Below are positions 1 through 64,000 of a DNA stretch of 64,000 nt, piece after piece. A program made the position numbers and the translations under genes. How positions within the stretch are numbered: position 1 is the first letter of the stretch; every line of letters begins with the position of its first letter. Under the pieces are notes generated by a model that saw only the letters and a program-made list of their open reading frames with translations, had not been told where the DNA came from and made no database searches. The stretch is from Aminomonas paucivorans DSM 12260 (GTDB taxonomy: Bacteria > Synergistota > Synergistia > Synergistales > Synergistaceae): assembly GCF_000165795.1 (NCBI RefSeq), contig NZ_CM001022.1:1521812-1585811 (forward strand). Direction: 5' to 3'.

Positions 1-2
1 CC

Positions 3-299
3 CATTGGGTGAGCTGCCCCACCTGCGGGCGGCGACGCATCGAGGTCCTCCAATGGGTGGAACGGCTCCGCCCCCTGGCGGAGCGTCTTCCCGACGGATT
101 CACCCTGGCGGTGATGGGCTGCGAAGTGAACGGTCCTCGAGAGGCGGCGGGGGCGGACCTGGGGGTGGCCGGAGCCCCAGGGGGTTTCCTCCTCTTCCGA
201 AAAGGCGTCCCCCTGGGAACCTGGCCGGTGGAGGAGCTGGAGGAGCGGGTCCAAAAGGCGTTGGAGGACATCCTGATCCGGAGGTGCACCGACGCCTGA
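3..299 (+). CDS. ispG: IspG C-terminal fragment (4-hydroxy-3-methylbut-2-enyl diphosphate synthase), 5' end outside window
   Basis: Last 98 or so residues of IspG (GcpE), the iron-sulfur enzyme that makes HMBPP from MEcPP in the MEP isoprenoid pathway. The frame is open from the left edge, so the gene is cut there and no start is claimed. Diagnostic motifs are SCPTCGR, with two of the three [4Fe-4S] cysteine ligands, and AVMGCEVNGPREA, with the third cysteine and the conserved E-N-G-P stretch. The family normally has GPGE where this copy reads GPRE. Two further MEP/prenyl genes (dxs and ispA) lie near 34-37 kb. The identification is firm. Confidence 0.95.
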   Translation, partial: HWVSCPTCGRRRIEVLQWVERLRPLAERLPDGFTLAVMGCEVNGPREAAGADLGVAGAPGGFLLFRKGVPLGTWPVEELEERVQKALEDILIRRCTDA

Positions 300-306
300 C
301 GGGGAA

Positions 307-335
307 TTGGCAAGGGAGAATCGCTGTGCTATGAT
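307..335 (+). promoter_or_regulatory. Promoter of arcA (extended -10)
   Basis: TTGGCA at 307-312, a 17-bp spacer, then TATGAT at 330-335 preceded by TG at 327-328 (TGCTATGAT), an extended -10 element. It lies about 60 bp upstream of the arcA start, just after the ispG stop. This is one of the best sigma-70-type promoters in the window. Confidence 0.75.
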
Positions 336-348
336 CCTTCGCGTGAAC

Positions 349-374
349 TGAAAACGCAAGTTGGTTTATTTTCA
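349..374 (+). repeat. Inverted repeat in the arcA leader
   Basis: TGAAAA (349-354) and TTTTCA (369-374) form an imperfectly spaced inverted repeat between the promoter and the arcA ribosome site. It may be an operator or a weak RNA hairpin. It does not match an ArgR box that I can recognise. Confidence 0.3.
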
Positions 375-391
375 AAGGGGAGGCCGGTCGG

Positions 392-1627
392 GTGTGCACG
401 AATCGATCCTTTAGCGTGGGCTCGGAAGTCGGCAAACTGAGACGGGTGATGCTGCACCATCCCGGCAAGGAACTGGAACGCCTCACCATCGACAACAAGG
501 ACGAACTGCTCTTCGACGACATCCTCTGGGTGGAGGAAGCCCAGAAGGAACACGACGCCTTCGCGGACCTCCTGCGGGACAACGGCGTCGAGGTGGTGTA
601 CTTCAGCAACTGCCTGGCCCACGTCCTTCGGGAGAAGGAAATCCGCTCTCCCCTGCTGGACGAGGTTCTGGCCCTGGAGGCCCACGATCCGCTCCTTGCC
701 TCGGGCCTCAAATCGGTGCTCATGGAGATGGACCCCGCCAGCCTTGCGGAAGTCCTCATCGCGGGACTCACCAAGAAGGAGGCGGTCTCCCTCCTGGGAT
801 CCTGCCGAAGCCTGGTCCTGAGGTCCTCGGGTGAGTACGACTTCTTCATCCGCCCCCTGCCCAACCTCTACTTCCAGCGGGATCCCTACATGTTCGTCAA
901 TCAGGGGGTCCTCGTGAGCGTCATGCACTACCCCGCCCGGCGCCGGGAACCCCTCTACGCCAAGCACATCTTCCAGCACCACCCCTACTTCGAAAACGTG
1001 CAGATCCTCTTCGGCGAGGAACCCCGAGACACCTACCCCTACACCATCGAGGGGGGGGACTTCCACGTCTTCTCTCCCACCTGCGTCGCCGTGGGGATGA
1101 GCGAACGCACCGCTTCGGGAACCGTCCAGCTCGTGGGACGCCGTCTCGCCCGGGATGCGGGGATTCGCACCGTCCTGGCGGTGGACATCCCGAAGCACCG
1201 CGCCTGCATGCACCTCGATACGGTGTTCACCATGGTGGACCGGGACGCCTTCACCATCTACCCGGGGGTCCAAAAACAGATGCGGATCTGGGAGCTGAAC
1301 TACGACGAATCGGGGGACCTTCTCTCGGTGGAGGAAAGCTCCGACCTGGTGGACTGCCTGCGGAAGAACCTCTGCATCGACCGGGTGCGTCTGATCGAGA
1401 CCGGCGGCGGGGATCCCATCGCCGCAGCCCGGGACCAGTGGAACGACGGGACCAACACCCTCTCCATCGCTCCGGGGGTGGTGGTGACCTATCGGCGCAA
1501 CGTGGTCTCCAACGGCGTCCTGCGGGAGAACGGGATCAAGGTCTTCGAGATCAAGGGGGCGGAACTGGGCCGGGGTCGTGGCGGCCCCCGCTGCATGAGC
1601 ATGCCCCTGTGGCGGGAATCCCTTTAG
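392..1627 (+). CDS. arcA: Arginine deiminase
   Basis: 411 residues, the usual family length. It hydrolyses arginine to citrulline and ammonia, the first step of the cytoplasmic arginine deiminase pathway. Visible motifs are FQRDP in the N-terminal half, the [10 protein letters not shown] and MHLDT stretches carrying acidic and histidine active-site residues, and GGPRCMSMP with the catalytic cysteine at about residue 401. The GTG start is set by AAGGGGAGG about 8 bases upstream. It is followed after 95 bp by ornithine carbamoyltransferase, the next enzyme in the pathway. No carbamate kinase gene is present in the window, so the ATP-forming third step must be encoded elsewhere if the pathway is complete. 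Confidence 0.95.
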
Positions 1628-1722
1628 GGAAGAAACAACACGCATCCCCTCCCGCAAGGGATGGAGATAGAGCACCGCTTGAACCAACCCATTCCAAACC
1701 AATCCTGAAGGAGGAAACAACC

Positions 1723-2676
1723 ATGGCTGTCAACCTGCGCGGTCGCCATCTGCTCACCCTGAAGCACCACACCCCCTACGAGATCCAGTTTCTCCTGGAC
1801 CTTTCCCGGGACCTGAAGAACAAGAAGCGCGCCGGAATCCGGGGGGATCTGCTGGCGGGCAAGAACGTGGCCCTCATCTTCGAGAAGCCCTCCACCCGCA
1901 CCCGCTGCGCCTTCACCGTGGCCACCATCGACGAGGGCGGCCACCCCGAGTACCTGGGCAAGAACGACATCCAGCTGGGACACAAGGAAGACGTGGCGGA
2001 CACCGCCCGCGTGCTGGGCAGGATGTTCGACGGCATCGAGTTCCGGGGCTTCAAGCAGTCCGTGGTGGAGGATCTGGCCAAGTTCTCCGGCGTGCCCGTG
2101 TGGAACGGTCTGACCGACCAGTTCCACCCCACCCAGGTGCTGGCGGACTTCCTCACCATCCAGGAGGAGTTCGGCACCCTGAAGGGCATCAAGCTGGTCT
2201 ACGTGGGGGACGGACGGAACAACATGGCCAACTCCCTCATGATCGGCGCCGCCAAGATGGGCATGCACTTCGTCATCGGTTCCCCCAAGTCCCTCTTCCC
2301 GGAGGATGGGCTGGTGGCGGAGTGCCGGAAGATCGCCCAGGACTGTCAGTCCGGAGCGGTCATCGAAGTCCTGGATGACCCCAAGGCGGCGGTGAAGGGC
2401 GCCCACGCAGTGTACACCGACGTGTGGGCCTCCATGGGCGAAGAGGACAAGCTGGCGGAGCGGAAGGCCCTGCTGCAGCCCTACCAGGTGAACAAGGAAC
2501 TCATGGCCGCCATCGGCCGGGAGGAGGCCATCTTCCTGCACTGCCTCCCCGCGGTGAAGGGCTACGAAGTCATGGAGGACGTCTTCGAGTCCCGCTGCTC
2601 CCGGGTGTTCGACGAGGCGGAGAACCGCATGCACACCATCAAGGCCACCATGGTGGCCAGCATCGGGAACCTCTAG
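1723..2676 (+). CDS. arcB: Ornithine carbamoyltransferase
   Basis: 317 residues. It converts citrulline plus phosphate to ornithine and carbamoyl phosphate when run catabolically, which the position behind arcA implies. STRTR at residues 57-61 is the carbamoyl-phosphate loop; HCLP at 273-276 carries the catalytic cysteine and ornithine-side residues. The ATG at 1723 is preceded by AAGGAGG. An in-frame upstream extension exists but overlaps arcA and has no ribosome site. A strong terminator follows, so arcA-arcB probably forms one mRNA. An anabolic argF role cannot be ruled out from sequence alone. Confidence 0.93.
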
Positions 2677-2705
2677 GTCTCTTCGACCCGTCCCGATCAA
2701 GACCC

Positions 2706-2747
2706 GAGAGGGGAGACGGCCCGCAGGGCCGTCTCCCCTCTCGCTTT
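2706..2747. terminator. Rho-independent terminator between arcB and nikR
   Basis: A perfect 17-bp stem (2706-2722 with 2726-2742) with a GCA loop, followed by CTTT. It lies between the convergent arcB and nikR genes and could serve both, although the T tract is short on each side. Confidence 0.85.
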
Positions 2748-2758
2748 ATGCCGAAGGA

Positions 2759-3214
2759 TCAGGAACGTCCCCAAAGGGATTCCTTGAGAGGAGTCAGGGA
2801 GGGGGCGGCGTAGAGGAGCCCCTTTTCCATCAGGGCCTCGGAGAACGCCCGGGCCCGGCAGGTCGGCCCCTTGAGGAGCACCGCCTCCAGACAGTGGTCG
2901 TGGTCCAGATGGATGTGGGTGGTGCAGACGATCACGTCCTCGAAGTCGTGTTCCAGTCTCGTCAGCTCCCCCACCGCGTCCCTGCTGTGGTGGTCGTAGA
3001 GGAGGGTCAAGGTGCCGCACACCTCGCCGCTTCGTTCCTCCCAGAGGGACTCGGAGATGAACCTTCGGATCAGCTTGCGCAGGGCTTCGGAGCGAGTCCC
3101 CAGGGACTGTCGCTGGATCCAGCGGTCAAAGGCCTCCAGAAGCTCCTCGGGAAGGGACACGCTGAAGCGCGCCAGAGCAGGGGTTTTCCCGTTTTCTTCT
3201 TCACTTGAGCTCAC
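2759..3214 (-). CDS. nikR: NikR-type nickel-responsive transcription regulator
   Basis: 151 residues: an N-terminal ribbon-helix-helix DNA-binding region (about residues 13-55, RFSVSLPEELLEAFD) and a C-terminal ACT-like nickel-binding domain. All four high-affinity nickel ligands align with E. coli NikR: H89, then HIH at H100 and H102, then C108 in HCLEAVLLKG. The GTG start at 3214 gives the expected N terminus; a longer in-frame extension upstream has no support. It is transcribed divergently from the RocB-like gene. No nickel transporter, hydrogenase or urease gene is visible, so its targets are unknown. Confidence 0.9.
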   Translation of the reverse strand: MSSSEEENGKTPALARFSVSLPEELLEAFDRWIQRQSLGTRSEALRKLIRRFISESLWEERSGEVCGTLTLLYDHHSRDAVGELTRLEHDFEDVIVCTTHIHLDHDHCLEAVLLKGPTCRARAFSEALMEKGLLYAAPSLTPLKESLWGRS

Positions 3215-3314
3215 GAACCTCGCCTCGCTCTCAGGGTGGGGGCTACAATCCTGGAAAGGACACCCCCTCAGTATCGGGGGACCGTCCGGCCCAGGCAAGA
3301 GAAGGAGGATCAGG

Positions 3315-4940
3315 ATGGATCGTTTCGACAAACTGCGGGCGACCACGTTGGAGCTGTGCCGCATTCCCAGCCCTTCCGCCGCGGGAGACGGCGAGAATCG
3401 GGTCATGGACGACCTGGAAAGGCGCCTGTCGGGAGCCCTGTCCCGCAAACCCGGGTGCTGCTCCCTGTTCCGCTACCCTCTGCCCCGGGACCCCTACGGG
3501 CGAAGCCACGTGGCGGCCCTCTGGAGGTGTCCTTCCGGAACGAAGGACACGGTGATCCTCATGGGGCACGTGGACGTGGTGGAGGCGGAGGGGTACGGCC
3601 CCCTGACCCCCTGGGCCTACGACCCCGAGGAACTGACCCGAAGGATGGCCTCTGCGGACCTGCCGGAGGAGGCCCGGCGGGACCTCCGTTCCGGACGCTT
3701 CCTCTTCGGGCGGGGCACCATGGACATGAAGGCGGGCATCGCCCTCCACCTGGACCTCTTCGAAGAGGCCCTGGAGAATCCGGAACGCTTCGGGGTGAAC
3801 CTCCTCTTCTGCCCGGTGGTGGACGAGGAGAACGATTCGGCGGGCATGAGGGGCGCCATTCCCTTCCTGACGGACCTGGCCCGGAACGAGCGGCTGCGCT
3901 ACCTGGCCTGTCTGAACGCGGAACCCTGCGATCTGGGGTCCGAAGGACCGGTCCGTCCCCTCTACGTGGGCACCATCGGCAAGATCATGCCCCTGGCCCT
4001 TCTGCAGGGTCGGGAGGCCCACGTGGGGGAGGTCGCCCTGGGAATCAACGCGGCCCTCCTGGCCTCCTCCCTGGTGGAGGCCCTGGACGGGGACCCCCAG
4101 ACCTGCGAGCGGACCCCCGACGGGGTCTTCTCCCCGGCCATCTGCATGGGCCTGGAGATACGCCGTCGCGCCTATTCCGTGACGGTACCCGCCCGGGCGG
4201 CGGTCTACTTCAACCTCCTTACGGTAACCCGAACCCCCGCAGAGGTGCTGGATCTGTTCCGGGACCGGGCTTCGTCCGCCCTGGCGACGGCGCTGGAGAA
4301 ACGACAGCGGGACCTGACGGCCTGCGGTCTGCTGCCCCAGGACGCCCCCACTCCGAGAGGGCAGGTTCTGGAGGCGGGAGACCTGCTGGAACAGGCCCGA
4401 AGAAAGGGGTTCGACCCGGAAGGGGTTCTGGCCCGCCTGGATCCCCACTTGGATGCGCGGGAAAAGTCCCTCCGCATCCTGGAAGCCGCCCTGGACGCGG
4501 TGGGGGTCCAGGGTCCCCTGGCGGTCCTGGGTTTTCTCCCCCCGTACTACCCCCAGCGGCTGAACCAAAACCGAACGGAAGGGGAGAAACACCTTCGGGA
4601 GGTGGCCCAGGACCTGGTGGGACACGCACAAAGGACCCACGGGGAGACCCTGGAGATCCGGGAGGTCTTCGGGGGGATCACGGACCTGAGCTTTTTGGGT
4701 TTCCAGGGCAGGAAAGAGGACCTGGAGGCCCTGGCGCGCAACCTGCCCGGCTGGGGAACGCTTTACGATCTGGACAGGGAACGGCTCCTGGAGCTGGACG
4801 TACCCATCCTCAACGTGGGAACCGCCGGCAAGGACGCCCACAAGTGGACGGAACGCCTGGACACGGAGTATTCCTTCCGGGTCACCCCGGACCTGCTGCG
4901 TTTCGTGGTGGACCGGCTGGCGGAGCAGGGAAGGCCGTGA
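3315..4940 (+). CDS. RocB-like M20 family peptidase/deacylase
   Basis: 541 residues, close to the length of the arginine-utilisation protein RocB of Bacillus. It has M20 metallopeptidase zinc motifs: GHVDVV with H85 and D87, FGRGTMDMKAG with bridging D137, and the PVVDEEND acidic cluster. ATG at 3315 follows AGAAGGAGG. M20 enzymes hydrolyse N-terminal or N-acyl amide bonds of peptides and amino acids; the exact substrate of RocB is not established. Location after the arginine deiminase genes suggests an amino-acid or peptide role. The next gene overlaps its stop by 4 bases. Confidence 0.82.
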   Translation: MDRFDKLRATTLELCRIPSPSAAGDGENRVMDDLERRLSGALSRKPGCCSLFRYPLPRDPYGRSHVAALWRCPSGTKDTVILMGHVDVVEAEGYGPLTPWAYDPEELTRRMASADLPEEARRDLRSGRFLFGRGTMDMKAGIALHLDLFEEALENPERFGVNLLFCPVVDEENDSAGMRGAIPFLTDLARNERLRYLACLNAEPCDLGSEGPVRPLYVGTIGKIMPLALLQGREAHVGEVALGINAALLASSLVEALDGDPQTCERTPDGVFSPAICMGLEIRRRAYSVTVPARAAVYFNLLTVTRTPAEVLDLFRDRASSALATALEKRQRDLTACGLLPQDAPTPRGQVLEAGDLLEQARRKGFDPEGVLARLDPHLDAREKSLRILEAALDAVGVQGPLAVLGFLPPYYPQRLNQNRTEGEKHLREVAQDLVGHAQRTHGETLEIREVFGGITDLSFLGFQGRKEDLEALARNLPGWGTLYDLDRERLLELDVPILNVGTAGKDAHKWTERLDTEYSFRVTPDLLRFVVDRLAEQGRP

Positions 4941-5785
4941 AGACCCTGCGGGTGGCGCTGCTCCAGCTGGACGTCGCGTGGGGGAACCCTCAGGCCAACC
5001 GCGCGAAGGTCCGCCGAGCCCTGGACGGGCTGGCTCCCTGCGATCTGGCGATCCTGCCGGAGCTGTGGTCCGGTTCCTACGACAACCCCCGCATGGAGGC
5101 CCTGGCGGAGGAAAGCCCCGCCTGCCTGGAGGAGGTGGCGACCTGGTGCCGGGACACCGGGTCCTGGGCTCTGGCGGGTACTCTGCCCTGGCGAACTCCC
5201 GAGGGACTGGCCAACCGGGCCTTCCTCCTGGACGAGGCGGGGGGAGTGCGGGGCACCTACGACAAGGTCCACCTCTTCCCCCTCCTCGCGGAGCCGGAGC
5301 ACTTCATCCCGGGAAAGGCCCCCCTCCTCGCTTCCCTTCGAGGGGTACGCTTCGCCGCGGCGGTCTGTTACGACATCCGTTTCCCCGAGTTTCTGCGCCG
5401 CATGGCTCTTGAGGGAGCGGAGGTGATCGGAGTCTGCGCCGAATGGCCCCTCTCCCGGATCGACGCCTGGAGAACCCTGCTTCGGGCCCGGGCCATGGAG
5501 AACCAACTTTTCGTGGTGGGGGTCAACCGGGCGGGCTGGGGAGGAACAGACCTATACGGAGGCCACTCCCTGGTGGTGGCTCCCGACGGGACGGTGCTCT
5601 ACGAGGCGGGGGAGGAGGAGGAGATCGGGACGGCCGACCTGGAACTCTCCCTGGTGCCCCGAACCCGCAAGGCTCTCCCGGCGTTCCGGGATCGCCGACC
5701 GGACCTGTACGGTTTCTTAGGAGAAAACCGGGAAAGGGAGGACACCTCCGTCGCTCCAGGGGAGGAGGAAACGGAGATATGCTAA
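4937..5785 (+). CDS. Carbon-nitrogen hydrolase (nitrilase family, omega-amidase-like)
   Basis: 282 residues, a single-domain nitrilase-superfamily amidase. The catalytic triad is visible: E42 in ILPELW, K110 in YDKVHLFP and C144 in VCYDIRFPE. The CYDIRFPE context and LLRARAMENQ motif resemble the omega-amidase/YafV branch, which hydrolyses alpha-keto-glutaramate-type amides and releases ammonia. GTG start overlaps the preceding stop (GTGA), so translation is probably coupled to the M20 gene. The ammonia-dependent NAD synthetase follows after 43 bp. Substrate assignment is inference. Confidence 0.85.
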   Translation: MKTLRVALLQLDVAWGNPQANRAKVRRALDGLAPCDLAILPELWSGSYDNPRMEALAEESPACLEEVATWCRDTGSWALAGTLPWRTPEGLANRAFLLDEAGGVRGTYDKVHLFPLLAEPEHFIPGKAPLLASLRGVRFAAAVCYDIRFPEFLRRMALEGAEVIGVCAEWPLSRIDAWRTLLRARAMENQLFVVGVNRAGWGGTDLYGGHSLVVAPDGTVLYEAGEEEEIGTADLELSLVPRTRKALPAFRDRRPDLYGFLGENREREDTSVAPGEEETEIC

Positions 5786-5788
5786 AAT
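5780..5788 (+). promoter_or_regulatory. Extended -10 element upstream of nadE
   Basis: TGCTAAAAT at 5780-5788 (TG, one base, TAAAAT), about 40 bp before the nadE start and overlapping the end of the amidase gene. No good -35 is visible, as is common for extended -10 promoters. Confidence 0.45.
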
Positions 5789-5828
5789 GGATTGCTCGAA
5801 GAAACCCGAAAAAGGACGGAGGCATCCC

Positions 5829-6581
5829 ATGACGGACATCCCGGTTCGCAACCCCGAGGGTTTGGCATCGTTCCTGGAATCCTGGTTGACGGAACGGGCC
5901 CGGGAAGCGGGAGCCCGAGGGGGCATCGTGGGCCTGAGCGGGGGAGTGGACTCCGCGGTGGTGGCGGCGCTGCTTCGGCGCTGTTTCGGCAGGGACCGCA
6001 TGTTGGCGGTGCTTCTGCCCTGCCACAGCCAGCCTGTGGACGCGGAACACGCCATGCTTGTGGCCCGGGCCCTGGACCTGCCCACCCGCACGGTGGACCT
6101 GGGACCGACTCACGACGCCCTCCTGGCGAGCCTGGAGGCCGCTTCCCCGGAGCCCCTGAGCCCCCTGTCCCGGGCCAACCTGAAACCTCGACTGCGCATG
6201 ACTGCCCTCTACGCCCTGGCCCAGACCCTGGGCTACTTGGTGTGCGGCACAGGGAACCGGGCGGAGCTGGCCTACGGGTACTTCACGAAACACGGGGATT
6301 CGGGGGTAGACCTTCTGCCCCTGGGCAACCTCCTGAAGCACGAGGTCTGGGAACTGGCCCGCCACCTGGGGATCCCCCCGGAGGTGGTGGATAAGCCCCC
6401 CACGGCGGGGCTCTGGCCGGGGCAGACCGACGAGGGGGAGATGGGGCTTTCCTACCGGGAAATCGACACCTACCTCTCCGGAGGAGACGTCACCCAAGCG
6501 GTGCGGGAGCGCATCGAAAAGGCCCTCCTCTCCTCGGAACACAAGCGCTCCATGCCCCCCGTCGCCATCCCCGGAGCCTGA
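5829..6581 (+). CDS. nadE: NAD+ synthetase, ammonia-dependent type
   Basis: 250 residues, the length of the short ammonia-dependent NadE without a glutaminase domain. It amidates deamido-NAD to NAD using ATP. The PP-loop SGGVDSA lies near residues 37-43, and GTGNRAELAYGYFTKHGD and KPPTAGLWPGQTDEGEMG are typical NadE motifs. The ATG at 5829 is chosen because GGACGGAGG lies 6-8 bases upstream; an ATG 14 codons earlier has no ribosome site and overlaps the -10 element. Two other NAD genes, nadK and nadD, occur in the window but are not linked to it. Confidence 0.92.
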   Translation: MTDIPVRNPEGLASFLESWLTERAREAGARGGIVGLSGGVDSAVVAALLRRCFGRDRMLAVLLPCHSQPVDAEHAMLVARALDLPTRTVDLGPTHDALLASLEAASPEPLSPLSRANLKPRLRMTALYALAQTLGYLVCGTGNRAELAYGYFTKHGDSGVDLLPLGNLLKHEVWELARHLGIPPEVVDKPPTAGLWPGQTDEGEMGLSYREIDTYLSGGDVTQAVRERIEKALLSSEHKRSMPPVAIPGA

Positions 6582-6610
6582 CCCCCGCGTTTTCGGCATC
6601 GGCGGGGCCC

Positions 6611-6638
6611 TTTACGGGCTCCCTTTGAACCCTACTAT
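6611..6638 (+). promoter_or_regulatory. Putative promoter of the yebC-ruvCAB unit
   Basis: TTTACG (6611-6616), 16-bp spacer, TACTAT (6633-6638), 20 bp upstream of the yebC start codon. Both hexamers are imperfect. Confidence 0.45.
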
Positions 6639-6657
6639 ACGGATGAGGTGATTCAAC

Positions 6658-7410
6658 GTGTCCGGACATTCCAAATGGGCAAACATCAAGCACCGCAAGG
6701 CGGCTCAGGACGCCAAGAAGGGTGCGGCCTACCAGCGTCTGACCAAGGCGGTCATCGCCGCTGCCAAGGCGGGAGGGGGGGACCCCAACGCCAACTTCCG
6801 GCTGAAGGTCGCCATCGACCGGGCCCGGGAGGGCAACGTGCCCATGGACAACATCGAGCGGGCCATCAAGAAGGGTTCCGGGGAAATCGAAGGGGCCATC
6901 TACGACGAAGTGACCTACGAAGGTTACGGCCCCGCCGGGGTGGCCATCATGGTGGAGACCCTGACGGACAACCGGAACCGCACCGCCCCGGAAATGCGCT
7001 CCCTCTTCACCAAGAGCGGCGGGGCCATCGGGGAAGCGGGGTGCGTGGCGTGGAACTTCGAACGCCGCGGGGTCATCCGGGTGGAGGGCAAGGGCATCGA
7101 CGAGGAGGCCCTCCTGGGCGTGGCCGCCGAGGCAGGAGCCGACGACCTCCAGGGGGACGACGAAGGATTCGACGTGTACTGCGACCCCTCTTCCCTTTCC
7201 GAAGTGGGCATCGCCCTGAAGGGAGCGGGGTACCCCGTGGAATCCATGGAGATCTCCATGGTTCCCAAGAACACCGTCTCCATCACCCGAAAGGACGAAG
7301 CCTCGAAGCTCCTCACCATGGTGGAGCGCTTCGAGGAACACGACGACGTGCAGAACGTCTACGCCAACTTCGACATCCCCGACGAGATCCTGGAGGAACT
7401 CGGTGACTGA
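6658..7410 (+). CDS. yebC: YebC/PmpR family protein (TACO1 family)
   Basis: 250 residues, standard for the family. It begins SGHSKWANIKHRKAAQDAKK, the family signature, and carries NANFRLKVAIDRAR and YEGYGPAGVAIMVE. Members are cytoplasmic DNA- or ribosome-associated proteins; some act as transcription regulators and others help translation of proline-rich stretches. The GTG start has GAGGTGAT upstream. It overlaps ruvC by 8 bp, a common arrangement suggesting co-transcription with the Holliday-junction genes. Confidence 0.93.
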   Translation: MSGHSKWANIKHRKAAQDAKKGAAYQRLTKAVIAAAKAGGGDPNANFRLKVAIDRAREGNVPMDNIERAIKKGSGEIEGAIYDEVTYEGYGPAGVAIMVETLTDNRNRTAPEMRSLFTKSGGAIGEAGCVAWNFERRGVIRVEGKGIDEEALLGVAAEAGADDLQGDDEGFDVYCDPSSLSEVGIALKGAGYPVESMEISMVPKNTVSITRKDEASKLLTMVERFEEHDDVQNVYANFDIPDEILEELGD

Positions 7411-7918
7411 CCCCGCCTCCCCCCTCTGCCTGGGCCTGGACCCGGGCCTCGGCACCCTGGGTTACGGCCTGGTGCGCCAGAAGGGGGACCGCCTGCTGGC
7501 GGAGGAGTACGGGGTGGTACGCACCCCTCCCGGAGAACCTCTTCCCGACCGGCTTCGGATGCTCTACGAGGAACTGCGACGACGGACGGGAGCCTGGCAC
7601 CCGTCCGTCGTCGCGGTGGAACGGCTCTACTTCGGCAAGAACGTCACCACCGCCGAGATGGTCTGGCAGGCCCGAGGGGTGGTGCTTCTGTTCGCCACCC
7701 AGCTGGGAGTCCCCCTCTTCGAACCCAAACCCTCGGAGGTCAAGCTGGCGGTCTGCGGGAACGGGGGGGCGGAGAAGCGGCAGGTTCAGGGGATGGTCCA
7801 ATGCCTCCTGGGCCTGTCCGAGCTGCCCCGACCCGACGACGCGGCGGACGCCCTGGCAGTGGCGGTGGCGGGTCTCGCCCTCGCCTCCCTGGAGAGGAAG
7901 GAGGTCCTGTTCCCATGA
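7403..7918 (+). CDS. ruvC: Holliday junction resolvase RuvC
   Basis: 171 residues. RuvC cuts four-way DNA junctions after RuvAB branch migration. Acidic catalytic residues are in LGLDPGLGTLGYG near the N terminus, VAVERLYFGKN in the middle and RPDDAADALAVA near the C terminus. The start is GTG within the 3' end of yebC, and the stop overlaps the ruvA ATG, so yebC-ruvC-ruvA are translationally coupled. Confidence 0.96.
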   Translation: MTDPASPLCLGLDPGLGTLGYGLVRQKGDRLLAEEYGVVRTPPGEPLPDRLRMLYEELRRRTGAWHPSVVAVERLYFGKNVTTAEMVWQARGVVLLFATQLGVPLFEPKPSEVKLAVCGNGGAEKRQVQGMVQCLLGLSELPRPDDAADALAVAVAGLALASLERKEVLFP

Positions 7919-8511
7919 TCCGCAGCCTTTCGGGCGTCGTGGAATCCGCCCGGGACGGAGCGCTCTGGATCGACGTGAACGGCTTCGGCCTGGAGGTCTT
8001 CGCCTCCCGAACCGTCCTGGAGCAGGCGGAGGAAGGACATCCTCTGCGGCTTCTGGCCCAACTGATCCTCACCGACTCCGGTCCTTCCCTCTACGGTTTC
8101 GGGGGGGAGGAGGAGCGCAGGCTCTTCCAGGAACTGATCCAGGTGAAGAACATCGGGGGACGGATGGCCATGGCCCTCCTTCGGGTCTTCTCGGTGGCGG
8201 AACTGGTGGCGGCGATCCGCGCCCAGGACGTGGCCTCCCTGGGGCGAGCCCCCGGCGTGGGGGCCAAGCGGGCGGAGCGGATCTGCTTCGAGCTGCGTCC
8301 CAAGCTGGATCGGCTCTTCGGGACCGCGGCGGGAGAGACGGGCCCCCTGGAAGCGGGGGTGGAGTCCCTGGCGGACGCTCTGGAAGGGTTGGGCTTTTCC
8401 CGAAGCACCGCTCGATCCGCCCTGGAGGAGGCCCGTCGCTCCCTGGAAGGGGAGGAACCTGCGGAGGAGGACCTGCTCCGCCTGGCCCTGGCCCGGCTTC
8501 AGAAGCGGTAG
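7915..8511 (+). CDS. ruvA: Holliday junction branch migration protein RuvA
   Basis: 198 residues, normal length. N-terminal OB fold (IRSLSGVVES...), two helix-hairpin-helix motifs in the middle (VKNIGGRMAMALLR and LGRAPGVGAKRAERIC) and a C-terminal three-helix domain that contacts RuvB. ATG overlaps the ruvC stop (ATGA). It binds junctions as a tetramer and loads RuvB. Confidence 0.96.
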   Translation: MIRSLSGVVESARDGALWIDVNGFGLEVFASRTVLEQAEEGHPLRLLAQLILTDSGPSLYGFGGEEERRLFQELIQVKNIGGRMAMALLRVFSVAELVAAIRAQDVASLGRAPGVGAKRAERICFELRPKLDRLFGTAAGETGPLEAGVESLADALEGLGFSRSTARSALEEARRSLEGEEPAEEDLLRLALARLQKR

Positions 8512-8517
8512 GCCGCC

Positions 8518-9579
8518 GTGGAGAGCCGGGATCGCAAGCTCATGGAGACTCTGAGGCAGGGCAACGGGACCCCCCGGAAGGACGAGGAGGACCATCTGTC
8601 CCTGCGCCCGGAGACCCTGGACTCCTTCATCGGACAGGACTCTCTGAAGGAGAAGCTCCGCATCTTCGTGGCCGCCTCGCGGCAACGAGGGGAACCCCTG
8701 GACCACACCCTCTTCTACGGTCCCCCCGGCTTGGGGAAGACTACCTTGGCCAGCATCATCGCCCGGGAGATGGGGGGACAGCTCCGGATCACCACGGGCC
8801 CCGCCCTGGAACGGGCGGGGGACCTGGCGGCCATCCTCTCCAACCTTCAGCCCCACGACGTGCTCTTCATCGACGAGATCCACCGGCTGCCGGTGACGGT
8901 GGAGGAGATCCTGTACCCCGCCATGGAGGACTACAACCTCTGCATCGTGGTGGGCAAGGGACCTCTGGCGCGAAGCGTCCGCCTGCAGCTTCCCCGATTC
9001 ACCCTGGTGGGAGCCACCACCCGGTTGGGCCTCATGACCTCCCCCTTGAGGGCACGCTTCGGCATCGTGGAACAGCTGGACCTGTACGACCCTCGGGACC
9101 TCACGAAGATCGTGACCCGAGGCGCGGAGGTGCTGGGCGTGCAGATCGAAGAGGACGCCTCCCTGGAGATCGGCCGTCGTTCCCGGGGAACCCCTCGGGT
9201 GGCCCTGCGGCTGCTCCGCCGGGTACGGGACGTGGCCGCCGTTTCCGGTGAAGCGGGCATCCGTCGGACCGTGGCCTGTTCCGCCCTGGACATGCTGGGG
9301 GTGGACCCGGAGGGCCTGGACGACGGGGACCGCAAGCTCCTTCGGGCAGTGGTGGAACTCTTCGACGGGGGCCCCGTGGGGCTCTCCACCCTGGCGGCGG
9401 CGCTGAACGAGGACGCCCAGACCATCGAGGACATCTACGAACCCTTCCTCATCCAGAAGGGCTTTCTGGAACGCACCCCCCGGGGCCGCAAGGCCACCCG
9501 GGGAACCTTCGCCTACCTGGGCTTCGAGCCCTCCTCCCGGTTCCGGCAGCTTTCCCTCCTGGAGGAACCGGAAGGGTAG
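8518..9579 (+). CDS. ruvB: Holliday junction DNA helicase RuvB
   Basis: 353 residues. AAA+ motor with Walker [10 protein letters not shown], Walker [12 protein letters not shown], sensor 1 GATTRLG, sensor 2 [16 protein letters not shown], and a C-terminal winged helix (RTPRGRKAT). GTG start 6 bp after ruvA; an in-frame ATG eight codons later is an alternative. Completes the ruvCAB set. Confidence 0.96.
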
Positions 9580-9581
9580 CC

Positions 9582-9809
9582 GTGACGGCTTTCGGTCGAG
9601 CCCTGGCGGCCCTGGGCCTGGGGCTTCTGATCCTGGGAGGGGTGCTGCTCCTCCTCGCCCGGGTCCCCCTTCCCTGGGGACGGCTTCCCGGGGACGTGGT
9701 GGTGCACCGAAGAGGGTGGACCCTCTTTGCCCCCTTCGGCACAATGTTGTTGGTCAGCGTCCTCCTCACCCTGGGGGTCAACCTGCTGGCGCGGCTCTTC
9801 CGGCGGTGA
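9582..9809 (+). CDS. DUF2905 small membrane protein
   Basis: 75 residues with two hydrophobic segments (about 7-27 and 50-70) separated by a loop containing RVPLPWGRLPGDVVVHRRG. The pattern and length match the DUF2905 family of unknown function, frequently found behind ruvB. GTG start 2 bp after the ruvB stop, so it is probably the last gene of the ruv unit or a bridge to the next one. Confidence 0.8.
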   Translation: MTAFGRALAALGLGLLILGGVLLLLARVPLPWGRLPGDVVVHRRGWTLFAPFGTMLLVSVLLTLGVNLLARLFRR

Positions 9810-9853
9810 GGCGGGGTCTCTTTGCCCCCGATTCGAGTTCGAGGAGGTCCATC

Positions 9854-11254
9854 ATGTTCGGTTTCGGTGATCGTTTGGGAAGGTTCGTTCTGGCACTGGG
9901 GCTTCTGGCAGCCCTCAGGGCTTTCCCCGGGATCGGAGAGGCTCAGGAGCGGCTGTTGCGCGTGGGGGTCGCCCAAGGGGTTTCCTCGGGCATCCTGGAG
10001 GGGCAAGGCTGGGCTCAAGGAGCCGACGGAAGGAGGGTTGCCCTGGCGGGCCGGGCCGACGTGGTCCACCAGGGGGGAGCCCTCTACCTTCGGGGAGAAA
10101 CCCTTCCCCTGCCCGTTCGGGTGGAGGGTGAGGGTCTTCGATGGGGACCCACGGGCTACCGGGGCTCCCTGTGCCTGATCCCCGCCTCCCGGGGCTTCAC
10201 GGTGGTCAACGAGGTGGACCTGGAATCCTATCTCCGGGGGGTCCTCAAGATGGAGGCCAACCCCGCCTGGCCCCAGGAGGCGCTGAAGGCCCAAGCGATC
10301 ATCGCCCGGACCTTCGCCGTGAAGAGCCAGGGAAGACACCGAGCCCAGGGCTTCGATCTCTGCGCCCTGCCTCACTGCCAGGCCTATCGGGGAAGGAACG
10401 CGGAGGATCCCGCCACGGACCGGGCCGTGGCCGCCACCAGGGGGCAGATCCTGGTCTACGGGGGCGTCCCGGCGTCCACCTTCTACCACGCCGACAGCGG
10501 GGGCGTCACCGCCGATGCCTCCCAGGTGTGGGGAGGTCGGGTGTCCTACCTCGTCTCCCGAGGGGAGCCGGTGTCCTACACGAGCCCCTACTCGTCCTGG
10601 CGGACGGTCCTGACGGCGGAGCAGCTGGAGAGGGTCCTCGGGAAGATGGGGCAAAACGTGGGCCGGGTCCGTTCCCTTCGCGCCGCCTCCCGGGACTCGG
10701 GAGGACGGGTGGTGCTCCTGGAGGTGACGGGAGACCGGGGAACCGTCCGGGTGAAGGGACACGCCTTCCGCATGGCTGCAGGAAGCAGCCTCGTGAAGAG
10801 CACCCGCTTCGAGATCCGGGGAGACCAGGGAGGAGAACCCCCTCTACCGCCGAACCTCCCGCCCCAGCCCGTCGTCCCGGTCTCCCGCCCCTCCTCCCAG
10901 GAGGACGTGCTGGTGCAGCTCACGGAACAGGGGGTCTTCTCCAAGGAGGAGCTGATGGACATGCTCCTTCATCCGGAAAAACGCAAGGCCTACCAGGATC
11001 TGGGCCTCTCCCGAAAGGGCGAGCCGAACCCGGTGCGTCCCGCCCCCCCCCTTCCCGTCACCCCCGCATCCCCCCGAACGGCCCCGACCTGGAACGCCGC
11101 AGGGGGGGACCGGTTCGTCCTGGAGGGACGGGGCTGGGGACATGGGGTCGGGCTTTCCCAGTGGGGAGCCAAGGCCCTGGCGGAGCAGGGCTGGTCCTGC
11201 CCTCGCATCCTGGAGCACTACTTCCCCGGGACCAGTCTGTGCACCCTCCCATGA
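9854..11254 (+). CDS. SpoIID/LytB domain protein, probably exported
   Basis: 466 residues. The N terminus has a basic start and a hydrophobic core (about residues 8-30) resembling a signal peptide. The SpoIID/LytB core is clear: NEVDLESYLRGVLKMEANPAWPQEALKAQAIIARTFA, then ADSGGVTADASQVWGG and, at the C terminus, GRGWGHGVGLSQWGAKALAEQG. SpoIID proteins are lytic transglycosylases acting on glycan strands lacking stem peptides. An insert of about 100 residues, with proline-rich linkers flanking a short helical segment near residues 355-385, splits the core. ATG follows GAGGAGGTCC. queA overlaps its stop by 4 bases. No sporulation genes are present, so a cell-wall remodelling role is more likely. 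Confidence 0.86.
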   Translation: MFGFGDRLGRFVLALGLLAALRAFPGIGEAQERLLRVGVAQGVSSGILEGQGWAQGADGRRVALAGRADVVHQGGALYLRGETLPLPVRVEGEGLRWGPTGYRGSLCLIPASRGFTVVNEVDLESYLRGVLKMEANPAWPQEALKAQAIIARTFAVKSQGRHRAQGFDLCALPHCQAYRGRNAEDPATDRAVAATRGQILVYGGVPASTFYHADSGGVTADASQVWGGRVSYLVSRGEPVSYTSPYSSWRTVLTAEQLERVLGKMGQNVGRVRSLRAASRDSGGRVVLLEVTGDRGTVRVKGHAFRMAAGSSLVKSTRFEIRGDQGGEPPLPPNLPPQPVVPVSRPSSQEDVLVQLTEQGVFSKEELMDMLLHPEKRKAYQDLGLSRKGEPNPVRPAPPLPVTPASPRTAPTWNAAGGDRFVLEGRGWGHGVGLSQWGAKALAEQGWSCPRILEHYFPGTSLCTLP

Positions 11255-12318
11255 ATCCCCCTCAGAAGACGGCGGCTGTCGATCTGGCCTCCGTTTCGGC
11301 CTACCAGTACGACCTGCCGGAGGAACTGATCGCCCAGGACCCGGCGGAACCCCGGGATTCCTCTCGACTGCTGGTCCTGGAGCGAGGACGAGGGGTCGCA
11401 GCCCACCGGACCTTCCGCGACCTGGAGGAATACCTTCGGGAGGGAGACCTGTTGGTACTGAACGACACCCGGGTGCGGCCGGCCCGACTTCGGGCCCGCA
11501 AGACCTCCTCCGGCCGCGTGGAGATCCTGGTGCTCCGGCCCCTGGATCCCGCTTCGAATCTCTGGACGGCCTTGGTCCGCCCCGGGCGTCGGGTCCCCCC
11601 GGGAACCCCCCTTCTGTTGGAGGACGGGACGGAGGTCCGGGTGGAGGAACGCCTGGAGGATGGACTTCGAGCCCTCCGCCTGCCCCAAGAAACCGACCCG
11701 ACACGGCTTTTCCGCCGCCTGGGAGAAGTCCCCCTGCCTCCTTACATCACCCGGAGCGTCGCCCCGGCAGAGAGGTACCAGACGGTCTACTCCCGACCGG
11801 ACCGGGAGGGTTCCGCCGCCGCCCCCACGGCGGGGCTGCACTTCACCGCCCCCCTGCTGAAGCGTCTGGAGGCCAGGGGAATCGGGCAGGCCTTCGTCAC
11901 CCTGGACGTGGGGCTGGGCACCTTCCGTCCCGTCCAGACGGAGCGGGCAGAGGACCACGTGATGCACCTGGAACGGTGCTCCCTGGGGGAAGAGACCGCC
12001 GAGGCGATCCGCCAGACCCGACGCCGAGGGGGACGAGTGGTAGCGGTGGGGACCACGGTGGTCCGCACCCTGGAGACCTTCGCCAACGAAGAGGGACAGG
12101 TCCTCCCGGGGGAGCGGGACACGAGACTCTACATCCGCCCGGGGTACCGTTTTCGGGTAGTGGACGGACTGATCACCAACTTCCATCTCCCTCGAAGCAC
12201 CCTGCTCATGCTGGTGGCGGCCTTCGGAGGCTATGAGCCGGTCCTGGAGGCCTATCGGGAAGCGGTCCAGCTTCGCTATCGTTTTTTTTCCTTCGGAGAT
12301 GCTATGATTCTTCTGTAA
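11251..12318 (+). CDS. queA: S-adenosylmethionine:tRNA ribosyltransferase-isomerase
   Basis: 355 residues. QueA transfers the ribosyl group of SAM to 7-aminomethyl-deazaguanine in tRNA, making epoxyqueuosine. Characteristic motifs: YDLPEELIAQDPAEPRDSSRLLV near the N terminus, LNDTRVRPARL, APTAGLHFT, VTLDVGLGTFRPV and FHLPRSTLLMLV. The start overlaps the SpoIID-like stop (ATGA). A short GC hairpin without a T run follows its stop. Confidence 0.96.
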   Translation: MNPPQKTAAVDLASVSAYQYDLPEELIAQDPAEPRDSSRLLVLERGRGVAAHRTFRDLEEYLREGDLLVLNDTRVRPARLRARKTSSGRVEILVLRPLDPASNLWTALVRPGRRVPPGTPLLLEDGTEVRVEERLEDGLRALRLPQETDPTRLFRRLGEVPLPPYITRSVAPAERYQTVYSRPDREGSAAAPTAGLHFTAPLLKRLEARGIGQAFVTLDVGLGTFRPVQTERAEDHVMHLERCSLGEETAEAIRQTRRRGGRVVAVGTTVVRTLETFANEEGQVLPGERDTRLYIRPGYRFRVVDGLITNFHLPRSTLLMLVAAFGGYEPVLEAYREAVQLRYRFFSFGDAMILL

Positions 12319-12389
12319 ATTCCCCCACCCGGGGGAGCATTGAGTGTCCCCTTCGACAGACTCCGAACCGACCCTGGGAGGTGGTCTTC

Positions 12390-13715
12390 GTGTGGACTTG
12401 GGCTTGTCTGCTTCCCCATCCCCCCGTCCTCGTCCCCGAAGTGGGACGCGGACGGGAAGAGGAAGCCGAGGAAACCCTTCGGGGAATCCAGCGGCTTGTT
12501 CATGACCTCCCTATCCCCGCCCCCGAAGGGGTCCTGATCCTCTCCCCCCATTTCCGCTACGTTCCCGGCTCCCTGCTCTTGGGTGGAGCCCCTTCCTTCC
12601 GGGGACACCTGGGGGCTTTCGGCGCTCCGTCCGTAAGCCGCGACCTGGCGGGAGACCCCGAACAGGCCCGACACTTCGCCCGGTGCCTCTCCCCGGAGAT
12701 CTCCTGCCGCATCGACACGGCCACGGAGACGTTGGACCACGCGAGCCTGGTTCCCCTTGCCCTTCTGGGACGAAAAGGGGCCTTTGCCCGAGGGGTGGTG
12801 GCCAACCCCATCGGGTTGGACCGCAAGGGAGCCTACGAGATGGGACGTCGCCTTCGAGCGAACCCTCCCGAGGGCTCCTGGGGCTTCCTCGCCAGCGGGG
12901 ACCTCTCCCACCGCCTGTTTCCCGGCGCCCCGGCAGGCTACAGCCCCTTGGGACCTGCCTTGGACCAAAAGGTGGTCCAGGCCCTGCGCACCGGCGACCC
13001 CCGCCCCCTGCTGGACATGCCCGACTCGGAGACGGAGGCGGCGGGGGAGTGCGGCCTCCGCTCCGTCCTGGCCCTCCTGGGGCTGGCTCAGGGCCCCCTG
13101 GAGGTCTTCTCCTACGAGGGCCCCTTCGGGGTGGGGTACGCCACCGCCCTCTGGCTTCCCCCCACCTCCGACCCCGACGCCCCGACGATTCATCCCTACC
13201 CCCTCCTGGCGCGGAGGGCGCTGGAGGAGGGACTGAGGGGGAAGGCAGCCGATCCCGAGGCCCTTCTTCCCCAGAGGAGCGCACAGGCGGGCCTCTGGGA
13301 CCGCCGGAGGGCCTGTTTCGTCTCCCTCCACCGACGGGACGGCTCCCTTCGGGGATGCATCGGGACCCTGGAACCGCTCTGCCCCTCCCTGGACCAGGAG
13401 ATCATCCGCAACGCCCTGGCGGCGGCCACCCAGGACCCCCGGTTCCCCCCCGTCCGATCCGAGGAACTGGAGGACCTGCACCTTTCCGTGGACGTCCTCT
13501 CCACCCCGGAATCCACAAACCGCTCCGGGCTGGATCCCCGGATCTACGGGGTTCTCGTCCAGGCCCGAGGGCGCAGGGGAGTCCTGCTCCCGGACCTGGA
13601 AGGGGTGGACACGGTGGAGCAGCAGGTGGAGATCGCCGCCCGCAAGGCGGGATTGGATCCCCGGGAACCCCTGGAACTCCTGCGCTTTCGGGTAGAACGC
13701 TACCCGGAGCCGTGA
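12390..13715 (+). CDS. AmmeMemoRadiSam system B-A fusion (Memo-like domain plus AMMECR1 domain)
   Basis: 441 residues with two domains normally encoded separately. Residues 1 to about 255 form a Memo/LigB-like domain: PHPPVLVPEVG, SPH, DHASLVPLALLG and SGDLSH supply histidines like those of class III extradiol dioxygenases. Residues about 268-441 form an AMMECR1 domain: FVSLHRRDGSLRGCIGTLEP is its hallmark. The GTG at 12390 is preferred because GGGAGG ends 9 bases upstream; a GTG three codons earlier touches the ribosome site. The radical SAM partner overlaps its end. The biochemical role of this system is unknown. Confidence 0.85.
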   Translation: MWTWACLLPHPPVLVPEVGRGREEEAEETLRGIQRLVHDLPIPAPEGVLILSPHFRYVPGSLLLGGAPSFRGHLGAFGAPSVSRDLAGDPEQARHFARCLSPEISCRIDTATETLDHASLVPLALLGRKGAFARGVVANPIGLDRKGAYEMGRRLRANPPEGSWGFLASGDLSHRLFPGAPAGYSPLGPALDQKVVQALRTGDPRPLLDMPDSETEAAGECGLRSVLALLGLAQGPLEVFSYEGPFGVGYATALWLPPTSDPDAPTIHPYPLLARRALEEGLRGKAADPEALLPQRSAQAGLWDRRRACFVSLHRRDGSLRGCIGTLEPLCPSLDQEIIRNALAAATQDPRFPPVRSEELEDLHLSVDVLSTPESTNRSGLDPRIYGVLVQARGRRGVLLPDLEGVDTVEQQVEIAARKAGLDPREPLELLRFRVERYPEP

Positions 13716-14707
13716 GGGCCGTTCCCATGGAGGCCCATCACTGGGTTCCCGAAGGGGACGGGGTCCGCTGCGCCCTGTGCTTCCACCGGTGCTACCTGAC
13801 CCGGGGCGCACGAGGGCTCTGCGGGGCTAGGAAGGAGGAGGGGGGAAGGCTGGTGTCCCCCTTCCTCGGTCGCTTCCCCTCGGTGGCGGTGGACCCGATC
13901 GAGAAGAAACCCCTCTACCACTGGAGGCCCGGCAGCCGGATCCTCTCCCTGGGAGGGTTGGGGTGCAACCTGGACTGCCCTTTCTGCCAGAACGACAGCC
14001 TCTCCCACCCCCTGGGTTGGATCGCCTCTCCCTTTCTGGAGCCGGAAGAACTGGTCGCTTTGGCGGAGGCGGGGGGGGAGGGGGCCGTAGCCTTTACCTA
14101 CAACGAGCCGCTGATCCACCCGGAGTACCTGCTGGAGGCGGGCAGACAGCTGCACCGCAGGGGGATCCGGGTCGTCTGGATCACCAACGGCACCATCGAA
14201 CCCGAGCCGCTGGAGGAGATCCTGGGGAAAGTGGACGCCGCCAACGTGGACCTGAAGGCCTTCACGCAAGAGGGGTACCGATCCCTGGGGGGAGATCTGG
14301 AGTCGGTCCTCCGAACCCTGAGGCGGATGAGGGAAGCGGGGGTCCACCTGGAGGTGACGCACCTGGTGGTTCCGGGCCTCAACGACGACCCCACGGACTT
14401 CTCCGGATTGGTGGACTGGCTTGCGGACCTTTCTCCCCGCATCCCCCTGCATCTCTCCCGGTATTTCCCCCGACGCAAGGCCACTGCCCCGGCCACTTCC
14501 CTTCGGACCCTGGAGGGATTCCGGGACATCGCGGAAAAGCGCCTGAAGCACGTCTACCTGGGAAACTGCGGCGGGAGTGCGGTCACCCGATGCGAGAAAT
14601 GCGGACGAGACATTTTGGCGCGTTCGGAGTATAATATATTCCAGCGTCACATTGCTGCATCGGGAAATTGCGGTTTCTGCGGCCAGGACAACGGGATCGT
14701 TCCCTAG
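13712..14707 (+). CDS. AmmeMemoRadiSam system radical SAM enzyme
   Basis: 331 residues from the GTG at 13712, which overlaps the preceding stop; an ATG at 13727 is an alternative. The radical SAM cluster motif is CNLDCPFC, with C85, C89 and C92. An N-terminal cysteine group (CALCFHRCYLTRGARGLCG) resembles the PflA-activase-like family used in this system. The C terminus carries two CXXC pairs (CEKCG and CGFCG), possibly a zinc site. FTYNEPLIHPEY is typical. Partnered with the Memo-AMMECR1 fusion, it presumably installs or activates a radical or modification on an unknown target. The hutH promoter lies inside its 3' end. Confidence 0.87.
   Translation: MRAVPMEAHHWVPEGDGVRCALCFHRCYLTRGARGLCGARKEEGGRLVSPFLGRFPSVAVDPIEKKPLYHWRPGSRILSLGGLGCNLDCPFCQNDSLSHPLGWIASPFLEPEELVALAEAGGEGAVAFTYNEPLIHPEYLLEAGRQLHRRGIRVVWITNGTIEPEPLEEILGKVDAANVDLKAFTQEGYRSLGGDLESVLRTLRRMREAGVHLEVTHLVVPGLNDDPTDFSGLVDWLADLSPRIPLHLSRYFPRRKATAPATSLRTLEGFRDIAEKRLKHVYLGNCGGSAVTRCEKCGRDILARSEYNIFQRHIAASGNCGFCGQDNGIVP
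14607..14635 (+). promoter_or_regulatory. Promoter for hutH inside the radical SAM gene
   Basis: GAGACA (14607-14612), 17-bp spacer, perfect TATAAT (14630-14635), inside the last part of the radical SAM coding region and 160 bp upstream of hutH. The AT-rich patch stands out in this GC-rich stretch. Confidence 0.6.
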
Positions 14708-14794
14708 GAAGAACCCCACGAAGCTGCATCCTCCGCTTCGAGCCCCCGGCCCCCAAGTCCGATCTCCCGAAGTACGTCCAAGGAGGGGAAGAGG

Positions 14795-16327
14795 ATGGGA
14801 AATCAGGTACTGGAACTCAACGGCCACAGTCTCACCCTGAACGACGTGGTGCGGGTTGCCCGGGAAGGTTGTCAGGTCGCCTTGGATCCCGCTGCGGTGG
14901 CCTTCGTGGAGCGGGGCGCCGAAGCGGTGGCAAGCTGGGTGCGGGAGGATCGGGTGGTCTACGGCATCACCACGGGCTTCGGCGACCTGGCCACGGTGGT
15001 CATCCCGGCGGAGAAGAGCCAGCTCCTCCAGCGCAACCTCCTCCTCAGCCACGCCTGCGGCGTGGGGGAACCCTTCCCCGAGGACCTGGTCCGGGCCATC
15101 ATGCTCCTTCGGGTCAACACCCTGACCCGGGGCTTCTCCGGCATCAGCCTCCCCACCCTGAGCCAGCTGGTGAACTACCTGAACCTGGGCATCCACCCGG
15201 TGATCCCCTCCCAGGGTTCCGTGGGAGCCAGCGGGGACCTGTGCCCCCTTTCCCACCTGGCCATCAGCCTCCTGGGGGAGGGAGAGGTCTTCTTCCAGGG
15301 ACGCCGCATGCCCACCGCGGAAGCCCTTCAGAAGACGGGGCTTTCCCCCATCGACCTCAAACCCAAGGAGGGGCTGGCCCTCAACAACGGCACCACCGTC
15401 ATGACCGCCATCGCCGCCCTCTGCGTGGTGGACGCCCTTTCCCTGGGCAAGATGGCGGACGTGGCTTCCGCCCTGTCCCTGGAGGCCCTGCACGGAGTCC
15501 CCTACGCCTTTGACCCCCGAACTCACGATCTGCGTCCCCACACGGGGCAGCGCACCGTGGCGGGAAACCTCCGGAGGCTCATCGAGGGGAGCGAGATCGT
15601 GGCGGCTTACCAGGGGAAGCGGGTTCAGGACGCCTACTCCCTCCGCTGCGTCCCCCAGGTGCACGGGGCAAGCCGGGACGCGGTGGACTATGTGCGCCAG
15701 AAGGTGGAGATCGAGATCAACTCCGTCACCGACAACCCCCTCATCTTCCCGGCGGACGGGGAGGCCATCAGCGGGGGCAACTTCCACGGACAGCCCATGG
15801 CCATCGCCATGGACTTCTTCGGTATCGCCGCAGCGGAGTGGGCCAACATCTCCGAACGCCGCACCGCCCGGCTGGTGGACCACAAGCTCTCCGGGCTTCC
15901 CCCCTTCCTGATGAAGGAAAGCGGTGTGAACAGCGGCTTCATGATCCCCCAGTACACCGCCGCCGCCATCGTCTCGGAGAACAAGGTGTTGGCCCATCCC
16001 TCCTCCGTGGACTCCATCCCCACCTCCGCCAACCAGGAGGACCACGTCTCCATGGGGGCCTACTCCGCCCGCAAGGGAAGGCAGATCCTGGAAAACGCCC
16101 GAAAGGTCCTGTCCATCGAACTCCTAGCCGCCGCCCAGGGCCTGGAGTTCAGTCGCCCCCTGAAGGCGGGGAAGGGGACCGAGGCGATCCACCGGGCCCT
16201 TCGGGAAGAGGTCCCCTATCTGGAGGCGGACCGGTACCTGCACCCCCTGATCCAAAACGTCCTCGGGCGGGTGTGCGACGGCACCCTCCTCCGGAAGGTG
16301 GAGGACGCCATCGGGGAACTGGACTAA
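14795..16327 (+). CDS. hutH: Histidine ammonia-lyase
   Basis: 510 residues, normal for HutH. It deaminates histidine to trans-urocanate and ammonia. The A-S-G triplet that cyclises to the MIO electrophile is in GSVGASGDLCPLSH; VYGITTGFGDLATV and SVTDNPLIF are further family signatures. ATG is preceded by AAGGAGGGG. It has its own promoter upstream and a strong terminator 24 bp downstream, so it is probably monocistronic although the other histidine genes follow after the transporter. Urocanase is not in the window. Confidence 0.95.
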   Translation: MGNQVLELNGHSLTLNDVVRVAREGCQVALDPAAVAFVERGAEAVASWVREDRVVYGITTGFGDLATVVIPAEKSQLLQRNLLLSHACGVGEPFPEDLVRAIMLLRVNTLTRGFSGISLPTLSQLVNYLNLGIHPVIPSQGSVGASGDLCPLSHLAISLLGEGEVFFQGRRMPTAEALQKTGLSPIDLKPKEGLALNNGTTVMTAIAALCVVDALSLGKMADVASALSLEALHGVPYAFDPRTHDLRPHTGQRTVAGNLRRLIEGSEIVAAYQGKRVQDAYSLRCVPQVHGASRDAVDYVRQKVEIEINSVTDNPLIFPADGEAISGGNFHGQPMAIAMDFFGIAAAEWANISERRTARLVDHKLSGLPPFLMKESGVNSGFMIPQYTAAAIVSENKVLAHPSSVDSIPTSANQEDHVSMGAYSARKGRQILENARKVLSIELLAAAQGLEFSRPLKAGKGTEAIHRALREEVPYLEADRYLHPLIQNVLGRVCDGTLLRKVEDAIGELD

Positions 16328-16350
16328 AGGCATATCGGGAGGAAGTGCTG

Positions 16351-16396
16351 CCGCGCCTAGGGGGCGCCCGACAGGGCGCCCCCTAGGCGCGGTTTT
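16351..16396 (+). terminator. Terminator after hutH
   Basis: Perfect 19-bp stem (16351-16369 with 16374-16392), GACA loop, followed by TTTT (16393-16396). Confidence 0.92.
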
Positions 16397-16400
16397 GATA

Positions 16401-16406
16401 TATAAT
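16401..16406 (+). promoter_or_regulatory. -10 element of the liv operon
   Basis: Perfect TATAAT five bases beyond the hutH terminator T run and 56 bp before livH. The -35 region would fall in the 3' arm of the terminator stem and shows no good TTGACA match, so an activator may be needed. Confidence 0.5.
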
Positions 16407-16461
16407 AGACGCATGGACCACCCGCGCCTGGGCGGTCACTTCGCGTCCGGGAGGTTGGTTC

Positions 16462-17325
16462 ATGGAACTTCTGCTGGAGCAGATCCTGAACGGCATCGCC
16501 ATCGGTTCCATCTACGCCCTCACAACCCTGGGGCTGGCGCTGGTGTACGGCATCCTGAAGATCCTTCACGTGGCCCACGCTTCCGTCTACACCGCCGGAG
16601 CCTACGTCGGGCTCTACCTCTTCGGCGTCACCGAAAGCCTGACCCTGGCCGTACTGGGAAGTATGGCCTTCTGCGCCCTTTTGGGAGTGGCCATTGAGCG
16701 GTTCGTGTATTTCCCCCTGTTGAAGTTCCCCCCCTACGTGCCCCTCATCAGCAGCATCGCCATCTTCCTGGGGCTGGAAGAGGTGTGCCGCCTCGTGGCG
16801 GGACCGGAGATCCTCACCTTCCCGGTGAAGCTCCCCTTCCCCTCCTTCCACGTGGGACACCTTCTCATCTCCTCCACCCTGACGGCGGTGTACGTCATCA
16901 CCGCGGCGGTCCTGGGGATCCTCTGGTTCCTCTCCACCAAGACGGAGTTCGGCCTGGCCATGCGTGCCACCTCCCAGGACATGGAGACCGCCTCCTCCCT
17001 GGGGGTGAACAGCCACTGGGTGGTGAGCGCCACCTTCATGATCGGCTCCGCCACCGCCGCCATCGCGGGGATCCTGGTGGGGATCTACTACAACCAGGTC
17101 TATCCCACCATGGGAGCGGTCCCCGCCTATAAGACCCTGGCCCTCATCGTGGTGGGGGGCATGGGCTCCGTCCCCGGGGCGGTGCTGGCCTCCCTGCTTT
17201 TGGGAGTGGGGGAGACCCTGCTCATCGGCTATGCGGACATCCCCATGCCCCGGGACGCCCTGGCCTTCATCGCCATGATCGTGGTGCTCCTCTGGAGACC
17301 CCAGGGACTCTTGGGAAAGCGATAG
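16462..17325 (+). CDS. livH: LivH-type ABC transporter permease
   Basis: 287 residues, an inner-membrane permease of the branched-chain/hydrophobic amino acid uptake family. Begins ELLLEQILNGIAIGSIYALT, typical of LivH, with about eight hydrophobic segments and the cytoplasmic coupling motif near ATSQDMETASSLGVN. First gene of a five-gene unit livHMGFK. The set sits between hutH and ftcD-hutI-fchA, so histidine is a plausible substrate, although the family name implies Leu/Ile/Val. Confidence 0.9.
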   Translation: MELLLEQILNGIAIGSIYALTTLGLALVYGILKILHVAHASVYTAGAYVGLYLFGVTESLTLAVLGSMAFCALLGVAIERFVYFPLLKFPPYVPLISSIAIFLGLEEVCRLVAGPEILTFPVKLPFPSFHVGHLLISSTLTAVYVITAAVLGILWFLSTKTEFGLAMRATSQDMETASSLGVNSHWVVSATFMIGSATAAIAGILVGIYYNQVYPTMGAVPAYKTLALIVVGGMGSVPGAVLASLLLGVGETLLIGYADIPMPRDALAFIAMIVVLLWRPQGLLGKR

Positions 17326-17338
17326 GGAGGACGGAAGG

Positions 17339-18223
17339 ATGAACGAGTACACCCTGAGCGTTGCCACCCTCATCGTCATCCAGGCCATCGCCGCCTCGGG
17401 CCTCAACGTCATCGTGGGCTACGCGGGGCAGATCTCTCTGGGTCATGCGGCCTTCTTCGGCATCGGCGCCTACACCTGCGCCCTCCTCACCACCTCGGGA
17501 AACCTCTCCTTCTGGGGTGCCCTGCCGGTGGTGCTCCTGGTGGCGGCAGGGGTAGGGGTCCTGCTGGGCCTGCCCAGCCTGCGTCTGAAGGAGGATTTCC
17601 TGGCCATCACCACCATCGGCATCAACTTCATCGTGGAGGCCCTGTTCCTCTACACTCCCTTCTTCGGAGGGGCACTAGGCATCGGGGGCATCCCCCGGGT
17701 GGTGCTCTTCGGGATCAAACTGAAGGGGCTGGGTTTTCTTCTCCTCTGTCTGGCCTTCCTGGCCCTGGCGCTCCTTCTCTGCTGGGCCTTCACCCGCTGC
17801 TGGTCCGGCCTGGCGTGCTTCGCCATCCGGGAGGACGAGACCGCCGCCGCAAGCATGGGCATCTCCCCGGTGCGCTTCAAACTCCTGGCCTTCGTCCTGG
17901 GCACGGTGCTCGCCGCCCTGGGAGGAGCCCTGTACGCCCACTTCATGCGGTTCATCAGCGCCGGGGACTTCAGCTTTCCCGTGTCGGTGATGCTCCTCTC
18001 CATGGTGGTGCTGGGAGGCATGGGGACCCTCTGGGGGCCCCTGGTGGGGGCGGTTGTCCTGGGGGTCCTTCCGGAGGTCTTCCGCCCCCTGACGGACTAC
18101 CGCATGTTCCTCTACGCCGCCCTGCTGCTCCTGATGATCCGCTTCCAACCCGGAGGACTGTTGGGGGAACACAGTTTCGCCCGCAGATGTCTGATCGGTT
18201 CCAGGGGAGGGAAAGCCCGATGA
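17339..18223 (+). CDS. livM: LivM-type ABC transporter permease
   Basis: 294 residues, second permease of the heterodimeric channel. Signature stretches are GLNVIVGYAGQISLGHAAFFGIGAYT near the N terminus and FAIREDETAAASMGISPVRFKLLAFVLG as the coupling helix; the C terminus ends RFQPGGLLGEHS. 13 bp after livH with its own ribosome site; its stop overlaps the livG ATG. About nine to ten hydrophobic segments. Confidence 0.92.
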   Translation: MNEYTLSVATLIVIQAIAASGLNVIVGYAGQISLGHAAFFGIGAYTCALLTTSGNLSFWGALPVVLLVAAGVGVLLGLPSLRLKEDFLAITTIGINFIVEALFLYTPFFGGALGIGGIPRVVLFGIKLKGLGFLLLCLAFLALALLLCWAFTRCWSGLACFAIREDETAAASMGISPVRFKLLAFVLGTVLAALGGALYAHFMRFISAGDFSFPVSVMLLSMVVLGGMGTLWGPLVGAVVLGVLPEVFRPLTDYRMFLYAALLLLMIRFQPGGLLGEHSFARRCLIGSRGGKAR

Positions 18224-18990
18224 GCGCGGAACTCCTTTCCGTGCGCGACCTGTCCATCCAGTTCGGGGGCCTCAAGGCGGTGGACGGGGTGGACTTCGAC
18301 ATGAACCAGGGAGAGATCCTGGGCCTCCTGGGCCCCAACGGGGCGGGGAAGACCACCTGTTTCAACATGATCTCCGGGGTCTACCGGCCCACTCGGGGAG
18401 AGATCCGCTTCCAGGGAGCCCGCACCGACGGACTTGCCCCCCACCAGATGGCGGCCCTGGGCATCGGTCGGACCTTCCAGATCGTCAAACCCTTCGCCAC
18501 CCTGTCGGTGAGGGAGAACGTCTGCATCGCCCTGGGGGGAAACCGATACCGGGGAAACCTCCTGGGCAGCTTCCGCTTCTGGAGACGCCCCTCGGTGCTG
18601 GAGGAGGCGGAGCGCATCCTCCGGGACGTAGGCCTGGGGGATCGGATGGACCAACGGGCAGGGCTTCTGCCCATCGGGAACCTCCGCAAGCTGGAGATCG
18701 CCCGCTCCCTGGCCCTGCACCCCAAACTGCTTCTCCTGGACGAGTCCTTCTCCGGGCTGCGCCACGAGGAGATCGAACAGATTGAGGTGTTGGTCCGGCG
18801 GATCCGGGAGCAGGGCATCTCGATCCTCTTGATCGAGCACAACATGAAGGTGGCCATGGGGTTGAGCGACCGCATCGTGGTGCTGGACCACGGCCGCAAG
18901 CTCGCTGAAGGGTTGCCCCAGGAGATCAGCCGAAACCCGGAGGTCATCGAGGCCTATCTGGGGAAGGGGGCGAGCGGCCATGCTGCTTGA
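18220..18990 (+). CDS. livG: LivG-type ABC transporter ATPase
   Basis: 256 residues. Walker A is GPNGAGKTT. The signature and Walker B depart from the E. coli LivG form: the signature reads LPIGNLRKLEIARSL in place of the common LxYGQQRRLEIAR, and Walker B reads LLLLDESFSGL in place of LDEPAAGL. The H-loop is intact (LLIEHNMKVAMGLSDRI). Such variants occur among LivG-like ATPases, so activity is likely. It overlaps livM by 4 bp and livF by 11 bp. Confidence 0.9.
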   Translation: MSAELLSVRDLSIQFGGLKAVDGVDFDMNQGEILGLLGPNGAGKTTCFNMISGVYRPTRGEIRFQGARTDGLAPHQMAALGIGRTFQIVKPFATLSVRENVCIALGGNRYRGNLLGSFRFWRRPSVLEEAERILRDVGLGDRMDQRAGLLPIGNLRKLEIARSLALHPKLLLLDESFSGLRHEEIEQIEVLVRRIREQGISILLIEHNMKVAMGLSDRIVVLDHGRKLAEGLPQEISRNPEVIEAYLGKGASGHAA

Positions 18991-19690
18991 GGTGCAGGAT
19001 CTGGTGGTGTCCTACGGGGAGGTGGAGGCGGTCCACGGCGTCTCCTTCCGCGTGGAGGAGGGGGAGCTGGTCTCCATCATCGGCGCCAACGGCGCCGGGA
19101 AAAGCAGCATCCTCCGCACCCTCATGGGCCTGCAGGCCCCCACGTCCGGAGCGGTGCGCTTCCTGGGGGAGGACGTGACGGGAGAGCCTGCCCATATCCG
19201 AGCCCGCCGGGGTATCCGCATGGTTCCCGAAAGGGCGCGGGTCTTCCCTCAACTCACGGTGAAGGAAAACCTCCTCATGGGGGTCTACGGCCTCCGCAAG
19301 GCCCTTCCCTACGAGGAACGCCTCCGGTGGCTCTACGGTCTCTTCCCCATCCTGGAGGAGCGGGGGGGGCAGTTCGCCAGCACCCTTTCGGGGGGGGAAC
19401 AGCAGCAGCTGGCCATCGCCCGGGCTCTCGTCTCGAACCCCAAACTCCTGCTGGTGGACGAGGTCTCCATGGGACTCATGCCCAAACTGGTGGACCAGGT
19501 GTTCTCGGTCCTTCAACAACTGAACCGGGAGCAGGGACTCTCCATCCTCCTGGTGGAGCAGAATGCCCTGGCGTCCCTGCAGATCTCCCGAAGGGCCTAC
19601 ATCCTGGAGACGGGGCGTCTGGCCCTGGAGGGAGAGGCCCGGTCCCTCCTGGAGGATCCCCGAGTCCGGGAGGCCTACCTGGGGCTGTAA
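18980..19690 (+). CDS. livF: LivF-type ABC transporter ATPase
   Basis: 236 residues, second ATPase of the transporter. Walker A GANGAGKSS, signature LSGGEQQQLAIARALVSNPKLLLVDE, and the LivF-typical ERARVFPQLTVKENLLMG. ATG starts within livG. Unlike LivG it keeps a canonical LSGGE signature. Confidence 0.93.
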   Translation: MLLEVQDLVVSYGEVEAVHGVSFRVEEGELVSIIGANGAGKSSILRTLMGLQAPTSGAVRFLGEDVTGEPAHIRARRGIRMVPERARVFPQLTVKENLLMGVYGLRKALPYEERLRWLYGLFPILEERGGQFASTLSGGEQQQLAIARALVSNPKLLLVDEVSMGLMPKLVDQVFSVLQQLNREQGLSILLVEQNALASLQISRRAYILETGRLALEGEARSLLEDPRVREAYLGL

Positions 19691-19753
19691 CATCCGCGAC
19701 GGAGCAGGACCCCTTCGGGGGAGATCCACACACTCAACGGGAGGTGGAAGGGA

Positions 19754-20902
19754 ATGAAGGGTCTTCGGTTGGTGATGGGAGCGGCGTGCGGGGTATTGCT
19801 GCTTGCGGGAGCTGCCCTGGCGGCGGACACGGTGAAGATCGGGCTTCTGGCTCCGGTCACCGGGTTCGCGGCGGCGGACGGGGAGAGCATGGTCAACTCG
19901 GTGAAGTTGGCGGTGGAACAGGTCAACGCCCAGGGAGGCGTGCTGGGCAAGAAGGTGGAGCTGATCTGCTACGACGACGCGGCAGACCCCAAGCAGTCCG
20001 TGGCCCTGGCCCAGAAGCTGATCGGCCAGGACAAGGTAATCGCCATGGTGGGCGGTTCCTACAGCATGCCCACCCGAGCGATTGCCCCCATCTTCGACGA
20101 CGAAGAGGTGCCCTTCGTGGCGGCCTACGCCATCCACCCCGACGTGACCAAGGGGGACTACACCTTCCGCAACGGCTTCCTGGGCATGGTGGAGGGACAG
20201 GCAGCGGCCTACACGGCGGTGAAGCTCCTGAAGGGTTCCAAGCTGGCGATCCTCACCAGCGACAACGACTTCGGTCGCACCCTGGCAGAAGGCTTCAAGG
20301 CCTACCTCAAGGAGTACGCCCCCCAGGCCAAACTGGTCCTGGCCCAGACCTATCCCATGAGCGAGAAGGACTTCAAAGCCTACCTCTCCAAGATCAAGGA
20401 AGCCAAGCCCGACGTGGTCTTTGCCAGCGGGTACTACTTCCAGACGGGCCCCATCCTGAAGCAGGCCCGGGAAATGGGCATCACCGCCCACTTCGTGGGT
20501 GAGGAGGGAGCGGACTCCCCCAAGACCATCGAGATCGCAGGAAAGGCCTCCGAGGGGCTGGTCATCGTCACGAACCTGAACCGGGACGACAAACGGCCGG
20601 TGGTCCAGAACTACCTCCAGCAGTACCGGAGCAAGTTCAAGCTGGAGCCCGACATGGTGGGCGCCTCGGGATACGACGCCTTCATGATCCTGGTAGATGC
20701 CATGAAGAGCGCCAAGAGTCTGGACCGGAAGGCCATCCGGGACGCGGTGGCCAAGACCTCCAACTACAACGGCCTCACCGGGATCATCAAGGGCTTCGAC
20801 AAGGTGGGCGAGGTCATCAAGCCCGTGCAGGTTCAGATCGTGCGCAACGGGAAGTTCCGCTACTTTGGAGTGGTGGACGATCCCAAACTCGTGACCCCCT
20901 AG
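19754..20902 (+). CDS. livK: Periplasmic amino-acid-binding protein of the LIV family
   Basis: 382 residues with a clear signal peptide (about 1-23, ending GAALA before ADTVKIGLLAPVTG). A type I periplasmic binding protein with PVTGFAAADGESMVNSVKLAVEQVNAQGGVLG and SDNDFGRTLAEGFKAY. No lipobox cysteine is visible, so it should be a soluble periplasmic protein, consistent with a diderm cell. It feeds LivHMGF. The substrate cannot be read from sequence; gene context favours histidine or a related amino acid. A terminator follows. Confidence 0.92.
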   Translation: MKGLRLVMGAACGVLLLAGAALAADTVKIGLLAPVTGFAAADGESMVNSVKLAVEQVNAQGGVLGKKVELICYDDAADPKQSVALAQKLIGQDKVIAMVGGSYSMPTRAIAPIFDDEEVPFVAAYAIHPDVTKGDYTFRNGFLGMVEGQAAAYTAVKLLKGSKLAILTSDNDFGRTLAEGFKAYLKEYAPQAKLVLAQTYPMSEKDFKAYLSKIKEAKPDVVFASGYYFQTGPILKQAREMGITAHFVGEEGADSPKTIEIAGKASEGLVIVTNLNRDDKRPVVQNYLQQYRSKFKLEPDMVGASGYDAFMILVDAMKSAKSLDRKAIRDAVAKTSNYNGLTGIIKGFDKVGEVIKPVQVQIVRNGKFRYFGVVDDPKLVTP

Positions 20903-20940
20903 GGACGCCTGAACCGGACAGAACCAGTCGCGTAGACGGG

Positions 20941-20970
20941 AGGGGGAGCGCGACGGCGTTCCCCCTTTGT
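20941..20970 (+). terminator. Terminator after livK
   Basis: AGGGGGAGCGC (20941-20951), GACG loop, GCGTTCCCCCT (20956-20966) with one G-T pair, followed by TTGT. Ends the liv unit and separates it from ftcD. Confidence 0.8.
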
Positions 20971-21029
20971 GTTAGCATCTAGGCGATCAGACAAATCGGA
21001 GGCCTTCGCCTCCCAAGGAGGACCGAAAC

Positions 21030-21953
21030 ATGGGCAAGCCGCTTATCGAATGCGTTCCCAACTTCAGCGAGGGTCGCCGCCCCGAGGTCATCGAGGCCAT
21101 CGTGGCCCCCTTCAAGAACCGGCCGGGAGTCTACCTCTTCGACTACCGGGCCGACGAGGACCACAACCGCCTGGTGGTGAGCCTGGTGGGACACCCCGCA
21201 GAGATCCAGGAGTCCCTCCTGGAGGCCGCCAAGGTGGCCCGGGACCACATCGACATGAACACCCACCAGGGGGCCCACCCGCGCATCGGGGCGGTAGACG
21301 TGGTGCCCTTCACCCCCATCGCCAACATCACCATGGAAGAGTGCGTGGAGCTGGCCCGGAGCTTCGGGAAGCGCTACGTCGAGGAAACGGGGATCCCCGT
21401 GTACTACTACGAGGATGCGGCCCTGATCCCGGAACGCAAGCGTCTGGAGGTGGTGCGCAAGGGGCAGTACGAGGTGCTCAAGGACGAGGCCCGCACCGTC
21501 CCTGCCCGGCGCCCCGACGTGGGGGAGGCGGCCCTGCATCCCACCGCGGGGGGCACGGTGATCGGCGCCCGCAAGTTCCTCGTGGCCTTCAACGTCAACC
21601 TGGACACGGACAACCTGGACGTGGCCAAGGAGATCGCCAAGCACGTCCGGTCCTCCAGCGGAGGCTTCTGCCACGTCAAGGGCATCGGCGTGGCCCTGGA
21701 GGAGCGGGGACTGGTGCAGGTGAGCATGAACCTGGTGGACTACGAGAAGAACGCCCTCTACCGGGTCCTGGAGACCATCCGCATGGAGGCGAAACGCTAC
21801 GGGGTATCGGTGGTGGAGACGGAGGTGTACGGCATGGTTCCCGCCGGAGCCGTCCTGGACAGCGCCGCCTACTACCTGCAGATCGCCGGCTTCGATCCCC
21901 AGCAGATCATCGAACTGCGGCTGCTCCAGATGATGGGAGAGGCGGCGCAGTGA
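21030..21953 (+). CDS. ftcD: Glutamate formimidoyltransferase
   Basis: 307 residues, the single-domain form of the enzyme that moves the formimino group of N-formimino-glutamate to tetrahydrofolate, releasing glutamate. Starts GKPLIECVPNFSEGRRPEVI, the family hallmark; HPRIGAVDVVPFTPI carries the catalytic-histidine region. In animals this domain is fused to the cyclodeaminase, which here is the separate gene at 23220. ATG follows AAGGAGG. The hutI start overlaps its stop. Confidence 0.95.
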   Translation: MGKPLIECVPNFSEGRRPEVIEAIVAPFKNRPGVYLFDYRADEDHNRLVVSLVGHPAEIQESLLEAAKVARDHIDMNTHQGAHPRIGAVDVVPFTPIANITMEECVELARSFGKRYVEETGIPVYYYEDAALIPERKRLEVVRKGQYEVLKDEARTVPARRPDVGEAALHPTAGGTVIGARKFLVAFNVNLDTDNLDVAKEIAKHVRSSSGGFCHVKGIGVALEERGLVQVSMNLVDYEKNALYRVLETIRMEAKRYGVSVVETEVYGMVPAGAVLDSAAYYLQIAGFDPQQIIELRLLQMMGEAAQ

Positions 21954-23194
21954 CCACCAAACTCTTCCGCAACGCCCGGATCGTCACGCCCCAGGACCCG
22001 GGGGCGCCCCTCCGGGGGGCGGACCAGGGAAAGGTGCGGGAGATCGAAGGAGGAGCCCTCCTCTGCCGCCACGGACTGGTGGACCGGGTGGGGGAAGAGG
22101 CGGAGGTCCGGGAGGCCGCCAAGGGGACGGAGATCCACGAGGAGGTCGACCTGGGGGGGCGCTGCGTCATCCCGGGTTTCGTGGACCCCCACACCCACCT
22201 GTGCTTCGCCGCTCGGCGGGAGGAGGAATTCCGTCTGCGCCTTGAGGGGACTCCCTACCTGGAGATCCTCCGTCGGGGAGGGGGCATCCTCTCCTCGGTG
22301 CGCTCCGTGCGAAGCGCCTCGGACGAAGAGCTTTTCGAGACCACCCTGGGCAACGCCATGAGCGCCCTGGAGCACGGCACCACCACCGTGGAGGTGAAAA
22401 GCGGCTACGGCCTGGACACGGAGACGGAACTGAGGATGCTCCGGGTCATCGACCGGCTGCGGCGGGAGACGCCCCTGGACGTGGCTGCCACCTTCATGGG
22501 GGGTCACGCGGTGGCGGAGGACTACCGGGACCGGCCGGACCAGTTTGTGGACCTGCTCTGCGGCGAGATGATCCCTGCGGTGGCGGAGCAGGGCATCGCC
22601 CGGTTCTGCGACGTCTTCTGCGAGGAAGGGGTCTTCTCGGTGGACCAGAGCCGCCGGATCCTCCTGGCGGCCCGGGCCGCGGGGCTGGAGCTGAAGATCC
22701 ACGCCGACGAGGTGCACGACCTGGGCGGCGCGGGGCTGGCGGCGGAGCTGGGCACCGTCTCGGCGGAACACCTCCTGGCGGCCTCGGAGCCCAACCTGGA
22801 GGCCATGGCCGAGGCGGGGGTCATCGCCGCCCTGCTCCCCGCCACGGCCTACAGCCTTCGCAAGCCCTACGCTCCGGGACGGAGGATGGTGGAGCTGGGG
22901 GTACCCGTGGCGCTGGCCACGGACTGCAACCCCGGGTCCTGCTTCTGCGAGTCCATGCCCTTCGTCTTCGGCCTCGGGGTGATGCACATGGGCTTCTCCC
23001 TGGAGGAAGCCCTGGTGGCTTCCACCCTCAACGCCGCCTATGCCATCGGCCTGGGGCACCGGGTGGGGAGCCTGGATCCGGGCAAGTCCGCGGACTTCCT
23101 GGTGTTGGACGGCTCCACGCCCGCCATCCTGGCGTACCACGCGGGGGTGAACCCGGTGGCGGAGGTGTACAAGCGGGCCGAGTGGGTAGCCTGA
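21950..23194 (+). CDS. hutI: Imidazolonepropionase
   Basis: 414 residues. Hydrolyses imidazolone-5-propionate to N-formimino-glutamate. Amidohydrolase-fold metal motifs: GFVDPHTHLCFA, HADEVHDLGGAGLA, and the ALATDCNPGSCFCESM stretch near the C-terminal side, with the catalytic aspartate. EVKSGYGLDTETELRML is a HutI signature. GTG start overlaps the ftcD stop (GTGA). It acts directly after urocanase and before FtcD in the pathway. Confidence 0.95.
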   Translation: MTTKLFRNARIVTPQDPGAPLRGADQGKVREIEGGALLCRHGLVDRVGEEAEVREAAKGTEIHEEVDLGGRCVIPGFVDPHTHLCFAARREEEFRLRLEGTPYLEILRRGGGILSSVRSVRSASDEELFETTLGNAMSALEHGTTTVEVKSGYGLDTETELRMLRVIDRLRRETPLDVAATFMGGHAVAEDYRDRPDQFVDLLCGEMIPAVAEQGIARFCDVFCEEGVFSVDQSRRILLAARAAGLELKIHADEVHDLGGAGLAAELGTVSAEHLLAASEPNLEAMAEAGVIAALLPATAYSLRKPYAPGRRMVELGVPVALATDCNPGSCFCESMPFVFGLGVMHMGFSLEEALVASTLNAAYAIGLGHRVGSLDPGKSADFLVLDGSTPAILAYHAGVNPVAEVYKRAEWVA

Positions 23195-23219
23195 AGAACG
23201 AAGAGAGAGGATGAACGAC

Positions 23220-23855
23220 ATGGCGCTGCAAAACCTGACGGTGGAAGGCTTCGTCCGAGAACTGGCCTCCGATTCTCCCGCCCCCGGCGGCGGAAGCGTT
23301 GCCGCCCTGTGCGGCTCCCTGGGGGCAGGGCTTTCCGCCATGGTGGCCCGCCTGACCCTGGGGAAGGAGAAGTACCGGGAGCACTGGGATGCCATGGAAG
23401 CCCTTCAGGCGGAGGGAGACCAACTGCTGGCCCGGTTCCTGAGCCTCATGGAGGAGGATACGGAATCCTTCAACGCCTTCATGGCCGCCCGCAAGCTCCC
23501 CAAGGAGACGGAGGGACAGAAGGCTGCTCGAGCCCAGGCCATCCAGGAGGCTTCCAAGAAGACCGCCCTGGTGCCCCTGGAAACCCTGAAGGCCTGCTCC
23601 GACCTGGTGCGTCTTGCAGGACAGGCGGTGGCCCACGGGAACCCCAACGCGGTGACCGACGCGGGCACCGCCGCTCTGCTGGCGGAAGCGGCCGGATGGG
23701 GTGCGGCCTACAACGTATCCATCAACCTCTCCGGGGTGGAGGACCAGACCTTCGTGGCCCGCTGTCGCCGGGAGGTGCAATCGGCCCTGGAGGAGATCGG
23801 GACCCGAGCCCGGGAGATCCGGGAGAAGCTCCGCAAGGACCTGGAAATGGCCTGA
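23220..23855 (+). CDS. fchA: Formimidoyltetrahydrofolate cyclodeaminase
   Basis: 211 residues. Converts 5-formimino-THF to 5,10-methenyl-THF and ammonia. DSPAPGGGSVAALCGSLGAGLSAMV and NPNAVTDAGTAALLAEAA are the cyclodeaminase signatures. ATG at 23220 is preferred because GAGAGG ends 9 bases upstream; an ATG at 23211 is too close to that site. Last gene of ftcD-hutI-fchA, followed by a terminator. It links histidine breakdown to the one-carbon pool. Confidence 0.93.
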   Translation: MALQNLTVEGFVRELASDSPAPGGGSVAALCGSLGAGLSAMVARLTLGKEKYREHWDAMEALQAEGDQLLARFLSLMEEDTESFNAFMAARKLPKETEGQKAARAQAIQEASKKTALVPLETLKACSDLVRLAGQAVAHGNPNAVTDAGTAALLAEAAGWGAAYNVSINLSGVEDQTFVARCRREVQSALEEIGTRAREIREKLRKDLEMA

Positions 23856-23877
23856 GAAACGGGGAAACCAAGCCAGC

Positions 23878-23907
23878 AAAAGGGGGGCGCCAAGCGCCCC
23901 CCTTTTT
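23878..23907 (+). terminator. Terminator after fchA
   Basis: AAAAGGGGGGCGC (23878-23890), CAA loop, GCGCCCCCCTTTTT (23894-23907). The A-rich 5' side also makes it usable in reverse. Confidence 0.93.
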
Positions 23908-23957
23908 GTTACACTGGGATCGGGAGAACGAGTCAGCGCACGAAAGGGGGAGGCTCC

Positions 23958-24398
23958 ATGAAGATCCGTCCCGCCGGGGTGATCGAAGAGCAAGGCAAGG
24001 TCCTGTTCCTTCGCTATGCCTACCCGCAGGGAGACGTCTACGGCATCCCCGGCGGAGGTGTGGAGGAGGGGGAGTCCCTCCGCCATGCCTTGGTCCGGGA
24101 GATGGAGGAGGAGCTGGGGATTGCCGTTCTGGTTGAGGACCTGCTCCTCAGCGCCGAAGCCCGTCCCGTGGGCCCCTTGGAGCACACCCTCCACCTATTC
24201 TTCCGCTGTCGCCGCCTGGGGGAAGGGACCCCCACGGTTCGGCGGGAACACACCAGCGCCGCTGGGCACGAATGGCTTCGCCTGGAGGACCTTCCCGAGA
24301 AGACCCTCTACCCCAACGTGGGAACCTTGCTGGCCCGGGCCCTCTTGCGCCCCGGGGTGCTCTACGTGGAGGAGCTTCCCTCCCGGGAATGGCGCTAA
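23958..24398 (+). CDS. Nudix hydrolase
   Basis: 146 residues. A complete Nudix box lies at residues 33-55 (GGVEEGESLRHALVREMEEE region, with the REMEEELGI core), so it should bind Mg2+ and hydrolyse a nucleoside diphosphate linked to another group. Substrate unknown. Starts ATG after AAAGGGGGAGG. Its TAA and the TAG of the phosphatase on the other strand share bases (24395-24398), so the two genes meet tail to tail with no spacer. Confidence 0.85.
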   Translation: MKIRPAGVIEEQGKVLFLRYAYPQGDVYGIPGGGVEEGESLRHALVREMEEELGIAVLVEDLLLSAEARPVGPLEHTLHLFFRCRRLGEGTPTVRREHTSAAGHEWLRLEDLPEKTLYPNVGTLLARALLRPGVLYVEELPSREWR

Positions 24399-25048
24399 AG
24401 CCCCTTCTGCTCCTCCCGGTGGAACCCCTCTTCCAGGTGGGAGGCATCTCCCAGCAGCAGCAGGCGGGGAGGTTTGCCCGCCCTCAGTTCCACCAGGTTC
24501 AGCCCTCCGTTGGGGATCACAAAGCGCCAGAAGCTCCCCAGGGGAGCGCCCATCCAATGGCAGAGGAGCACCTTCAGCACCGCGTCGTGGCTGGCCAGGC
24601 ACAGGTCCCCCTCCTCCGGGCAGGTCACCGCAAGCCGCTCCGCCGCTGCGACCGCTCGATCCCGGACCTCTTCCAGGGTCTCCCCTCCCGGCCCGGGCAT
24701 GCGCACCTCCTCGGGCCTCTCGTGCCAACGATCCAGGAGGCTCGGCCACGTTGCCCGGACCTCCTGGGCCAGACGTCCCTCCCAATCCCCGTGATGGATC
24801 TCCGTGAGGCCCTCGTCCACCTGCAGGGGAACCGGAGAATCCGAGGCTCCGTGGATGGCGCGAGCGGTCTGGAGGGCCCGGGATAGGGGACTGGAAACCA
24901 CCAGGGCGAAGGGGTGCCCCCGAAGGCGCTCCGCCACCCTGCGAGCCTGCTCCAGGCCCCGGAGGTTCAAGGGGGTGTCCTGCTGTCCCTGAAAACGTCC
25001 CTCCCGGTTCCAGTTCGTCTCCCCGTGGCGCACCAGAAAGAGGCGCAT
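24395..25048 (-). CDS. Histidine phosphatase family protein, probable phosphoserine phosphatase
   Basis: 217 residues, phosphoglycerate-mutase-like. RHGET at residues 7-11 holds the phospho-accepting histidine; SSPLSRALQTA and ASHDAVLKVLL supply the second arginine and histidine. It overlaps the serA stop by one base (TGATG) and is the third gene of an operon with serA and an aminotransferase. Metal-independent phosphoserine phosphatases of this superfamily are known (e.g. from Hydrogenobacter), and no SerB-type gene is in the window, so the serine-pathway role is a reasonable inference. A general sugar phosphatase or CobC-type role remains possible. Confidence 0.75.
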   Translation of the reverse strand: MRLFLVRHGETNWNREGRFQGQQDTPLNLRGLEQARRVAERLRGHPFALVVSSPLSRALQTARAIHGASDSPVPLQVDEGLTEIHHGDWEGRLAQEVRATWPSLLDRWHERPEEVRMPGPGGETLEEVRDRAVAAAERLAVTCPEEGDLCLASHDAVLKVLLCHWMGAPLGSFWRFVIPNGGLNLVELRAGKPPRLLLLGDASHLEEGFHREEQKGL

Positions 25049-26697
25049 CACAGCCCTTCCTTCAGGCAGACCGTGGCCGCCCAGATGAGGTCCCCGTCGT
25101 GCCGGAGGGTGGAGAGCAGCTCCTCCCCCAGCTCCTGATCGATCTGAAGCGCCGCCAGGGCCAGACCGCTGCCGTTCTTCCGCCCCAGGGCGAAATTGGC
25201 GATGTTCACCCCCGCCTGCCCCAGCAGGGTTCCCACCTTGCCGATCACTCCCGGCCGGTCGTGGTTCTGGAAGAGGAGAAGGCGCCCCGAAGGGATCAGG
25301 TCCAGCCAGTAGTCGTCCAGGCGCACCACCCGCTGCCGCCCTTCTTCCGTCACGGTCCCCACCAGGCGCAGGGAGCCCCGCTCCGTGCCCACCTTCACGT
25401 CGATGACGTTCTGGTAGGTGCTGGACTCCCCGAAGCCCTCCTCCAGCTGGATGCCCTTCTCCTGGGCGATGAGGGGAGCCACCATGTAGTTCACCTCCGC
25501 TCCGTGGCGCACCTCCAGCAGCCCTTTGAGGAACGCCACAGTGTAGGGCTTGAGGCGGAAGGGAGCTTCAAAGCGGATGGGTTCCTCCTCGTCCTGGAAG
25601 AGGGGACCTCGGAGCATCACCTGACAGCTCGACACGGCCCCTTCGGTGCGCTCCGCCAGGTGGGTGGCCAGTACCCCCAGGTTTCGGGCCAGGGTGAGGA
25701 ACGCCCGGCGCTGCCCCGTGAGGCGCTGTTCCATGAAGGGGAGGTTCACCGCATGCTCGTAGGGCTCCCCCCGAAGGGCGGCCAGGAGGTTGGTGGCGGC
25801 GATGCGAGCCACCGCAGACTGGGCCTCGTAGGTGTTGGCCCCCAGGTGAGGGGTGAGGACGATGTGGTCCTGCAGGTCCTCCGCCAGGAGAGGGTGCTCT
25901 AGCCCCGGGGGCTCCATGCTGTACACGTCGAAGGCCGCCCCGGCAAGCCGTCCCTCCCGAAGGGCCAGGGCACAGGCCTCCTCGTCCACCAGGCCTCCCC
26001 GGGCGCAGTTGATCAGGTAGGCCCCCCTCTTGATGGTGCGCACCAGCCGGTCGTCCAGCATCCCCCGGGTCTCCTCGGTGAGGGGCACGTGGAGGGTGAT
26101 GACGTCCGCCATGGCCAGAGCGTCCGCCAGATCCGGCAACAGCTGCACCTTCAGGTTCTCCGCCTTCCCGGGAGAGACGTAGGGATCGTAGGCGGACACG
26201 TCCATGCCGAAGGCACGGCACCGGAGGGCCACCTGGGTCCCGATGCGCCCCAACCCCAACACCAACAGGCGCTTTCCGTTGAGCTGGTGTCCCATGAAGC
26301 GCTTCCGGTCCCACTCCCCCCGGCGCATGGAGGCGTTGGCCTGGGGGGTGCGCCGGATCAGCCCCAGCATCAGCGCCAGGGTCTGTTCCGCTGCGGAGAG
26401 GGTGTTACCCGTGGGGGCGTTGATGACCACGACACCCCGTCGGCTTGCCTCTGGCAGATCCACGTTGTCCACTCCCACCCCGGCCCGACCCACCACCTTC
26501 AGGACCGGGGCCGCCTCCAGCAGGGGCACGTCGATGCCCGTGCCGCTGCGGGTCAGGAGGGCGTCCGTGTCCTGCAGCTGGGCAAAGAGATCCTCCCGGG
26601 AAAGCCCGACCTTCTGCACCAGCTGCACATCCCGGGCCTCCCGCAGGATCGCCAGGCCCTCTTCATGAATCGATTCGGTCACCAGGACCTTCCACAT
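25048..26697 (-). CDS. serA: D-3-phosphoglycerate dehydrogenase, long form
   Basis: 549 residues, similar to the long ASB- and ACT-containing type. NAD-binding motif GLGRIGTQVA, catalytic region ARGGLVDEE and histidine in LTPHLGANT. An intervening ASB domain (about 330-460) and a C-terminal ACT domain (LFQNHDRPGVIGKVGTLLGQAGVNI) suggest feedback by serine. ATG at 26697 follows GGAGGAAACCCC; a six-codon in-frame extension covers only the ribosome site. It overlaps the aminotransferase gene by 19 bp. First enzyme of the phosphorylated serine pathway, in the cytoplasm. Confidence 0.95.
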   Translation of the reverse strand: MWKVLVTESIHEEGLAILREARDVQLVQKVGLSREDLFAQLQDTDALLTRSGTGIDVPLLEAAPVLKVVGRAGVGVDNVDLPEASRRGVVVINAPTGNTLSAAEQTLALMLGLIRRTPQANASMRRGEWDRKRFMGHQLNGKRLLVLGLGRIGTQVALRCRAFGMDVSAYDPYVSPGKAENLKVQLLPDLADALAMADVITLHVPLTEETRGMLDDRLVRTIKRGAYLINCARGGLVDEEACALALREGRLAGAAFDVYSMEPPGLEHPLLAEDLQDHIVLTPHLGANTYEAQSAVARIAATNLLAALRGEPYEHAVNLPFMEQRLTGQRRAFLTLARNLGVLATHLAERTEGAVSSCQVMLRGPLFQDEEEPIRFEAPFRLKPYTVAFLKGLLEVRHGAEVNYMVAPLIAQEKGIQLEEGFGESSTYQNVIDVKVGTERGSLRLVGTVTEEGRQRVVRLDDYWLDLIPSGRLLLFQNHDRPGVIGKVGTLLGQAGVNIANFALGRKNGSGLALAALQIDQELGEELLSTLRHDGDLIWAATVCLKEGL

Positions 26698-27842
26698 GGG
26701 GTTTCCTCCTTCCACGTTTCATAGGCCCGCTCCAAGGCTTCCTTGGGGGAGGGAAGCTTGCCCTGGGCCCTGCAGGCCGCCCAGAAGCTCCCCAGGATCA
26801 GGGAGAGCTGGGGCCAGCCGAGATCGACGTAGTGTGCCACCCGAACCAGGTGCCCCTTCAGGGGGCCCTGGCCACCCGCCACCTCCACCCCCATGGAGCG
26901 CAGGGATTCCCTCAGGGAATCCGCCACCCCCGGGGATTCAAAGTACAGCGCCGTGACCCCCGGAGAACGGTGCTCCTCTCGGGTCACCAGAAGGGGAAGG
27001 CCCAACCCTTCCAGGCCGGAGGCCAGGGCCCGGGCGAAGCGACGCCGGGCGGCGAACCAGACGGGAGCCCCTTCCCGGAGGATCCCGTCCAACCCCGCGG
27101 AGACGGCGGCGTAAAGAGAGAGGGGGGGAGTGTAGGGCGTCTGGGAGTTCTTCTCCAGGTCCTTCCGGTAGAGGACCAGATCCAGGGAATAGGTGGGGCA
27201 GCGGTGCGACCGGGCCGCCTCCCATCCCCGGGAGGAAAGCCACAGGAAGGAAAGGCCGGGGGGACTCATCAACCCCTTCTGGGAGGAGGTGGCCAGACCA
27301 TCCACCCCCCAGGCCTGGGGGAGACAGGACATGGCCCCGACGGAACTCACCCCGTCTAGCAGGACCAGAGGCCGGGGCTCTGGAAGGGCGGCCAGGATGG
27401 CCTCCACCGGATTGACCACCCCCGTGGAGGTCTCGTTGTGGGTCAGCAGCAGGGCCTTCGTCCCCGGGCGGGCCATCAAGGCCTCTCGGACCGAGGCCGG
27501 ATCGACCGCTTCTCCCCAGGGGACGTCCAGAACATGGAGGTCCACCCCGCGTCGGGCGGCGATCTCCCGGAACCGATCCCCGAAGGCGCCGCAGGAGACG
27601 GACAGGACCTCGTCCCCCGGCTCCAGAAGGTTCTGACAGAGGGCGTCCAGGCCTCCCGTGCCCGATCCGGGAACGGGAAGGACGGGGTCTGAGGTCTCGA
27701 AAAGCCGGGCCAGTTTCTCCAGCAGCTCCCGATAGAGGACGGAAAAGGCCGGTTCCCGGTGGCTGATCATGGGGTTCCCGCCCGCAAGGCGCACCGGGTC
27801 GGGAAGCTCCACGGGTCCGGGGGTCAACAACACGCGCTGCAT
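26679..27842 (-). CDS. Class V aminotransferase, probable phosphoserine (or serine-pyruvate/alanine-glyoxylate type) aminotransferase
   Basis: 387 residues, PLP enzyme of fold type I. The Schiff-base lysine is K189 in ATSSQKGLMSPPG; LLDGVSSVGA holds the PLP-contacting aspartate; TPGPVELPDPV and GSGTGGLDALC are typical of the serine-pyruvate/alanine-glyoxylate group. As first gene of an operon with serA, it most likely performs the phosphoserine aminotransferase step, as group members do in some organisms lacking classical SerC. ATG at 27842 is chosen because AGGAGGT lies 6 bases upstream; a GTG two codons earlier overlaps it. Expression is probably controlled by the upstream attenuator. Confidence 0.85.
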   Translation of the reverse strand: MQRVLLTPGPVELPDPVRLAGGNPMISHREPAFSVLYRELLEKLARLFETSDPVLPVPGSGTGGLDALCQNLLEPGDEVLSVSCGAFGDRFREIAARRGVDLHVLDVPWGEAVDPASVREALMARPGTKALLLTHNETSTGVVNPVEAILAALPEPRPLVLLDGVSSVGAMSCLPQAWGVDGLATSSQKGLMSPPGLSFLWLSSRGWEAARSHRCPTYSLDLVLYRKDLEKNSQTPYTPPLSLYAAVSAGLDGILREGAPVWFAARRRFARALASGLEGLGLPLLVTREEHRSPGVTALYFESPGVADSLRESLRSMGVEVAGGQGPLKGHLVRVAHYVDLGWPQLSLILGSFWAACRAQGKLPSPKEALERAYETWKEETPCGRSW

Positions 27843-27871
27843 CCACACACCTCCTCATGGAGGAAGGGAAG

Positions 27872-27908
27872 AAAAAGGCGGGAGCCGTTGGAACCGGGCC
27901 CCCGCCTT
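27872..27908 (-). terminator. Attenuator terminator ahead of the serine operon
   Basis: On the minus strand, AAGGCGGGGGCC (27908-27897) pairs with GGCTCCCGCCTT (27886-27875) in a 12-bp stem with one G-T pair and a 10-base loop. The T tract TTTTT is at 27876-27872. It stands 30 bases before the aminotransferase start and after the leader ORF, so it would stop most transcripts before the structural genes. The segment CCCCTGCGCC (27963-27954) can pair with GGCGGGGG of the 5' arm with a 2-base bulge and could act as antiterminator. Confidence 0.85.
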
Positions 27909-27948
27909 CGCTTCGTCTTCCGTTGGATCCTGGGATCGAAACGCAGCT

Positions 27949-28068
27949 TCAGGGGCGCAGGGGAACGGGCCAACAACCTCCTCCGATGGAGGAAGAAGAG
28001 GATCCCATGGAAAAACGGGAGCGGGACGAGCCGAAACCGGCAAGGGAAAGGTCGCAGGTGGGGTTCAC
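27949..28068 (-). CDS. Serine-rich leader peptide of the serine biosynthesis operon
   Basis: A 39-codon ORF: GTG start at 28068, TGA at 27951-27949. A strong Shine-Dalgarno (GAGAGGAGG, 28086-28078) lies 9 bases upstream. The product has ten serines, including five in a row in GSSSSSIGGGCWP (codons 22-34), and six glycines, two cysteines and one tryptophan. Glycine, cysteine and tryptophan are all made from serine. It sits between a good promoter and an intrinsic terminator that precedes the aminotransferase-serA-phosphatase genes. That layout matches amino-acid attenuator leaders such as those of trp, his and thr operons. Stalling at serine codons would leave the antiterminator segment free. 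Not a known annotated peptide to my knowledge. Confidence 0.8.
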   Translation of the reverse strand: MNPTCDLSLAGFGSSRSRFSMGSSSSSIGGGCWPVPLRP

Positions 28069-28099
28069 TTTTCTTCGCCTCCTCTCGGAAATTTCGTTG

Positions 28100-28128
28100 C
28101 TTATACCATGGGGGCCTCCTGGCGTCAA
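28100..28128 (-). promoter_or_regulatory. Promoter of the serine operon
   Basis: On the minus strand TTGACG (28128-28123), a 17-bp spacer, TATAAG (28105-28100). Initiation is expected near 28093, only a few bases before the leader-peptide ribosome site, so the leader transcript runs about 250 bases to the aminotransferase start. Confidence 0.8.
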
Positions 28129-28208
28129 GAAAACCCGTCTCTATCGTCCTCCTCATGCCTTTCCTCTCCTTTCTCCGCGTCACCCCCGGAGGGGGACACA
28201 AAAACCGC

Positions 28209-28214
28209 TATAAT
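28209..28214 (+). promoter_or_regulatory. -10 element upstream of mltG
   Basis: Perfect TATAAT, facing away from the serine operon promoter. No convincing -35 hexamer. It overlaps the first possible ATG of mltG (28213), which argues for the later start codon. Confidence 0.45.
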
Positions 28215-28263
28215 GAGGCGGCGTCGCCTCTGGAGACGCACCGAAAGGCGGTCGAAACGTCAG

Positions 28264-29364
28264 GTGAATCGCTGCGAACGGATCGCGTTTGTCCTTTCTT
28301 TGCTGCTCTTCGCCCTCTGCATCCTGGGGCTGCCCCGGCTGGTTCCCGATCCCTTCCCCCCCGGGACATCGGGGGAAGAAGTCGAGGTCACCGTGCCTCC
28401 CGGAACCTCCGCATCCGGATTCGCCCGGCTCCTTCGAGAGAAGGGCATCGTGACGGAGGAAGCGGACCTCCTTGCCTGGATGGTCCGCATGGGCATCGAC
28501 CGTTCCCTCCGAGCGGGGATCTACCGGCTGCACCCCGGTTCTCCCTGGGAGGTGGCGAAGGAGATCCGCGAGACCCGCCCTCGGGGGTTTCAACGGGCCC
28601 TCATCCCTGGGGCGGACTGGGTGGACCTGACCCGGGGGGTGTCCGAAGACGTCTGGAGGGACGCCCTTTCGGACCCATCCCTCTTCCCGCAACCCCTGCG
28701 CCCCCTCCTGCCCCCGAAACCCGAAGAGCGCCTGGCCTTCCTGCTGCCGGACACCTACGGGGTTCCCGAAGGGTCTGAGGGCATCCCCAACCTGGTCCGC
28801 GCGGCCTCCCTGGCCTGGTGGAACCGTCTGGGGGCAGCGGTCCAAAGGGGGAACTGGTCTCGGGACACGCTCCTCCAAAGGGGCATTCTGGCCTCTCTGG
28901 TGGAGAGGGAAGTCCGGTCGGACGAGGAAAGGCCCCGAGTGGCGGCGGTCTTTCTGAACCGACTGACCCGAGGGATGCCGTTGCAGTCCTGCGCCACGGT
29001 GGTCTACGCCTGGAAACTGCGGGGGGAGAAGCGGAGCACCCTCTCCTACCGGGACCTGGAGATCCGTTCTCCCTTCAACACTTACCGCCACAGGGGGCTG
29101 CCCCCGGGGCCCGTGGGGATCCCGGGCTTGGAATCCTGGAGGGCGGCCCTGGAGCCGGCGCGGGAGGAAGCGCTTTTCTTCTTCCTGGGAAAGGACGGCA
29201 AGCACGTCTTCAGCCGAACCTACCAGGAGCACCTTCGGGCACAAAACGCCCTCGCGCGAAAAGATGCCCCGTCCCAGGGGGCGTCGCGGCACACAGAACC
29301 CACGGCAGCCATGGGGCAGAAATCTGCTCCTCACCTTCAAGAAGGAGACCCGAACGATCCATGA
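28264..29364 (+). CDS. mltG: Endolytic transglycosylase MltG
   Basis: 366 residues from the GTG at 28264. One hydrophobic segment near the N terminus (AFVLSLLLFALCILGL) anchors it in the inner membrane. YceG-domain motifs include ASLVEREVRSDEERPRVAAV, with the catalytic glutamate, FLNRLTRGMPLQSCATV and SPFNTYRHRGLPPGPV. MltG cuts nascent glycan strands and sets their length. An ATG at 28213 would add an arginine-rich stretch but overlaps the TATAAT; neither start has a strong ribosome site, so the start is uncertain. The stop overlaps the tldD ATG. Confidence 0.88.
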   Translation: MNRCERIAFVLSLLLFALCILGLPRLVPDPFPPGTSGEEVEVTVPPGTSASGFARLLREKGIVTEEADLLAWMVRMGIDRSLRAGIYRLHPGSPWEVAKEIRETRPRGFQRALIPGADWVDLTRGVSEDVWRDALSDPSLFPQPLRPLLPPKPEERLAFLLPDTYGVPEGSEGIPNLVRAASLAWWNRLGAAVQRGNWSRDTLLQRGILASLVEREVRSDEERPRVAAVFLNRLTRGMPLQSCATVVYAWKLRGEKRSTLSYRDLEIRSPFNTYRHRGLPPGPVGIPGLESWRAALEPAREEALFFFLGKDGKHVFSRTYQEHLRAQNALARKDAPSQGASRHTEPTAAMGQKSAPHLQEGDPNDP

Positions 29365-30743
29365 ACGAAAAGGGAATCGCCGATCTGCTCGAACAGCTCG
29401 CGGAACAGAAAAAACGGGGAGTAGACCACGGAGAAGTCTACCTTCAGACGGGGACGGGACACCTGATCCACTACGAAGACCGACGCATCGAGGAGATCTC
29501 CTCCTTTCGAGCCGACGGTGTGAGCGCCCGGCTGGTGCAGGGAGAAGCGACCTTTATGGCCCACGCCCCGGGGCTGCAGGCGGACACCGCAAGCCGGGTC
29601 CTCCGTCTGGCGGAGGCGGATGCGGGGCAAGCCCTCTCGGCTCCCCTGGGGGGAACCGATCCCCTCCTGGAACCCGAACCGGGGCTTCCCTCCCTGGAGG
29701 CGGACTGGCTGGCGGAGGTGGATCGGACGATCCGGGAGGGCAGTCCCTGGGTCAAGCAGGTGGGAATCCAGATCCGCTCCTCCTCCAAACAGGTGCTCGT
29801 CTTGGGATCCCACGGCCGAGCGGCCCAAGACAGGCGACGCTACACCAGCTTTTCCGTCCACGTGGTGGTGGAGCGGGACGGGGTCCTCCGCACGGGGTAC
29901 GAGGCCCGGTCCTGTTCCTTCCCCATGGAACAGTTCTGGGGAGGGGAAGACCCCCTCGCCCTGGGACGGGAGGCGTTGCGCCGGGCGCTTTTGCAGCTGG
30001 AAGCGCGACCCTGTCCCGCCGGGGTCTTCCCGGTGGTAGTGTCCGGCTCCGCCGGAGGCACCCTGATCCACGAGGCCTGCGGCCACGGTCTGGAGGCGGA
30101 CATCGTCCGCAAGGACTACTCCGCCTTTCGGGACCGCCTCGGCCAACCCGTGGCCAGCCCCCTGATCCACCTGGTGGACGACGCCACGTTGCCGGGGAAC
30201 TACGGCTCCTACGCCGTGGACGACGAAGGGACCCCGGCAGGGAGGACGGTCCTCCTGGAGGCGGGGATCCTCAAGGGCTACCTCACCGACCTGACGAACG
30301 CCCGCCTGGGCGGATGGCCCGCCACAGGGAACGGACGGCGGGAATCTTACCGCTGCGCCCCCGTCCCCCGGATGAGCAACACCTTCGTCCTCCCCGGGGA
30401 CATGGAGGAAGAGGAGATGCTGGACCGCATGGGGGAGGGGTTATACGTCCGCATGATGGGCGGCGGGGAGGTGGACCCCACCACGGGGGACTTCGTCTTC
30501 CACGTGAGCGAGGGCTACCGGGTGGAGGGAGGCGTAATCGCCTATCCCGTTCGAGGGGCCACCCTTACGGGAAACGGTCCGGAGGTGTTGCGCAACGTGC
30601 AGGCGGTGGGACGGGACCTTCACTTCGAACCGGGCATCTGCGGGAAGGCGGGACAGGGGGTCCCCGTCTCGGACGGGCAGCCGTCCCTCTGGATCCGGGA
30701 AATCCTGGTAGGGGGCAGCGACACGGGCGATGAAGACGCCTAG
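29361..30743 (+). CDS. tldD: TldD family metallopeptidase
   Basis: 460 residues. The zinc motif HEACGHGLEAD (H237, E238, H242) is the TldD form of HExxxH. SNTFVLPGD and KAGQGVPVSDGQPSLWIREI are further family motifs. In E. coli TldD works with TldE to trim peptides such as microcin B17 and CcdA; no TldE paralog is in the window. ATG overlaps the mltG stop and ftsK begins 14 bp before its end. Confidence 0.93.
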   Translation: MNEKGIADLLEQLAEQKKRGVDHGEVYLQTGTGHLIHYEDRRIEEISSFRADGVSARLVQGEATFMAHAPGLQADTASRVLRLAEADAGQALSAPLGGTDPLLEPEPGLPSLEADWLAEVDRTIREGSPWVKQVGIQIRSSSKQVLVLGSHGRAAQDRRRYTSFSVHVVVERDGVLRTGYEARSCSFPMEQFWGGEDPLALGREALRRALLQLEARPCPAGVFPVVVSGSAGGTLIHEACGHGLEADIVRKDYSAFRDRLGQPVASPLIHLVDDATLPGNYGSYAVDDEGTPAGRTVLLEAGILKGYLTDLTNARLGGWPATGNGRRESYRCAPVPRMSNTFVLPGDMEEEEMLDRMGEGLYVRMMGGGEVDPTTGDFVFHVSEGYRVEGGVIAYPVRGATLTGNGPEVLRNVQAVGRDLHFEPGICGKAGQGVPVSDGQPSLWIREILVGGSDTGDEDA

Positions 30744-32940
30744 GACGAAGACGGCCCCCTCCAAACGGAATCCTCTCCTCCAGCTTCGCGAGGGACTGCC
30801 CTCCCTCGGGACGACGGTGGACTGGTTTGCCCTTGGCCTTCTGGGGCTCTCCCTCTTCGCCCTCTTCTCTATGGCCACCCCCTGGACGGGCTCCTTGGGC
30901 CGGCTTCTGGGGGATCTCCTGTTGGGGTCCGTCGGAACCGCCGCATGGATCCCCTTGGCCTTCTGCGTCTACGTGGGCACCCTGCGACTCTCCCGAAGGG
31001 AGATCCCGTCCCTTCTGCGTCAGTCCCTGGGGGTCCTGGGACTCACCCTCGGGAGCATCCTCTTCCTGGGCCTTCTGGAGGAGGTCTCCTCGCCCCTGGC
31101 GGCCTTCCTGCAAGCCGGGAGCTGGGGCAACCATTTGGCTCGGGGAGTCCTGGAGTTCCTGGGCCCCTTGGGAGCGGCCCTGTTGGGACTCCTCCTCTCG
31201 GCCGTCACGGCGGCGGCCTTTCGGGGAGACACCCCCCAGGACCTGACGGACCAGTTGCTCCACCTGTTCGAAGGGTTCCCGGCAGGCCTTTTCAAGAGGG
31301 GGAAGGGGGGAACGCAGGAACCCAACGCCTCCGTTCCCAAGACCCGTTCCCGCCCGGGCCGAGCCCTCCAGGAAGAGACACAAGAAGGAGAAAGCGCGGA
31401 ACCCCTCGGGGAATCGGATCCTTTCTGCCGCATCGCCGTGGAGGACCTGGAAAGGGACGACCCGGAGGACGCCTTCTCCCTGCCCCCCGAGTTTCCCGAG
31501 GTTGAACCGGGCTGCTTCCCTCCTCCCGCAGACCTGCTGGGCCCTCCGGAGGACGGTTCGGACAGGCCGGGGGAGGAGACCATCCGCCCCCTGGGGGAGC
31601 GCATCGTCTCCTCCCTGGAGGAATTCGGCATCGAGGCGGAGCTGGGAGAGACCCAGGTCGGCCCCACGGTGATCCAATTCCGCATCCAGCCCGCCCCGGG
31701 GGTGAAGGTAAGCCGCGTGGCCTCCCTCACCAACGACCTGGCCCTGGCCCTGGCGGTGCCGAGCCTCCGGGTGGAGGCCCCCATCCCGGGCAAGCCCTAC
31801 GTGGGCATCGAGATCCCCAACCCCCGGCGCCGATCCATCCCCCTGCGGACCCTCCTGGAGTCGGAGACCTTCATGGAGACGGAGGCGGACCTGCCCCTGC
31901 CCCTGGGGGTGGGTGTGGACGGGGAACCCCTGGTGACGGGACTGGAGGACCTTCCCCATCTCCTGGTGGCGGGAACCACCGGCTCGGGGAAGAGCGTCTT
32001 CGTCAACAGCTGCATCGTGGGACTCTGCTCCGCCCGGCGACCCGACGACCTGCGCCTGGTGCTGGTGGACCCCAAGCGGGTGGAGATGGCGGCCTACGAG
32101 CGGCTGCCCCACATCCTCACCCCCCCGGTGGTGGATCCCAAGAAGGCCATCCACGCCCTGGCCTGGGCCATCCGGGAGATGGAACAGCGCTACGAGCTCT
32201 TCGCCCGGGCCCGGGTGCGCAACCTCAAGGGCTACAACGAGGCGGCGATCCCCAAGGATCGGCTCCCTCACATCGTCATCGTGGTGGACGAACTGGCGGA
32301 CCTGATGATGACCTCCCCCAAGGAGGTGGAGGACTACATCTGCCGCCTGGCCCAGATGGCCCGCGCCACGGGAATCCACCTCATCCTGGCCACCCAGCGC
32401 CCCTCGGTGAACGTCATCACCGGCCTCATCAAGGCCAACATCCCCGCCCGGGTGGCCTTCACCCTGCCCAGCCAGGCGGATTCCCGCACCATTCTGGACT
32501 GCGGGGGGGCGGAAAAGCTCCTGGGCAAGGGGGACATGCTCTTCCTTTCCTCCCGTCTGCCCAAACCCCTTCGACTCCAGGCGGCCTGGTTGGACGAAAA
32601 GGCCCTGTGCCGCTGGCTGGAGTACCTGGTCTCCCTCTTCGGGGAGCCCCAGTTCCAGGACCTGGAGGAGCAGGGCGGCGGGGGCTTCGACGGGGAGGCC
32701 AACCTGGACGACCCCCTGCTGGAGGAAGCGGTGGGGATCGTCCTCTCCACGGGAATCGCCTCCGCCAGCCGCCTCCAGAGGCAGCTTCGGGTGGGCTTCA
32801 CCCGGGGAGCCCGGCTCATCGACATGATGGAGCAGTTGGGCATCGTGGGCCCTCCGGAGGGATCCAAGCCCCGGGAGATCCTGGTGGACGAGGAGGACGC
32901 CCAGTCCCTGCTGGAGCGAGCCCGAACCAGGGAGGCTTAG
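30730..32940 (+). CDS. ftsK: DNA translocase FtsK/SpoIIIE
   Basis: 736 residues. N-terminal region with about four transmembrane helices (about 30-170), an acidic low-complexity linker (about 190-280), then the motor: alpha domain, Walker A AGTTGSGKSVFVN near residues 415-425, Walker B HIVIVVDELADLMM, and ATQRPSVNVITGLIKANIPARVAF. The C-terminal gamma winged helix (ASRLQRQLRVGFTRGARLIDMMEQLGIVG) reads KOPS/SRS polarity sequences. Shorter than E. coli FtsK and like the SpoIIIE/SftA size class. Pumps chromosomal DNA through the closing septum. Confidence 0.95.
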   Translation: MKTPRTKTAPSKRNPLLQLREGLPSLGTTVDWFALGLLGLSLFALFSMATPWTGSLGRLLGDLLLGSVGTAAWIPLAFCVYVGTLRLSRREIPSLLRQSLGVLGLTLGSILFLGLLEEVSSPLAAFLQAGSWGNHLARGVLEFLGPLGAALLGLLLSAVTAAAFRGDTPQDLTDQLLHLFEGFPAGLFKRGKGGTQEPNASVPKTRSRPGRALQEETQEGESAEPLGESDPFCRIAVEDLERDDPEDAFSLPPEFPEVEPGCFPPPADLLGPPEDGSDRPGEETIRPLGERIVSSLEEFGIEAELGETQVGPTVIQFRIQPAPGVKVSRVASLTNDLALALAVPSLRVEAPIPGKPYVGIEIPNPRRRSIPLRTLLESETFMETEADLPLPLGVGVDGEPLVTGLEDLPHLLVAGTTGSGKSVFVNSCIVGLCSARRPDDLRLVLVDPKRVEMAAYERLPHILTPPVVDPKKAIHALAWAIREMEQRYELFARARVRNLKGYNEAAIPKDRLPHIVIVVDELADLMMTSPKEVEDYICRLAQMARATGIHLILATQRPSVNVITGLIKANIPARVAFTLPSQADSRTILDCGGAEKLLGKGDMLFLSSRLPKPLRLQAAWLDEKALCRWLEYLVSLFGEPQFQDLEEQGGGGFDGEANLDDPLLEEAVGIVLSTGIASASRLQRQLRVGFTRGARLIDMMEQLGIVGPPEGSKPREILVDEEDAQSLLERARTREA

Positions 32941-32942
32941 GT

Positions 32943-33653
32943 ATGCGGTGGAAGGACGTGGAGCTTCTTTCCCCAGGGCTTCCCGAGGGAGGCCGAAGGG
33001 TGCTTCTGGTCCTGGGGGGGCGAGCACCCGACACCCCTTGGCTGGACTCCTTCCGCCAGGAGGGCTGGGAACTTTGGGCGGTGGACCGGGGAGTGGAGGC
33101 CTGTCGTCGAGCGGGGTGGCTGCCCCGCCTGGTGCTGGGAGACCGGGACAGCGCGTCCCCGGCGGACTGGGACTGGGCCGTGTCGGCGGGGGGGGAGGAA
33201 AGGCTGTTCTGCAAGGACAAGGATGCCACGGACTTCCAGCTGGCCCTCCAGGAACTTGCCGAAATCGACCCGAGACCTCAGGTCCTCCTGACGGGGGCTT
33301 TCGGTGGCCGTCTCGACCACCTCTGGAGCCTCCTGCACAGCTTCCTCCCTGGGACGGCCTGGACCCCCCTGGGGATGGCGGATCAGGAAGAGGGGGTGTA
33401 CTTGCTCCCGGGACCGGGGAAAGTGGAGGTCCGGTTCGGTGACCCCATCCCCCAGGCGGTCTCCCTTCTGCCCCTCCGGGGAGACTGCGAAGGGGTGGGC
33501 ATCTCCGGCGTTCGCTGGCCCCTGGTGGACACGCACCTGGCCCTCAGCCATCCCTACGCCGTAAGCAATCGTCTTGAGGGGGGAGAACGGGGGGTTCGTG
33601 CGGAGGTCCGAAGGGGGACCCTGGGAGTCTACTGGTGCCTCACCGGAGCGTGA
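32943..33653 (+). CDS. thiN: Thiamine pyrophosphokinase
   Basis: 236 residues. Transfers pyrophosphate from ATP to thiamine. LGDRDSAS (family GDxDS), KDKDATDFQLAL and GAFGGRLDHLWSLL are the active-site motifs. ATG at 32943 is 2 bp after the ftsK stop with the ribosome site GGGAGG inside ftsK. It faces rpmB tail to tail. The product TPP is the cofactor of DXS encoded 2 kb downstream. Confidence 0.9.
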   Translation: MRWKDVELLSPGLPEGGRRVLLVLGGRAPDTPWLDSFRQEGWELWAVDRGVEACRRAGWLPRLVLGDRDSASPADWDWAVSAGGEERLFCKDKDATDFQLALQELAEIDPRPQVLLTGAFGGRLDHLWSLLHSFLPGTAWTPLGMADQEEGVYLLPGPGKVEVRFGDPIPQAVSLLPLRGDCEGVGISGVRWPLVDTHLALSHPYAVSNRLEGGERGVRAEVRRGTLGVYWCLTGA

Positions 33654-33670
33654 CGGGGAAGAGGGAAAAG

Positions 33671-33696
33671 AAAAGGGGCCGTCTTTCAGACGGCCC
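33671..33696 (-). terminator. Terminator of rpmB, overlapping its stop codon
   Basis: GGGCCGTCT, TTC loop, AGACGGCCC (33676-33696 on the plus strand). Read on the minus strand the stem is followed by CTTTTCTTTT. The rpmB TGA (33688-33686) lies in the loop, so the 3' arm on the plus strand encodes the last residues of L28. Confidence 0.85.
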
Positions 33697-33880
33697 TGCG
33701 AATCTTACCGGAACGAAGACATTTGGTGCAGACGTGAAGCCGTTTCGTCTCGCCGCACCCCACGTCGACTCGGACGCTCTGAAGGTTGATCAGCCAGCGA
33801 CGACGAGTATGGCGGACCGAATGGCTGACCGAGTTCCCCGTCTGGGGACCTCGACCGCAGCAATCGCAAACCCTGGACAT
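33686..33880 (-). CDS. rpmB: 50S ribosomal protein L28
   Basis: 64 residues, normal length. SRVCDCCGRGPQTGNSVSHS is the L28 N terminus; CDCC and CTKC give a four-cysteine zinc site, the zinc-containing form. ATG preceded by AAAGGAGGGATAAC. A single gene on the minus strand between thiN and xseB, ending in its own terminator. Confidence 0.96.
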   Translation of the reverse strand: MSRVCDCCGRGPQTGNSVSHSVRHTRRRWLINLQSVRVDVGCGETKRLHVCTKCLRSGKIRRAV

Positions 33881-33980
33881 GTTATCCCTCCTTTGCTGGC
33901 AGCGACAATTCAGCCAACGCATTGTAACATGGTCCGGAGGCGGTCGCAACCGCAGGCCTTCTGAGGGGGGAAACGGGAGC

Positions 33981-34193
33981 ATGGCATTCACCGAGGACAT
34001 GAACGAACTGGAACGAACCGTTCAACGGCTGGAAAAGGAAGAACTCCCCCTGGAGGAGGCGCTGGACCTCTATGAAGATGGATTGGGGCTGGTCCGCCGC
34101 TGCTCCGCCTTCCTTCGGGATGCGGAGCAGCGCATTGAGGTCCTGGACGAGGACGGAACGTGGAAACCCTGGACCGAAGAGGATCGCCCCTGA
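33981..34193 (+). CDS. xseB: Exodeoxyribonuclease VII small subunit
   Basis: 70 residues. FTEDMNELERTVQRLEKEELPLEEALDLYEDGLGL is the XseB coiled-coil helical signature. It binds the XseA nuclease; xseA itself is not in the window, although the two often adjoin. First gene of a unit continuing with ispA and dxs, as in many bacteria. Confidence 0.93.
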   Translation: MAFTEDMNELERTVQRLEKEELPLEEALDLYEDGLGLVRRCSAFLRDAEQRIEVLDEDGTWKPWTEEDRP

Positions 34194-34208
34194 GAAGGAG
34201 GAACGAGT

Positions 34209-35120
34209 ATGAACCCTGAACGCCAGCAGAGACTCAAGAACTTCCTGGAGGAGCGACGCCTTTGGATTGAAGACGCTCTTTCCTCCCAGTGCGAGGTCCC
34301 CTGGGAGGAGGTCCCCCCCAGACTTCAGGAGGCCATGGTCTACTCCCTCCAAGCTGGGGGAAAGAGGATCCGCCCCGTTCTGTGCCTGGCGGCGGCGGAA
34401 CAGTGCGGCCTGGCGCCGAGGCGGGCCATGCCTCTGGCCTTGGCCCACGAATGGATCCACACCGCCTCCCTGATCCACGACGACCTCCCCTGCATGGACG
34501 ACGACGACCTTCGCCGCGGCAAGCCCACGAACCACCGGGTTTTCGGCGAGGCGTTGGCCCTCCTGGCGGGAGATGCCCTTTTGGCCTGGGCCTTCGAGTT
34601 CGCCCTGGAGGGGCTCTGTCGCGAGGAACTCCCCGCGCCGCAGATCCTGAAGGCTCTACAGACTTTCGCCCGCGCCGTGGGTCCCCGGGGGATCTGCGGG
34701 GGACAGGTCCGGGACACGGACCCGCAGAGCCAAAGCGAGGACCCCGAAGACGTCTGGCTCATCGCCCGAACCAAGACCTCCGTGCTCCTGGAATCCGCCC
34801 TGGTGGGAGGAGCCCTTCTGGCTGGGGCGGAGCCTTCCGTCGTGTCGGCTTATGGACATTATGGGACACATTTGGGCACGGCCTTCCAGATCGTGGACGA
34901 CGTGCTGGACGTCTTGGGAGATTCCGCCACCCTGGGCAAGACCGCAGGGAAAGACGCCCGCCAGGGCAAGAGGACCTTCGTCTCCGTCTACGGCCTGGAA
35001 CGGGCAAAGGAACTGGCAGAGCAGGAATCCCGCCTCGCCGTGGCTTCCCTGGAGGGGATCTGCCCGGAGGACGACCCCCTGGTGGACCTGGTGGAATCCC
35101 TGGTGGAGCGGACCCGCTGA
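34209..35120 (+). CDS. ispA: Polyprenyl (farnesyl/geranylgeranyl) diphosphate synthase
   Basis: 303 residues. All-alpha prenyltransferase with first aspartate-rich motif DDLPCMDDDDLRRGKP and second QIVDDVLDV. GGKRIRPVLCLAAAE binds the substrate diphosphate. Condenses IPP with allylic diphosphates; the family position points to the C15 (IspA) type, but chain length cannot be fixed by eye. ATG follows GAAGGAGG; stop overlaps dxs by one base (TGATG). Confidence 0.93.
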   Translation: MNPERQQRLKNFLEERRLWIEDALSSQCEVPWEEVPPRLQEAMVYSLQAGGKRIRPVLCLAAAEQCGLAPRRAMPLALAHEWIHTASLIHDDLPCMDDDDLRRGKPTNHRVFGEALALLAGDALLAWAFEFALEGLCREELPAPQILKALQTFARAVGPRGICGGQVRDTDPQSQSEDPEDVWLIARTKTSVLLESALVGGALLAGAEPSVVSAYGHYGTHLGTAFQIVDDVLDVLGDSATLGKTAGKDARQGKRTFVSVYGLERAKELAEQESRLAVASLEGICPEDDPLVDLVESLVERTR

Positions 35121-37015
35121 TGGAAACCCCGCAGCGGCCCCCAACCCCCATCCTGGACCGGGTGGGCAGCTACCGAAAACTCCGAGAGCTCTCCCCGTCG
35201 GACCTGGAGGCTCTGTGCGGCGAGCTTCGAGGGGTGATTCAGGACGTGACCTGCCGAAATGGGGGACACCTGGCTTCCTCCCTGGGGGCAGTGGAACTCA
35301 TCGTCTCCCTGCTTCGGGTCTTCGACCCGGGACGGGACCGCATCCTCTTCGACGTGGGACACCAGGCCTACGCCTACAAGCTCCTCACAGATCGGCGGGA
35401 ACGCTTCTCCACCCTGCGCCGCAAGGGGGGCATTTCCGGTTTCCCCCGACGTCATGAGAGCCCCTTCGATGCCTTCGACGTGGGACACAGCAGCACCTCC
35501 ATCTCCGCAGCCCTGGGGTTTGCCAAGGCCCGGGATCTGAAGCGGGAACGCCACGAGGTGGTGGCGGTGATCGGCGACGGGGCCCTTCTCAACGGTCTGG
35601 CCTTCGAGGGACTGAACAACGTCCGGTCCGCCGGCTCCAAGGTGCTCATCGTGCTCAACGACAACGAGATGTCCATCAACACCCGCATCGGCGGCATGGC
35701 GGAGCACCTGGCAAAACTCTCGGTGCATCCCACATATCGCCGATTCAAGCAGTTCATCAAGGAGCAGTGCCGCACCCTCCGCAGGGGGGACACGGTGGAG
35801 GAGGTGCTGGGACGCTGGAAGACCAAGCTCAAATCCCTCCTGCTTCCCCCCAACATCTTCGAGGAGATGGACATCACCTACTGGGGCCCCTTCGACGGTC
35901 ACCGGCTGGACGAGCTGGAGGAGATCTTCGGCCTGGCCCGGGACTACCCGGAATCCCTGCTCATCCACGTCATCACCCGTAAGGGAAAGGGATGCCCCGA
36001 GGCGGAGGCACAGCCCGCCACCTTCCACGGAGTGGGTGCGGGCACGGTCCTGGGGGCCCCGTCGCAGAAGAAGGCCCCGGACTGGAGCCGGGTGGCCGCC
36101 CGGGTGGCGGAGCGCCTGGCGGAGGAGGACCCTCGAGTGGTGTGCTGCACCGCCGCCATGAAGGAGGGGACCAAGCTCCAGGAGTTCAGCCGTCGCTTCC
36201 CCCACCGTTTCTTCGACGTGGGGATCTCGGAGGGCCACCTCCTCACCTTCGCCGCGGGCATGGCCGCGGGAGGGTTGCGGCCCCTGGTGTGCATCTATTC
36301 CACCTTTCTTCAGCGGGCCATGGACCAATGGGTCCACGACATCTGCCTTCCCGGCCTGCCCGTCCTCCTCTGCGTGGACCGGGCGGGCCTGGTGGGGGAG
36401 GACGGGGAGACCCATCAGGGCCTGCTGGACCTGCCGTGGGGAAGGGTCATCCCGGGACTCACCTTCATGGCCCCCCGAGACCAGGCGGACCTGGAGTTCA
36501 TGATGCGCGGATGGCTGGCCCGGGAGATTCCCGGGGCCATCCGTTACCCTCGGGGGACCGTCCCCCCCTCCCTCTACCGGAACGAGGGTTCCCCCCTCTC
36601 CGGGTGGGGAACCCCGGAGACCCTGCACCAAGGGGAGGAGACCTGCCTCGTGGGGGTGGGAAGCACCACGAAGCTCATGATGGACGCCCTCGCCCTCTCT
36701 CGCGAGCGGGGCGAGACTCTGCCCACGGTGGTAGACGCCCGCTTCCTGAAGCCCCTGGACGAAACCTTCTACCGGGACCTGCTGCGCACCCACCGTCAAC
36801 TGGTGGTGGCGGAGGAGGCCTACGTCAGCGGCGGCTTCGGAGAATCCCTGGCGGCCTTCGCCCATCGGGAGGGATCCCCCTGTCTGGTCCGCACCCTGGG
36901 GGTGGGGGACCACTTCGTGGCCCACGCCAGCAGGGCGGAGCAGTGGCAGGAGGAGGGCCTGACCCCCGAGCACATCCTCTCCTTCCTTCATGTCTGGGCG
37001 ACGGCGTCGGCTTGA
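35120..37015 (+). CDS. dxs: 1-deoxy-D-xylulose-5-phosphate synthase
   Basis: 631 residues. TPP-dependent condensation of pyruvate and glyceraldehyde-3-phosphate, the entry to the MEP pathway. GGHLASSLGAVELIVSL, the TPP motif GDGALLNGLAFEGLNN, and SEGHLLTFAAGMAAGGLRPLV are typical. Consistent with ispG at the left edge of the window. The later part shows EEAYVSGGFGESLAAF. tlyA begins 26 bp before its end. Confidence 0.95.
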   Translation: METPQRPPTPILDRVGSYRKLRELSPSDLEALCGELRGVIQDVTCRNGGHLASSLGAVELIVSLLRVFDPGRDRILFDVGHQAYAYKLLTDRRERFSTLRRKGGISGFPRRHESPFDAFDVGHSSTSISAALGFAKARDLKRERHEVVAVIGDGALLNGLAFEGLNNVRSAGSKVLIVLNDNEMSINTRIGGMAEHLAKLSVHPTYRRFKQFIKEQCRTLRRGDTVEEVLGRWKTKLKSLLLPPNIFEEMDITYWGPFDGHRLDELEEIFGLARDYPESLLIHVITRKGKGCPEAEAQPATFHGVGAGTVLGAPSQKKAPDWSRVAARVAERLAEEDPRVVCCTAAMKEGTKLQEFSRRFPHRFFDVGISEGHLLTFAAGMAAGGLRPLVCIYSTFLQRAMDQWVHDICLPGLPVLLCVDRAGLVGEDGETHQGLLDLPWGRVIPGLTFMAPRDQADLEFMMRGWLAREIPGAIRYPRGTVPPSLYRNEGSPLSGWGTPETLHQGEETCLVGVGSTTKLMMDALALSRERGETLPTVVDARFLKPLDETFYRDLLRTHRQLVVAEEAYVSGGFGESLAAFAHREGSPCLVRTLGVGDHFVAHASRAEQWQEEGLTPEHILSFLHVWATASA

Positions 37016-37802
37016 CCAGCTCCTCGCGGAGCGAGGCCTGGCGACATCCCGAACCGAGGCCCAGCGCTGGATTGAAGAGGGGAGGGTGCGGGTGGACGGC
37101 TTCGTGATCGTCAAGCCCGCCAGCCTGGTGGACCCGGACCAGGGCATACAGGTGGACACCCCCAAGGAGACCTGGGTCAGCCGAGGAGCCCACAAACTTC
37201 TGGGGGGCCTGGAGAGCTTTTCCCTGGACCCGGCGGACAAGGTCTGCGTGGACGTGGGGGCCTCCACGGGAGGCTTCACCCAGGTCCTCCTGCGTCGGGG
37301 AGCACGAAGGGTCTACGCCGTGGACGTGGGCTACGGTCAGCTTGCCTGGGAACTGCGCAACGATCCCCGGGTGGTGGTCCGGGAACGGACCAACGCCCGG
37401 TTCCTGGAACCGGCGACCTTGGGGGAACCCTGCGACCTGGCGGTGTGCGACGCTTCGTTCATCTCCCTGCGGCTGCTCCTCCTGCCCATGATCTCCGTGC
37501 TGCGCCCACAGGGAGATCTGGTGGCCCTGATCAAGCCCCAGTTCGAGGCGGGACGGGGAAGGGTGGGCAAACGGGGGGTGGTACAGGATCCCCGGGTGCA
37601 CGAGGACGTGGTGCGGGAGATCTTTCGCTTCGTCGCGGAAAAGACCGCTTGGAACGTGTGGGGAGCCGCCCCCTCTCCCCTGCGGGGACCGGAGGGGAAC
37701 CTGGAATTCCTGCTGCACCTTCGAGGCCCCGACCAGGAACCGCCCCCCCTGCCGGACCCCGCGGCCCTGGTGGAGCGGGGGCATCGGGAAATCCCCCAGT
37801 GA
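36990..37802 (+). CDS. tlyA: TlyA family rRNA 2'-O-methyltransferase (hemolysin A-like)
   Basis: 270 residues: an S4 RNA-binding domain (RRRLDQLLAERGLATSRTEAQRWIEEGRV) and an FtsJ-like SAM domain with VDVGASTGGFTQVLL and ALIKPQFEAGRGRVGKRG. Methylates 2'-O positions of rRNA in studied members. Starts inside dxs in another frame. dxs-tlyA-nadK-recN is a common order. Confidence 0.93.
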   Translation: MSGRRRRLDQLLAERGLATSRTEAQRWIEEGRVRVDGFVIVKPASLVDPDQGIQVDTPKETWVSRGAHKLLGGLESFSLDPADKVCVDVGASTGGFTQVLLRRGARRVYAVDVGYGQLAWELRNDPRVVVRERTNARFLEPATLGEPCDLAVCDASFISLRLLLLPMISVLRPQGDLVALIKPQFEAGRGRVGKRGVVQDPRVHEDVVREIFRFVAEKTAWNVWGAAPSPLRGPEGNLEFLLHLRGPDQEPPPLPDPAALVERGHREIPQ

Positions 37803-37824
37803 CGGGACGAGGAAGGATGAACCC

Positions 37825-38712
37825 ATGACCGTGCAATCCATCGGACTTCTCTTCAACACGCAGAAACGGGTGGCCATCGAGGTGGCCCAAAGGGTCCTGA
37901 CCTGGGGACGGGAGCGAGGAGTCCCCATCCTGCTCCCCCCTCACGAGGCCACGGTCCTGGGAGCCCCGGAGACCTCCGACGAGGCGTGGCGCCAGATGGT
38001 GGGCTTCGCCATCGTAGTGGGGGGGGACGGGACGTTCCTGCGGGCCGCCCGGTACGTCCTGGGGCATCCCATCCCCCTCTACGGCATCAACGTGGGGCGC
38101 CTGGGCTTTTTGGCCATCGGAGACCCCGATTCGGCGGAGGCGGACATCCAGAGCATCCTGGACGGCCGTTACTCCATCCAGAACCGGGACTGCGTCCGAG
38201 GGGTGGTGCACCGGGGGAACCGACAGGTCCACGAACTCCACGCCCTGAACGACCTGGTGATCACCAAGGGCTCCTTTGCCCGATCCGTTGACCTGGAGCT
38301 GGCGGTGGCGGGACAGACGGTGAGCTACTTCCCCGCAGACGGCATGATCGTCTCCACCCCCACGGGGTCCACGGCCTACGCCCTTTCCGCAGGCGGCCCC
38401 ATCGTCCCCCCCCACGTCCCCTGCCTCCTCCTGGCCCCCATCTGCGCCCATACCCTCTACGCCCGCCCCATGATCCTGGGGAAGGACGACGTGGCGCGCA
38501 TCACCCCCCGGGGGGACCACCGGGAGCTGCTCCTCACCCAGGACGGACAGCTGGGCTACGAACTCCTCCCGGGGGATCACATCCAGGTTCGCCTGGACCC
38601 GGAGAAGACCGTCCAGACCATCTCCCTCCCCAACCGGACCTACTACGACCTCCTGCGCACCAAGCTCCAGTGGGGGCAGTGCGGCTTCGGGGGAGGAGGG
38701 AACGAGGGATGA
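37825..38712 (+). CDS. nadK: NAD kinase
   Basis: 295 residues. Phosphorylates NAD to NADP. GGDGTFLRAARYV is the nucleotide-binding signature, followed by INVGRLGFLA, ALNDLVITKG and TPTGSTAYALSAGGPIV. ATG follows GAGGAAGGATGAACCC. Overlaps recN by 4 bp (ATGA). Confidence 0.95.
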   Translation: MTVQSIGLLFNTQKRVAIEVAQRVLTWGRERGVPILLPPHEATVLGAPETSDEAWRQMVGFAIVVGGDGTFLRAARYVLGHPIPLYGINVGRLGFLAIGDPDSAEADIQSILDGRYSIQNRDCVRGVVHRGNRQVHELHALNDLVITKGSFARSVDLELAVAGQTVSYFPADGMIVSTPTGSTAYALSAGGPIVPPHVPCLLLAPICAHTLYARPMILGKDDVARITPRGDHRELLLTQDGQLGYELLPGDHIQVRLDPEKTVQTISLPNRTYYDLLRTKLQWGQCGFGGGGNEG

Positions 38713-40346
38713 TCGAATCCCTGCGCATCCGCAACGTGGGGGGTGTCCGCTCTGCGGAGCTGGAGTTCCGGGGACGCTTCGTGGCGGTGACGGGGGAGAG
38801 CGGGGCGGGGAAGAGCAGCCTCGTCCGGGCACTGGAGCTTCTGGCGGGCAAGAGGGCACAGGGGACGATCCTGCGAGCCGGAGAGGACGCGGCGGAGGTG
38901 GAGGGCACCTTCCTCCCCGGACCGGACGAAAGGGACCGCGAGCCTCTGCGGGTGCGAAGGGTCCTCTCCAAGACGGGAAAAAACCGCCTTTACCTTCAGG
39001 ACGAATGGGCCACCCTGGCGGACCTGGGGCGGACCCTTTCCCCCCGGCTTCAGATCCAGAGCCAGTTTGCCCAGCTGGAGCTGCTGGACCCCCAGGAGGC
39101 CCGGGACCTGCTGGACGCCTTCGCGGGGCCCGAGACGGAGTCCCGACGCGGGACCATGGAAACTCTCTACCGAGATGCCTTGGGGCAGGAGCGACGCCTT
39201 CGAGACCTGAAGGTACGACGAAGGGACGTCCTGGCCACCTTCGCCCCGGCCGAGGCGGCAGCCCAGGAGATCCGGGGGCTTCCCCTGGCCCCGGGCTGCG
39301 CCCGAACCTGGGAAGAGGAGCGGATCCGGCTCCAGGAAGGGGTCGCGGGGCTGCGAGCCCTCTCCCAGCAGACCTTCCTCCTGGCGGGGGACGACCAGGG
39401 GCTCCTCCTTCAGCTTCGCCGCTGTATCGACCTGCTGACGGCCCACGCCCCGGAGGAGGATCGGGCCCTCTGGTCCTCCCTGGCTGCGGAGGGGCTGGAG
39501 AAGCTGGAGATGCTGGCGGGGCGCTGCGAGAAGGCCCTTCTCGCCCGCAGCCCAGAGGCAGAAGAAGCGGCCCTGGAGGAGCTGGAAACCCGTCTGGGGA
39601 CCCTCAAGGGGCTCCTTCGCCGCCTTCGCCTGAAGGACGAGGCGGCCCTCCTGGCATACCTGGAGGAGGCCCGGACGCAGGAGGCATGGCTCCACGAATC
39701 CGAATCCCTCCTGGCGGACCTGGAGACCCAGGTCCGCCAGCTGCGCCGGGAGGCCAACCGAGCCGCCTTGGACCTGCGGGAACACCGAACCGCCTCGGCC
39801 CGCCTCCTGGGGGAAGAGGTGCAACGTCACCTGGGGGAGCTGGGGATGGAGGGGTTCGCGTTCCAGGTGCACCTGTCCCCCCTGGACCGCCTGCACCCCT
39901 GGGGGGCGGACCAGGTGGAGTTTCTCCTGGGCACGGGAGAACTCCCCCCGGCGCCCATCCCCAAGCGCGCCTCGGGGGGAGAACTCAGCCGCATCCTCCT
40001 GGCCCTCCAGTGCGCCATCCGGGACCGACGGACCCCCGCGACGCTGGTCTTCGACGAGGTGGAGGCGGGGCTCGGGGGCAAGGCGGCCCTCCTGGCGGGG
40101 CTCAAGCTGCGGGAACTGGCCCGGTCGGGTCAGGTCATCCTGGTGACCCACGAGGCTTCCCTGGCAGCCTTGGCGGACCAGCACTTCCTGGTGCACCGCG
40201 AAGGGGACCGGACATTGGTGGAGGACCTCCGTGGGGAGCCCCGGGAGCGGGAAATCGCCCGGATGCTCTCGGGAAGCGAGGACGTGCCGGAGGCCCTGGA
40301 GCACGCCCGGGTCCTTCTCCGCTGCCCCCGTCCCGAAGAGAACTAG
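38709..40346 (+). CDS. recN: RecN-like DNA repair ATPase
   Basis: 545 residues, an SMC-like ATPase in double-strand break repair. Walker A GESGAGKSS near residues 30-40, a central helical region rich in Leu/Glu/Arg (about 150-400) expected to form a coiled coil, signature KRASGGELSRILLALQ and Walker B ATLVFDEVEAGLGGKAA. Follows nadK with overlapping start and stop, the usual context. Last gene before the flagellin. Confidence 0.9.
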   Translation: MIESLRIRNVGGVRSAELEFRGRFVAVTGESGAGKSSLVRALELLAGKRAQGTILRAGEDAAEVEGTFLPGPDERDREPLRVRRVLSKTGKNRLYLQDEWATLADLGRTLSPRLQIQSQFAQLELLDPQEARDLLDAFAGPETESRRGTMETLYRDALGQERRLRDLKVRRRDVLATFAPAEAAAQEIRGLPLAPGCARTWEEERIRLQEGVAGLRALSQQTFLLAGDDQGLLLQLRRCIDLLTAHAPEEDRALWSSLAAEGLEKLEMLAGRCEKALLARSPEAEEAALEELETRLGTLKGLLRRLRLKDEAALLAYLEEARTQEAWLHESESLLADLETQVRQLRREANRAALDLREHRTASARLLGEEVQRHLGELGMEGFAFQVHLSPLDRLHPWGADQVEFLLGTGELPPAPIPKRASGGELSRILLALQCAIRDRRTPATLVFDEVEAGLGGKAALLAGLKLRELARSGQVILVTHEASLAALADQHFLVHREGDRTLVEDLRGEPREREIARMLSGSEDVPEALEHARVLLRCPRPEEN

Positions 40347-40440
40347 TTCCCGGGGCTCTCCCCGCAAGAGCCTTCGGGCGCAATCGCGCAAAATGAAGTT
40401 CCACAAGATACAGTGCACCCCTTTGGGAACCGAAAAGAAA

Positions 40441-40471
40441 GAGGGGAGCCTCGCAGGAAGGTGCTCCCCTC
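40441..40471 (+). other. Hairpin in the flagellin 5' leader
   Basis: GAGGGGAGC (40441-40449) pairs with GCTCCCCTC (40463-40471), 13-base loop containing AGGAAGG. No T run follows, so it is not an obvious terminator. It ends 27 bases before the flagellin start codon and may stabilise the mRNA or tune translation. The 150-bp gap from recN shows no sigma-28 or sigma-54 promoter I could support. Confidence 0.5.
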
Positions 40472-40498
40472 GTGTCTTGCCCTCGGGAGGTGTGGAGG

Positions 40499-43400
40499 TT
40501 GCGGATCTTCACGAACGTCAGCGCCCTGCTCTGTCTCAATACCGCCTCGAAACTGAACCGCCAGCTTTCCAAAGCCCTGAACCGTCTGTCCACGGGACTG
40601 CGCATCAACTCTGCCGCGGACGACGCGGCAGGCATGGCCATCTCCGAGAAGATGCGGGCCCAGACCCGGGGATTGGACCAGGCGGCCCGAAACGCCCAGG
40701 ACGGTATGTCCCTCCTCCAGACTGCAGAGGGTGGGCTTCAGGAGATCCAGTCCATGCTCCAACGGATGAGGGAGCTCTCCGTCCAGGGGGCCAACGACAC
40801 CCTCACCGCCGAGGACCGAGGACACATCCAGACGGAGATCGACCAGCTGGGGGAGCAGATCGACGCCATCGCCCGGCAGACCCAGTTCAACCGAAAGAAG
40901 CTCCTGGACGGAACCCAGGCCGCCCTGTGGAGCACCAGCACCCGGGACATCGGAGTGGTGCTCTCCGGACCGCTCACCTCCAAGGACTCCCTGGGGAACC
41001 TTCATTCCGCCGCGGGGAACTACAAGGTCACCTTCAGCGTCCTTCGGGAAGGACAGGAACAGGTCCAGAAGAGCCACATCCTCTCCCTCAAGCACGGAAC
41101 CCATGAGAACAACGCCGCGGGCAACTGGTCGGGCTCTGGCCTCACCTCCATGTCCGCCTTGAACCTGGTGGAGGGGGTCTGGGGGCTGGAGACCCGGGAA
41201 ACCCCCTTCGGGGGGATCTGGTACTACCAAGGGGCAGCCATCTCCACCGCCGCCGCCATCGGGGCCTCCGTCCAGGCCTCTCCCACCCCCAACATCCTGG
41301 CTCCGGGGTCCTACGACCTCCGGGTCTCCGACCGGGTTCCCATGATGGCCAGCTTCGACCACGCCCTGACCAACGGCATCGTCACGGGGGTGGACATGAG
41401 CAGCCGGGGGGCGGGGTCCAACTTCGACGCGGTCCTGGGCATCCGGGCGGACGAAGGGGCCATCGCCGCGGCATCCCAGACCTACCGCAACGACCTGACG
41501 GGGGGCAAATCCATCACCGCCGACGGGGCCGGGGGGAACGTGGCCTTCACCACCCGGGCGACCAATGACGTGAACCTCTTCACCCACTTCGCCGTGACCG
41601 CCACGGACCGACGGGACCTCATGGCGGGGGACGTCACCCTCACGGAATCCTACGTCACCCACCAGGCCGCCCAGATGACTGTGAACCTGGACTACCGTGG
41701 GACGGACGACACCTCCGCCACCGTCACCTACCGCACCTCCTCCGGGGGCAACACCCTGACCGCCACCTCCACCTGGCAGGCCGCAGCAGGGGCCACCCTG
41801 ACCCTGGACATCGGGGGAGGCCCGGTGACCCTGAACATCGGCGGACGGAACATCGAGGAGATCGCCGCCGACATCAACGCCTCCGGCCTTGCGGGGGTCT
41901 CCGCAAGCGTCGTGACTTCCGGTTCCACCCGACGCATCGACCTGACCAACGCCTCCGGTTCTTCTTTGGACGTGGGCGAGACCGGGGTTGGGGGCGGCGG
42001 TCTCGGATTGGCGGGGACCGTGGCAGACGGGGCCACCGCTGCGGGAGCCTTCCGGGACTACGGCCGGGTCACGGTTCTGGGAGTCAACGGCCAGACCCTG
42101 GCCGACCTCGCTTCTGCCGTGGACGGCATCGCAGGTCTCAACGCCTCGGTGGTCGGCTCCGGGACGACGGCGGCCCAGGTCTCCATCGCCGGAGACGCCA
42201 ACTACCACGTGGACCTCGTCTCGGGGGGCGACATTGCGGGGGAACTGGCCCTGGACCACACCTTTGATGGAGGGGGGACCCACACCTCCACCGCCCGGGC
42301 GCACAACTACGCCGTCACGGCGGCCACGGCGGGGCAGGATCTGGCGGGCATCGCCGCGGCCCTGCAGAACGTGGGGGGGACGGATCTGGGAGTGGCCACC
42401 ACCTCCGCAGGCGCCCTGAACGGCCTCAGCTTCACCGGCGCCAGCCTCTACAGCGTGACCCTTTCCGGCGTAACCATGGGAGAACTCCGTAACGGCAGCT
42501 TCGCCAGCACCACGTTCACTGTGGGACGAGGCGCTGCCGTGACCACGGGCAACCGGGTCTACGTGAACCGCGACGTCACCGTGGCCGTGGGGGATCGGGA
42601 CGCGGGACAGATCGCCTCGGCCCTCCAGACGGGCATCCAGACGGCCCTGGCAGCAGACGGCCTCACGGGCAACAACGCTGGCGCCACCGTTGCCTCCGTG
42701 GGAGGAGGGGTCACCCGGCAGCTGCAGCTGGGCAACCTGGCGGTTTCGGGATACCGGATCGCCCTCACCGGGGGCACCAACAACTCCCTGACGGAGGTCT
42801 GGGGGGGAGGGGTCTCCACAAACCGGGGCACCTCCGCCACGGGCACCCCCAACCTGGACTACGGCCGAACCACCACCGTCACCGTGGCCGGGGACAACAT
42901 CGAACAGGCCTTTGCGACCCTCTCGGGGGTCCATGCGGGTTTACAGGTGACCTGGTCCCAACAGCCCGACCACACGACCCCGCAACACTACGGTCAGATC
43001 GCCTTCACCAACGTCTCCAGTGGGGCGGGGCGCCGGAGGTTGTCCATGACCCAATCCGGAGTCGATTCAGGCCCGGGGATCAACGCCAACCGCAAGCTCT
43101 TCGAAAGCACCGGCTCCCTCTGGTCCACCACGGAGAACACCGGAACCCACGGGGTGACCTCCAACATCCTTCAGGCCCACGACGCGGTCACCCTTCAGGT
43201 GACCGCAAACGGCAACGACGCAAACGCGGCCCACGTGGCGGCGGGAGGAGCGGTGACCCTCTACGAGGGCACGGGGGCGGCCACGGAAACCCAAAACGCC
43301 GGGATCCTCAACGCCGCCTTGGGCCACAGCGTGCTGGATTCCTTCGCCCTTCGGGACGACAACCCCAATGCGGCGGACTTTGCCGTCGGGGAGTCCTGGA

Positions 43401-46297
43401 TGACCTACACCCGGGCCCGGGCGGCGGGAACCAGCGACCGGGTGGATCTGACCCTCTACGACGGCCTGTACCCCGACGCGGGGAACAACGGGGGCGTCAC
43501 CAACGGGATCACCTACGTCTTCAACGACGGCGCCCTGGATGGAGGCAGCCGATCCCTCCACCAGCTGGTGCGCACCGGGGCGGGCATCGGCGGCTCCGCC
43601 GCCCTGAGCCATAACCTGACCTTCGGCACGGTGAACCAGGACACGTCCGTGAGCTACGGGGAACGGGCAGGGGCGGGGGCCTACTGGAACGATACCGCCG
43701 GCACCACCCCGTGGTACGCCCAGTCCTACTACGGGGAGGACACCACCTATTTCTTCGGCAACGGCAGCACCCCCGCCTCCGTGGTGACCGCCGCGGAGCT
43801 GTACCGACAGAACGAGGTGAACGCCTCCCTGATGTTCGAGTACGACGGCACGGACCTCACGGTGCGCGCCAAGGGCTTCCGCCGGGACGGTTCCACCCTC
43901 CCCGCCTCCTGCGACACGACCCCGGAGATCGTGGCGGCTAGCGGGGACGTGACCCTCTTCGGGGAGATCCATTTCACGAACCTCCAGATCGATCGAAGCC
44001 GCCTCACCGCAGGGGACAAGTTCGTCATCAACGTCTCCGCCGCAGCCCTGCTGGACGGGGTCAACGGAACCCCCGCGGACCCCACGGCCTTTCAGTCCAC
44101 CGCCAACATCGCCGTGCAGGGGGACCCGTTCCGGCAGAACCGCCCCGACTGGGGCAGCTCCGCCCAGTACCGCCTGGCCCAGGGCGTGGAAAACGGCCAC
44201 ACCTTCAACCTGCTGGGCTACTTCGTGGATCCCCTCAACGGCAGCAGCGACATCCCCGGACTGGGCTACTACGAGGGGAGTGTCATCCTGGAAGGGGAAG
44301 CAGGAGGCTTCGCCGCGGGCAGCACCGTGGGGGCCCCGGACGGGACGGAGGCCAGCGCCCATCGGGCCCGCCTGGAGATCAACTACCAGGGAGATCTGCG
44401 GCCCTCCGCAGGGGCCCTGGTGACCAGCGTCTTCCTCCAGAGCATGGAGGCGGGGGGGAGCAAGAACATCAAGGACTACGTAGCCGGGGTGGGGTACTCC
44501 AACTACGAGTACGGCACCCGGACGGACGGCACCTACGGCCCCCTGAACGAGTTCCACAGCGAGCGGTACAACCCCTACAACGCCTCCCTGGTCTTTGACG
44601 TGCTGGAGGTGTACAACGGGTCCCTGAAGTTCCGCATCCAGGGTCGGGTCGTGGACCGGGACGGAAACCAGTGGTACGTGGAGGACAACGACTACCGCCT
44701 CAACCTGGGCCCCAACACCAGCAAGAACTCCTCCGCCCTGCCTCCGGTGGTCCCGGCGGAGGTGCTGAACCCGGTGGTGCTGTTTCGGGATTCCGCCTTC
44801 GGCGGCCTGGCCTTCGACGAATTCACCCTTTCCGACAAGGAGACCTGGCACGAGGGGGATCGATTCACCCTCGCCCTCACCGCCAGCGGCTTCGTCAACG
44901 GCCTGAGCGAAGCGGAACAGCAGGCCGACCCGGCCCTCCGGCCCAACACCGACGAGATCGACCTGTTCTCCGACAACCGGGGCACCAACATGCCCCACTC
45001 TTTCCGCTTCAACGAAGGGATCCTGGACCACCGGAAGCTGGATCTGGGGATCTACCAGCTGGCAAACAACATCGCCAAGCCCGACAGCGACCATTTCCAC
45101 CGCGACCAGGTGATGGACGGCACCCTGTCTCTGGCCTTCGGGGACTACCATCCCGGAGGAGAACCGGTCCTGACGGACTCCCTTACCTTCGAGGTGCTCT
45201 ACCAGCAGGGCATGGACGCGGGCAAGGCCCACTACTACAGCCGGGCGGAGGACATCGCCCAGTTTTACGGCAAGAACGGCCGTTTTCTCCTGGAGAACAA
45301 CACGGAACAGCTCACCATCCGTCAGGGAGACCGGGAGATCCACGTCCCCCTGGGGTCCCTTTCGGAGATGGGCAAGCTGGGGGAGCAGATCTCCGAACAG
45401 ATCTGGCTGCACCTGCTCATGCAGCACGACGGGGTTCTCCGGGGGGAGGACGACATCCTGCCCTACGGCTACAACCCCGACCTGATGGAGGAAAAGGACA
45501 AACGGGAGATCTTCCAGTTCGTGAACAACGTCCCCGGGGAAAGCGGAAATGAAGCCGTCATGGCCACCTTCCTTGCCCACTCCGTGTTGCCCGGGGAGGA
45601 GGGAAAGCTCCACTTCTACGGCAGCGAGGACCTTCTGAAGGCCCTGGGGTTTGCCACCATCCAGGAGGCCCAAGACACGGAGTTCCGAGTGCGCGCTGCG
45701 GACGCCCACTCGGGAAAGCAGGCGGGGCAGGGAGGGAACGTTCTGGCGGGAAAGCGCCTCTACGGACTTCTGGGGGACAACGTGGCTCTGGACATCGGGA
45801 GCACCCTCGGCCTGAGCCGGATCACCTTCGACCACAAGCGGGGCACCTTCGATGCGGGGCTCAAGTCCTCCTTCGACCAATTCGTCCACCTGGCGGACAG
45901 CACCGCCCAGCTTCAGGTAGGGGCCAACGAGGGGGAAGACCTGTCCCTCATTCTGGGGGACGTGCAGGTTCGAGCCCTGGACGTGGACAACCTGGACGTG
46001 CGGAGCCAGGAGGCGGCGGCGCGCAGCATCACCCGGCTGGACAATGCCCTGGACCGGGTCTCCACCCAGCGGGCCGCCATCGGGGCACAGATCAACCGGT
46101 TGGAGCACACCGTCCCGCAGCTCCAGACGGCCTCGGCACACCTGAACGCCGCCCGGTCCCGGATCCTGGACGCGGACATGGCCCGGGAGATGATGGAGTT
46201 CACCAAGCTGAACATCCTCATGCAGGCCAACAACATGGTCACCTCCCAGGCCAACCAGCTTCCCTCGCAGGTCCTGAGCCTGCTGAACCAGAGATAA
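40499..46297 (+). CDS. Giant flagellin
   Basis: 1,932 residues, several times the usual 280-550. Conserved terminal D0/D1 domains: N-terminal RIFTNVSAL...LNRLSTGLRINSAADDAAGMAISEKMR (about 1-140, ending FNRKKLLDG) and C-terminal ARSITRLDNALDRVSTQRAAIGAQINRLEH...MANQLPSQVLSLL-type end (about 1835-1932). Between them lie about 1,690 residues. Residues about 430-830 look like repeated flagellin IN-type motifs (VTLNIGGRNIEEIAADINA and similar). Two related modules start near 1107 (NASLMFEYDG) and 1361 (NASLVFDV). The TTG at 40499 is chosen because GGGAGG ends 8 bases upstream and it gives the normal flagellin N terminus. No other flagellar gene is nearby. Exported by the flagellar type III system; no signal peptide. 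Confidence 0.92.
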   Translation: MRIFTNVSALLCLNTASKLNRQLSKALNRLSTGLRINSAADDAAGMAISEKMRAQTRGLDQAARNAQDGMSLLQTAEGGLQEIQSMLQRMRELSVQGANDTLTAEDRGHIQTEIDQLGEQIDAIARQTQFNRKKLLDGTQAALWSTSTRDIGVVLSGPLTSKDSLGNLHSAAGNYKVTFSVLREGQEQVQKSHILSLKHGTHENNAAGNWSGSGLTSMSALNLVEGVWGLETRETPFGGIWYYQGAAISTAAAIGASVQASPTPNILAPGSYDLRVSDRVPMMASFDHALTNGIVTGVDMSSRGAGSNFDAVLGIRADEGAIAAASQTYRNDLTGGKSITADGAGGNVAFTTRATNDVNLFTHFAVTATDRRDLMAGDVTLTESYVTHQAAQMTVNLDYRGTDDTSATVTYRTSSGGNTLTATSTWQAAAGATLTLDIGGGPVTLNIGGRNIEEIAADINASGLAGVSASVVTSGSTRRIDLTNASGSSLDVGETGVGGGGLGLAGTVADGATAAGAFRDYGRVTVLGVNGQTLADLASAVDGIAGLNASVVGSGTTAAQVSIAGDANYHVDLVSGGDIAGELALDHTFDGGGTHTSTARAHNYAVTAATAGQDLAGIAAALQNVGGTDLGVATTSAGALNGLSFTGASLYSVTLSGVTMGELRNGSFASTTFTVGRGAAVTTGNRVYVNRDVTVAVGDRDAGQIASALQTGIQTALAADGLTGNNAGATVASVGGGVTRQLQLGNLAVSGYRIALTGGTNNSLTEVWGGGVSTNRGTSATGTPNLDYGRTTTVTVAGDNIEQAFATLSGVHAGLQVTWSQQPDHTTPQHYGQIAFTNVSSGAGRRRLSMTQSGVDSGPGINANRKLFESTGSLWSTTENTGTHGVTSNILQAHDAVTLQVTANGNDANAAHVAAGGAVTLYEGTGAATETQNAGILNAALGHSVLDSFALRDDNPNAADFAVGESWMTYTRARAAGTSDRVDLTLYDGLYPDAGNNGGVTNGITYVFNDGALDGGSRSLHQLVRTGAGIGGSAALSHNLTFGTVNQDTSVSYGERAGAGAYWNDTAGTTPWYAQSYYGEDTTYFFGNGSTPASVVTAAELYRQNEVNASLMFEYDGTDLTVRAKGFRRDGSTLPASCDTTPEIVAASGDVTLFGEIHFTNLQIDRSRLTAGDKFVINVSAAALLDGVNGTPADPTAFQSTANIAVQGDPFRQNRPDWGSSAQYRLAQGVENGHTFNLLGYFVDPLNGSSDIPGLGYYEGSVILEGEAGGFAAGSTVGAPDGTEASAHRARLEINYQGDLRPSAGALVTSVFLQSMEAGGSKNIKDYVAGVGYSNYEYGTRTDGTYGPLNEFHSERYNPYNASLVFDVLEVYNGSLKFRIQGRVVDRDGNQWYVEDNDYRLNLGPNTSKNSSALPPVVPAEVLNPVVLFRDSAFGGLAFDEFTLSDKETWHEGDRFTLALTASGFVNGLSEAEQQADPALRPNTDEIDLFSDNRGTNMPHSFRFNEGILDHRKLDLGIYQLANNIAKPDSDHFHRDQVMDGTLSLAFGDYHPGGEPVLTDSLTFEVLYQQGMDAGKAHYYSRAEDIAQFYGKNGRFLLENNTEQLTIRQGDREIHVPLGSLSEMGKLGEQISEQIWLHLLMQHDGVLRGEDDILPYGYNPDLMEEKDKREIFQFVNNVPGESGNEAVMATFLAHSVLPGEEGKLHFYGSEDLLKALGFATIQEAQDTEFRVRAADAHSGKQAGQGGNVLAGKRLYGLLGDNVALDIGSTLGLSRITFDHKRGTFDAGLKSSFDQFVHLADSTAQLQVGANEGEDLSLILGDVQVRALDVDNLDVRSQEAAARSITRLDNALDRVSTQRAAIGAQINRLEHTVPQLQTASAHLNAARSRILDADMAREMMEFTKLNILMQANNMVTSQANQLPSQVLSLLNQR

Positions 46298-46339
46298 GCC
46301 CCCTCTCTCCACAAAAGAACAGCATCACCGAGAAGAAAG

Positions 46340-46382
46340 CACGTCAAGGCGGCTGCAGAGGATCCGCAGCCGCCTTGACGTG
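46340..46382 (+). terminator. Hairpin after the flagellin gene
   Basis: Perfect 17-bp stem (46340-46356 with 46366-46382), 9-base loop, followed by TCCCCCTT with no real T run. Probably the flagellin terminator or an mRNA 3'-end stabiliser. Its 3' arm contains the -35 hexamer of the next promoter. Confidence 0.7.
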
Positions 46383-46404
46383 TCCCCCTTAGCGCGAGTA
46401 CTAT
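46375..46404 (+). promoter_or_regulatory. Promoter of the rplU-prp-rpmA unit
   Basis: TTGACG (46375-46380), 18-bp spacer, TACTAT (46399-46404). The -35 is inside the 3' arm of the flagellin hairpin. The leader before rplU is about 70 bases and includes a small GGGC-AAC-GCCC hairpin. Confidence 0.6.
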
Positions 46405-46482
46405 GGGTCGGCATTTGTATCGCTTGGGGCAGGTACTCAAGGGCAACGCCCACCTGAACCCGCAGCGGAAGGAGAGGTAAAT

Positions 46483-46794
46483 ATGTACGCAATCGTCGAG
46501 GCCGGTGGCAAGCAGTACCGCGTTCAGTCCGGGGACCGCATCCGGGTGGAACAGCTCCACGTGGAGCCGGGCTCCCTGGTGGAGCTGGATCGGGTCCTCC
46601 TGGTGGGGAAGGACGACGCCCCGCTGGTGGGGGATCCCTACGTTTCCGGCGCTTCCGTGACCGCCAAGGTGCGCAACCACGGCAAAGAGGACAAGGTCAT
46701 CGTCTTCAAGTACCGGAGGAAGAAGAACTACCGCCGTTTCCGGGGACACCGGCAGCCCTACACGGAGCTGGTGATCGAGGACATCCGCGCGTAG
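46483..46794 (+). CDS. rplU: 50S ribosomal protein L21
   Basis: 103 residues. [18 protein letters not shown] is the L21 N terminus; [28 protein letters not shown] its basic C-terminal half. ATG preceded by GAAGGAGAGG. Followed by Prp and L27, the Firmicutes-like order. Confidence 0.97.
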
Positions 46795-46812
46795 TCGCGG
46801 CGCGAAGGCCCC

Positions 46813-47154
46813 TTGACGTCCGTTCGGCTCTTTCTGGAAGCCGGGGAGCTGGTGGGCCTGGAGGCGCAGGGACACGCGGGCTTCGCGCCCCGGGGACGGG
46901 ATATTGTCTGTGCCGCCGTGTCGGTTCTGGTGCAGACCCTGGAGCTGGGGATGGAGGACGTGATCCGGGAACCGAGCCTCCGGATTCAGTGCGATCCGCG
47001 CAAGGCCCTTCGCCGGGTGATCTGGAAACGAAGCGACGACCCGCGGGTCACAGCCTTGGGGGAGACGATCCGCTTGGCCCTGAAGGCCGTGGCGGAAGCC
47101 CATCCGAAACAGGTTTGCATCGTGGAGGTGGAACGAGATGAAGCGAATTCTTGA
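46813..47154 (+). CDS. prp: Ribosomal-processing cysteine protease Prp
   Basis: 113 residues, the former YsxB/DUF464 family. [23 protein letters not shown] holds the catalytic histidine and cysteine. Prp removes the N-terminal extension of L27 before ribosome assembly. TTG start after GAAGGCCCC; no ATG is available nearby. It lies between rplU and rpmA and overlaps rpmA by 17 bp. The rpmA product has the matching cleavable extension. Confidence 0.88.
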
Positions 47155-47422
47155 CTTGCAGTTCTTCGCCCACAAGAAGGGGCAGGGAAGCAGCTCCAAC
47201 GGTCGGGACAGCAACCCCCAGTTCCTGGGGATCAAGCGCAGCGACGGCCAGTGCGTCACCGCAGGTACCATCATCGTGCGGCAGCGGGGGACGAAGTACC
47301 ACCCCGGACGCAACGTGGGACGGGGAAAGGACGACACCCTCTTCGCCCTCTCGGAGGGCGTGGTGCGCTTCGAGACCAAGGCGAACCGCAAGTTCGTCAA
47401 CATCGTCGCGGCGCAGCAGTAG
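47138..47422 (+). CDS. rpmA: 50S ribosomal protein L27 with cleavable N-terminal extension
   Basis: 94 residues. Begins [19 protein letters not shown]. The LQFF/A motif is the Prp cleavage site seen in Staphylococcus aureus and relatives; E. coli L27 starts directly at AHKK. Cleavage after FF would expose the mature N terminus that reaches toward the peptidyl transferase centre. A terminator lies 40 bp downstream. Confidence 0.95.
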
Positions 47423-47465
47423 GCGAGAGGTCCGGCTGCATGAGCCGCCGGGTGTCTGGTATGTG

Positions 47466-47499
47466 CAGGGGCCTGAGGGGATTCCTGGGCCCCTGTTTT
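47466..47499 (+). terminator. Terminator after rpmA
   Basis: CAGGGGCC (47466-47473) with GGCCCCTG (47488-47495), 14-base loop, then TTTT (47496-47499). Confidence 0.75.
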
Positions 47500-47542
47500 G
47501 TGTTGGAGGGAGAAGGCCCCTTGGGGGCCGGTGCGTGAACCC

Positions 47543-48925
47543 ATGAAATTTCTCGATACGGTGGAGATTCAGGTCCTCGGAGGCGCCGGCGGCAACGGAT
47601 GCATGAGCTTCCGGCGCGAGAAGTTCGTTGCCAAGGGCGGTCCCGACGGCGGAAACGGGGGCCGGGGGGGGAGCGTCTGGCTGGTGGCGGACCAGAACCT
47701 CCAGACCCTGGCGGATTTCGAGTACGCCCGACGCTATAGTGCCGAACCAGGCCGCGCGGGCAGCGGCTCGAACCGCAACGGAAGAGGCGGCTCGGATCGG
47801 GAACTACGGGTCCCCTGTGGAACCCTGATCTACGACGCCGAGACGGGGGAGGGTTTTGCGGACCTGGTGGAACCGGGAGACCGCCTTCTGGTGGCCCGGG
47901 GAGGCCGAGGAGGCCGGGGCAACCGGGCCTTTTCCAGTTCCCAGAGGAAGGCTCCCCGGTTCGCCGAAAAGGGGATGCCCGGGGAATCTCGCCCCCTGCG
48001 ACTGGAGCTTCGCCTGATCGCGGATTTCGGTTTCGTGGGCTGCCCCAATGCGGGCAAATCCAGCCTGCTTCAGGCTCTGAGCCAGGCCAGGCCCAAGATC
48101 GCCGCCTACCCCTTCACCACCCTTTCCCCCAACCTGGGGGTTCTGTCCACGGAGTCCGAACGGGTCGTCCTGGCGGACATCCCCGGACTCATTGAGGGAG
48201 CCCACGAGAACCGAGGGCTGGGGATCGCCTTTTTGCGCCACGTCCAGAGGACCCGCCTTCTCCTGCATGTGCTGGATCTGTCGGAGGGAGACGGGGAGAC
48301 TCTCGTGCAGCAGTGGAGCCTGGTGCGCAAGGAAATGGAAGCCCACGACCCAGAGCTGACGGAGCGTCCCTGCCTCGTCATCGGCAACAAGACGGACCTG
48401 TTGGATCCGGAGGCCCGGGAACGACTGCTGCCCCTTCTGCGAAGCACCTTCAAGGAATGGGGCTTCGGCTTTCTGGCGGTGAGTGCCCAATCGGGGGAAG
48501 GGATTCCTGCCCTGGCGGAGCATCTGCTGGCCTTCGCGGCGGAGCACCCCCGCCCCAAAGGGACGGCTCGGCTCTTTGCTCCCGTCCTGGAGGAGGCGGA
48601 ACCTCTCCCTGCGGGGCGCAGACGTCGGGGGCGGGTGGAGGTACTGCACCTTCCCGATGGTGCCTTCCGGGTGGTCCATCCCCAACTGGAGGAAGCGGCA
48701 ATCCGCTACGACTTCGACTACGAGGAGAACCTCACCCGGTTCTCCCGGCTTCTTCGAAAGTACCGGGTGGAAGAGTTGCTGGTGGCAGCGGGGGCAGAGG
48801 AGGGGGACACGGTGTTCATCGGTCCCACAAGCTTCGATTTTTCACCGGACCCCACCGCCGATGCGGTGGAGGAGGACCGGGATTTCGAGGAATCGACGCG
48901 CGGCGAGGGGGAGAACCCAGCTTGA
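47543..48925 (+). CDS. obg: GTPase Obg/CgtA
   Basis: 460 residues. Glycine-rich Obg domain (KFLDTVEIQVLGGAGGNGCMSF...; about 1-158), G domain with GCPNAGKSSLLQAL, DIPGLIEGAHENRGLG and NKTD (about 159-330), and a C-terminal OCT domain (YDFDYEENLTRFSRLLRKYRVEELL). Ribosome-assembly and stress GTPase. The ATG at 47543 gives the conserved start; a GTG 4 codons earlier is possible. nadD overlaps its stop. Confidence 0.95.
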   Translation: MKFLDTVEIQVLGGAGGNGCMSFRREKFVAKGGPDGGNGGRGGSVWLVADQNLQTLADFEYARRYSAEPGRAGSGSNRNGRGGSDRELRVPCGTLIYDAETGEGFADLVEPGDRLLVARGGRGGRGNRAFSSSQRKAPRFAEKGMPGESRPLRLELRLIADFGFVGCPNAGKSSLLQALSQARPKIAAYPFTTLSPNLGVLSTESERVVLADIPGLIEGAHENRGLGIAFLRHVQRTRLLLHVLDLSEGDGETLVQQWSLVRKEMEAHDPELTERPCLVIGNKTDLLDPEARERLLPLLRSTFKEWGFGFLAVSAQSGEGIPALAEHLLAFAAEHPRPKGTARLFAPVLEEAEPLPAGRRRRGRVEVLHLPDGAFRVVHPQLEEAAIRYDFDYEENLTRFSRLLRKYRVEELLVAAGAEEGDTVFIGPTSFDFSPDPTADAVEEDRDFEESTRGEGENPA

Positions 48926-49593
48926 ACACCGGCGTCTCTTCCCGGGAAGAGGGTCACACGAACCCTCCCGTCCCGCCCGAAAGGGCGAGGAGGCGAATCG
49001 GGATCATGGGCGGGACCTTCGATCCCATCCACTACGGGCATCTCCTGGCGGCGGAGGAGGCTTATTCCGCCTTCCATCTGGACGAGGTCATCTTCGTCCC
49101 CACGGGGTTGCCCCCCCACAAGCAGGCAGACCGGGTGACCTCCCCGGAGGACCGTTATGCCATGACCCTTCTGGCAACCTTGGACAACGCCCACAGCCGG
49201 GTCTCCCGCCTGGAGATCGAACGTCGAGGCTCCAGCCACACAGTGGACACGCTGCGGGAGATGCGCCACTGGTACCCTCCGGATTCGGTGGAGTTCTTCT
49301 TCATCACGGGGTTGGACGCGGTGCTGGAAATCCTCTCCTGGAAGAACCCCCAGGAGGTCAGCGGCCTGTGTCACCTCGTGGCGGTGAGTCGGCCAGGATA
49401 CAACCCGAAGAAGATGGAGGACCTCCCCGAGGCGGTTCGAAGGGCCATCTTGCCCTTGGAGATCCCCCTTCTGGCCATCTCCAGCACGGAAATCCGGCAG
49501 CGCGTGACCCAGGGGCGAAGCATCCGCTACCTGGTACCCACCCCCGTGGCCCAGTATATTGAGAAGAAGGGCCTCTACCGGGGCAAGCCCTGA
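48922..49593 (+). CDS. nadD: Nicotinate-nucleotide adenylyltransferase
   Basis: 223 residues. Adenylylates nicotinate mononucleotide. IGIMGGTFDPIHYGHLLAAEEA has the (H/T)xGH-type nucleotidyltransferase motif; ISSTEIRQRV is the ATP-binding C-terminal motif. The TTG at 48922 overlaps the obg stop (TTGA) and has GAGGGGGAG upstream; it adds about 27 residues before the core. obg-nadD-LCP-rsfS is a frequent order. Confidence 0.93.
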   Translation: MNTGVSSREEGHTNPPVPPERARRRIGIMGGTFDPIHYGHLLAAEEAYSAFHLDEVIFVPTGLPPHKQADRVTSPEDRYAMTLLATLDNAHSRVSRLEIERRGSSHTVDTLREMRHWYPPDSVEFFFITGLDAVLEILSWKNPQEVSGLCHLVAVSRPGYNPKKMEDLPEAVRRAILPLEIPLLAISSTEIRQRVTQGRSIRYLVPTPVAQYIEKKGLYRGKP

Positions 49594-49632
49594 CCACGAT
49601 GCGAACGATGCGAGGGAGGTTCTGAGGAGCCG

Positions 49633-51033
49633 GTGAAAAAGGGCGTATTGTTGCTTGGAATCCTGATTGCCTGCATCTCCGCGGGAACGGGCGTCTACTT
49701 CCGCCTCCAGAGGATGGCCCATACCCCCGTGGCGGTCATCAAGGAAACGGTGCTCCACGACGCCATGACAGGAAAGGTGAACATCCTCCTGCTCGGGGAG
49801 GACAACGTGGAGGGCTCCCATCGTACCGACAGCATCGCCCTCGCGGCGGTGGACCTGGACGCAAAGAGCGCCCGAGTTCTGTCCCTTCCTCGGGACACCC
49901 GGGTGGAGATCCCCGGACACGGGTGGCAGAAGCTGAACCACTCCTACGCCTTCGGGGGAGTGGACCTGCTCCGCTCCACGGTGAGCAAGAACCTGGGGGT
50001 CCCCATCCACTACTACATCCTCTTGGACTACGGGACCTTTCCCCGCATGGTGGACATCATCGGGGGGGTGGATCTTCACGTGCCGAAGAGGCTTCGCTAC
50101 GTGGATCGAGCGGGGCATCTGAATATCGACATCCCTGCGGGAGAGCAGCACCTGGACGGGGAACGGGCGCTTCATTTCGTCCGTTTCCGTCACGACGCCC
50201 TGGGCGACATCGGCCGGGTGCAGCGACAGCAGCAATTCATCAAGGCAGCCCTGGCAAAACTCAAGCAACCGGAGTACCTGACCCGAATCCCGGACCTTGC
50301 CAAGGAGATCGTCGCCTTCATCCGAACGGATCTGACCGCATCCCAGTCCGTCCAGCTGGGGGGATTCGTCAAGGAACTGGACCGGGAACGCATCCTCTTT
50401 GCCGTCCTCCCCGGAAAACCGGACTACTTGAAGGGTATCAGCTACTGGATTCCCGACAGCGAGGGAGCCAGAACGTTCTTCGCCCTTCCCATGGAAGCAC
50501 TCCTGTCGGCAGATCAGGGAACGGCAAGGAGCACGCCCTCCATGAACCCGGGCATCAGCACGGCGGGAGACGGGGCCGCCAACCCCGCCTCCTCGGGGGG
50601 GACCAAGGAGGCGGCTCCCCCGGACACGGAGCAGATGACCCCCGAAGAGGTCCTGGCCCTGATCCGAGCCATCCCCGAACCCGTGTCGGTACTGAACGGG
50701 GTGGGGAAGGCCGGTCTGAGCCAGACGGCGGCGGAGCACCTCCAGCGCATGGGGGTGGACGTGGTCTACACCGGCAACGCCAAGCATTACGACTATCGTT
50801 TCAGCAATGTGGTGTATCCTGAGAAGGCCAGCGCCACGGTGCATCGGACCGCCGAAACCCTGGCCCGCCTTTGCGGCATCCGGCCTGCCCTGGTCCGCCC
50901 GGGAAGGCAGGCCGTATCGGCAACCTTGGTTCTGGGGCGGGATTACAAGACCATCTTCGAGCGTCTATCGCTGAATCAGGGGACGGGAGTGGGAGGATCA
51001 GTCCCCGATTCCGGGAAGACCTCGGCTCCCTAA
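49633..51033 (+). CDS. LytR-CpsA-Psr (LCP) family protein with LytR_C domain
   Basis: 466 residues. N-terminal membrane anchor (VLLLGILIACISAGTGVYF, about 5-25). LCP domain about 50-260 with ILLLGEDN, RTDSIALAAVDL, LSLPRDTRVEIPG, FVRFRHDALGDIGRVQRQQQFI. The C-terminal LytR_C domain starts near 355 after a Pro/Ser/Thr/Gly-rich linker. LCP enzymes attach glycopolymers to peptidoglycan or other carriers; in a diderm anaerobe the acceptor is unknown. GTG start after GAGGAGCC. Confidence 0.9.
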   Translation: MKKGVLLLGILIACISAGTGVYFRLQRMAHTPVAVIKETVLHDAMTGKVNILLLGEDNVEGSHRTDSIALAAVDLDAKSARVLSLPRDTRVEIPGHGWQKLNHSYAFGGVDLLRSTVSKNLGVPIHYYILLDYGTFPRMVDIIGGVDLHVPKRLRYVDRAGHLNIDIPAGEQHLDGERALHFVRFRHDALGDIGRVQRQQQFIKAALAKLKQPEYLTRIPDLAKEIVAFIRTDLTASQSVQLGGFVKELDRERILFAVLPGKPDYLKGISYWIPDSEGARTFFALPMEALLSADQGTARSTPSMNPGISTAGDGAANPASSGGTKEAAPPDTEQMTPEEVLALIRAIPEPVSVLNGVGKAGLSQTAAEHLQRMGVDVVYTGNAKHYDYRFSNVVYPEKASATVHRTAETLARLCGIRPALVRPGRQAVSATLVLGRDYKTIFERLSLNQGTGVGGSVPDSGKTSAP

Positions 51034-51137
51034 ATCTCCTCGGTGCCCCGGTGCGAAAGGCAGACGGAACCGTGGAAAACGGGAAAAATATGTTCCGAAG
51101 CTAATCAAACGAGAAACAAGAAGGAGGGAAGGCCAAG

Positions 51138-51548
51138 GTGGCCCATTCGGAGACACCCCAGGGACGGGACCTAGAGGAAACACAGGAGAATGCGCGGGAA
51201 CTCTTCAAGAAATATCGAGGGCTTGGGCTTCGCCTGACGGACAAACACGCCAAGGACGTGGACTTCATCGACGTTCGCGGGACATTGGGAGTCACGGACC
51301 TCTTCGTCCTGGCAACGGCTCGGTCGGATGTCCACCTCAAGACCCTCCAGGAGGAAGCGCTGGAATACCTGGAGGACCATTTCCCTTCGGTGCGTCGGGA
51401 GGGCGAAACCAGCACCCGTTGGAGGCTCCTGGATGCGGGTGACGTGGTGGTCCATCTCTTTTCCGCCCAGGCAAGGGATTTCTACCGCATCGAACGCATC
51501 TGGGGCGATGCCCCCACGGAGCGCTTTCAGGATCCCGACGAAGCATAG
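51138..51548 (+). CDS. rsfS: Ribosomal silencing factor RsfS
   Basis: 136 residues. KDVDFIDVRGTLGVTDLFVLATARSDVHLKTL and WRLLDAGDVVVHLFSAQARDFYRIERIWGDAP are the family motifs. Binds L14 and blocks subunit joining in slow growth. GTG start after GGAGGGAAGG. Extra 20 or so residues at the N terminus are charged and poorly conserved. Confidence 0.94.
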   Translation: MAHSETPQGRDLEETQENARELFKKYRGLGLRLTDKHAKDVDFIDVRGTLGVTDLFVLATARSDVHLKTLQEEALEYLEDHFPSVRREGETSTRWRLLDAGDVVVHLFSAQARDFYRIERIWGDAPTERFQDPDEA

Positions 51549-51558
51549 AAGCACAGGC

Positions 51559-51600
51559 AACGGGTCGGCCCCCCGGAAGAGGGGAGCCGACCCGTTCTTT
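51559..51600 (+). terminator. Terminator after rsfS
   Basis: AACGGGTCGGC (51559-51569) with GCCGACCCGTT (51586-51596) plus an inner CCCC/GGGG extension, followed by CTTT. Confidence 0.85.
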
Positions 51601-51689
51601 CAGGGAAAAGTTATGTCCTATAATATATCTTATGTTGCATTGGCCGGAGTTCGAGGTTCGGCGAATGCCTTGATTCGCGTTTTGGGCCC
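51601..51689. other. AT-rich spacer with promoter-like and hairpin elements
   Basis: Between the rsfS terminator and the tpiA stop. Contains TATAAT (51619-51624) within a TATAATATAT run and, on the plus strand, a 6-bp hairpin GCGAAT/ATTCGC followed by GTTTT near 51660-51686. A short transcript is conceivable; a small ORF here has no ribosome site. On the minus strand the same hairpin could be a weak tpiA terminator. Confidence 0.3.
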
Positions 51690-52490
51690 CTATGGCCGGA
51701 GGATCCCGAGGGCTGCTTCCAGGATCCCCACGAAGGACGGGACCTCCAGAGACGCACCACCCACAAGGAGCCCGTCAATATCCCCCTGAACCATCAGCCC
51801 TGCGGTGTTGCCAGGTTTGACGCTCCCTCCGTATAGCACCTGCAGGTGTTGTGCGGTCTCCTGGCCGTAGCGGTCCGCCACCAAGTGACGAATGTACCCG
51901 CATCCTTCTTCCGCATCCCCGTCGCTGGCGGTCTTGCCGGTCCCGATGGCCCAGACGGGCTCGTAGGCCACCGCAAACCGATCCGTCAGATCCGGGATCG
52001 TCACGCCTTCCAGCGCCCCAAGCAGCTGTCGCTCCAGGACCTGATGGGTCTTTCCCGCTTCCCGTTCCTCCAACAGCTCTCCCACACAGAACAGGCACCG
52101 GGCCGAGGTGGACAGGACCGCCCGCAGCTTTCGGGCCAATTCAACCTCCGTCTCGTGGAAGAGATGGCGTCGCTCGCTATGTCCTATAAGAATGTAAGCG
52201 CATCCAAAATCGGCCAGCATGGGAGCCCCGATCTCTCCCGTGAAGGCCCCATGGTCCTCCCAGTGGGCGTTCTGCGCCCCTAGGGAAACGGGGAGATCCC
52301 CCAGGGCGTCCTGAACCGCCGCAAGGCTCAAGGCCGTGGGGAAAAGCACCGCCTCCGCCACCCCCTCCTTCAGGGGACCGTACAGCTCGTTTCGAGCCCA
52401 GAGTACCCGACCCAGCTCCTCCACGAATGCCCGGGCCTCCTGGGGCCGATGGTGCATCTTCCAGTTTCCCGCGATCATCTTCGTACGCAT
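51690..52490 (-). CDS. tpiA: Triosephosphate isomerase
   Basis: 266 residues. Interconverts DHAP and glyceraldehyde-3-phosphate. AGNWKM with the catalytic lysine, ILIGHSERR with the histidine electrophile, AYEPVWAIGTGKTAS with the catalytic glutamate and loop 6, and LYGGSVKPGN. ATG follows AGAGGAGGAATCACC. It has its own promoter after the pgk terminator. Confidence 0.97.
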   Translation of the reverse strand: MRTKMIAGNWKMHHRPQEARAFVEELGRVLWARNELYGPLKEGVAEAVLFPTALSLAAVQDALGDLPVSLGAQNAHWEDHGAFTGEIGAPMLADFGCAYILIGHSERRHLFHETEVELARKLRAVLSTSARCLFCVGELLEEREAGKTHQVLERQLLGALEGVTIPDLTDRFAVAYEPVWAIGTGKTASDGDAEEGCGYIRHLVADRYGQETAQHLQVLYGGSVKPGNTAGLMVQGDIDGLLVGGASLEVPSFVGILEAALGILRP

Positions 52491-52537
52491 GGTGATTCCT
52501 CCTCTTTGTGATGCCTTCGCCGCCCCACAGCTTACGG

Positions 52538-52566
52538 ATATAACCCATAGGGGCCTTTGACCTCAA
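52538..52566 (-). promoter_or_regulatory. Promoter of tpiA
   Basis: On the minus strand TTGAGG (52566-52561), 17-bp spacer, TTATAT (52543-52538). The -35 abuts the T-rich end of the pgk terminator. Confidence 0.55.
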
Positions 52567-52614
52567 GAAGAAAGGCGGGGGAAAGGGAAGACGCTCTCCC
52601 CTCCTCCCCCGCCT
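52565..52614 (-). terminator. Terminator after pgk
   Basis: On the minus strand AGGCGGGGG (52614-52606) pairs with CCCCCGCCT (52581-52573), with an inner partial stem, then TTTCTTCTT. Separates gap-pgk from tpiA, with readthrough possible. Confidence 0.75.
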
Positions 52615-52641
52615 CCGGAACTCTCCTGCTCGACTTTTCCT

Positions 52642-53832
52642 TCAGGAGCGAAGCAGCGGTTCCACTCCCGGGAGCATGCGCCCTTCGAAGAACTCCAGGC
52701 TGGCACCCCCACCGGTGGAAACGTGCCCCACCTGATCCTCCAGGCCGAAGAGAGCCACCGCCGCCGCGCTATCTCCCCCTCCCACCACGGTGACGGCCCC
52801 GCGTGCCCGGGCGGCTACCAGGTCCTGGGCGACGCTTCGGGACCCCTGCGCAAAGGCCTCCATTTCGAAGACTCCCATGGGGCCATTCCACAGGATCGTC
52901 CGGGCTTCCCGCAGGGTCTCGCGAAAACGCGCCTGCGTAGCCGGTCCGATGTCCAGTCCCATGGTTCCAGAGGGGATCCGGTCCGCGGGGACGACCGAGG
53001 AGGGGACCCCTTCGCGGATCTCCTCCGCCACCACCACGTCCTCCGGCAACAGGATGGGCAGGCCGCGTTCCGCCGCCACCGCCAACATCTCCCGGGAGAA
53101 GTCGAGCTTGTCCTCTTCGCAGAGGGACCGTCCGATCTCTCTTCCCTGCGCCTTGAGGAAGGTGAAGGCCATGCCGCCTCCCACGAGGATCCCCGAGACA
53201 CGGTCCAACATGTTCTCGATGACCCCGATCTTGTCGGAAACCTTCGCCCCTCCCAGGATGAGAAAGAACGGGGGTTCCGGATGATCCCGGACCTGGCTTA
53301 GGGCCTGCACCTCCCCCACCATCAGGGAACCGGCGAAGGAGGGGAGCAGGTCCGCCACTCCCCGCGTGGAGGCGTGGGCCCGGTGGGCGGCGCTGAAGGC
53401 ATCCATCACGAAAACGTCAAAGGGGGCCGCCAGCTGCCTGGAAAAGGCGGGGTCGTTCTTCTCCTCCTCGGGGTAAAAACGGACGTTCTCCAGGAGGAGC
53501 AATCCCCCCGCAGGAAGGGCTTCCACGGCCCGAGCCACCTCGGGACCGATGCAGTCCTCCGCCATGCCCACTTCCCATCCCGTGATGCGGCGCAGTTCCT
53601 CCGCCACGGGGGCCAAGCTGTAATCGGGGTTGCGTTTTCCCTTGGGGCGCCCCAGGTGGGAGACCAAAGCCACCCGCGCCCCCGCTGACCGGAGGGCGTT
53701 CAGGGTCTCCAGGTGCGCTCGGATGCGGGTCCCATCGGTCACCCGCCCATCCTTCATGGGGACGTTGAAGTCCACACGCAGGAGAACCCGCTTCCCGCGC
53801 ACGTCTTCGGGAGAGAAGGTGCGCAGGTCCAT
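52642..53832 (-). CDS. pgk: Phosphoglycerate kinase
   Basis: 396 residues. Glycolytic ATP-forming kinase. VLLRVDFNVPMKDG near the N terminus, LGRPKG, DAFSAAHRAHAST, ILGGAKVSDKI and the C-terminal TVVGGGDSAAAVALFG hinge. The ATG at 53832 follows the gap stop by 2 bp. A longer frame upstream lies in gap and is not used. Confidence 0.96.
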   Translation of the reverse strand: MDLRTFSPEDVRGKRVLLRVDFNVPMKDGRVTDGTRIRAHLETLNALRSAGARVALVSHLGRPKGKRNPDYSLAPVAEELRRITGWEVGMAEDCIGPEVARAVEALPAGGLLLLENVRFYPEEEKNDPAFSRQLAAPFDVFVMDAFSAAHRAHASTRGVADLLPSFAGSLMVGEVQALSQVRDHPEPPFFLILGGAKVSDKIGVIENMLDRVSGILVGGGMAFTFLKAQGREIGRSLCEEDKLDFSREMLAVAAERGLPILLPEDVVVAEEIREGVPSSVVPADRIPSGTMGLDIGPATQARFRETLREARTILWNGPMGVFEMEAFAQGSRSVAQDLVAARARGAVTVVGGGDSAAAVALFGLEDQVGHVSTGGGASLEFFEGRMLPGVEPLLRS

Positions 53833-53834
53833 GG

Positions 53835-54857
53835 TCAGGCGATGCCCTTCCGGACCACGTAGTTCACCAGGTCCACCACCCGGCTGCTGTACCCCCATTC
53901 GTTGTCGTACCAGGCCAGGATCTTCACCATGTTGTCGATGACCTGGGTGTGCATGGGGGCAAAGATGGAGGAGTGGCTGTCCTGCACGAAATCCATGGAA
54001 ACCAGGTCTTCCGGCTCGTAGGCCAGAATCCCCTTGAGGCAGCCTTCGGCGTACTCCTTCATCGCCCCGTTGACCTCTTCCGCCGTAGTGTTTCGCTGAA
54101 GCTCCACCACCAGGTCCACCACCGACACGTCCGGGGTGGGAACCCGCAGGGCGAAGCCGTTCATCTTGCCCTTAAGCTCCGGCATCACCTTTCCGATGGC
54201 CTTGGCGGCTCCGGTGCTGGTGGGGATGATGGAGAGGGCTGCGGCACGCCCTCGGGAGTAGTTCTTGTGGGGAAAGTCCAGGGTCTTCTGGTCGTTGGTA
54301 TAGGCGTGAGCGGTGGTCATCAGACCCTTGACGATGCCGAAGCGCTCCTGGAGCACCTTGGCCACGGGGGCCAGGCAGTTGGTGGTGCAGGAGGCGTTGG
54401 AGAGGATCCGGTGCTTCTCGGGGTCGTAGGTCTCCTCGTTGACCCCCATAACCACCGTGACGTCCTCGTTGCTGGCTGGCGCGGTGATCAGGACCTTCTT
54501 AGCCCCCGCCTCCAGGTGCGCCTTGGCCTTCTCCCCGTCTGTGAAACGCCCCGTGGACTCGATGACCAGGTCCACCCCCATGTTCTTCCAGGGAAGTTTC
54601 GTGGGATCCGGCTCCGCCAGGGCGCGGATGGTCTGTCCCTGGATGACCAGGTTGTCCCCGTCCACGTCCACGGTGCCGGGAAAGCGCCGGAACACCGAAT
54701 CGTACCGGAACAGATAGGCCAGGGACGGCGGGGGGGTCAGGTCGTTGACCGCCACCACCTCGAACTGGTTCGCCTCCATCTTCTGGAAAAACGCCCGCAG
54801 GGAGAGCCGCCCGATCCGTCCGAAACCGTTGATCGCCACCCGTGTCTTTTTCACCAT
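53835..54857 (-). CDS. gap: Glyceraldehyde-3-phosphate dehydrogenase
   Basis: 340 residues. VAINGFGRIGR is the NAD-binding start; SNASCTTNCLAP carries the catalytic cysteine, TTAHAYTNDQ the histidine region, and WYDNEWGYSSRVVDL the C-terminal signature. ATG follows GAAGGAGGTCATCGGC. First gene of gap-pgk. In an amino-acid fermenter these genes may run mainly toward gluconeogenesis. Confidence 0.97.
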   Translation of the reverse strand: MVKKTRVAINGFGRIGRLSLRAFFQKMEANQFEVVAVNDLTPPPSLAYLFRYDSVFRRFPGTVDVDGDNLVIQGQTIRALAEPDPTKLPWKNMGVDLVIESTGRFTDGEKAKAHLEAGAKKVLITAPASNEDVTVVMGVNEETYDPEKHRILSNASCTTNCLAPVAKVLQERFGIVKGLMTTAHAYTNDQKTLDFPHKNYSRGRAAALSIIPTSTGAAKAIGKVMPELKGKMNGFALRVPTPDVSVVDLVVELQRNTTAEEVNGAMKEYAEGCLKGILAYEPEDLVSMDFVQDSHSSIFAPMHTQVIDNMVKILAWYDNEWGYSSRVVDLVNYVVRKGIA

Positions 54858-54937
54858 GCCGATGACCTCCTTCGCCGTTCACCAGGGGAGGGTAAGGATT
54901 TCTGCTCGTCTCTGGACGCTTACGCTTCCCGTGCCCT

Positions 54938-54962
54938 GAGGCAGCAACCAAGAGGCTGCCTC
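54938..54962 (-). terminator. Hairpin after the debranching enzyme gene
   Basis: GAGGCAGC / GCTGCCTC, 8-bp stem with a 9-base loop, 33 bp after the stop. No T run, so a weak or Rho-assisted terminator at best. Confidence 0.4.
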
Positions 54963-54994
54963 GAACCCATGACGCCGTTATCGTAAGGAGAAAC

Positions 54995-56968
54995 CTACAC
55001 CGACGGTTTCAGAAGGTCCTCCTGAAGGACCCGGAGGATTTCCCCCAAGCTGGCGGCGGAAAGGACGTCCCCGTGGGGCTTGTAGGGCATGATGCCGTCG
55101 AAGAACTCTGCCACGCCTCCCAGGCAGCCGTGACGCATGTGGGCGTTGAAGGGACGCAGGAATGTCCATCCGATATCCCTTCGGTTCGGGTTGAACCGCA
55201 GGTAGGCGCTCACGAAATGCCCCAGAAGCCAGGGCCAGGCCATGCCCCGGAACCGAGCCTTCAGCCGCTGGTCCGGCCGCCCTTCCTGACGCCCCTTGAA
55301 CTTCTCGTGTCGGGGATCCAGGGTACGGAGGCCGTAGGTAGTATAGAGCTCGTTCCAGCAGGTCTCCACCACGGACCGCCCCATCACCGGGTCCAGGGGG
55401 CTGCTGGGGAGGGAGACCGCCAGGATCTGGTTCGGGCGGATGGACAGGTCCTCCTGGTCGTTCTGCGGGTCGGACCAATCCACCAGGGCTCCCTGCTCCC
55501 CTTTCCAGAACACCTTGAGAAAACTCTCGCGGCACCGGTCCGCAAGGGCCCCGTAGCATGCCGCCTTTTCCCCATCCCCGAAGAACTCGCCCAGCTGTTC
55601 CCCGAAGCGCAGGGCGTTGTACCACAGAGCTCCGAACTCCACCAGATAGCCCTGGCGCCGAACCACCGGCTCTCCCTGGGTGGTTCCGTCCATCCAGTGA
55701 CGCCCGGGGTGCGGGTGGGTGAGGTACAGGAGGGCGTTTTCATGGCATTCCAGATCCAGAGAGGGGATCCCCTGGGCATAACGATCCAGGACGGGAATCA
55801 GTCCCTTCCAGAGATCCGCAGCTCCGTCGGGATTCTCCATGAACTCGAAGGTCTTCTGGGCCGCGTAGAGAAGCCAGAGTCCGCTGTCCGCTCCCTCAAA
55901 GGATGCAATCCCGCAGGGGTCAATGTAGCTGGGGACGACCCCCTCGTGCTGGTTCGCCAAGCCCACCCAGTGCCGCAGCAGATCAAGGGCCATCCTTTCC
56001 CTTCCGGTGCTGAGCAACAGTCCCGGAAGGGCCACGAAGGTCTCCCGTGCCCGGTTCTGCACCGAGGGGTAGCCCGAATAGACGGCGGGAGTTCCCTTGC
56101 TGCCTTCGTCCACCAGGTGGTAGGAGGCGTGGATCAGGTCCTGCAGGAGGCTGGAACGAGGCTGAAGCGGGACGTCTGCGGCGATGGACTGCAGCCGGTG
56201 GAGGGTTTCCTTCTCCAGATCTACAGACTCCTTGTCGGTCAACGGGGCAAGATCCTTGGACAGGACGAGGTAGATCGAATCCCCTTCCTCCAGCTCCACC
56301 TGAAGCTGGCCGGGGGACCACAGGTCCTCCAGAGCCACGTCGGAGGCGTTATCCTCCTGTTCGTAGAGCAGGTGGTCGAACCAGAGGGGTTTGAGGTTCC
56401 ATTCCCCACGGGTCGCGTGGACGTGGCTCACCAGGTCCCGTCCCTCCACCCTCAGCCCCGAGGCAACCTCCCGAGCTTCGAAGAGGGGGCGCTCTCCCTC
56501 CTGGGGAAGCTCGGTGTTCAGGCGGTGGGCGAAGAGCGGGCGAAGCTCCATGCGGACCCGTTCCGGGCTGGCCAGAAGCTCGTACTTCACGATGGTGCAG
56601 CCTTTTCCCTGGGGCATGAAGAGGGATTTGCGGATCAGGATGCTGTGGACCACGAGCAACATGCTGGGGATCGGAGAGGCTTGGTATTCCTGGAGGTAGC
56701 GAAACCCATCGGGGTAGATGAGGTCCTTGTAGCGATTGGTGGAGAGTTGGTATTTTTTCCCGTGGGCGAACAGGGTCTCCTCGACCTTGCTGGCCAGAAC
56801 CTGGTGGAGAGACTGACCTTCCGGGCGGACCACGAGCAGCCCGTGGGCTTTTCTCGTGTTGGCTCCGATGACAGTGGAGAATCCGTAGCTGCCTTGGCCA
56901 TCGGAAATCAGGACCTCGCGGCCCGCCCCCTTATCGTAGGTGTTGACATCCGCCTTTCCCAAGTACAT
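54995..56968 (-). CDS. Archaeal-type glycogen debranching enzyme (amylo-alpha-1,6-glucosidase family)
   Basis: 657 residues: an N-terminal beta-sandwich debranching domain (about 1-260) and a C-terminal (alpha/alpha)6 barrel with LPGLLLSTGR, ADSGLWLLYAA, RPNQILAVSLP and the MAWPWLLGHF end. The family motif usually reads WGRDTFIALPGL; here it is RARETFVALPGL, with Glu for the conserved Asp. The ATG at 56968 has GAAGGGGG 9 bases upstream; an ATG at 56977 is too close to it. It overlaps the whiA end by 38 bp. Likely works on stored glycogen and links the whiA cluster to the gap-pgk-tpiA genes. Confidence 0.85.
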   Translation of the reverse strand: MYLGKADVNTYDKGAGREVLISDGQGSYGFSTVIGANTRKAHGLLVVRPEGQSLHQVLASKVEETLFAHGKKYQLSTNRYKDLIYPDGFRYLQEYQASPIPSMLLVVHSILIRKSLFMPQGKGCTIVKYELLASPERVRMELRPLFAHRLNTELPQEGERPLFEAREVASGLRVEGRDLVSHVHATRGEWNLKPLWFDHLLYEQEDNASDVALEDLWSPGQLQVELEEGDSIYLVLSKDLAPLTDKESVDLEKETLHRLQSIAADVPLQPRSSLLQDLIHASYHLVDEGSKGTPAVYSGYPSVQNRARETFVALPGLLLSTGRERMALDLLRHWVGLANQHEGVVPSYIDPCGIASFEGADSGLWLLYAAQKTFEFMENPDGAADLWKGLIPVLDRYAQGIPSLDLECHENALLYLTHPHPGRHWMDGTTQGEPVVRRQGYLVEFGALWYNALRFGEQLGEFFGDGEKAACYGALADRCRESFLKVFWKGEQGALVDWSDPQNDQEDLSIRPNQILAVSLPSSPLDPVMGRSVVETCWNELYTTYGLRTLDPRHEKFKGRQEGRPDQRLKARFRGMAWPWLLGHFVSAYLRFNPNRRDIGWTFLRPFNAHMRHGCLGGVAEFFDGIMPYKPHGDVLSAASLGEILRVLQEDLLKPSV

Positions 56969-57854
56969 GCTCACCATCCCCCTTCAACAGGCTCGAGAAC
57001 ATCCCCTCTAACTTCCTCCACCTGTATTCTACCGTACTCTTGGACACCGGATGAGGGAGAATCTGACCTAATTCCCTCAAAGAGAGGCTGGGATTGTCCC
57101 GACGCGCCTCCACCAGCTCCCTCAGGGGGAGGGGAAGAGACTCCTCCAGGCAGCGCTCCTCCAGGGCACGCACCATCCTAAGCTGCTGTGCCGCCGCATC
57201 CAGGCTCTTGGCGATGTTGGCGGCGTCGCAGTTCACCAGTTTGTTCGCCCGGTCCCGCAGGGAGCGGACGATGGCCGTCTCCTCCAGGCGGAGCACCGAC
57301 TGCATGAGCCCCATCCGGGCAAGGAAATCCGCGATCTTGCCCTGGTCTCGAAGGGTGATCTCCTGGCGTCCGTCCCGTTCCCTCCGGGACGAAGGGATCC
57401 GGCGCCGTCGAAAGAACCCCCGGAGGCGCAGAAGGACTTCCTCGTCCCGAGGCGGTCGGAAGACGAGGTGGTACCCCGTCTTGGGAAGGTAGAGGGCGCC
57501 GCAGGCCCCGAAAAGCCCCCGGACCCAAGCCCCTTCCTCCTCCGGGGTCGATCCGGCGCCTCGGCGCACCAGGGTCTCCAGGACTCGGGGGTCCAGAAGC
57601 AGGGAAACCCGGGTGCCGCTCTCGGATCGTTGGGGAAACAACCGGGGGGGAAGAGCATGCTCCTCCTGGTTCCATCGGCTCCACAGGCGAAAGAACCGAC
57701 GAAGGACAAATCGACGGGGAGTCCTGAGCACCACCCCGTCCTGCCCTTGCGCAGGCTCCAACCCCTGCACGAGTCCCGCCAGTTCCGCCTCCCCGTGTCG
57801 CTCCAGGGAGAAGGCGCTCCACTCCTCCCAGATGGCGACCTTCAGGTCCGCCAC
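56931..57854 (-). CDS. whiA: WhiA family DNA-binding protein
   Basis: 307 residues. N-terminal LAGLIDADG-homing-endonuclease-like region (CGALYLPKTGYHLVF) and C-terminal helix-turn-helix (NPSLSLRELGQILPHPVSKSTVEYRWRKLE), with RANKLVNCDAANIAKSLDAA between. Regulates division or sporulation genes in Gram-positive bacteria. GTG start after AAGGAGGGTGG. Third of rapZ-yvcK-whiA, a conserved trio. Confidence 0.94.
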   Translation of the reverse strand: MADLKVAIWEEWSAFSLERHGEAELAGLVQGLEPAQGQDGVVLRTPRRFVLRRFFRLWSRWNQEEHALPPRLFPQRSESGTRVSLLLDPRVLETLVRRGAGSTPEEEGAWVRGLFGACGALYLPKTGYHLVFRPPRDEEVLLRLRGFFRRRRIPSSRRERDGRQEITLRDQGKIADFLARMGLMQSVLRLEETAIVRSLRDRANKLVNCDAANIAKSLDAAAQQLRMVRALEERCLEESLPLPLRELVEARRDNPSLSLRELGQILPHPVSKSTVEYRWRKLEGMFSSLLKGDGEHVLGKGGCQHLR

Positions 57855-58978
57855 GATCCACCCTCCTTCGCGTCCCGGGAGAACCGGACCAGGGCCTCGG
57901 AAAGCCGTTGGGTGTGGTGGCGCAGATACCCCCCCGCAGGCTGCAACCCCACGAAGTCCCCTTGAAGCACCAGGGTCCCCGCATCGTTCAGGAACCGTTC
58001 CTCTTCGGCGCTCAGGCGGAGGGGTTGCGCCCCCTGCTGCCGGTAGCGGTCCAGGATGTCCGGAGGGATAGGGGCCTGATTGGCCACCACCACGTCCGGG
58101 AGGCTGCCCAGGACGCTGGTGATCCAGTCCACGTGTTCCAGCAGGGAGAGGCCCTCCGTCTCACCCGGCTGGGTCATCAGGTTGGCCACGTAGATCTTCG
58201 GCGCCGCCGCCGCCCGGACTTCCAGAGCGACCTTTTCCAGCAACAGGTTGGGAAGGATGCTGGTGAAGAGGCTCCCGGGGCCCAGGACGATGATCTCCGC
58301 CCCCCGAATCGCCTGCAAAACCTCCGACAGGGGTTCCGCATGACGGGGTTCCAGCCAGAGGCGGTTCAGCTCGCTCCCGTGTGCGGAAACGTCCAGCTCC
58401 CCCTTCACGCGAAGGCCCGAGTTCGTCTCCCCCACCAGGACCACCGACTCCGTGGTGACGGGGAGGACCTTCCCCCGGATGGCCAAGAGCTTGTTCAGCT
58501 CCTCCACCGCCCGCTGGAAGTCCCCCGCCAGCTCCGTGGTGGCCAGGAGGATCAGGTTGCCCAGGCTGTGCCCCGCCAGTTCCCCCCGATCGAACCGGAA
58601 GGACAGGATCCGCTGCAGGGCGTTGTCGTTCTCCGCCAAGGCCACCAGGCAGTTGCGCACGTCCCCGGGGGGCAGAACCCCCCACTCCTGACGAAGGCGC
58701 CCGGAGCTGCCTCCCTCATCTGTGACCGTGACCACCGCCGTCAGGTTCCGGGTGAATCCCTTGAGCCCGGAAAGCAGGGTGGAGAGCCCCGTACCCCCCC
58801 CGATGGCCACGATGCGCGGCCCCATGGAGAGTCGGTACTCGATGGCGCTTGCCATCACATCCTGCCTTCTCGCCCCTCCGGTTCGGGTTCCCCTCTCCCG
58901 TTCCAGGAGGAGGCGGGTTCCCCACGCCGCAAAGGCTCCCGCAAAAAAACCCAGCCCCGCACCCAGAAGGGGATCCAT
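57842..58978 (-). CDS. yvcK: YvcK/CofD-like protein (gluconeogenesis factor family)
   Basis: 378 residues. IVAIGGGTGLSTLLSGLKGFTRNLTAVVTVTDEGGSSGRLR is the family signature. A hydrophobic N-terminal segment (about 4-24, LLGAGLGFFAGAFAAWGTRLLL) precedes it, which many YvcK proteins lack, and may anchor it to the membrane. Binds UDP-sugars and is needed on gluconeogenic carbon sources in Bacillus. ATG overlaps the rapZ stop (TGATG). Confidence 0.92.
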   Translation of the reverse strand: MDPLLGAGLGFFAGAFAAWGTRLLLERERGTRTGGARRQDVMASAIEYRLSMGPRIVAIGGGTGLSTLLSGLKGFTRNLTAVVTVTDEGGSSGRLRQEWGVLPPGDVRNCLVALAENDNALQRILSFRFDRGELAGHSLGNLILLATTELAGDFQRAVEELNKLLAIRGKVLPVTTESVVLVGETNSGLRVKGELDVSAHGSELNRLWLEPRHAEPLSEVLQAIRGAEIIVLGPGSLFTSILPNLLLEKVALEVRAAAAPKIYVANLMTQPGETEGLSLLEHVDWITSVLGSLPDVVVANQAPIPPDILDRYRQQGAQPLRLSAEEERFLNDAGTLVLQGDFVGLQPAGGYLRHHTQRLSEALVRFSRDAKEGGSWRT

Positions 58979-59868
58979 CACCCTACGGATTCCTTGTCCA
59001 TATCTCGATGGCAGAGGTTCACGTCGTAGCCTTCCGAGCGAAGGGCCTGGTACAGGGACTCCGCAACCGCCACGGAACGATGACGTCCCCCCGTGCATCC
59101 CACCGCCAGATGCAGGCGCATCCTCCCCGTCTGCCGGTACAGGGGAAGGACGAAGCGGACCAAGCCCCCTGTCAGCTCCAGAAAACGGTTCATTTCCGGA
59201 AGAGGGGCCAAATAGGCCTGAACCTCCCGGTCCACACCGGAAAGGGAACACAGGTCCGGTTCGTAATTCGGGTTCGGGAGGAAACGGACGTCGAAGACCA
59301 GATCCGCATCCTGGGGAAGGCCGTACTTGAAACCGAAGGAGGTCAACCGGACGAGAAAGGAGGCGGGGGTCAACCCCAGATCCTCCAGCAAACGCTGGCG
59401 GAGGACGTGATGCTGCAGATCCGAGGTGTCCAGGATCACGTCCGCCAAGGATCGAAGCCGCTGGAGAAGCTGTCTTTCCCTTTGGATTCCCTCCAGGGGA
59501 GTCCCGTCGGACCCGACGGGGTGTTTGCGCCGCGTGGTCTCGAAGCGTCGCACCAGGGCCGAATCAGAGGCGTCCAGGAAGACCAGGGTCAGGGAGTCCA
59601 GGTGTCTCCTCAGGGTTCCCAGCACCACTTCCAGATCGTCCAACAGGTGCTCCCCCCGCACGTCCACCACCGCCGCGATGCCCTGGGTCACCGCAGAGTG
59701 GTGCCCTCCCAAAACGTCCAGGAGCTGAGGGAGGAGCGCCGGCGGAAGGTTGTCGATGGCATAAAACCCCTGGTCCTCCAGGATCCGGAGCGCCGTGGTC
59801 TTCCCGCTTCCGGAGAGCCCGGTGAGGATGATGCCCCGTCGCACCTGGGTGGGCAAAGGTTCGTTCAA
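58978..59868 (-). CDS. rapZ: RNase adapter RapZ / nucleotide-binding protein
   Basis: 296 residues. Walker A GLSGSGKTTALR near the N terminus, SFGFKYGLPQDADLVFDVRFLPNP and IAVGCTGGRHRSV-type end (LHLAVGCTGGRHRSVAVAE). In E. coli it directs RNase E to GlmZ; in Gram-positives its role is less clear. The TTG at 59868 is chosen because AGGAGGTGG lies 5 bases upstream; a GTG at 59904 has no ribosome site. Heads the rapZ-yvcK-whiA set. Confidence 0.93.
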   Translation of the reverse strand: MNEPLPTQVRRGIILTGLSGSGKTTALRILEDQGFYAIDNLPPALLPQLLDVLGGHHSAVTQGIAAVVDVRGEHLLDDLEVVLGTLRRHLDSLTLVFLDASDSALVRRFETTRRKHPVGSDGTPLEGIQRERQLLQRLRSLADVILDTSDLQHHVLRQRLLEDLGLTPASFLVRLTSFGFKYGLPQDADLVFDVRFLPNPNYEPDLCSLSGVDREVQAYLAPLPEMNRFLELTGGLVRFVLPLYRQTGRMRLHLAVGCTGGRHRSVAVAESLYQALRSEGYDVNLCHRDMDKESVG

Positions 59869-59913
59869 CGGATCCACCTCCTCCTGCGGTTCGGTCGGTT
59901 CCACGAAAAACGG

Positions 59914-60735
59914 TCAGTGGGCGTGAGTTCCTCCACACTCCGAGGCCATCCCTGCAAGGGTCTCCACCCCATGACGCAGCCCCGGGACGATGGCCTCGAA
60001 GCACTGACGGGCTCCCCGCTCGCTGCCGGGGAAGGCCACCACCAGCGTGGTCCCCCGCGTCACCGCCAACCCTCGGGTGAGGAAAGCCCGGGGCGTATGA
60101 GCCAGGGTCCGAAGCCGCATGGTCTCCCCGAACCCGGGAACGACCCGGTCCGCCAACTCCAGCAGCGCCTCGGGGGTCCGGTCCCGAGGACCGATCCCCG
60201 TCCCCCCGGTGCACAGCACCAGGTGAAGCCGCTCCTGCTCACACCAGCGTACCACCGTATCTCGAATCCGGCCCGGATCGTCGGGGACCACCTCCCGCTG
60301 CAGGACCACCGCCCCCTGGGCTTCCACCAGTTCGGCCAAGGCGGGACCTGCCGTGTCCTCCCGTTCCCCCCGAGCCCCCTTGTCGCTGATGGTGAGCACC
60401 CCGGCTCGAAGGCACGGCCAGAGCTCCACATCGCAGGAGATGGAGGCAAACCCCGGGCTCTTCAGCTCCAGGGCCCCGTCCCCCACCCCCTCGGGCATCC
60501 GTAGGAGGCACTGCCCCCCCGCCAGGGCCAGGAAATCCCCCGGTGCCGGAGAGGCGTAGGGAGCCAGGGTGAGAAAGAGCCGTCCCTCTCCCTCTACCCC
60601 GGCCTGTCCCGGGGCAAGAAGGCTCACTTGCCGGGGAGACCCGTTGCAGAGCGTCCTGCCCTGGCGATCCCGGTGCAAGTAAGCAAGGGGCAGCTCCTGC
60701 CCCTGCTCTCCGTCGAAGAGCCTCAGGAGGCGCAT
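59914..60735 (-). CDS. MogA/MoaB domain protein with an unrecognised N-terminal region
   Basis: 273 residues. Residues about 109-273 form a MogA/MoaB domain (AGVLTISDKGARGEREDTAGPAL, CTGGTGIGPRDRTPEALLEL), which adenylylates molybdopterin before metal insertion. The first 108 residues (RLLRLFDGEQGQELPLAYLH...) match no family I recognise; MOSC domains are often fused to Mog, but the MOSC cysteine motifs are absent. ATG at 60735 overlaps the moaC end by 13 bp. Cytoplasmic, molybdenum/tungsten cofactor synthesis. Confidence 0.85.
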   Translation of the reverse strand: MRLLRLFDGEQGQELPLAYLHRDRQGRTLCNGSPRQVSLLAPGQAGVEGEGRLFLTLAPYASPAPGDFLALAGGQCLLRMPEGVGDGALELKSPGFASISCDVELWPCLRAGVLTISDKGARGEREDTAGPALAELVEAQGAVVLQREVVPDDPGRIRDTVVRWCEQERLHLVLCTGGTGIGPRDRTPEALLELADRVVPGFGETMRLRTLAHTPRAFLTRGLAVTRGTTLVVAFPGSERGARQCFEAIVPGLRHGVETLAGMASECGGTHAH

Positions 60736-61241
60736 GATTCGGCCGCCTCTCCAGAAAACGGAGCGCCCTCTCCATCGCAGCTCCAAGTTCCGCTCTTCCC
60801 GCCGGTCTTTCTCAGGAGGCGGATCGATTCCAGCACCATCCCCTTGTCCAGCCCCTTGCACATGTCGTAAAGGGTCAGGGCGGCAACGGAGACCGCCATG
60901 AGGGCTTCCATCTCCACCCCCGTGGCTTCCGTGGCCACGGAGTGGGAAAGGATGCGGACGGAGCATCGATGGGGAACCAGCTCGCAGCGCACCTCCACCT
61001 GGTCCAGCCTCAGGGGGTGGCAAAGGGGGATCAGGGACCAGGTCTGCTTTGCCCCTTGAATTCCCGCCAGCTCCGCCACGGGGAAGGGATCCCCTTTCTT
61101 CAGGGTGTGGCCCTGCAGGGCTTCCAGGATGGGAACCGTGACGCGAACCCACCCCTCTGCCCAGGCCTCTCGAAGATTGGGAGCCTTCCCGCTCACGTCC
61201 ACCATCTGCGGACGTCCCTCCTCGTCAAAATGGGTCCACAT
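60723..61241 (-). CDS. moaC: Cyclic pyranopterin monophosphate synthase
   Basis: 172 residues. Works with MoaA to turn GTP into cPMP. MVDVSGK start, GAKQTWSLIPLCHPLRLDQVEV with the catalytic histidine region, GVEMEALMAVSVAALTLYDMCKGLDKGM. ATG follows ATAGGAGGTTAAAGC. Three bases after the moaA stop. Confidence 0.96.
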   Translation of the reverse strand: MWTHFDEEGRPQMVDVSGKAPNLREAWAEGWVRVTVPILEALQGHTLKKGDPFPVAELAGIQGAKQTWSLIPLCHPLRLDQVEVRCELVPHRCSVRILSHSVATEATGVEMEALMAVSVAALTLYDMCKGLDKGMVLESIRLLRKTGGKSGTWSCDGEGAPFSGEAAESCAS

Positions 61242-61244
61242 GCT

Positions 61245-62225
61245 TTAACCTCCTATGTGGGACATGTGCAGTTTCCCGTCTTGGACATCCTCCCAACAAC
61301 GGGGTTTTTCCAGAACCGATCGACGCAGGGCTTTCTCGAGTCCCTCTTTGTCCTGTGCCGCAAGAAAGGGGCGCAGGTTCGTGCCTTCTTGGGCAAAGAG
61401 ACACGTCCGGAGTTCCCCCGTGGCGGTGATCCGAAGCCGATTGCACTGAGAGCAGAAGTGGTGGGAGACCGCCGCGATGATCCCCAAACGCTGGGCGGTG
61501 ACGCGGTTGCGGAAATAGCGGGCGGGTCCCTTGACCACTCCCGCCTCCGCCTCCTCTTCTTCGATCCAGTCTCCTGGCCCCGGGAGACTCCGGAGGATCT
61601 CGTCGGCCCCGATGAAGGCGTCGGAACTCCAACGCTGGTCTTCCAGCGGCATGAACTCGATGAGCCGCAGCAGGTGGCCTCGCCGATGCGCGAAATCCAA
61701 CAGGGCAGGGATCTCGTGATCGTTCTCCCCTCGGATGAGGACCGTGTTCAGCTTGATGGGAGCCACGCCAGCCCTGGAAACGGCATCCAGTCCGCCCAGA
61801 ACATCCTGAAGGCACCCCAAACGGGTCAGCTGACGAAAACGCTCTGGATCCAGGGTATCGAGGCTGACGTTCAAACTGTCCAGGTCCAGGGCGGCAAGGT
61901 CCTGAGCGTAGGGCTTCAGGAGAGAACCGTTGGTGGTCAAGGCCACGCGAAGGGAAGGGAAACGCTCCCGCAGTTCCTTAAGAAAGGGAAGCACCCCCTT
62001 GCGCACCAGGGGTTCGCCTCCCGTGAAGCGCACTCGCCGGACCCCCATGGCCACCAAGGCCTCGCAGAGAAACAGGATCTCCTCGTAACGAAGGATCCGG
62101 TGGTGCTCCAACGCGGGAATCCCCTCGGGAGGCATGCAGTAGACGCAGCGGTAGTTGCACCGATCGGTGATCGAGATCCTCACGTAATTCAGTTTTCTGG
62201 CGAAGCGATCCGTCAAAGACTCCAT
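61245..62225 (-). CDS. moaA: GTP 3',8-cyclase (radical SAM)
   Basis: 326 residues. N-terminal [4Fe-4S] motif CNYRCVYC, C-terminal cluster motif CSQCNRLRITATGELRTC, FTGGEPLVRKG, and the conserved C-terminal Gly-Gly (SHIGG). All hallmarks of active MoaA. ATG after TGGGAGGATATCG; starts 13 bp inside the moeA gene end. Confidence 0.97.
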   Translation of the reverse strand: MESLTDRFARKLNYVRISITDRCNYRCVYCMPPEGIPALEHHRILRYEEILFLCEALVAMGVRRVRFTGGEPLVRKGVLPFLKELRERFPSLRVALTTNGSLLKPYAQDLAALDLDSLNVSLDTLDPERFRQLTRLGCLQDVLGGLDAVSRAGVAPIKLNTVLIRGENDHEIPALLDFAHRRGHLLRLIEFMPLEDQRWSSDAFIGADEILRSLPGPGDWIEEEEAEAGVVKGPARYFRNRVTAQRLGIIAAVSHHFCSQCNRLRITATGELRTCLFAQEGTNLRPFLAAQDKEGLEKALRRSVLEKPRCWEDVQDGKLHMSHIGG

Positions 62226-64000
62226 CGATATCCTCCCAAGGCCTCAATCTGCAGCCTCCACGCCGGATCCTCCAGGCAGGACATTAGGGCTTCTAAGGCT
62301 GGATGCCCCTCGAACTCCCTAGGTCCGACAATCTCAAAGGGTTCCACCGCCAAGGAGATGAAATCCAGCCCCAACGCCTCCGCTGCGGCTCGGATGCCCA
62401 AAGTCACATCCGCCTGACCGCTTGCCACCCGATTGGCCGCCTCCATGTGGGAGACGCACTGGATATCGTAGCCTTCCAGTCCCGCAGGAGGGATCCCCTC
62501 CCGCCCCAGAAGGTGGTCCAGGAGCACCCGAGTCCCCGCCCCAGGTTGACGGTTGGCCAGCCGAATCCCCCGCGCCGCCAAGTCTCGGATGGTCCGAAGA
62601 CCCAGAGGGTTCCCCGAAGGCACGATGAGCCCCTGTTCCCGGTAATAGAGGCGTCGACGCCACCACTGTCTCTGGGGGTCGAACTGAGCCAGAAAGGAAT
62701 CGTTGTAGATTCCGGTCTGGGGATCCAGAAGATGGCAGGCCGCCAGGTGGGCCTCCCCCCGAGCCAACGCCGCAAGCCCCCCCAGGCTTCCCACGGTGCG
62801 GATCGCCACCTGCGCCCCCCGAAGGCGGACACGGCTGGCAAGCCTCTGGAAGGCCGGGTCGTCGGACCCCTGGAACAGGACGGTCCTGTCCAGGTCCATA
62901 CGTTTCAGGGTGTAGAAGGATAACGGGCTACCCTTGGGCAGTTCCAGGGTTTCCCGGGGCAGGACCCCCAGGGCATCACACTCTGCCAGGGCGAAGAGGG
63001 AGCTCGCCCCGGTGGAGAGCGGCCAGGCCACGACCTGATCCCGGATCCTGGCACACTTGAGCCGCACCCAATCCTCCATCCCCTGGGCCGAGGAAAGGGG
63101 GACCAGAAGACGACATTCCTGCGGCTCCCCGCATCCCAGGGAGGAGCAAAGCTCTTCCCCCGACGGGACGGACGAGGAGGCGAGGTGTTCCAAAAAAGGA
63201 TGGACCAGCCCCCAGGCCACCACCGCGGTGGACATGGGGAAACCGGGCAGGACGAGGACCGGCTTGCCCTTCCAGGCTCCCCCCATGGCGGGTCGCCCCG
63301 GCTTCATCAAAAGCCAGCGAAAGAGGAGCCCACCCCCTTCCCGAAGGACTGAGGCGGAATGATCCCTTTTGCCCTTGGCCGACCCTGCTCCGAGGAGGAC
63401 CACGTCGTAGCTCTCCGCTCCCTCGTCCAGGGCCTGCCGGATCTGGACGGGGTCGTCCGGCACAAGGGGGTGGACATGAAGGTCCATCCCCCACCCACGG
63501 AACAACCCCCGCAGGAGGAGGGAGTTGCTCTCCACCACGGTTCCCGGCGGAGGAGTCGCTCCGCTTCGGAACCATTCCTCCACGGAGAGGATCTCATCCC
63601 CCGTGGGGATGAAGAGAACCCGGGGTTTCGGGAGGGCGGGGATCTCTCGAACCCCCGCGCAGAGGAGCAGCGCCTGCAGGGCTGGGGTCACGGGATCCCC
63701 GGGGCGGGCCAGAACCTGTCCGGCCAGGACGTCCTCCCCCACGGGGCGGACGTTCTGCCCCCGAGGGGTTGCCCGAACCACCACCAGCCCGTCCGGTCCC
63801 TCGGAGGTATCCTCCACCATCACCACCGCATCGCAGGAAGGAGGGACCGCCCCCCCCGTGTTGACCCAGCAGAACCGGTCCCGCGACAAAAGCACCGGCC
63901 TGGCGGGACTGGCCTGGGCGGTGTCCTCGGAGGCAAGGGCATACCCGTCCACCGCCGCAGCAGGATAGTGGGGCACGTTTCGAGCCCCCACCACCTCCTC
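62213..64000 (-). CDS. moeA: MoeA-type molybdopterin molybdotransferase fused to a PBP-like domain, 5' end outside window
   Basis: At least 595 residues; open at the right edge and lacking about 50-70 N-terminal residues. MoeA part: PHYPAAAVDGYALASED, FCWVNTGGAVPPSCDAVVMVED, FIPTGDEIL, VLLGAGSAKGKRDHS (family GG-S-G variant) and VLVLPGFPMSTAV. From about 210 residues before the C terminus lies a periplasmic-binding-protein-like domain (GSDDPAFQRLASRV..., QGLIVPSGNPLGLRTIRDLAARGIRLANRQPGAGTRVLLD). This fusion is known in anaerobes and archaea and is thought to handle molybdate or tungstate insertion. Heads moaA-moaC-mog. Confidence 0.88.
   Translation of the reverse strand, partial: EEVVGARNVPHYPAAAVDGYALASEDTAQASPARPVLLSRDRFCWVNTGGAVPPSCDAVVMVEDTSEGPDGLVVVRATPRGQNVRPVGEDVLAGQVLARPGDPVTPALQALLLCAGVREIPALPKPRVLFIPTGDEILSVEEWFRSGATPPPGTVVESNSLLLRGLFRGWGMDLHVHPLVPDDPVQIRQALDEGAESYDVVLLGAGSAKGKRDHSASVLREGGGLLFRWLLMKPGRPAMGGAWKGKPVLVLPGFPMSTAVVAWGLVHPFLEHLASSSVPSGEELCSSLGCGEPQECRLLVPLSSAQGMEDWVRLKCARIRDQVVAWPLSTGASSLFALAECDALGVLPRETLELPKGSPLSFYTLKRMDLDRTVLFQGSDDPAFQRLASRVRLRGAQVAIRTVGSLGGLAALARGEAHLAACHLLDPQTGIYNDSFLAQFDPQRQWWRRRLYYREQGLIVPSGNPLGLRTIRDLAARGIRLANRQPGAGTRVLLDHLLGREGIPPAGLEGYDIQCVSHMEAANRVASGQADVTLGIRAAAEALGLDFISLAVEPFEIVGPREFEGHPALEALMSCLEDPAWRLQIEALGGYRWSL

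Follow-up and report, generated by a model that had tools for sequence, protein, structure and literature searches.

A serine biosynthesis operon and its leader

The window, which is the whole 64,000-nucleotide stretch analyzed here and part of the complete 2.63 Mb genome of the Synergistota member Aminomonas paucivorans DSM 12260, carries on its minus strand a three-gene operon encoding an aminotransferase, phosphoglycerate dehydrogenase (SerA), and a histidine-phosphatase-family protein (Table 1). The last of these matches phosphoserine phosphatase 1 (PDB 4ij5, E = 9e-28). Neither SerC (TIGR01364) nor SerB (TIGR00338) has a match anywhere in the genome, and therefore this operon is its only recognized route to serine. 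Judging by their genomic context and by related proteins such as phosphoserine phosphatase 1, the first and third enzymes presumably function in serine synthesis, and the pathway here seems to use nonorthologous enzymes in place of SerC and SerB.

Upstream of the operon lies the anatomy of a transcription attenuator. A preliminary description of this DNA had reported a TTGACG-17-TATAAG promoter, a ribosome site 9 bases before a 39-codon open reading frame (ORF) with five consecutive UCN serine codons and 10 serines in all, and a 12-bp terminator hairpin with a U5 tract about 30 bases before the aminotransferase-serA-phosphatase operon; all of these elements are present where it placed them. 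The leader ORF (28068 to 27949) encodes VNPTCDLSLAGFGSSRSRFSMGSSSSSIGGGCWPVPLRP (10 Ser among 39 residues). One of the 12 terminator pairs is G-U, and the U tract ends roughly 30 bases upstream of the aminotransferase ATG at 27842. The same description had proposed an antiterminator strand at 27963 to 27954; a pairing strand does occur at the end of the ORF, but its best predicted position is 27957 to 27932 (segment 2), where the duplex with segment 3 has a predicted energy of −27.1 kcal/mol. The serine codons themselves form the 5′ side of a predicted hairpin, P1, whose 3′ side holds the glycine codons GGA GGA, making it a candidate pause or protector hairpin. On the plus strand, an mltG-like gene (ATG near 28211) starts a short distance from the leader promoter and points away from it (window positions 28105 to 28211), and the two may share a common regulatory region.

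Table 1. Features of the serine operon and its leader in the window
Feature	Position	Strand	Basis
−35 box, TTGACG	28123..28128	−	Read from sequence; promoter type recurs before relatives' leaders
−10 box, TATAAG, spacer 17	28100..28105	−	Read from sequence
Shine-Dalgarno, AGGAGG, 9 nt 5′ of GTG 28068	28078..28083	−	Read from sequence
Leader ORF, 39 codons, 10 Ser, GTG start 28068	27949..28068	−	Ser-rich orthologous ORFs in relatives
UCN run ×5 (UCC UCU UCU UCC UCC), putative control codons	27988..28002	−	Read from sequence
Hairpin P1, 8 bp, CUUCCUCC AUC GGAGGAGG	27977..27995	−	Predicted fold, −11.5 kcal/mol
Segment 2, antiterminator strand, spans ORF end and stop codon	27932..27957	−	Predicted duplex with segment 3
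Segment 3, alternative partner of segment 2 or, via 27908-27897, of the terminator 3′ arm	27897..27921	−	Predicted pairing
Intrinsic terminator, 12-bp stem 27908-27897/27886-27875 plus U5 27876-27872	27872..27908	−	Predicted, −25.5 kcal/mol
Class V (AGXT-like) aminotransferase, presumed phosphoserine aminotransferase	26679..27842	−	Profile matches and context
serA, phosphoglycerate dehydrogenase	25048..26715	−	TIGR01327, 568 bits (cutoff, 454)
Histidine-phosphatase-family protein, presumed phosphoserine phosphatase (PspA-like)	24395..25051	−	PF00300

Taken by itself, the single sequence is suggestive, not conclusive. The window contains one run of five TCN codons (0.27 expected), and a pattern scan of the 2.63 Mb genome found 97 UCN ×5 runs compared with 61 for the reversed control pattern; such runs are common in this genome, and the run alone is therefore weak evidence. 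Inspection of 75 regions covering the 97 matches found only this locus to combine a short Ser-run ORF with a terminator downstream, and its Ser-cluster score within a short ORF was reached by none of 200 dinucleotide shuffles.

Conservation of the leader across Synergistales

We collected close aminotransferase orthologs (scoring over about 300 bits; roughly 70 Synergistota loci) and read their upstream regions. A Ser-rich short ORF followed by an intrinsic terminator precedes the aminotransferase at 58 scored loci from 26 genera, with a mean of 9.2 serines per leader; three of the terminators (L005, L109, and L112) were set by eye, the automatic search having missed or misplaced them. Examples of the leader peptides are MRAIKLFVIAGISSSSLSSGASSSCGGSGCNCRSRNV (L007), MVPFQRDFGSSPSGCSSCWSSSSLGEDGTFAYASPRGRLSRA (L006), and MNFVCLFGILGTGSSSSSSSGWSGRAGLPVPAGKAPQP (L105). 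A sigma-70-like promoter (TTGACN/TATAAR type) scoring at least 9/12 lies upstream of 51 of the 58 leaders, and serA adjoins the aminotransferase downstream on the same strand at all 30 loci with enough flanking sequence. At L006 (G173:C1:952081-953289), in a complete genome, the SerA family match begins only near residue 135, in contrast to the two other members of the genus, pointing to a possible frameshift or divergent N terminus.

A phylum-wide SerA search extended the comparison to genomes in which no aminotransferase precedes serA, and a Ser-rich leader with a terminator lies upstream of serA in 11 of the 15 such genomes examined: G011, G013, G015, and G016 (genus g24); G007, G008, and G009 (g23); G025 and G029 (g29); G038 (g34); and G170 (g21), the last with longer spacing to serA. 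Genus g29 holds both arrangements, with leader-aminotransferase-serA in G026 and a near-identical leader directly upstream of serA in G025; the Synergistota ortholog search found no close aminotransferase ortholog in G025 or G029. Where the intervening aminotransferase gene is missing, the leader thus appears to stay with serA. Adding these leader-serA genera and one extra genus, g33, in which the leader lies upstream of the aminotransferase (G037), to the 26 scored genera brings the count to about 31 genera, drawn from nine Synergistales families. Alignment of relatives, which the preliminary description had put forward as a check, shows the Ser ORF, terminator, and antiterminator recurring while the rest diverges, with coordinated changes, and this recurrence together with the leader-serA loci supports its proposal that a serine operon is preceded by a leader-peptide attenuator for serine.

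The distribution has gaps. No recognized leader was found at the serine loci of G093, G105, G167, G125, G138, G139, and G164, nor at those of genus g8 (G140 and G141; L017 and L077). Homologs that keep the terminator without the Ser ORF, named beforehand as evidence against a leader peptide, are not the overall pattern, with G140 as the exception: at this locus, from one of the small AT-rich genomes of g8, the terminator and a possible antiterminator are kept and there is no recognizable Ser ORF. In G141, also small and AT-rich, neither a terminator nor an antiterminator is clear before the aminotransferase. In G093 (L092), a tandem repeat with units like CTTTAGGCCTCTTATTTAATTCAGATAGGC fills the leader position, occupying the last 260 bases before the aminotransferase. 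The leader was absent from the loci read in deep-branching f11 genomes and families outside the order (L113 to L115). Outside the phylum, 43 distant aminotransferase loci showed no credible Ser leader with a terminator, although these are distant homologs in other contexts and so provide weak evidence of absence. Two assemblies, G156 (L081 and L082) and G126 (C210 and C248), each contain two aminotransferase-serA loci, which represent either duplication or mixed bins; both loci of G156 have their own, different Ser leader.

Codon and residue content

Serine makes up 25.0% of leader residues (genus weighted), 2.33 times the 10.7% expected from base composition, whereas reading this DNA in its two alternative frames gives 8.0% and the downstream enzyme has 7.4%. 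Because a Ser-cluster score was used to pick the ORFs, the 25.0% is somewhat too high as an absolute value. With the same scoring, shuffled sequences average 3.7, against 10.6 observed. The preliminary description had held the peptide to be tuned to glycine, cysteine, and tryptophan as well. Of these, only glycine clearly exceeds its genus-weighted base-composition expectation (13.0% versus 7.6%, 1.71-fold), with cysteine at 5.1% versus 4.5% (1.13-fold) and tryptophan at 1.8% versus 2.2% (0.85-fold). Serine is thus the clear signal and glycine a secondary one, while cysteine and tryptophan show no excess. The glycine codons in the window pair with serine codons in hairpin P1, and therefore the glycine excess is explicable by RNA pairing. 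The leader serine codons are biased to UCN, with AGY making up 13.5% of them compared with 24.3% in the downstream gene.

In 23 of 26 genera, the RNA around the Ser region folds locally into a more stable structure than its synonymous recodings do (P = 9e-6). Ungapped close pairs contain 64 nonsynonymous codons versus 73 ± 4.2 expected, indicating modest to weak purifying selection on the peptide as a whole. An apparent signal of strong purifying selection from peptide-guided codon alignments was set aside because such alignment favors the coding frame.

Antiterminator and ribosome geometry

For comparison across loci, segment 2 was taken to run from the Ser cluster to the terminator, and segment 3 to comprise the 5′ arm of the terminator plus the 12 bases before it. 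In a swap test of cognate against cross-genus pairings, carried out per genus, predicted segment 2:3 duplexes average −20.4 kcal/mol when cognate and −16.4 kcal/mol when crossed. Cognate duplexes are better by 3.4 kcal/mol and win in 23 of 26 genera (Wilcoxon P = 8e-5 with segment 2 swapped, 3e-5 with segment 3 swapped). Within the f1 clade, the helix changes from CCGGUCCCGAAACG / CGUUUC(A)GGGACCGG to CCGGUCUCAAAGCG / CGUUUUGAGAUCGG and similar forms. This 14-bp helix has 93.5% standard pairs, falling to at most 54% when slid by one to three columns, and it includes two double-changed pairs (U-A/C-G and A-U/G-C); the observed number of doubly changed cells was reached by none of 500 shuffles. 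These compensatory changes represent few independent events, yet they fall on the two arms of what would be a single switch.

The position of segment 2 also fits control by a translating ribosome. In 39 of 58 loci it falls at least partly within the stretch that a stop-codon ribosome would occupy, and in 57 of 58 it is out of reach of a ribosome positioned on the first core serine. Fold predictions for the window, made with a ribosomal leading edge of +13 and giving figures that depend on this assumed footprint, yield a terminator probability of 0.07 to 0.08 when the A site is on Ser 23 or 24, the first two of the run, with a probability of 0.72 to 0.73 for pairing of segments 2 and 3 ahead of 3′ arm synthesis. 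With the ribosome at the stop codon, the corresponding predictions are 0.93 and 0.00, and with the ribosome just before the Ser run they are 0.89 to 0.91 and 0.45. For an A site on Ser 25 to 27, the last three, equilibrium folding again favors the terminator, and the model therefore needs the antiterminator to form first at those positions, which is usual in attenuation. How fully the terminator 5′ arm is occupied at each ribosome position, a simpler measure, reaches saturation and did not separate the real sequence from shuffled ones.

Proposed mechanism and alternative explanations

We conclude that this leader is very probably a serine-responsive, ribosome-mediated transcription attenuator found order-wide in Synergistales. 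As far as sequence comparison can tell, it has every testable feature of such attenuators: a short ORF between promoter and operon, predicted to be translatable from the promoter, Shine-Dalgarno sequence, and reading frame in the window and relatives; in-frame enrichment of codons for the amino acid of the associated pathway, here serine; an intrinsic terminator before the first gene; an antiterminator that excludes the terminator and covaries with it across relatives; and, by prediction in the window and relatives, an antiterminator strand that a ribosome at the stop codon would cover and one at the control codons would not. Ribosome stalling, a response to serine, and transcriptional read-through would complete the scheme. 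Transcription would start about 25 bases upstream of the 39-codon ORF. When UCN-reading Ser-tRNA is charged, the ribosome would pass the serine codons to the stop codon and cover segment 2, leaving segment 3 free to form the terminator and switch the operon off. When charged Ser-tRNA is scarce, the ribosome would wait on the UCN run with segment 2 exposed, segments 2 and 3 would pair, the terminator would fail to form, and the aminotransferase-serA-phosphatase operon would be transcribed. On balance, we lean toward a serine-specific attenuator that is old enough to span nine Synergistales families, stays with serA, and, given its mainly UCN codons, would report the charging of UCN-reading rather than AGY-reading tRNA-Ser.

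The leader might instead integrate serine with its products glycine, cysteine, and tryptophan, with control codons of every one of these types. Cysteine and glycine do reach 3 and 1.4 times their levels in the downstream enzyme, and cysteine is present in the leaders of 23 of 26 genera; however, measured against the leaders' own base composition cysteine (1.13-fold) and tryptophan (0.85-fold) show no excess, tryptophan is absent from the leaders of 9 of 26 genera, and the window glycine codons have their pairing role in P1, all of which makes this reading improbable. The terminator could also be governed by a protein, a T-box, or a metabolite-binding RNA, with the Ser-rich ORF encoding a small protein. 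Other factors could read conserved hairpins, and G140 retains its terminator without a recognized Ser ORF, but we regard such control as quite unlikely: neither the window nor 20 related loci contains any Rfam family at gathering score, the T-box and the serC RNA element (RF00517) included, the peptide outside the Ser region is highly variable between clades, and the antiterminator strand occupies the end of the ORF, so that a ribosome completing translation would cover it.

An arrest peptide is less probable still. By this account the nascent Ser/Gly-rich chain would halt the ribosome on binding a small molecule, and the C-terminal motifs kept in some clades (CRSRNV and GRAGLPxPA) would fit; the CRSRNV stretch, however, is encoded by the pairing partner of the terminator arm, and only serine recurs as a residue pattern between clades. 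Chance juxtaposition of a UCN run and an ordinary terminator, for which the 97 genomic UCN ×5 runs might speak, is hardly credible in the face of recurrence in about 31 genera, a frame-specific serine excess, and covariation. Serine-responsive attenuation would in turn support a role in serine synthesis for the operon's aminotransferase and phosphatase, which belong to neither the SerC nor the SerB family.

Relation to known systems

The preliminary description knew of no established leader-peptide attenuator for serine, and none was found in the open-access literature searched or in Rfam; leader attenuators for other amino acids were found. The main text of a study that analyzed Thermovirga lienii intergenic regions mentions neither serine nor serA (PMC6429828). 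Priority for a serine leader attenuator is therefore likely, though not certain.

Several described systems share single elements with the Synergistota leader. The serC RNA element of alphaproteobacteria (RF00517) likewise lies upstream of serine biosynthesis genes, there serC-serA, but consists of two short stems by the start codon that are proposed to hide the ribosome site; its description, unlike that of the Synergistota leader, includes neither a serine leader peptide nor a terminator (PMC1273637). The uORFC-8-2 motif and other upstream-ORF attenuator motifs resemble it as leaders found by comparative genomics with tandem codons for the sensed amino acid, although uORFC-8-2 carries cysteine codons before cysS in Rhodobacterales (PMC8632094). 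In Bacillus subtilis, UCN serine codons in sinR are read slowly when serine is short; our model proposes a similar use of slow UCN reading, but the sinR case acts on that gene's own translation, with no leader and no terminator (PMC3862929). A 2010 survey that added a histidine leader from Firmicutes noted that, until then, leader peptides were known only from Proteobacteria and Actinobacteria (PMC2965389).

A serine case in Synergistota would extend both the amino acid list and the phylogenetic range of attenuation, give a poorly studied, amino acid-fermenting phylum a defined regulatory switch, and offer about 70 natural variants for studying the coevolution of control codons, pause hairpin, and antiterminator. 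The mechanism itself, leader-peptide attenuation, is textbook knowledge for a small number of amino acids, with attenuators in the trp, his, thr, leu, and ilv operons. Like these, the Synergistota leader has a short ORF rich in codons for the product of the biosynthetic operon downstream, an antiterminator strand at the ORF end, and a mutually exclusive terminator; unlike them, it would act in serine control, belongs to Synergistota, is unrelated in sequence, and is proposed here from sequence comparison. The mechanism is thus of a known kind; what appears to be new is its use for serine and its occurrence in Synergistota.

Follow-up and report, generated by a model that had tools for sequence, protein, structure and literature searches.

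A 1,932-residue flagellin gene between recN and rplU

The window, the whole 64,000-nucleotide stretch of the Aminomonas paucivorans genome analyzed here, contains a flagellin gene whose open reading frame runs from a TTG start codon at 40499 to a stop codon at 46295-46297 without an internal stop, encoding 1,932 residues (~203 kDa and pI ~4.9, as computed). A Shine-Dalgarno-like GGGAGGTG 6 nt 5' of the TTG would provide a good ribosome-binding site. Pfam placed Flagellin_N at residues 3-140 (E 2.8e-43, 147.8 bits, cut-off 26.6) and Flagellin_C at residues 1845-1929 (E 4.2e-23, 81.9 bits, cut-off 23). The first-pass annotation of this DNA had described one intact 1,932-residue frame with D0/D1 ends flanked by recN and rplU, and the reading frame and Pfam matches bore this out. 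The locus has the following features.

40443..40469, + strand: leader hairpin GGGGAGC/GCTCCCC, recN terminator or attenuator (sequence, fold z -2.3)
40485..40492, + strand: Shine-Dalgarno-like GGGAGGTG (sequence)
40499..46297, + strand: giant flagellin gene, 1,932 aa, TTG start (ORF, Pfam)
46340..46382, + strand: strong terminator-like hairpin of 17-18 bp in the gap between the flagellin gene and rplU (-39.8 kcal/mol, z -8.5)

The hairpin at 46340-46382 is long and perfect and lies just 5' of rplU, as a terminator or possibly a regulatory leader; an Rfam search around the giant flagellin gene and this hairpin gave no match near them. With a hairpin on each side, the giant flagellin gene looks like a separate transcription unit. 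Its 5' neighbors are dxs, an S4/FtsJ methyltransferase gene, nadK and recN, and its 3' neighbors are rplU, prp, obg and genes for a nadD-like cytidylyltransferase and a LytR-CpsA-Psr protein. All are housekeeping genes and none is flagellar; ten more genes sampled over the window were also non-flagellar, so that the gene is an orphan, as first described. No convincing sigma-28 promoter was found 5' of the gene. The best site scored 9/12 at -90, similar scores occurred elsewhere and the strict consensus had zero matches in the whole genome; a sigma-28 promoter is therefore not claimed.

Predicted domain architecture

Comparison of the giant with the 777-aa flagellin of the same genome by BLAST aligned residues 1-230 at 51% and residues 1557-1929 at 38%, the remainder being extra. 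Pfam gave no significant match in the ~1,700 residues between Flagellin_N and Flagellin_C of the window protein, and BLAST self-comparison revealed no internal repeat; the repeats emerged from profile comparison. The predicted layout is as follows.

40499..40918, + strand: D0/D1 N-terminal helices, residues 1-140, Flagellin_N (Pfam)
40919..41188, + strand: residues 141-230, common to ordinary flagellin (alignment, 1-230 at 51%)
41189..41770, + strand: giant-specific segment, residues 231-424 (comparison with ordinary flagellin, profiles)
41771..43123, + strand: five Flagellin_IN-like modules, residues 425-512, 515-603, 604-690, 692-785 and 788-875 (pairwise hhalign; PF07196 in two relatives; AF2 module 1 versus FliD)
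43124..43456, + strand: segment Z, residues 876-986, similar at its end to the last part of domain Y over 31 columns only (profile comparison)
43457..44173, + strand: beta domain X, residues 987-1225, first outer-domain copy, FlgK/FlgL-like fold (profiles, structure match)
44174..44398, + strand: highly conserved linker, residues 1226-1300, fold not predicted (AF2, identity)
44399..45166, + strand: beta domain Y, residues 1301-1556, second outer-domain copy, resembling that of the Geovibrio flagellin 9au6 (profiles, structure match)
45167..46030, + strand: return strand, residues 1557-1844, common to ordinary flagellin (alignment, 1557-1929 at 38%)
46031..46294, + strand: D1/D0 C-terminal helices, residues 1845-1932, Flagellin_C (Pfam)

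Comparison of module profiles built on 21 giants (hhalign) revealed that the five modules at residues 425-875 are mutually similar, with most pairs at 71-96% probability and the M3 versus M5 pair failing at 9.6%. Flagellin_IN (PF07196) had no Pfam match above cut-off in the window protein. It was matched in two relatives (best E 8.3e-06; 0.0027 at locus L038; one match reached 18.3 bits, the cut-off being 22.7), and the AF2-modelled first module matched FliD with Z 7.8. The modules of the giant resemble Flagellin_IN in sequence, and we describe them as such without formal assignment to the family. An OCRE match in one relative was judged spurious.

Domains X and Y matched each other at 96.9% probability (hhalign) and both matched the outer domain of ordinary flagellin at 86-92%, compared with at most 3.8% for reversed decoys. 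Domain Y also matched residues 233-432 of the solved filament 9au6 (Z 8.6 over 176 residues), and domain X matched domains of FlgK and FlgL (Z 4-7). These flagellar structure matches came only from a second comparison (VIA, Z 5-8.6) and are weak if taken alone; Foldseek on the first model gave no match at E 0.001, and the central-region profile found none among the sequences of solved structures. The AF2 models were weak (mean pLDDT 55 and 50) and modelling failed for residues ~1182-1312 (pLDDT <35 over most of the stretch), so the domain folds rest mainly on sequence profiles. By these profiles, the extra bulk of the giant is predicted to consist of roughly five IN modules of FliD type together with a pair of beta domains that are related to each other.

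Relationship to known giant flagellins

The giant scored 229.7 bits against flagellin Hag and 106.8 bits against FlgL (TIGR02550), below the FlgL cut-off of 127.2, and a separate FlgL of ~1,022 aa is encoded in the same genome. With 1,932 aa it exceeds the >1,000 aa that define a giant flagellin (Thomson 2018), and it carries the internal domain duplication of that class in its X/Y pair and five IN-like modules. The extreme size first ascribed to it was borne out; the ordinary flagellins of the same genome have 777 and 775 aa. The first-pass annotation had placed giant flagellins mainly in marine gammaproteobacteria; they occur in many phyla including Synergistetes, for which Aminomonas paucivorans is the example named in figure 1 of Thomson 2018 (PMC6248924). 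As the genome encodes one flagellin >1,000 aa apart from FlgL, that giant is very probably the same protein. We conclude that the gene is real and intact and that its predicted product is an outsized flagellum subunit of a kind already reported in Synergistota. The giant itself is thus already known in this phylum, and its anatomy appears to be the undescribed part.

The giants of Bermanella and Oleibacter, both gammaproteobacterial, assemble into filaments that measure at least 30 nm in the absence of any other flagellin (PMC6248924). They share with the present protein the D0/D1 ends, a length >1,000 aa and an outer-domain duplication with a further insert. In those two organisms the filament is built from the giant, with no second flagellin, whereas here the giant is an extra paralog. 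As judged by comparisons that did not extend to the DE-region model, the duplicated domain here (outer domain of Geovibrio type) and the inserts (IN modules) come from different families. The Geovibrio thiophilus flagellin (9au6, 793 aa) is homologous end to end with ordinary Synergistota flagellin (E 5.6e-107 for that of this genome) and its outer domain matches Y, but it lacks an IN array and does not reach half the length of the giant. The ordinary Synergistota flagellin (777/775 aa) has residues 1-230 and 1557-1932 in common with the giant, and its outer domain is related to both X and Y; this flagellin differs in lying within the flagellar cluster, in having one outer domain and in an outer part far less conserved than that of the giant. 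Flagellinolysin is likewise a flagellin with a large insert in the outer region, functional in that case, and possesses an HExxH motif. This motif is absent from the giant, which scored 61.6 bits against the NCBIfam flagellinolysin model (cut-off 205) by matching its common flagellin end. No enzyme domain was detected in the giant (no HExxH, no Pfam enzyme match), and the enzymatic role first suggested found no backing.

Ordinary flagellins and other flagellar genes

The presence of a second, normal-length flagellin had been proposed as a check, and two were found, of 777 and 775 aa, in tandem within the flagellar cluster. The tandem genes (L025:10894-16130) are nearly identical, as is the DNA upstream of each, which suggests recent duplication or gene conversion. 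An ordinary flagellin was present in full in 10 of the 12 surveyed giant-bearing relatives; G030 had only a contig-end fragment and G118 was the remaining case. Since ordinary flagellins are available, the filament need not consist entirely of the giant.

FlgK, FlgL, FliD, FliS, FlhA and FliA are encoded in the same genome as the giant, and the core flagellar genes checked there were uninterrupted. Several axial proteins are long: FlgL has ~1,022 aa (L025:3495-6569), FlgK ~873 aa (L025:854-3481) and FliD a frame of at most 968 aa (L098). Whether the remaining components of the flagellum are enlarged to match was a question raised by Thomson et al. (PMC6248924). FlgK, FlgL and FliD are unusually long here, and this is general among the Synergistota relatives examined without tracking the giant, FlgL frames of ~900-1,500 aa occurring in relatives with and without one.

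Distribution and origin of the giants

Relatives from several other genera were 57-65% identical to the giant over ~1,920 residues, and full-length relatives of 1,930-2,140 aa came from independent assemblies; the alignments place their similarity far beyond chance. The central-region profile matched 26 of 188 Synergistota genomes and 13 of 63 genera, some via partial contigs. Judged from isolate names, some relatives come from MAGs of Synergistaceae living in termite guts or in association with other hosts. At most of the loci read, the giants stand alone among unrelated genes and the neighbors differ each time; in genome G011, a truncated giant lies ~6 kb from a flgK/flgL cluster. In at least 10 relatives, including G022 whose giant sits elsewhere, recN adjoins rplU with no flagellin between, which argues that the giant gene arrived at this site on its own, by insertion or relocation as one unit. 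Genome G060 (L058, L076, G060:C13) carries ~20 Flagellin_N matches, with frames including 2,030, 2,073, 1,714 and 1,514 aa.

In a D0/D1 tree, ordinary flagellins lay on one side and giants on the other side of a branch with support 100; as the tree is midpoint-rooted, this does not prove monophyly of the giants. By sequence, we regard the giant and the ordinary ~777-aa flagellin as paralogs that separated long ago. Horizontal transfer was considered, as the window giant groups in this tree with a giant from another family, and was rejected; its base composition fits the host and hidden paralogy explains the grouping equally.

Conservation of the outer region

In flagellins, the outer domains are as a rule the part of the filament that varies most, and they are regarded as decoration. 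In six close giants, identity to the window giant was 69% and 64% for the core ends, 48-54% for the IN modules, 63% for X, 72% for the linker and 69% for Y. Ordinary flagellins from nearly the same genomes had 86% and 79% identity in the core and 51% in the outer domain. The giants evolve faster overall than ordinary flagellins, yet X-Y lacks the usual outer-domain drop. The first-pass annotation had called the middle a variable region of ~1,690 residues; the long middle between the D0/D1 ends stands, but by these identities residues ~1030-1535, the outer X-Y region, have been kept across species to the same degree as the filament core. Analysis of two pairs of close giants by a simple method gave dN/dS values of 0.15-0.25, highest in the IN array, and by this measure close giants are under purifying selection. 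The well-kept outer part suggests a specific surface job.

Proposed role and alternative explanations

Judging from its domains, the D0/D1 ends should make the giant a substrate of the flagellar type III export apparatus and allow it to polymerize into the filament like any flagellin. Between these ends the chain is predicted to go outward, make a bulky multi-domain outer region and return. Profile comparison shows that this region derives from an ordinary Synergistota flagellin plan to which roughly five IN modules of FliD type, additional segments and a duplicate of the outer beta domain were added, the order of events being conjectural. We favor, at a probability of about 0.6, a genuine second-class flagellin, most likely a subunit that is minor or made conditionally, that thickens the filament locally or decorates it, and whose X-Y region has a specific job. 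The giant would co-assemble with ordinary flagellin, and the conserved X-Y domains may serve, for example, subunit packing or surface binding. The term minor follows solely from the coexistence of ordinary flagellins encoded alongside. Against this reading, the type strain (GLU-3) is reported to have many motility genes but no flagella and no observed motility (PMC3035310), no convincing sigma-28 promoter was found, and the AF2 models are too weak to give the arrangement of the domains. The use of a Fretibacterium fastidiosum flagellin as a marker in a periodontitis metatranscriptome (PMC5515211) was set aside as expression support because which flagellin is meant is not specified.

The giant could instead be the main subunit of an alternative thick, condition-dependent filament of the Bermanella and Oleibacter type, in which case the ordinary flagellins would form a separate thin one. 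The filaments of at least 30 nm formed by those giants (PMC6248924) and the gene's own transcription-unit layout, with a hairpin on both sides, speak for this, but Bermanella and Oleibacter have no other flagellin, whereas ordinary flagellins occur in this genome and in 10 of the 12 giant-bearing relatives; we consider it unlikely. An equally doubtful explanation is that the giant serves mainly for adhesion or ligand binding at the surface, with the filament as its carrier. Although the outer X-linker-Y is as conserved as the core and some relatives appear host-associated, the Pfam search gave no match to a known family of adhesins or carbohydrate-binding proteins, an association with a host is not evident for several relatives, and packing between adjacent subunits could explain the conservation equally.

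The reported absence of flagella and motility in the type strain could also mean that flagellation was lost and that the gene is a remnant out of use. This is less probable still, as nothing breaks the 5.8-kb frame, purifying selection acts on close relatives and the core flagellar genes checked are uninterrupted. For an assembly error fusing unrelated genes we found no supporting point; the misjoin feared at first is contradicted by full-length relatives at unrelated loci in independent assemblies and by a base composition uniform along the gene and equal to that of its neighbors, and its likelihood is negligible.

Returning to the second-class flagellin, a broader form of this reading is a phylum-specific, vertically old class of accessory flagellins with a conserved outer region, co-assembled with ordinary flagellin and dedicated to binding or packing; we offer this tentatively, as a possibility short of even odds. 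An outer part held as tightly as the core would point to a defined function that can be tested.
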